Part shown: positions 1-13,495 of the stretch, piece after piece | How the letters are laid out: every line of letters begins with the position of its first letter | Position numbering within the stretch: position 1 is the first letter of the stretch | Assembly (NCBI GenBank): GCA_030616165.1 | Contig: JAUWXV010000085.1 | Location: forward strand, 1 to 13,495 | DNA from: a bacterium | Lineage (GTDB): Bacteria; SM23-31; JAUVVT01 | Direction: 5' to 3' | Length of the DNA: 13,495 nt | The notes under the pieces: model-generated | Told to the model about the DNA's origin: nothing | What the model saw: the letters and a program-made list of their open reading frames with translations, nothing else | Database searches by the model: none | Translations under genes and position numbers: made by a program

Positions 1-816
1 CATATACCAGTATTCTCCTCCAATATGAATTCTCTCTGTGTAATCACGTGGATGCACAGCATCAACTGCCAATACCAGAGACTGGCTTTCCTGAAGTGAC
101 GGCACAAAATCAAAAATATCCATACCAAAGCCAAGCGTAAACGTCAGAGGCAGTTCAAATGCCGTTTCCTGATATTTAAACTGCGGAGAAAAGTTCCGAA
201 TGCTCATTCCTACCCTGAAACTCCTGAATCCAGGGTAAAATATAGTCCCAAAGTCGTATGCAAGACCGGTAACTTTGTTTTTAACAGTTTCACCATCAGG
301 AAAAAGGTTTTCTCCCAAGTGCTGGTGCGCATATTTGATGTGACCACCTAACGTGAACTTGTCGGTCATCTGTCTTGCATATGCTAAACCTACTGCATAG
401 GCACCAACATCCACATCTCCTGTCTCTATAAAGCCTTTCTCGGTATCTGCAACTCGAGTACCTATTATTTCACCATAATCACTTGTGATAAGACTAATGC
501 CAACGTTGCCCCAGTTCCCAAAGTTTTGCACAAATGCTGCGGCATTATACTTTATGTCAACTATCCATTCAGTCCTGCTGACAAAAATGTCAGAAGTTGA
601 ACGCATCGCGGCTATACCGGCAGGGTTATAAAACATGGCACTGGCGTCATTCCCAACCATCATAAATGCACCACCCATAGCAGCAGGACGGGCTCCAACA
701 TCAACCTTTAAGAACTGAAGACCGGTTTGAGCAGTCTTCTTTAAAACCGAGTGGGCAGGCATTGCAATGACCATACAGAGAAAAACAACAGTCAATAATA
801 AAGTCAATTTCTTCAT
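1..816 (-). CDS. PorV/PorQ family outer-membrane protein (3' end beyond window)
   Basis: The reading frame is open from ATG at 814-816 to the left edge (272 codons), so the C-terminus is missing. The N-terminus is a signal peptide (KK, then LTLLLTVVFLCMVIA, ending near PAHS). It is followed by the family's hallmark stretch: LQFLKVDVGARPAAMGGAF at about residues 33-51, then NDASAMFYNPAGIA at about 55-68. The rest alternates short beta strands such as YGEIIGT, VGAYAVGLAYARQ and FTLGGHIKYAHQ, as in an outer-membrane barrel. In Bacteroidetes PorV acts as a shuttle in type IX secretion and binds cargo C-terminal domains; PorQ is a relative. The ribosome binding site AGGAGG lies at 825-830, 8 nt from the ATG. 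This is the last visible gene of the minus-strand operon, and the gene before it encodes a protein with a T9SS-like C-terminal domain, which fits a shuttle role. Whether it is PorV, PorQ or another member cannot be decided. Confidence 0.85.
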   Translation of the reverse strand, partial: MKKLTLLLTVVFLCMVIAMPAHSVLKKTAQTGLQFLKVDVGARPAAMGGAFMMVGNDASAMFYNPAGIAAMRSTSDIFVSRTEWIVDIKYNAAAFVQNFGNWGNVGISLITSDYGEIIGTRVADTEKGFIETGDVDVGAYAVGLAYARQMTDKFTLGGHIKYAHQHLGENLFPDGETVKNKVTGLAYDFGTIFYPGFRSFRVGMSIRNFSPQFKYQETAFELPLTFTLGFGMDIFDFVPSLQESQSLVLAVDAVHPRDYTERIHIGGEYWYM

Positions 817-836
817 TCTATATACCTCCTTTTAAC

Positions 837-871
837 CCCGGTTTTGCCTATCTGAAACAGACAAAATCGGG
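837..871 (-). promoter_or_regulatory. Intercistronic hairpin before the PorV-like gene
   Basis: Read on the minus strand, CCCGATTTTG (862-871) pairs with CAAAACCGGG (837-846) with one mismatch. A second small stem, TCTG-TTT-CAGA (851-861), lies inside the loop. No run of U follows, so a Rho-independent terminator is unlikely. The hairpin sits 6 nt before the AGGAGG of the PorV-like gene, in the gap after the 720-aa gene. It could protect the upstream mRNA 3' end, tune translation of the next gene, or be a processing site; the choice among these is inference. Confidence 0.45.
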
Positions 872-892
872 AAAATTTTCTATTTTCAAATA

Positions 893-3055
893 TTACCTTA
901 TTATTACGAATTTTACAAAATGTGTATTGCCAGTTGCAGCCCCGTCCACATTATTTTCCTCAATAAGTGCAATATAAATCCCACTCACTATGATCTGTCC
1001 ATCATCGGTTGCTGAGTATTCTTCTTCTATATCTCCCCATGCTTCATCGCCAGAGCCATCAGTATGGTATAAAGTCTTGATTAAATCAACACTTTCAGTG
1101 TAAATTTTGATAGTGCAATATCCAGGTAAGTCCAGAAACATTATTTTATCCTTATCACCGGGATAATGCATATCTGCTTCACCAAGAGTAATATTGAACG
1201 GGTTAGGAACGACCCTAATGTCGGATAACGTGGAACTTGGAGGTCTTGTTAAACTTGCTTTGCGAAGTGAAGTCTCATTAAAATACATTCCGCTTTCAAG
1301 GACTTCTTTTCTGCCATTCACATCGGTTAGATTTCCGAATCCATTATCGTATGCAGTTACATAGTAGGCATATCCTACACCACGTGATGCTGTAGCATCG
1401 TCATACTGGTAAGTACCACTTCCGGATATATCAGCTATTCTTTCCCACCAAGTGCTATACTGTACCGGGACAGCCCTGTAAATCCTGTAGCCGGCAAAAT
1501 CAGTTGCTTTTTCTGACTCGGTACCATCCCATTCTATCCTTATCTTATCTGGCAATGACTTTATTACGATTGATGGAGCAGCTGGGGCTGTAGGTACTTC
1601 GTAATTTTCCGTAAAAGCCCACTGAGAAGCGTTAGCATTTTTAAAAAGTGAATCCTTGCCTGTAAATACCCAGCAATCCTTAGCCCAGTCATTTGCATCA
1701 TCATAAAGGTCCGGATGTACTGTATATTGCGGTGGCATGTTATCGGTAACACCATATACCATTCCCGGCGGGGGTTCAGCCTCACCATTAAACCATGCAT
1801 TTCCCACATCCCAACCTAACCTCTGTGAAATAGAGCCTATTACTTTAGAATAAACGTATCTAATAGATTCTCCAAATTCTAAATCCCATGGTCCACTGGA
1901 ATGCCCGGTCCATGGATGCCATGTGTAGAAATGGTTATCCTTTACCCATTTTAGTCCCTGCTCGTCCATTCTAATACTGTGTTTCGTACCTGGCCAGATA
2001 CCCTCAGTCTGCATAACATTATCCCATTTACCTACTTTGGTGTCAAAACCCTGAGTAAATACTGAATATTGAGTAGCAATATCATCACTAGAGAGTTGAT
2101 ACCACAGCCAGTTAGCTATTACCACGTCGCAATTCCCATTTCCAGATACAGATGGCTGCATTTCCCAATCTGATATATCATCCGGGTCTTTCTGAACGTA
2201 AAGAGTTGCCTCACCAGCATATTCCGGGTGGTTAAGCCATCCTTGTCGACTTGTACTTGGATAACCAACATCATCGAATGAGGCGGATGACCTTCTTGCA
2301 GAATAAGCATACCTTATCCTCAAGGAGTCCGTTGGATGTTCCCCATAACGGCTATACCAGTTTTTATATCTTCTACCGATTCGTGCAGGTCCAAATCGGG
2401 TCGCTCTCCAAATGTAAAAATCATTTATAGTCTGACCTTGAAGTTCGATTTCATCATCAAGGTCAACATTCCCTGTGTTTGTGAAAGTCCAATCGTATAT
2501 ATGATAATCATCATGATTCATTTGGGACCAGGCAAGAACTTTCTGAGATATAGTAACACCCATGTCGGTATTCACGGTTGATTCCACCATAATATCTGCA
2601 CTTCCAGGGATTTTATCAGGGGCTACTTCCTCACCTGGCTGAGGGAAAAACTCCTCTATCCTCCATCCATCCACGGTGATAGTTGGAGGAGCATTCCTAT
2701 AATATGTTCGAATAGTAATATCTTCAGCATCTGGCACGGGCATTGTAACAGTAAGTTCATCAACACGACCACCGCCAACGCCAGTCTGTTTAATAGGATG
2801 AAGAGTACCATTATGGTCTGTCCAGTTTGTACAGAAGAGATATGTCGCAGACTGCTGGGTATTTTCACGTCTAAAATCATCATAATAATAATACATCCAT
2901 CTGCCGCTTATTGATTCACCCTGATTGATAGAGTCAACAATTCTATCCTGAAAACGCCCTATTCTTATCCACTTAAAAGCATCAGCATTTGAGTAATCAT
3001 ATACAAACAGGGAAAATATCACACATAATGCAAGTGTAATAAAAATCTTTTTCAT
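893..3055 (-). CDS. Secreted protein with fibronectin III and T9SS-like C-terminal sorting domain
   Basis: This is a 720-aa protein. Residues 1-26 form a signal peptide (KKIFITLALCVIFSLFVYDY, cleavage likely near SNADA), followed by KWIRIGRFQDRIVDS. Residues about 50-480 are rich in Trp, Tyr and Asp and match no domain I recognise. Residues about 487-575 look like a fibronectin type III domain (DKIRIEWDGTES, GYRIYR, YYVTAYD). Residues about 613-720 resemble a type IX secretion C-terminal domain or FlgD-like Ig fold: RVVPNPFN at 614-621, CTIKIYTESVDLIKTLYH, GQIIVSGIYIALIEE, and a terminal VKFVIIR. The ATG at 3053-3055 is preceded by a weak GGGAGAA ribosome binding site. The gene starts 32 bp after the TonB-dependent receptor and precedes the PorV-like gene, so the three are probably co-transcribed. 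It is likely secreted or surface-anchored; its ligand or enzymatic activity is unknown, and I see no catalytic motif. Confidence 0.75.
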   Translation of the reverse strand: MKKIFITLALCVIFSLFVYDYSNADAFKWIRIGRFQDRIVDSINQGESISGRWMYYYYDDFRRENTQQSATYLFCTNWTDHNGTLHPIKQTGVGGGRVDELTVTMPVPDAEDITIRTYYRNAPPTITVDGWRIEEFFPQPGEEVAPDKIPGSADIMVESTVNTDMGVTISQKVLAWSQMNHDDYHIYDWTFTNTGNVDLDDEIELQGQTINDFYIWRATRFGPARIGRRYKNWYSRYGEHPTDSLRIRYAYSARRSSASFDDVGYPSTSRQGWLNHPEYAGEATLYVQKDPDDISDWEMQPSVSGNGNCDVVIANWLWYQLSSDDIATQYSVFTQGFDTKVGKWDNVMQTEGIWPGTKHSIRMDEQGLKWVKDNHFYTWHPWTGHSSGPWDLEFGESIRYVYSKVIGSISQRLGWDVGNAWFNGEAEPPPGMVYGVTDNMPPQYTVHPDLYDDANDWAKDCWVFTGKDSLFKNANASQWAFTENYEVPTAPAAPSIVIKSLPDKIRIEWDGTESEKATDFAGYRIYRAVPVQYSTWWERIADISGSGTYQYDDATASRGVGYAYYVTAYDNGFGNLTDVNGRKEVLESGMYFNETSLRKASLTRPPSSTLSDIRVVPNPFNITLGEADMHYPGDKDKIMFLDLPGYCTIKIYTESVDLIKTLYHTDGSGDEAWGDIEEEYSATDDGQIIVSGIYIALIEENNVDGAATGNTHFVKFVIIR

Positions 3056-3087
3056 AGTTGTTCTCCCGTTTTATTTTGTTTTCCAAT

Positions 3088-6069
3088 TTAAAAATTAACT
3101 TTTAATCCTATAAAGAAGGTTCTTACATCACGAAATGTAAGATGTGTACGGTTAGGCATATCTATATGTGGTTTATCTGTGCCTGGACCACCAACATCTC
3201 CGAGTTTATCGTCTCCAACTATACATCCTGCCTCTATATAATCTGGGTCATCATACATTGGAAGTTGTAATGAGTCATAATATTGCCGCCTGTCAGTATC
3301 ATCTGCAAAACCACTTGTGCTCAAGTATTTCCAATTAAAAGGATTATTTATATCTGCAAATACTTGAACACTATATTTCCCAAACCTCACTCTCTTGCTA
3401 ACTCTCATATCCATAGTATTTCTTGCCTTCCACTGCAAATTATCTATTAGTTCATCAGTGTCCAATGGGTCCCACGTCATATAGCTACCTGCCCGCCATG
3501 TGTAAAGAAAACTCACTTGTAGGTCGCCAAGAAGTTTTCCTCCGCCAACCGTTGGTCCCGGTCCCCAATTCAATGGAGTCCTTATATTTGCATTTGCTCT
3601 GAACACAGGCCTGGCAAGTGGTTTATCAGGATATGGAGTCTGAAGTCCTTCCAGTCTCTGCTGTCTTAAGTCCTCATAATATACTCTTCGTCCAATGTAT
3701 CCGGATGAGGTTACCATATAATTATAATTAAGCCAACCTGTAATCCATCTTCCAAAACGCTTGTCAAGTCTCAGTTCAAAACCTCTTACATCTGAAAAGT
3801 TGTTGTTCTCATAAGTATTGTAATCAACAGATCCAGTATAATTTACATACCTTACTCTGCTTGTTTGGTCTCTCGAATCCTTATAATATCCTGATAAATG
3901 AATCAGAAATAGATTACTGATATTGTATTCCACTCCTAACTCATAGGAGACAGTTTTTGGCAAATCTGCAGATGGATTACCTATTTCATAAATCCCTCGA
4001 CCCGCACCGCGGTATCTAATTGTGTACATATTATAGGATGAGGGCATTGAATAAAAATGACCATAGTTAAAGTATAGTTTTGCATTATCAGAGATTGGGT
4101 GAGATACACCTAAACGCGGGGAAATTTTCAAATGACCTTTTGCAGGTTCTTTTGGTGCCTCTTCTTCGAAAACATCTTTATATTTAGCACTAAAGTATAT
4201 AGAATATCGATCATCGGCTGTAAACCAGTCAGTATTTGGTTCATTATAATCTAACCTCAAGCCAATGTTAGCAATCATTCCCTCAAACTCGAGTTTATTC
4301 TGTATATAACCACCACCACGGTATGGTATTTGACCCCAATCATTTGTCCAGTTCCCGATAGGCCAGCCACCTCGAACATATCCCCTATATTCATTAATAT
4401 CATCATAAGTAAATGTGAACCCAACTTTTAACTGGTTATACTTGTCAACTTGACTTGTCAAATCAGTTCTGATATTCCATGTATTAACCGAAGAAAAATC
4501 CCAGTCATAACCACCACCGCCAACCCTATCATTAGGAGGTGAGAAGGTCCACTCGTCGGTTATTTCATAATCCCCCCATGGAGACTCATTAACTCCGTGC
4601 AAGCCAAAATATTTTATGATACTCATATCCCTATCATTTGTTGCGTGTGGATCGTTTTCCTGAGCGTGAACATACGAGATTCTAACATTATAAAATGTTC
4701 TGGGGCTTAAAACATGGTCAAAAGCAATACCTACCATGCTCCTATATTTATCATATGGTGGATATTCAGAAAGAAGAAAAGTATTACCTGAAGGAGTACC
4801 ATCAACTGTATTAATATCTGTGTATAATCCCTCAAGCGTTAATTTCATTGATGCACCTAAACGAGAGGTGACCTTAAAATTAGTATTTTGTTCTTTATAG
4901 TACTCCCTTGTAGCAGGAAATGCAAACAATTCCCAATTATTTCTATGAGAAATGAAAAAACTCAAGTCGCCTAAATATTTACCAATATAAGGTACTGGCC
5001 CTCCAAAACTTGCATCCAAAACCCAGTCTGGTTTATGTCCGTACTTTTTTTCTATCTGCCCGAGCGCTGCAGATCCTTCAGATAGATGCTCCCACATATA
5101 CAAATTCCGACCTTCTTCAGCGGTCATAGCTTTATCTGCTGGAAGCCCTGCAGCCCATTCATTCCAACCACTAAACGAAAGATATTGATTTTTCATATAT
5201 TCAAGATCATCTCCAGTAAGACCATCCCATTCAGTAGCGGCAGCAGTACCATCCCAGCAGACCTCAGGGTCAAGATATGGTCTATTCCAGTAATTATACA
5301 TACTGTACATATTTGGTCCTTGATGTTTATAGTGAGCCGGACTATATCTAAAATCCATTGAACCATGATATACACTTGGAGAGCCTTCTTTAGTAATGAC
5401 GTTAATCAGTCCGGAACGAACATTACCATATTCAGCATTGAAGCCTCCCTTGATAATGTTGAGTTCCTTCATAGCACTGAGATTAACCATCATCATCGGT
5501 TGATTTGTTCTGTTATCAACAACAGTCAATCCATCCAGCATAAATTGTGTCTCGTCTAATCCTCCACCACGAATATAATCACCCTGAATTCCTGCCTGTA
5601 AATGGATATACTGTGCAATATCGGTAATCATCGGAACTTCCATTATTTGCTCGGCGTCGGCAACAATTTGGCTTGCCGTGATATCCATTGGAACTATCTC
5701 CCTCTCAGCAGTTACTGTTACTTCCTCTCCCGCTATGGCGGTAACTCTCAGGTTAAAATCAATTGGAGTAGTGTGGTCCACATTAACAATGATGCCGGTT
5801 TTACTCTCAACCGTATACCCAACCATAGATGCTTGTAATGAATAGGTCCCGGGAGGAATGTTTATTATAAAGTAATGACCCTCATTATCTGTTGCTCCTC
5901 CCAGAGTAGTACCCTCAATAACAACGTTTACAGCGGGCATTGGTTCACCTGTTGCGGCATCTGTAATAATTCCTGCGATTTTTCCTGTAATGCCGCCAAA
6001 CGTCGCACCCTGGTAAACAAAGAGTGCTACACAAACCAACATAAAACTGAAAAGTAACTTGTTTTTCAT
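3088..6069 (-). CDS. TonB-dependent outer-membrane receptor with N-terminal carboxypeptidase-regulatory-like domain
   Basis: This is a 993-aa protein. Residues 1-25 form a signal peptide. Residues about 28-108 are a carboxypeptidase-D-regulatory-like beta-sandwich (GKIAGIITDAATGEPMPAVN, GHYFIINIPPGTYSLQASMVGY), the extension common in SusC-like and FCB-group receptors. Residues about 125-230 are the plug (IRGGGLDETQFMLDGLTVVD, then GGFNAEYGNVRSGLINVITK). The remainder is a long beta-barrel rich in aromatic residues, ending in FFIGLKVNF with the terminal Phe expected for BAM-inserted barrels. Such receptors import bulky ligands (siderophores, cobalamin, glycans, peptides) using TonB energy; the ligand here is not evident, and no SusD-like partner lies in the window. 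The ribosome binding site AGGAGG (6076-6081) is 6 nt from the ATG. This is the first gene of the operon, and its leader carries a second, unused Shine-Dalgarno sequence. Confidence 0.9.
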   Translation of the reverse strand: MKNKLLFSFMLVCVALFVYQGATFGGITGKIAGIITDAATGEPMPAVNVVIEGTTLGGATDNEGHYFIINIPPGTYSLQASMVGYTVESKTGIIVNVDHTTPIDFNLRVTAIAGEEVTVTAEREIVPMDITASQIVADAEQIMEVPMITDIAQYIHLQAGIQGDYIRGGGLDETQFMLDGLTVVDNRTNQPMMMVNLSAMKELNIIKGGFNAEYGNVRSGLINVITKEGSPSVYHGSMDFRYSPAHYKHQGPNMYSMYNYWNRPYLDPEVCWDGTAAATEWDGLTGDDLEYMKNQYLSFSGWNEWAAGLPADKAMTAEEGRNLYMWEHLSEGSAALGQIEKKYGHKPDWVLDASFGGPVPYIGKYLGDLSFFISHRNNWELFAFPATREYYKEQNTNFKVTSRLGASMKLTLEGLYTDINTVDGTPSGNTFLLSEYPPYDKYRSMVGIAFDHVLSPRTFYNVRISYVHAQENDPHATNDRDMSIIKYFGLHGVNESPWGDYEITDEWTFSPPNDRVGGGGYDWDFSSVNTWNIRTDLTSQVDKYNQLKVGFTFTYDDINEYRGYVRGGWPIGNWTNDWGQIPYRGGGYIQNKLEFEGMIANIGLRLDYNEPNTDWFTADDRYSIYFSAKYKDVFEEEAPKEPAKGHLKISPRLGVSHPISDNAKLYFNYGHFYSMPSSYNMYTIRYRGAGRGIYEIGNPSADLPKTVSYELGVEYNISNLFLIHLSGYYKDSRDQTSRVRYVNYTGSVDYNTYENNNFSDVRGFELRLDKRFGRWITGWLNYNYMVTSSGYIGRRVYYEDLRQQRLEGLQTPYPDKPLARPVFRANANIRTPLNWGPGPTVGGGKLLGDLQVSFLYTWRAGSYMTWDPLDTDELIDNLQWKARNTMDMRVSKRVRFGKYSVQVFADINNPFNWKYLSTSGFADDTDRRQYYDSLQLPMYDDPDYIEAGCIVGDDKLGDVGGPGTDKPHIDMPNRTHLTFRDVRTFFIGLKVNF

Positions 6070-6133
6070 CTTTTACCTCCTTTTTTTTAAATTACTGAAC
6101 ATTCATATTACCAAAAAACAATTAACGACAACT

Positions 6134-6150
6134 ATCACCTCCTTTCTAAG
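6134..6150 (-). promoter_or_regulatory. Orphan very strong Shine-Dalgarno sequence in the receptor leader
   Basis: The plus strand reads ATCACCTCCTTTCTAAG, which equals the 3' tail of 16S rRNA in Bacillus-type bacteria. The minus-strand RNA is therefore an extended perfect Shine-Dalgarno sequence (AGAAAGGAGGTGAT). It lies about 65 nt upstream of the receptor ATG, which has its own AGGAGG. Just downstream, a TTG at 6129-6131 would start a 7-codon frame (MSLIVFW, stop at 6108-6110), followed by ATG at 6104-6106 with MNVQ and a stop. Either could be a leader peptide. Alternatives are a ribosome standby site or chance. That a peptide is made is inference. Confidence 0.35.
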
Positions 6151-6168
6151 ATTATATTTAAGATTATA
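6151..6168 (-). promoter_or_regulatory. Candidate promoter of the outer-membrane operon (tandem TATAAT)
   Basis: On the minus strand two perfect TATAAT hexamers (6163-6168 and 6151-6156) lie within a 12-bp tandem repeat (AAGATTATATTT on the plus strand, 6148-6159 and 6160-6171). They are 80-100 bp upstream of the receptor ATG. No good -35 box is seen at 17 bp from either; TTAAAT at 6174-6179 is the best for the lower one. AT-rich DNA yields such hexamers by chance, so this is tentative. Confidence 0.25.
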
Positions 6169-6660
6169 TTTAAATTTAAATAATAATGAGAACCAAATTA
6201 GATGATGAACAATAATTATTACTTAAAAACTTTGGTATAGAAAATATACTATCAATATTAAATTAAGTATTTATAGTTAGGCTTCAAAAACTCAGTGAAA
6301 AAGATATTTTTAAGTAACGTAGAATAGTATTTAAAGTAGAATTGGAACTTTCAGGTCAGTTATTGAACAGGAAAAAGATGTTGAATATTTATCAGAGATT
6401 TCGAACTTTAATAATTTTAACGTCTTATCAATGAATATATCAATTAGTAGAAAGGTCTTTTGTAATAAACAATAGTAAGTTACAAATAAATTTTAAAAAT
6501 AGTATAAAAAATTAATCTATAATTCTACCTCCCTTAAATTAATATGAAATAATTTAGTTATTGGTTATAAAATATATACACACTTTTTCTTGAATAATTT
6601 AAGAAATATTTTATAGTTTGTCAAGTATTTTAATTTTTATTATTTTGCAGGTGAGCCTAA

Positions 6661-6837
6661 AAAAAACTACTTCATTGTATTTTAAAGCACGGTGACAGCC
6701 TTGTTCAGATGGTGCAGTTGAATTTATCAAAGGACTTATGGCATTTTAATTATATATCTAATAAACCTTCTATGAGAGAACAAGAAAAACCAATTGTTGA
6801 TATATTAAAAAATAAGAAAAAATTTATTGAATCTTAA
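6661..6837 (+). pseudogene. Possible small ORF or 3' remnant of an unknown gene
   Basis: The frame is open from just after a TAA at 6658-6660 to TAA at 6835-6837. From ATG 6709 it would encode 42 residues beginning MVQLNLSKDLWHFNYISNK; from ATG 6772 it encodes MREQEKPIVDILKNKKKFIE plus Ser. Neither ATG has a clear ribosome binding site. The codon content is more protein-like than that of the surroundings, and the last few codons are echoed, in degenerate form, upstream of the second Tat-protein copy near 8186-8205. This suggests the tail of a gene once adjacent to the ancestral unit. I do not recognise a family. It could equally be chance in AT-rich DNA. Confidence 0.25.
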
Positions 6838-7970
6838 CATTAATCTAATTATATTATTTTGGGGTATTTAGAACTTTTTAAATGCTATAAAAACATAATA
6901 ATAAAGGTTATGAAAATTTTAAATTTTCACGAAACTCTTTTATTGTTTCATTTTGTTAAATAACAGTAAAGATATAAAAATACAAATTGGAGGAATATCA
7001 ATTATGTCAGAACATTTAAATCGCCGTAACTTCTTGAAAAAATCTGCTCTCATATCTGCAGGAATTGCAGCAGGTTTAAGTTTTGAAGAACAAGCTTTAT
7101 TAGCATGGAACCAAAGTAGACAGAAGTTGGAAGCCTCTGAAGGTCCCATTAAAGGCTTACCAATGGGGAAGATTGGTAATGTAAAAATTACCAGATTAAT
7201 TGGCGGTGGCAATCTAATCAATGGCTATGCTCATAGTAGAAATTTGATTTATGTATCTGCATTATTGAGGCACTATTTCACAGATGAAAAAATTATTGAA
7301 ACTTTGCAGATAAGTGAAGAAAACGGAATTAATACATGTATAATGAACGTGCAAGCAGGAACTCGCGAGGAAAATACCATTAGAATGCTCAACAAGTATT
7401 GGAAAGAGTTGGGTGGAAAGATGCAATGGATTGCACAATGCGACTCATATGAACATGATTTATTATCTATAGTTAAAAAGGCAATAGATAATGGGGCTGT
7501 CGGAGCTTTTATACAGGGTGGTTGTGGAGACAAATTTATCCAAAGCGGTCGTGTTGATTTGGTTGGAAAGGTTGTCTCATTTATAAAAGAAAACGGATTA
7601 ATCGCAGGTGTAGGGGGTCATTTATTGGACGTGCCTATGGCAGTTGAAAAAGAGGGAATAGATGTCGATTTTTATTTTAAAACTTTGAATAATGTAGGTT
7701 ATACCTGTGCTACTCCTGAAAAAACAATTGAATTCATGAAAAAATTGAAAAAGCCATGGATTGCCTACAAGGTTTTAGGTGCGGGAGTAACACATCCCAG
7801 AACAGGTTTTGATTATGCTTTTAAAAATGGTGCAGATTTTATTAATGTAGGAATGTATGATTTTCAGATTAAAGAAGACGTAATGATTGCAATGAGAGCA
7901 GTATCAGATAATTCCCAAAGAGAACACCCATGGAGAGGATAATAAATTTTATAAAACACCTGACAATTGC
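6817..7970 (+). repeat. Duplicated unit, copy 1 (Tat/AKR-like gene with flanks)
   Basis: Similarity to copy 2 is not limited to the gene. Upstream, the stretch around AACATTAATCTAATTATAT matches AATATTAATCTGATTATAT before copy 2. The block ATACAAATTGGAGGAATATC followed by the ATG is identical in both. Downstream, ATAAATTTTATAAAACACCTG matches ATAAATTTTATAGATCACCTG apart from two bases. The boundaries are judged by eye. Confidence 0.65.
7004..7942 (+). CDS. Tat-exported aldo/keto-reductase-like protein, copy 1 (loop-deleted)
   Basis: This is a 312-aa protein. ATG at 7004 is chosen because GGAGG (6989-6993) lies 10 nt before it and a Tat signal follows at once: NRRNFLKKSALISAGIAAG, residues 6-24. 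An in-frame upstream codon at 6953 lacks these supports. The body resembles an aldo/keto-reductase-type TIM barrel: MGKIGNVKITRLIGGGN (54-70), EENGINTCIMN (105-115), AVGAFIQGGCGD, LIAGVGGH (199-206), KPWIAYKVLGAG (250-261), NGADFINVGMYDFQ. The position normally held by the catalytic Asp (xxDTAxxYG) is Asn110 and the Tyr is absent, so ordinary NADPH-dependent reduction is doubtful. It is about 79% identical, counted by eye, to the next gene, but lacks 13 residues between Leu228 and Thr237. The substrate is unknown. It may have a changed or lost function. Confidence 0.75.
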   Translation: MSEHLNRRNFLKKSALISAGIAAGLSFEEQALLAWNQSRQKLEASEGPIKGLPMGKIGNVKITRLIGGGNLINGYAHSRNLIYVSALLRHYFTDEKIIETLQISEENGINTCIMNVQAGTREENTIRMLNKYWKELGGKMQWIAQCDSYEHDLLSIVKKAIDNGAVGAFIQGGCGDKFIQSGRVDLVGKVVSFIKENGLIAGVGGHLLDVPMAVEKEGIDVDFYFKTLNNVGYTCATPEKTIEFMKKLKKPWIAYKVLGAGVTHPRTGFDYAFKNGADFINVGMYDFQIKEDVMIAMRAVSDNSQREHPWRG

Positions 7971-8288
7971 AATGGTATAAAAAAGAATAAAAAAAGTGCT
8001 TATAATTTTACCTTTTAAAATTATACAAATAATGTTTAACCTCTTATTTTTCTTGAAGCTATCTTTACATATATATAAAATCTCATGTTTTGATTTCAAT
8101 TTGATGTCTTTGTGGATTATGATACGATAGAAATAGTTATTTTTCGATATATACCTATAAATACAGTAATTGGTTAGATTCAATTGAAAAAATTCTTGGA
8201 TTTCAATATTAATCTGATTATATTTGTGTTTTAAAAAGATATTTTGAAGTTTTTATAATATTATATACAAATTGGAGGAATATCAATT
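7943..8288. other. AT-rich spacer between the two Tat-protein genes, about 345 bp
   Basis: Its two ends belong to the duplicated flanks. The middle is AT-rich with no convincing gene on either strand. A perfect 10-bp inverted repeat, TATAATTTTA-CCTTT-TAAAATTATA (8001-8025), follows copy 1; being almost pure AT and lacking a T-run, it is a weak terminator candidate at best. A TATAAT at 8254-8259, 29 bp before the copy 2 ATG, could be a -10 box, but no -35 box accompanies it. Confidence 0.4.
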
Positions 8289-9291
8289 ATGTCGGAACAT
8301 TTAAATCGCCGTAATTTCTTGAAAAAATCTGCTCTCATATCTGTAGGAATTACAGCAGGTCTAAGTTTTGAAGAGCAAGCATTATTAGCATGGAACCAAA
8401 GAAGACAGAAGGTGGAGGTGCCGGAAGGTCCTATCGGAGGTATGCCAATGGGCAAGATTGGTAATATTAAGATTAGTAGATTAATCTGTGGCGGTAATCT
8501 ATTCAACGGCTATGCTCACAGCAGAGATTTGATTTATGTGTCCGCATTATTAAGGAACTATTTTACAGATGAAAAAGTTATTGAAACTCTGCGGATAGCC
8601 GAAGAAAACGGAATAAATACTTGTATAATGAACACAGGTTCAGCAAGTCGTGATGAAAATTCCATTAGAACTATCAATAGATATTGGAAAGAAGGCGGAA
8701 AGATACAATGGATAGCACAATGCGACTCATATGAACATGACTTACTTACTATCGTAAAAAGAGCAATTGATAATGGGGCTGTTGGAGCTTTTATACAGGG
8801 CGGTTGTGGAGACCGTTTTATACAAAATGGACAAGTTGACATGATCGGAAAGGTTGTCTCATTTATTAAAGAAAACGGATTAATTGCAGGTGTAGGGGGA
8901 CATTTAATTGAAGTGCCCATGGCAGTTGAAGAAGCAGGAATAGATGTCGATTTTTACCACAAAACTTTACACAGCCATGATTATTGGTCTGCTAATCCTG
9001 CTCTACCTCCTCGAGGTAATATATGGGATGTGACTCCAGAAAAGACCATCGAATTCATGAAAAAAGTGAACAAGCCGTGGATTGCTTACAAGATTTTGGC
9101 TGCGGGAGCAATACATCCAAGGATAGCTTTTAAATATTCTCTCGAAAATGGGGCAGATTTTATTAATGTAGGAATGTATGATTTTCAGATTAAAGAAGAT
9201 ATAATAGTTGCAAAGAGAGCAGTATCAGACACTTCCCAAAGAGAACGTCCATGGAGAGGTTAATAAATTTTATAGATCACCTGAAATTGGT
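8186..9291 (+). repeat. Duplicated unit, copy 2 (Tat/AKR-like gene with flanks)
   Basis: This is the partner of the unit starting near 6817. Similarity begins in the AAAAAATTC stretch about 100 bp upstream of the ATG and ends about 28 bp after the stop codon. The two copies are in direct orientation about 1.3 kb apart, as expected from a tandem duplication followed by divergence. Confidence 0.65.
8289..9263 (+). CDS. Tat-exported aldo/keto-reductase-like protein, copy 2
   Basis: This is a 324-aa protein. GGAGG at 8274-8278 is 10 nt from the ATG. The Tat signal is NRRNFLKKSALISVGITAG (6-24). The barrel-like body matches copy 1: MGKIGNIKISRLICGGN, EENGINTCIMN (105-115, Asn110 where classical AKRs have the catalytic Asp), GGCGDRFIQ, LIAGVGGHLIEVP, KPWIAYKILAAGAIHP, ADFINVGMYDFQ and a C-terminal RERPWRG. 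It keeps the segment missing from copy 1, residues about 228-248, with HDYWSANPALPP and RGNIWDV; its His, Asp and Trp residues could line a pocket. From memory, related Tat proteins annotated as hypothetical or AKR-like in Planctomycetes and candidate phyla have a comparable insertion, so this copy looks ancestral. It is probably periplasmic. The reaction and cofactor are unknown. It ends 43 bp from the convergent TPR gene. Confidence 0.78.
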   Translation: MSEHLNRRNFLKKSALISVGITAGLSFEEQALLAWNQRRQKVEVPEGPIGGMPMGKIGNIKISRLICGGNLFNGYAHSRDLIYVSALLRNYFTDEKVIETLRIAEENGINTCIMNTGSASRDENSIRTINRYWKEGGKIQWIAQCDSYEHDLLTIVKRAIDNGAVGAFIQGGCGDRFIQNGQVDMIGKVVSFIKENGLIAGVGGHLIEVPMAVEEAGIDVDFYHKTLHSHDYWSANPALPPRGNIWDVTPEKTIEFMKKVNKPWIAYKILAAGAIHPRIAFKYSLENGADFINVGMYDFQIKEDIIVAKRAVSDTSQRERPWRG

Positions 9292-9306
9292 AATAATAGG
9301 TATCAA

Positions 9307-11712
9307 TCATCTTTGTTGTTTTAACTTATCTATTTGTACCTTTAAATTTTTTGCATCGGGATTAAGTTTCAGCGCTTTTTCAAATTCGTTTATTGCTCGT
9401 TCTTTATTACCAATTCTTAAGTATAAATTGCCCAGTTCAATATAACCCTGAGTATTTGAAGGCGCAAGTGATAAGGATTTATTATACATTGAAATTGCCT
9501 CTGGGATGGTTCTATTATTTATTGAAAGTACTCTACCAAGCATAAAGCACACATTTGGATTATTTGGATCAGTCCGATAAGCAGTTCGGAAAGCTCCTTC
9601 TGCTTTCTCGTATTCTTTCTTCATCATATGTATTATTCCAAGTCTATGATGAGCATCTGCAAACTCGGGATCAAGTTTTAAAGCAGTTTCAAATTTCATT
9701 TGTGCTTTATCGAGTTCTTTTCTATTAAGAAAAACCACTCCCAAATTTAGGTGAGCACTTGCACGCTCAGGATCAAGTTTTATAACAGTTTCAAATTTCG
9801 TTTGTGCTCCATCGAAATCACCTTTAGATAATAGTACTAATCCCAATCCCTCATGAGCATCAGTAATATCTGGATTGAGCTTTATAGCAGTTTCAAATGA
9901 CTTTTGAGCTCTATCGTTCTCATTTCTATTCAGGTAAATTATTCCCAAATTCAGGTGAGCACTAGTACGCTCAGGTTCGAGTTTTAAAGCAGTTTCGAGT
10001 TCTATTTGTGCTTCATTAAGTTCACCTTTCGATAATAGTATCATTCCCAATCCCTCATGAGACAAAGCATAATCCGGATTGAGTTCTATAGATTTTCTGA
10101 ATGATTTTTCTGCTTCTTCATATTTTCCTGACTGCATAAAATCCATACCTTCTCTTGAATATGAATAATAATCAAGGAAAGATTCATGCATTCGTTTGAT
10201 ACCATCCGCTTTTATGTTTACAAATTCCGGAATGTTGGCAGCCCTGTTAGGAGCGGTGAAGTTCGACAGCAAGACTGGTGGACTATCATTGCCTTTTTCA
10301 TCAATGTGCGTAAGAAAAAGTTGGGTATACGGAGTAAAAACTTTAGATGAAAATACCAGCCACCTGCTATTTGGTGACCAGCTGTGCCAGGAATTCATTT
10401 GATTAGTGTTGCATCTCATCTCTCTAACATCTCCTCCCTCTGCAGGCATTATATAGAGCTTACTGTCAGGCTGTAGGAGCATAAAACTATTTGCCTTACA
10501 AAACACTATCCATTTCCCGTCAGGAGAATATTTAGCAAAATAATTACTCATGCCATTACCTGATGCACCTGCAATAGGTTTAGCTTCACCACCTTTTCCA
10601 TCATTAAATGGAATCCTGTATAAATCATACCGAAATTTTTTTCCTCCTGTAAGGTACTCCTTGCAATCCTCTTCTCCTAAAACCACTTTATTACCAATTT
10701 GTCGCAGGGAGTCTGCTTTATTTCTGGCAAAAACGATATATTTACCGTCGGGGCTCCAGGATGGATTACTCTGCACAAATCTTTTATCATCTGCTCCTGG
10801 CAGTGAATGGAAAGAACCTGTTTCCTTATTATAGTAAGCAAGAATGCCTTTGAGAGGGAAAAATAACTGGGAATAATAAAGGTCTGAAACAGGGACAAAC
10901 ACTGATCTATCTTTAACTGTACTTACTGTATATCTTCCGTCAGGTGATACCTGGGAAAGCAAGCCGAAAGTTAATTCCTGGTCTTCTTTTTTATAATCAG
11001 TCCAGGTAATTATTTTATCTTTAGTGAGTATTATATCTTCGGAGACCTTTGTAATTATATATGAACCTTTATCATTAGCGTAATCCACATCCATTCCTAA
11101 ATAATTTCCATCAGCAGTAAATGAATGACAATTCCCGCAGACCGCTAAATTCTCCAGCACTACTGGTGGGGAGTTATCTGAAGATATATCGCCTAAACGC
11201 CACTTTATTTCATCCTTGTGATCTACTGCATACTCAAACGGAAGAGGAACATCACGATAAAATATTGGTGCTCCAACTTCATCGCTGGATGTTTTTATTG
11301 AGATAGTTTTCTTCGAAAGGAAGTCTTTCATACCAACTATCTTTTTAAAACCGAGAATTGTAACCTTTGCCGTCTTCTTTAAGGTTCTCTTTTTTATATA
11401 TTCCCACATATCTCTTTGGGGAGTCCATTCCATTGAGGCTGTTTGAACTTCCAGAGGTTCATTTGTGTCCTGGAATTCAAAACGAAGAATCCAACTATTG
11501 GCGCCTGTTTTATCATCCCAGCGAAAAGTTGGTGAAGCAATCTCAGGTGGGAAAAGAGAACCATCAAACGGGTAAATAATTGATAACTCCTTTAAAAAAG
11601 AGTCGGGTAAAAAAGTATAAAAAATTCCATTAAACAAAACAACAAATAAGATAATAAATAGAATAATTAACAAGACAAAAAATAAAATAATGAATTTTAT
11701 TTTATTCAACAT
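9307..11712 (-). CDS. Membrane-anchored CxxCH / PD40 propeller / TPR protein
   Basis: This is an 801-aa protein from ATG 11710-11712, chosen because AAAGG lies 8 nt upstream and a membrane segment follows; an upstream TTG at 11782 would add 24 residues without a ribosome binding site. Residues 2-32 form a strongly hydrophobic anchor or signal (KFIILFFVLLIILFIILFVV). Residues about 50-180 look like a beta domain. CGNCH at 192-196 is a heme-c-type CxxCH. Residues about 254-457 carry four PD40/TolB-like propeller motifs (SPDGRYTV, WSPDGKYIVFAR, YSPDGKWIVFCK, WSPNSRWLVFSS). Residues about 519-801 form eight tetratricopeptide repeats, probably a protein-binding scaffold. Most of the chain should be periplasmic. 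Proteins combining PD40, CxxCH and TPR are found, from memory, in Bacteroidetes-type genomes without a settled function. The gene has its own promoter candidate and is convergent with the Tat pair. Confidence 0.8.
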   Translation of the reverse strand: MLNKIKFIILFFVLLIILFIILFVVLFNGIFYTFLPDSFLKELSIIYPFDGSLFPPEIASPTFRWDDKTGANSWILRFEFQDTNEPLEVQTASMEWTPQRDMWEYIKKRTLKKTAKVTILGFKKIVGMKDFLSKKTISIKTSSDEVGAPIFYRDVPLPFEYAVDHKDEIKWRLGDISSDNSPPVVLENLAVCGNCHSFTADGNYLGMDVDYANDKGSYIITKVSEDIILTKDKIITWTDYKKEDQELTFGLLSQVSPDGRYTVSTVKDRSVFVPVSDLYYSQLFFPLKGILAYYNKETGSFHSLPGADDKRFVQSNPSWSPDGKYIVFARNKADSLRQIGNKVVLGEEDCKEYLTGGKKFRYDLYRIPFNDGKGGEAKPIAGASGNGMSNYFAKYSPDGKWIVFCKANSFMLLQPDSKLYIMPAEGGDVREMRCNTNQMNSWHSWSPNSRWLVFSSKVFTPYTQLFLTHIDEKGNDSPPVLLSNFTAPNRAANIPEFVNIKADGIKRMHESFLDYYSYSREGMDFMQSGKYEEAEKSFRKSIELNPDYALSHEGLGMILLSKGELNEAQIELETALKLEPERTSAHLNLGIIYLNRNENDRAQKSFETAIKLNPDITDAHEGLGLVLLSKGDFDGAQTKFETVIKLDPERASAHLNLGVVFLNRKELDKAQMKFETALKLDPEFADAHHRLGIIHMMKKEYEKAEGAFRTAYRTDPNNPNVCFMLGRVLSINNRTIPEAISMYNKSLSLAPSNTQGYIELGNLYLRIGNKERAINEFEKALKLNPDAKNLKVQIDKLKQQR
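9656..10063 (-). repeat. Internal 204-bp tandem duplication encoding TPR pairs 2-3 and 4-5
   Basis: Landmarks recur exactly 204 bp (68 residues, two TPRs) apart. CCCAATCCCTCATGAG starts at 9842 and 10046. CCCAAATT..AGGTGAGCAC starts at 9740 and 9944. In protein, HEGLGMILLSKGELNEAQ is echoed by HEGLGLVLLSKGDFDGAQ, and AHLNLGIIYLNR by AHLNLGVVFLNR. The edges are approximate. The array appears to have grown by doubling a two-repeat unit. Confidence 0.75.
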
Positions 11713-11820
11713 GTTTATAACCTTTGGATTAAAATTATTGAAGAATGTATCGATCTTATCGAGAAGTTCGTTGGCGTAACACAATTTCTTTTTAATGCTG
11801 AATACACCATTAAATATAGA

Positions 11821-11849
11821 AAGTTAAGATTTTAGTGCTAATATGTCAA
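11821..11849 (-). promoter_or_regulatory. Sigma70-like promoter candidate for the CxxCH/PD40/TPR gene
   Basis: On the minus strand a perfect TTGACA (11844-11849) is followed after 17 bp by TAACTT (11821-11826), a moderate match to TATAAT. It would give a leader of about 100 nt to the ATG at 11712. Primary sigma factors of Bacteroidetes prefer different boxes, so whether this consensus applies depends on the lineage. Confidence 0.4.
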
Positions 11850-11936
11850 TAACGTAATTAATTTTTCCATCAATCGCAAGTGAAAACCATGAAAATTTTG
11901 TCTGATTTAATGTTGTGTTCCTTAATTGGATTGTGA

Positions 11937-12177
11937 ATACAAAAAAAGTATAAAATCAAATATTTCAGAGTTGTAGAAGCTAATAAAAAATTTATGAAAG
12001 TGCAATGGATGGAATAAATAGAATAAAAGAATTGCAGAATTTCATACAAATAATTGATATTAAAACTGAGTTACTGGAAGACAAAGTTTTTATTAGAGAA
12101 ACTATGAAAATAAAATATCAATAAGCAAAGAAGTAATTGAAAAAACTGAAAAGATTATTATTGAAAAAAACCCGTGA
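11937..12177 (+). pseudogene. Frameshifted remnant of an unknown gene
   Basis: Three plus-strand reading frames succeed one another with protein-like content and nearly abutting ends. The first, 11937-12017, gives KKYKIKYFRVVEANKKF and MKVQWME. The second, from ATG 12005 to 12124, gives NRIKELQNFIQIIDIKTELL, then EDKVFIRE. The third, 12100-12177, gives ISISKEVIEKTEKIIIEKNP and a stop. Single-base shifts near 12005-12015 and 12098-12102 would join them into about 80 codons. There is no clear start or ribosome binding site. I do not recognise the family. Lysine- and isoleucine-rich frames arise easily in AT-rich DNA, so chance is possible. Confidence 0.3.
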
Positions 12178-12202
12178 AAAGCATAAATAATAAAATCCAA
12201 AA

Positions 12203-12220
12203 ATTATTCTATAGAATAAT
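12203..12220. repeat. 18-bp perfect palindrome
   Basis: ATTATTCTATAGAATAAT is exactly self-complementary with no spacer. It lies in noncoding DNA between the remnant and the small hydrophobic ORF. It could be an operator for a dimeric regulator, but no regulator gene is present in the window and it is about 430 bp from the nearest secure gene start. Confidence 0.3.
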
Positions 12221-12272
12221 AGTATTATATTAAAAAATTTTTATTTCTTAATATTTACTAAATAAAATAAGG

Positions 12273-12368
12273 ATGTTGATTGTGTTACTTGAAATTTTAA
12301 CCCTTACAATATGTGGTGCTGCGATGTATCCCGTTAGAGCCTTTTGGACACTTTTCAGTACATTTTAA
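12273..12368 (+). CDS. Possible 31-aa hydrophobic small protein
   Basis: ATG at 12273 opens a 31-codon frame: LIVLLEILTLTICGAAMY followed by PVRAFWTLFSTF and TAA. The composition is that of a single membrane-spanning peptide with one Glu and one Arg. The only upstream purine run (AAAATAAGG) abuts the ATG, too close for a normal ribosome binding site. It may be a small membrane protein, a gene fragment, or chance; I recognise no family. Confidence 0.18.
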   Translation: MLIVLLEILTLTICGAAMYPVRAFWTLFSTF

Positions 12369-12638
12369 GGTATAGGTATCATTTTATCAAGTAATTTTTT
12401 TCATATTAAAATATCACATACAAATTTCACATATTTGTCGATTTTATGTTATGGAACAAATGTTCACTTATTATAGTATAATAATCGAAACAATGTACAA
12501 AGATGTAAAAAATGAAGCAAAAAGTAACAGAACAGCAAATATTGGAAGCTCTTGAAAATAAAAGAGATGAATAAATATTAACAAATTGGTAAACTCATAT
12601 TATTGCAAAAAGCGGGGATAACGAAAAGGTGTAGCACA

Positions 12639-12965
12639 ATGGGATGGGAAAATCGAGGAAATGGACGGTATTATTACCGAAAGAAACGTATAGGTTCTAA
12701 AGTAGTATCTGAATATGTTGGAACCGGTTTGATAGGAGAAATAGCTGAAGAATTTGATAAGTCAGAGAGCGAAGAGAGAATCCTTAGACATAAGGAAGAA
12801 AAAAAAGAGATTAGGTGTACTGCAGAAATTAATAATATTGTTAAAAAAATAGAAAATGAAATAAAATTACTAACTAAAGCATTTTTGATTTTAAAGGGAT
12901 TTCACACTCACAAAGGAGAATGGAGAAAAAAAAGAAATGAAAGAAAAGAATACCAAGTTATCTGA
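12639..12965 (+). CDS. Conserved hypothetical protein, GWENRGNGRYYYRKKR type
   Basis: This is a 108-aa protein. ATG 12639 is preferred over TTG 12603 because AAGGTG (12626-12631) lies 7 nt before it and the recognisable family start MGWENRGNGRYYYRKKR begins there. It continues KVVSEYVGTG (about residues 22-31). A charged, probably helical middle follows, and then KGFHTHKGEWRKKR near the C-terminus. From memory, short proteins beginning MGWExRxxxxYYYRK with an SEYVG motif and ending HxxxxWRKRR occur in cyanobacteria, Chloroflexi, Planctomycetes and candidate phyla, usually unannotated. The many Arg, Lys and Tyr residues suggest nucleic-acid binding, but that is inference. It overlaps the next gene by 29 bp, which implies translational coupling. 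Confidence 0.65.
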   Translation: MGWENRGNGRYYYRKKRIGSKVVSEYVGTGLIGEIAEEFDKSESEERILRHKEEKKEIRCTAEINNIVKKIENEIKLLTKAFLILKGFHTHKGEWRKKRNERKEYQVI

Positions 12966-13467
12966 ACATGACAAATTTGTGGAACTTTTCAGGAAAACAA
13001 ATACAGATAATCCTAACCCAAAGGATGTGGCTGAAATACGGAAACTTTTTGCATCGAATCCTCAACTTTATTATAATAAAATTAATGCGGCTGAACAGGC
13101 TGTTGAAAATTTGATAGATAAGGTAAAAGGAACAGCTATATCAAAAGAAATGCTTAAAATGAATGTGGAAAACTTCCGGTTAAAATTTGATTATGATGAT
13201 GCTTCTTTAATGGAAAAATTACTTATAGAACAGATTATTTTATGTTGGATGAGAATGTATATAATGGATAATGCATATACTTACAACTTAATGAATGAAG
13301 GGAGTTTTAGTCTTGATAAAGCACAATATTGGGAACGTATTTTATCCTCTACACAAAATAGGTTTCTTCGAGCAATAGAAACATTAGCACGGATTAGGAA
13401 GATAACACAGGCAACACTTCAAGTTAATATAGCAGCAGATGGGGGAAAACAAGTGAATGTGGCATAG
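12937..13467 (+). CDS. Conserved hypothetical protein ending in QVNVA, partner of the YYYRK gene
   Basis: This is a 176-aa cytoplasmic-looking protein with no signal peptide or membrane segment. Visible landmarks are NPNPKDVAEIRKLFASNPQL (25-44), LLIEQIILCWMRMY (95-108), a helical stretch YWERILSSTQNRFLRAIETL continuing ARIRKI (131-156), and the tail LQVNIAADGGKQVNVA (161-176). I associate this layout, especially the YWExxL...RAIETLARIRK helix and the xVNxA tail, with an unnamed family that sits beside the YYYRK gene in several phyla; I could not verify this here. GGAG at 12922-12925 is 11 nt before the ATG, inside the preceding gene. The coupled arrangement suggests the two products act together, perhaps in a complex. 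Function is unknown. Confidence 0.65.
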   Translation: MKEKNTKLSEHDKFVELFRKTNTDNPNPKDVAEIRKLFASNPQLYYNKINAAEQAVENLIDKVKGTAISKEMLKMNVENFRLKFDYDDASLMEKLLIEQIILCWMRMYIMDNAYTYNLMNEGSFSLDKAQYWERILSSTQNRFLRAIETLARIRKITQATLQVNIAADGGKQVNVA

Positions 13468-13495
13468 TTTACTTATAACTCGGGGCTTCTGCAAA

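Follow-up and report, generated by a model that had tools for sequence, protein, structure and literature searches.

Two overlapping genes at the end of a contig

The window, by which we mean the whole 13,495-nucleotide stretch of DNA analysed here, is an entire contig (G000:C222), and therefore its end 28 bp past the second gene is an end of the assembly. Two small genes, A and B, lie there with the following features:

11785..12638, no strand: AT-rich stretch (24% GC) before A in which no gene is recognised
12639..12965, + strand: gene A, a 108-aa basic protein (from the ORF listing, the starts of relatives and the fold of the fused relative L045)
12937..13467, + strand: gene B, a 176-aa helical protein (from the ORF listing and the predicted structure)
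12937..12965, + strand: overlap of the A stop and the B start, 29 bp, possible translational coupling (from the ORF listing)
13468..13495, no strand: last 28 bp of the contig, with no second copy in the genome

The frame of A is open from 12603 to 12965 on the + strand, with a TTG at its opening (12603) and an in-frame ATG at 12639. The ATG is the likely start, because nearly all relatives of A begin at an equivalent M-x-W-E. The three-stranded beta sheet of A carries the motif MGWExRGNGRYYYRKKRxGxxVVSEYVGxG, and a long helix leads from it to the C-terminal hairpin and basic tail GFHTHKGEWRKKR. B ends in a disordered tail, LQVNIAADGGKQVNVA. Both genes are single-copy in the genome of the window, and the 29-bp overlap may couple their translation; in relatives the two genes are overlapping, adjacent or fused. 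A first-pass annotation, made from the letters of the DNA, had described two small genes overlapping by 29 bp, quoted several motifs (YYYRK, SEYVG, HTHKGEWRKKR, RAIETLARIRK and QVNVA among them) and assigned the genes no role or known family. The ORF listing places the overlap at 12937-12965, all of the motifs are present, and neither A nor B has a significant match in Pfam, NCBIfam or PHROGs.

On the 5' side of A lie ~855 bp at 24% GC and then a TPR gene on the opposite strand. Of the earlier description of this gap as about 900 bp of decayed AT-rich DNA, the base composition is confirmed, and no gene is recognised there. The decay is not supported: no trace of a replication or recombinase gene and no convincing primase remnant was found in it. 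No replication gene, recombinase or tRNA gene was found upstream of A-B in the window, and the contig end matches no other contig of the genome in a search for overlaps. The copy is intact, yet isolated on its visible side. Further upstream, two paralogous proteins encoded in tandem, at 6953-7942 and 8289-9263, have a Tat-like signal (RRNFLKKSALIS) and are close in sequence over most of their length. Elsewhere in the genome (G000), contigs C31, C106, C127 and C150 have tyrosine-integrase domains in their first 2.4 kb, as if mobile elements break the assembly.

Relatives in several phyla

Single-sequence scans found no relatives, so that profiles were needed. Whole-genome searches gave a distant A-B pair in genome G009, with a B protein 22% identical to that of the window, and an A-B fusion protein in pSINAC02, a plasmid of the culturable Singulisphaera acidiphila DSM 18658. 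With a profile built from A, the next search hit 25 places in 16 of the 291 genomes of the phylum of G009, presumably Armatimonadota, and a ten-row profile hit 24 loci in Armatimonadota, Chloroflexota/Thermomicrobiales, Planctomycetota and Actinomycetota. Two viral-catalogue contigs also carry relatives, the reciprocal scan with B found 28 places in 17 genomes, and 50,697 phage genomes gave no match. The earlier statement that comparable pairs exist in distant phyla is borne out by these profile searches.

In a maximum-likelihood tree, the clade that holds the window (99/98) also contains two Armatimonadota, one Chloroflexota, one Actinomycetota and both pairs of the viral contig L031. Such a mixed-phylum clade is the pattern expected of mobile genes, in a tree that resolves a minority of its deep branches. 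Within close pairs of relatives, dN/dS is 0.15-0.40 for both genes, indicating purifying selection; the planctomycete copies give 0.15-0.28, and the two copies of L031 give 0.16 for B and 0.40 for A. Because remote homologues occur in several phyla and both genes are under purifying selection within close pairs, A and B are real proteins rather than chance reading frames.

Pairing of A with B

B lies directly 3' of A on the same strand in 40 of 45 near-full-length A copies (31 separate, 9 fused), and L022 adds a tenth fusion. The five exceptions are L049 at a contig end, L055 with 766 bp of contig left, and the solo genes L062, L069 and L070. When B occurs without A, it is mostly a fragment (L093, L096, L104) or has a DUF6788-like gene in the place of A (L097, L108). 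The distances among A proteins correlate with those among B proteins (r = 0.68; the maximum of 2000 permutations is 0.34). The strict pairing and wide spread that the first-pass annotation named as a sign of a real two-component system are seen in the tabulated neighbourhoods, where homologues are mostly adjacent, in several phyla. Co-variation and synteny would also follow from simple co-inheritance. Taken with the overlap and the ten natural fusions, the co-variation makes a single complex of the two proteins the most likely arrangement.

Solo and chromosomal copies are in the minority. The chromosomal ones make up a second class, with five members in genome G144 and some elsewhere, and have no element genes around them. 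Four of the G144 loci (L066, L067, L068 and L073) are divergent chromosomal A-B pairs that lack the QVNVA tail and have no recombinase or primase neighbours, and in genome G102, L071 and L072 encode short solo A-like proteins (MPWEQRENxKYYYRKVRTG) adjoining housekeeping genes. The plasmid pSINAC02 (L004) has two A-B fusions, at 14455-15327 and 22941-23749, the second apparently frameshifted in its A part.

Predicted structure and charge

AlphaFold2 models the fusion L045 with a mean pLDDT of 81.5 and a pTM of 0.70. The A part is predicted as three beta strands plus a 52-residue helix and a beta hairpin at its end, the B part as six helices and a disordered tail. B of the window, modelled alone (mean pLDDT 88.6), forms a long helical hairpin of residues 91-120 and 126-159. 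A of the window has a pI of 9.7 over its conserved 99 aa, with a net charge of +5 on the sheet, +5 on the tail and -2 on the helix. It is basic in 95% of copies, and the family median pI is 10.0. The Foldseek and VIA-align matches listed are generic helical ones, none of which identifies a DNA-binding or oligomeric protein. Matches to DgkA, serine-integrase coiled coils, Cas12m and TasH were rejected as evidence, being generic helical hairpins.

A module of integrative elements

Genomic context was counted over 37 loci of the main class (class I). A replication protein is encoded upstream on the same strand within ~4 kb in 21 of them, 19 taken from the homology table plus L030 (AEP primase) and L052 (DUF3987). 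These proteins are of P4/D5 primase-helicase, AAA_25/DnaB, DnaG/Toprim, Prim-Pol, DUF3987 and AEP types. In the 4-7 kb upstream bin no replication protein was found among the 37 loci; two loci have one downstream, which in one case is part of the next tandem element. A tyrosine or serine recombinase with confirmed domains lies within 6 kb in 18 of the 37, and the other 11 loci, the window among them, have neither gene. Both recombinase families and several primase types accompany A-B, and the upstream replication gene is its most constant neighbour. Of 17 scanned recombinase-bearing loci, 8 have the recombinase gene overlapping a tRNA gene or ending no more than 100 bp from it: Arg in L030 and L052, Ala in L045, Gly in L053 and L063, Asp in L057 and L058, and Met in L060.

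In pSINAC02 the fused A-B follows a P4 primase. L031 holds two tandem elements in the order ParA-RHH-MerR-AAA_25 ATPase-DnaG-type primase-A-B-integrase, where ParA, RHH and MerR were named from sequence. L036 is a complete 16.7-kb element bounded by two copies, at 97-121 and 16786-16810, of the last 25 nt (3' end) of tRNA-Glu. It encodes an integrase, a DnaB-type helicase, A and B, with A-B on the strand opposite to the integrase and ~3.4 kb from it, as well as an HSP90-like ATPase, a Mrr/helicase restriction protein, Vsr, a C5 methylase and a dCTP deaminase; this last group of genes (9252-16168) resembles a defence island. The L036 contig (1-16906) ends exactly 96 nt outside each att repeat (96 + 25 = 121). 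An assembler with k near 121 would give such ends for a sample that contains both integrated and empty sites, which suggests that the element is active.

Because of this replication, recombinase and tRNA context, the L036 element and the tandem elements of L031, synteny in the class-I relatives establishes A-B as a module of tRNA-gene-targeting integrative elements. The horizontal movement suspected in the first-pass annotation accords with these elements in tRNA genes and with the mixed-phylum clade. The pair is probably an undescribed part of element copying or movement.

Comparison with known families and elements

Profile comparison placed A in no known family; only its hairpin resembles a Pfam entry, DUF6788 (PF20586), itself without a known role. 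Both have a GxYYxxxRxxGRxVxxYV beta-hairpin (hhalign probability 86.4%, E 4.7e-6, 31 aa), and in L108 and L097 a DUF6788-like gene stands beside a B-like gene, in the place of A. The similarity is below the Pfam gathering cut-off, as A of the window has no PF20586 match and the best of 23 A members reaches an E of 0.094. In addition, the CGKxxCRC cysteine motif that precedes the hairpin in DUF6788 is absent from the A sequences, whereas A has a conserved C-terminal GYHxHxRGEWRKR hairpin that DUF6788 lacks. In L097 (1234-2548), a P4-like helicase, a zinc-motif protein with a fused B-like domain whose tail reads AGQVNVGQQQVNV, a DUF6788-like protein and a tyrosine integrase form a parallel version of the A-B module.

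B has a look-alike in what we take to be an alphaproteobacterial plasmid family ending in GGQAIVGNV, which was located with a probe sequence (L076-L081). Like B, this family has a collinear helical hairpin and a beta-prone tail, with a weak profile match (E 0.0011, probability 20%), but its tail motif is different and no A partner was seen. Its members are often followed by an HGG_STG (NF041373) gene, L081 lies near an integrase, and an HGG_STG gene also follows B in L035. B may therefore be a remote relative of this family. We treat the DUF6788 and GGQAIVGNV links as leads, not as memberships.

Among known elements, actinomycete integrative and conjugative elements (AICEs) such as pSAM2 combine a recombinase of either family with a replication protein (PMC3218068). 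The A-B elements do the same and likewise sit at tRNA genes, but they have A-B in addition and most of their hosts belong to other phyla. No FtsK/SpoIIIE-type transfer gene appears in the family list for neighbours out to 4.5 kb or among the seven L036 proteins scanned. The open literature searched holds no paper on DUF6788, HGGxSTG or pSINAC02. Integrative elements are already known; the conserved A-B pair within them has no counterpart in the family libraries and open literature searched.

Proposed role and alternatives

The best explanation, to which we give about an even chance, is that A-B is a complex in the replication and integration core of the elements, marking or shaping element DNA for the helicase or primase encoded upstream. 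A would bind DNA with two basic parts, its beta sheet and its C-terminal tail. B would serve as a helical scaffold, bound to A and probably assembling with itself, with beta strands contributed by its QVNVA tail. The pair would mark or shape element DNA, for example an origin, for the replicative helicase or primase encoded just upstream, and the element would be copied after excision. We infer the DNA binding from context and charge, and likewise infer that the complex helps to copy the element once it is excised. We favour replication over excision because it is the replication gene that accompanies A-B most constantly, whereas the family, side and strand of the recombinase vary.

A role in packaging was kept as a rival because the plan of B resembles that of small terminases (TerS) and the elements have no evident transfer genes. 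A, or A together with B, would then recognise the DNA of a phage satellite, B would form a ring, and the large terminase of a helper phage would package the element. Phage satellites place TerS-like genes after the primase. In TerS, a beta-forming stalk follows a core built as a helical hairpin (PMC9611059), and the helices, long helical hairpin and beta-prone tail of B may be analogous to this oligomerisation core and stalk. In L081 the neighbouring HGG_STG protein gives a weak match to a TerS model, scoring 24 bits where the cut-off is 120, and one extended B member approaches a TerS PHROG with an E of only 0.068. However, B has predicted N-terminal helices but no Pfam HTH domain and no sequence match to TerS, and no TerS is among the fold matches listed for Foldseek and VIA. 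In addition, no large terminase, other terminase or capsid protein is among the seven main L036 ORFs scanned, and the 50,697 phage genomes gave no match. We consider packaging unlikely. Another rival, a recombination directionality or att-site architecture factor working with the recombinase in excision, we think quite improbable. Such factors are usually specific to one recombinase, but A-B accompanies both tyrosine and serine enzymes, is distant from the integrase of L036 and on the other strand, and includes a B protein larger and more conserved than a typical Xis. Recombinases are nonetheless frequent neighbours, an excisionase-like HTH_17 gene lies in the same stretch of L034, and A is small and basic.

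Two small overlapping genes on mobile elements, with some chromosomal copies as known for stranded toxin-antitoxin pairs, could also be a toxin-antitoxin or other stabilisation pair. The ten natural fusions, the conservation of both partners and the location inside the replication stretch make this very unlikely, and neither a toxin family in Pfam, NCBIfam or PHROGs nor a clear fold was matched. A separate question is whether the copy of the window still functions. As no element genes were seen and the contig ends 28 bp after B, it may be a relic left stranded, or it may be cut off, holding the opening genes of an element that continues outside the contig. That it is a degenerate leftover without present function is possible, though short of probable, and is compatible with the replication role proposed for its relatives. 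The 12.6 kb upstream without element genes, the AT-rich gap, the lack of a second copy in the genome and the contig end downstream fit a leftover. Both frames are intact, though, the conserved residues are kept, the start is sensible and the downstream side is unseen.

Beyond the replication role, a wider and more speculative reading, which we hold to be rather doubtful as a whole, is that A-B works in replication (or packaging) as a two-protein machine not described before and shared by very diverse integrative elements in at least four phyla. A would tether element DNA and B would be an oligomer closed by its QVNVA beta tail. DUF6788 would be a sister of A that joins B-like proteins. A single unnamed superfamily of adaptor pairs would then underlie many satellite-like elements that have their own primase but neither capsid nor conjugation genes in evidence.

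In little-studied phyla, integrative elements often have a primase or helicase and a recombinase, without visible means of transfer. The conserved and sometimes fused A-B among their genes, as in L031, L036, L045 and pSINAC02, points to a missing core function. Two unannotated families thereby gain a genomic role, and the orphan DUF6788 and HGG_STG proteins are tied to the same setting.
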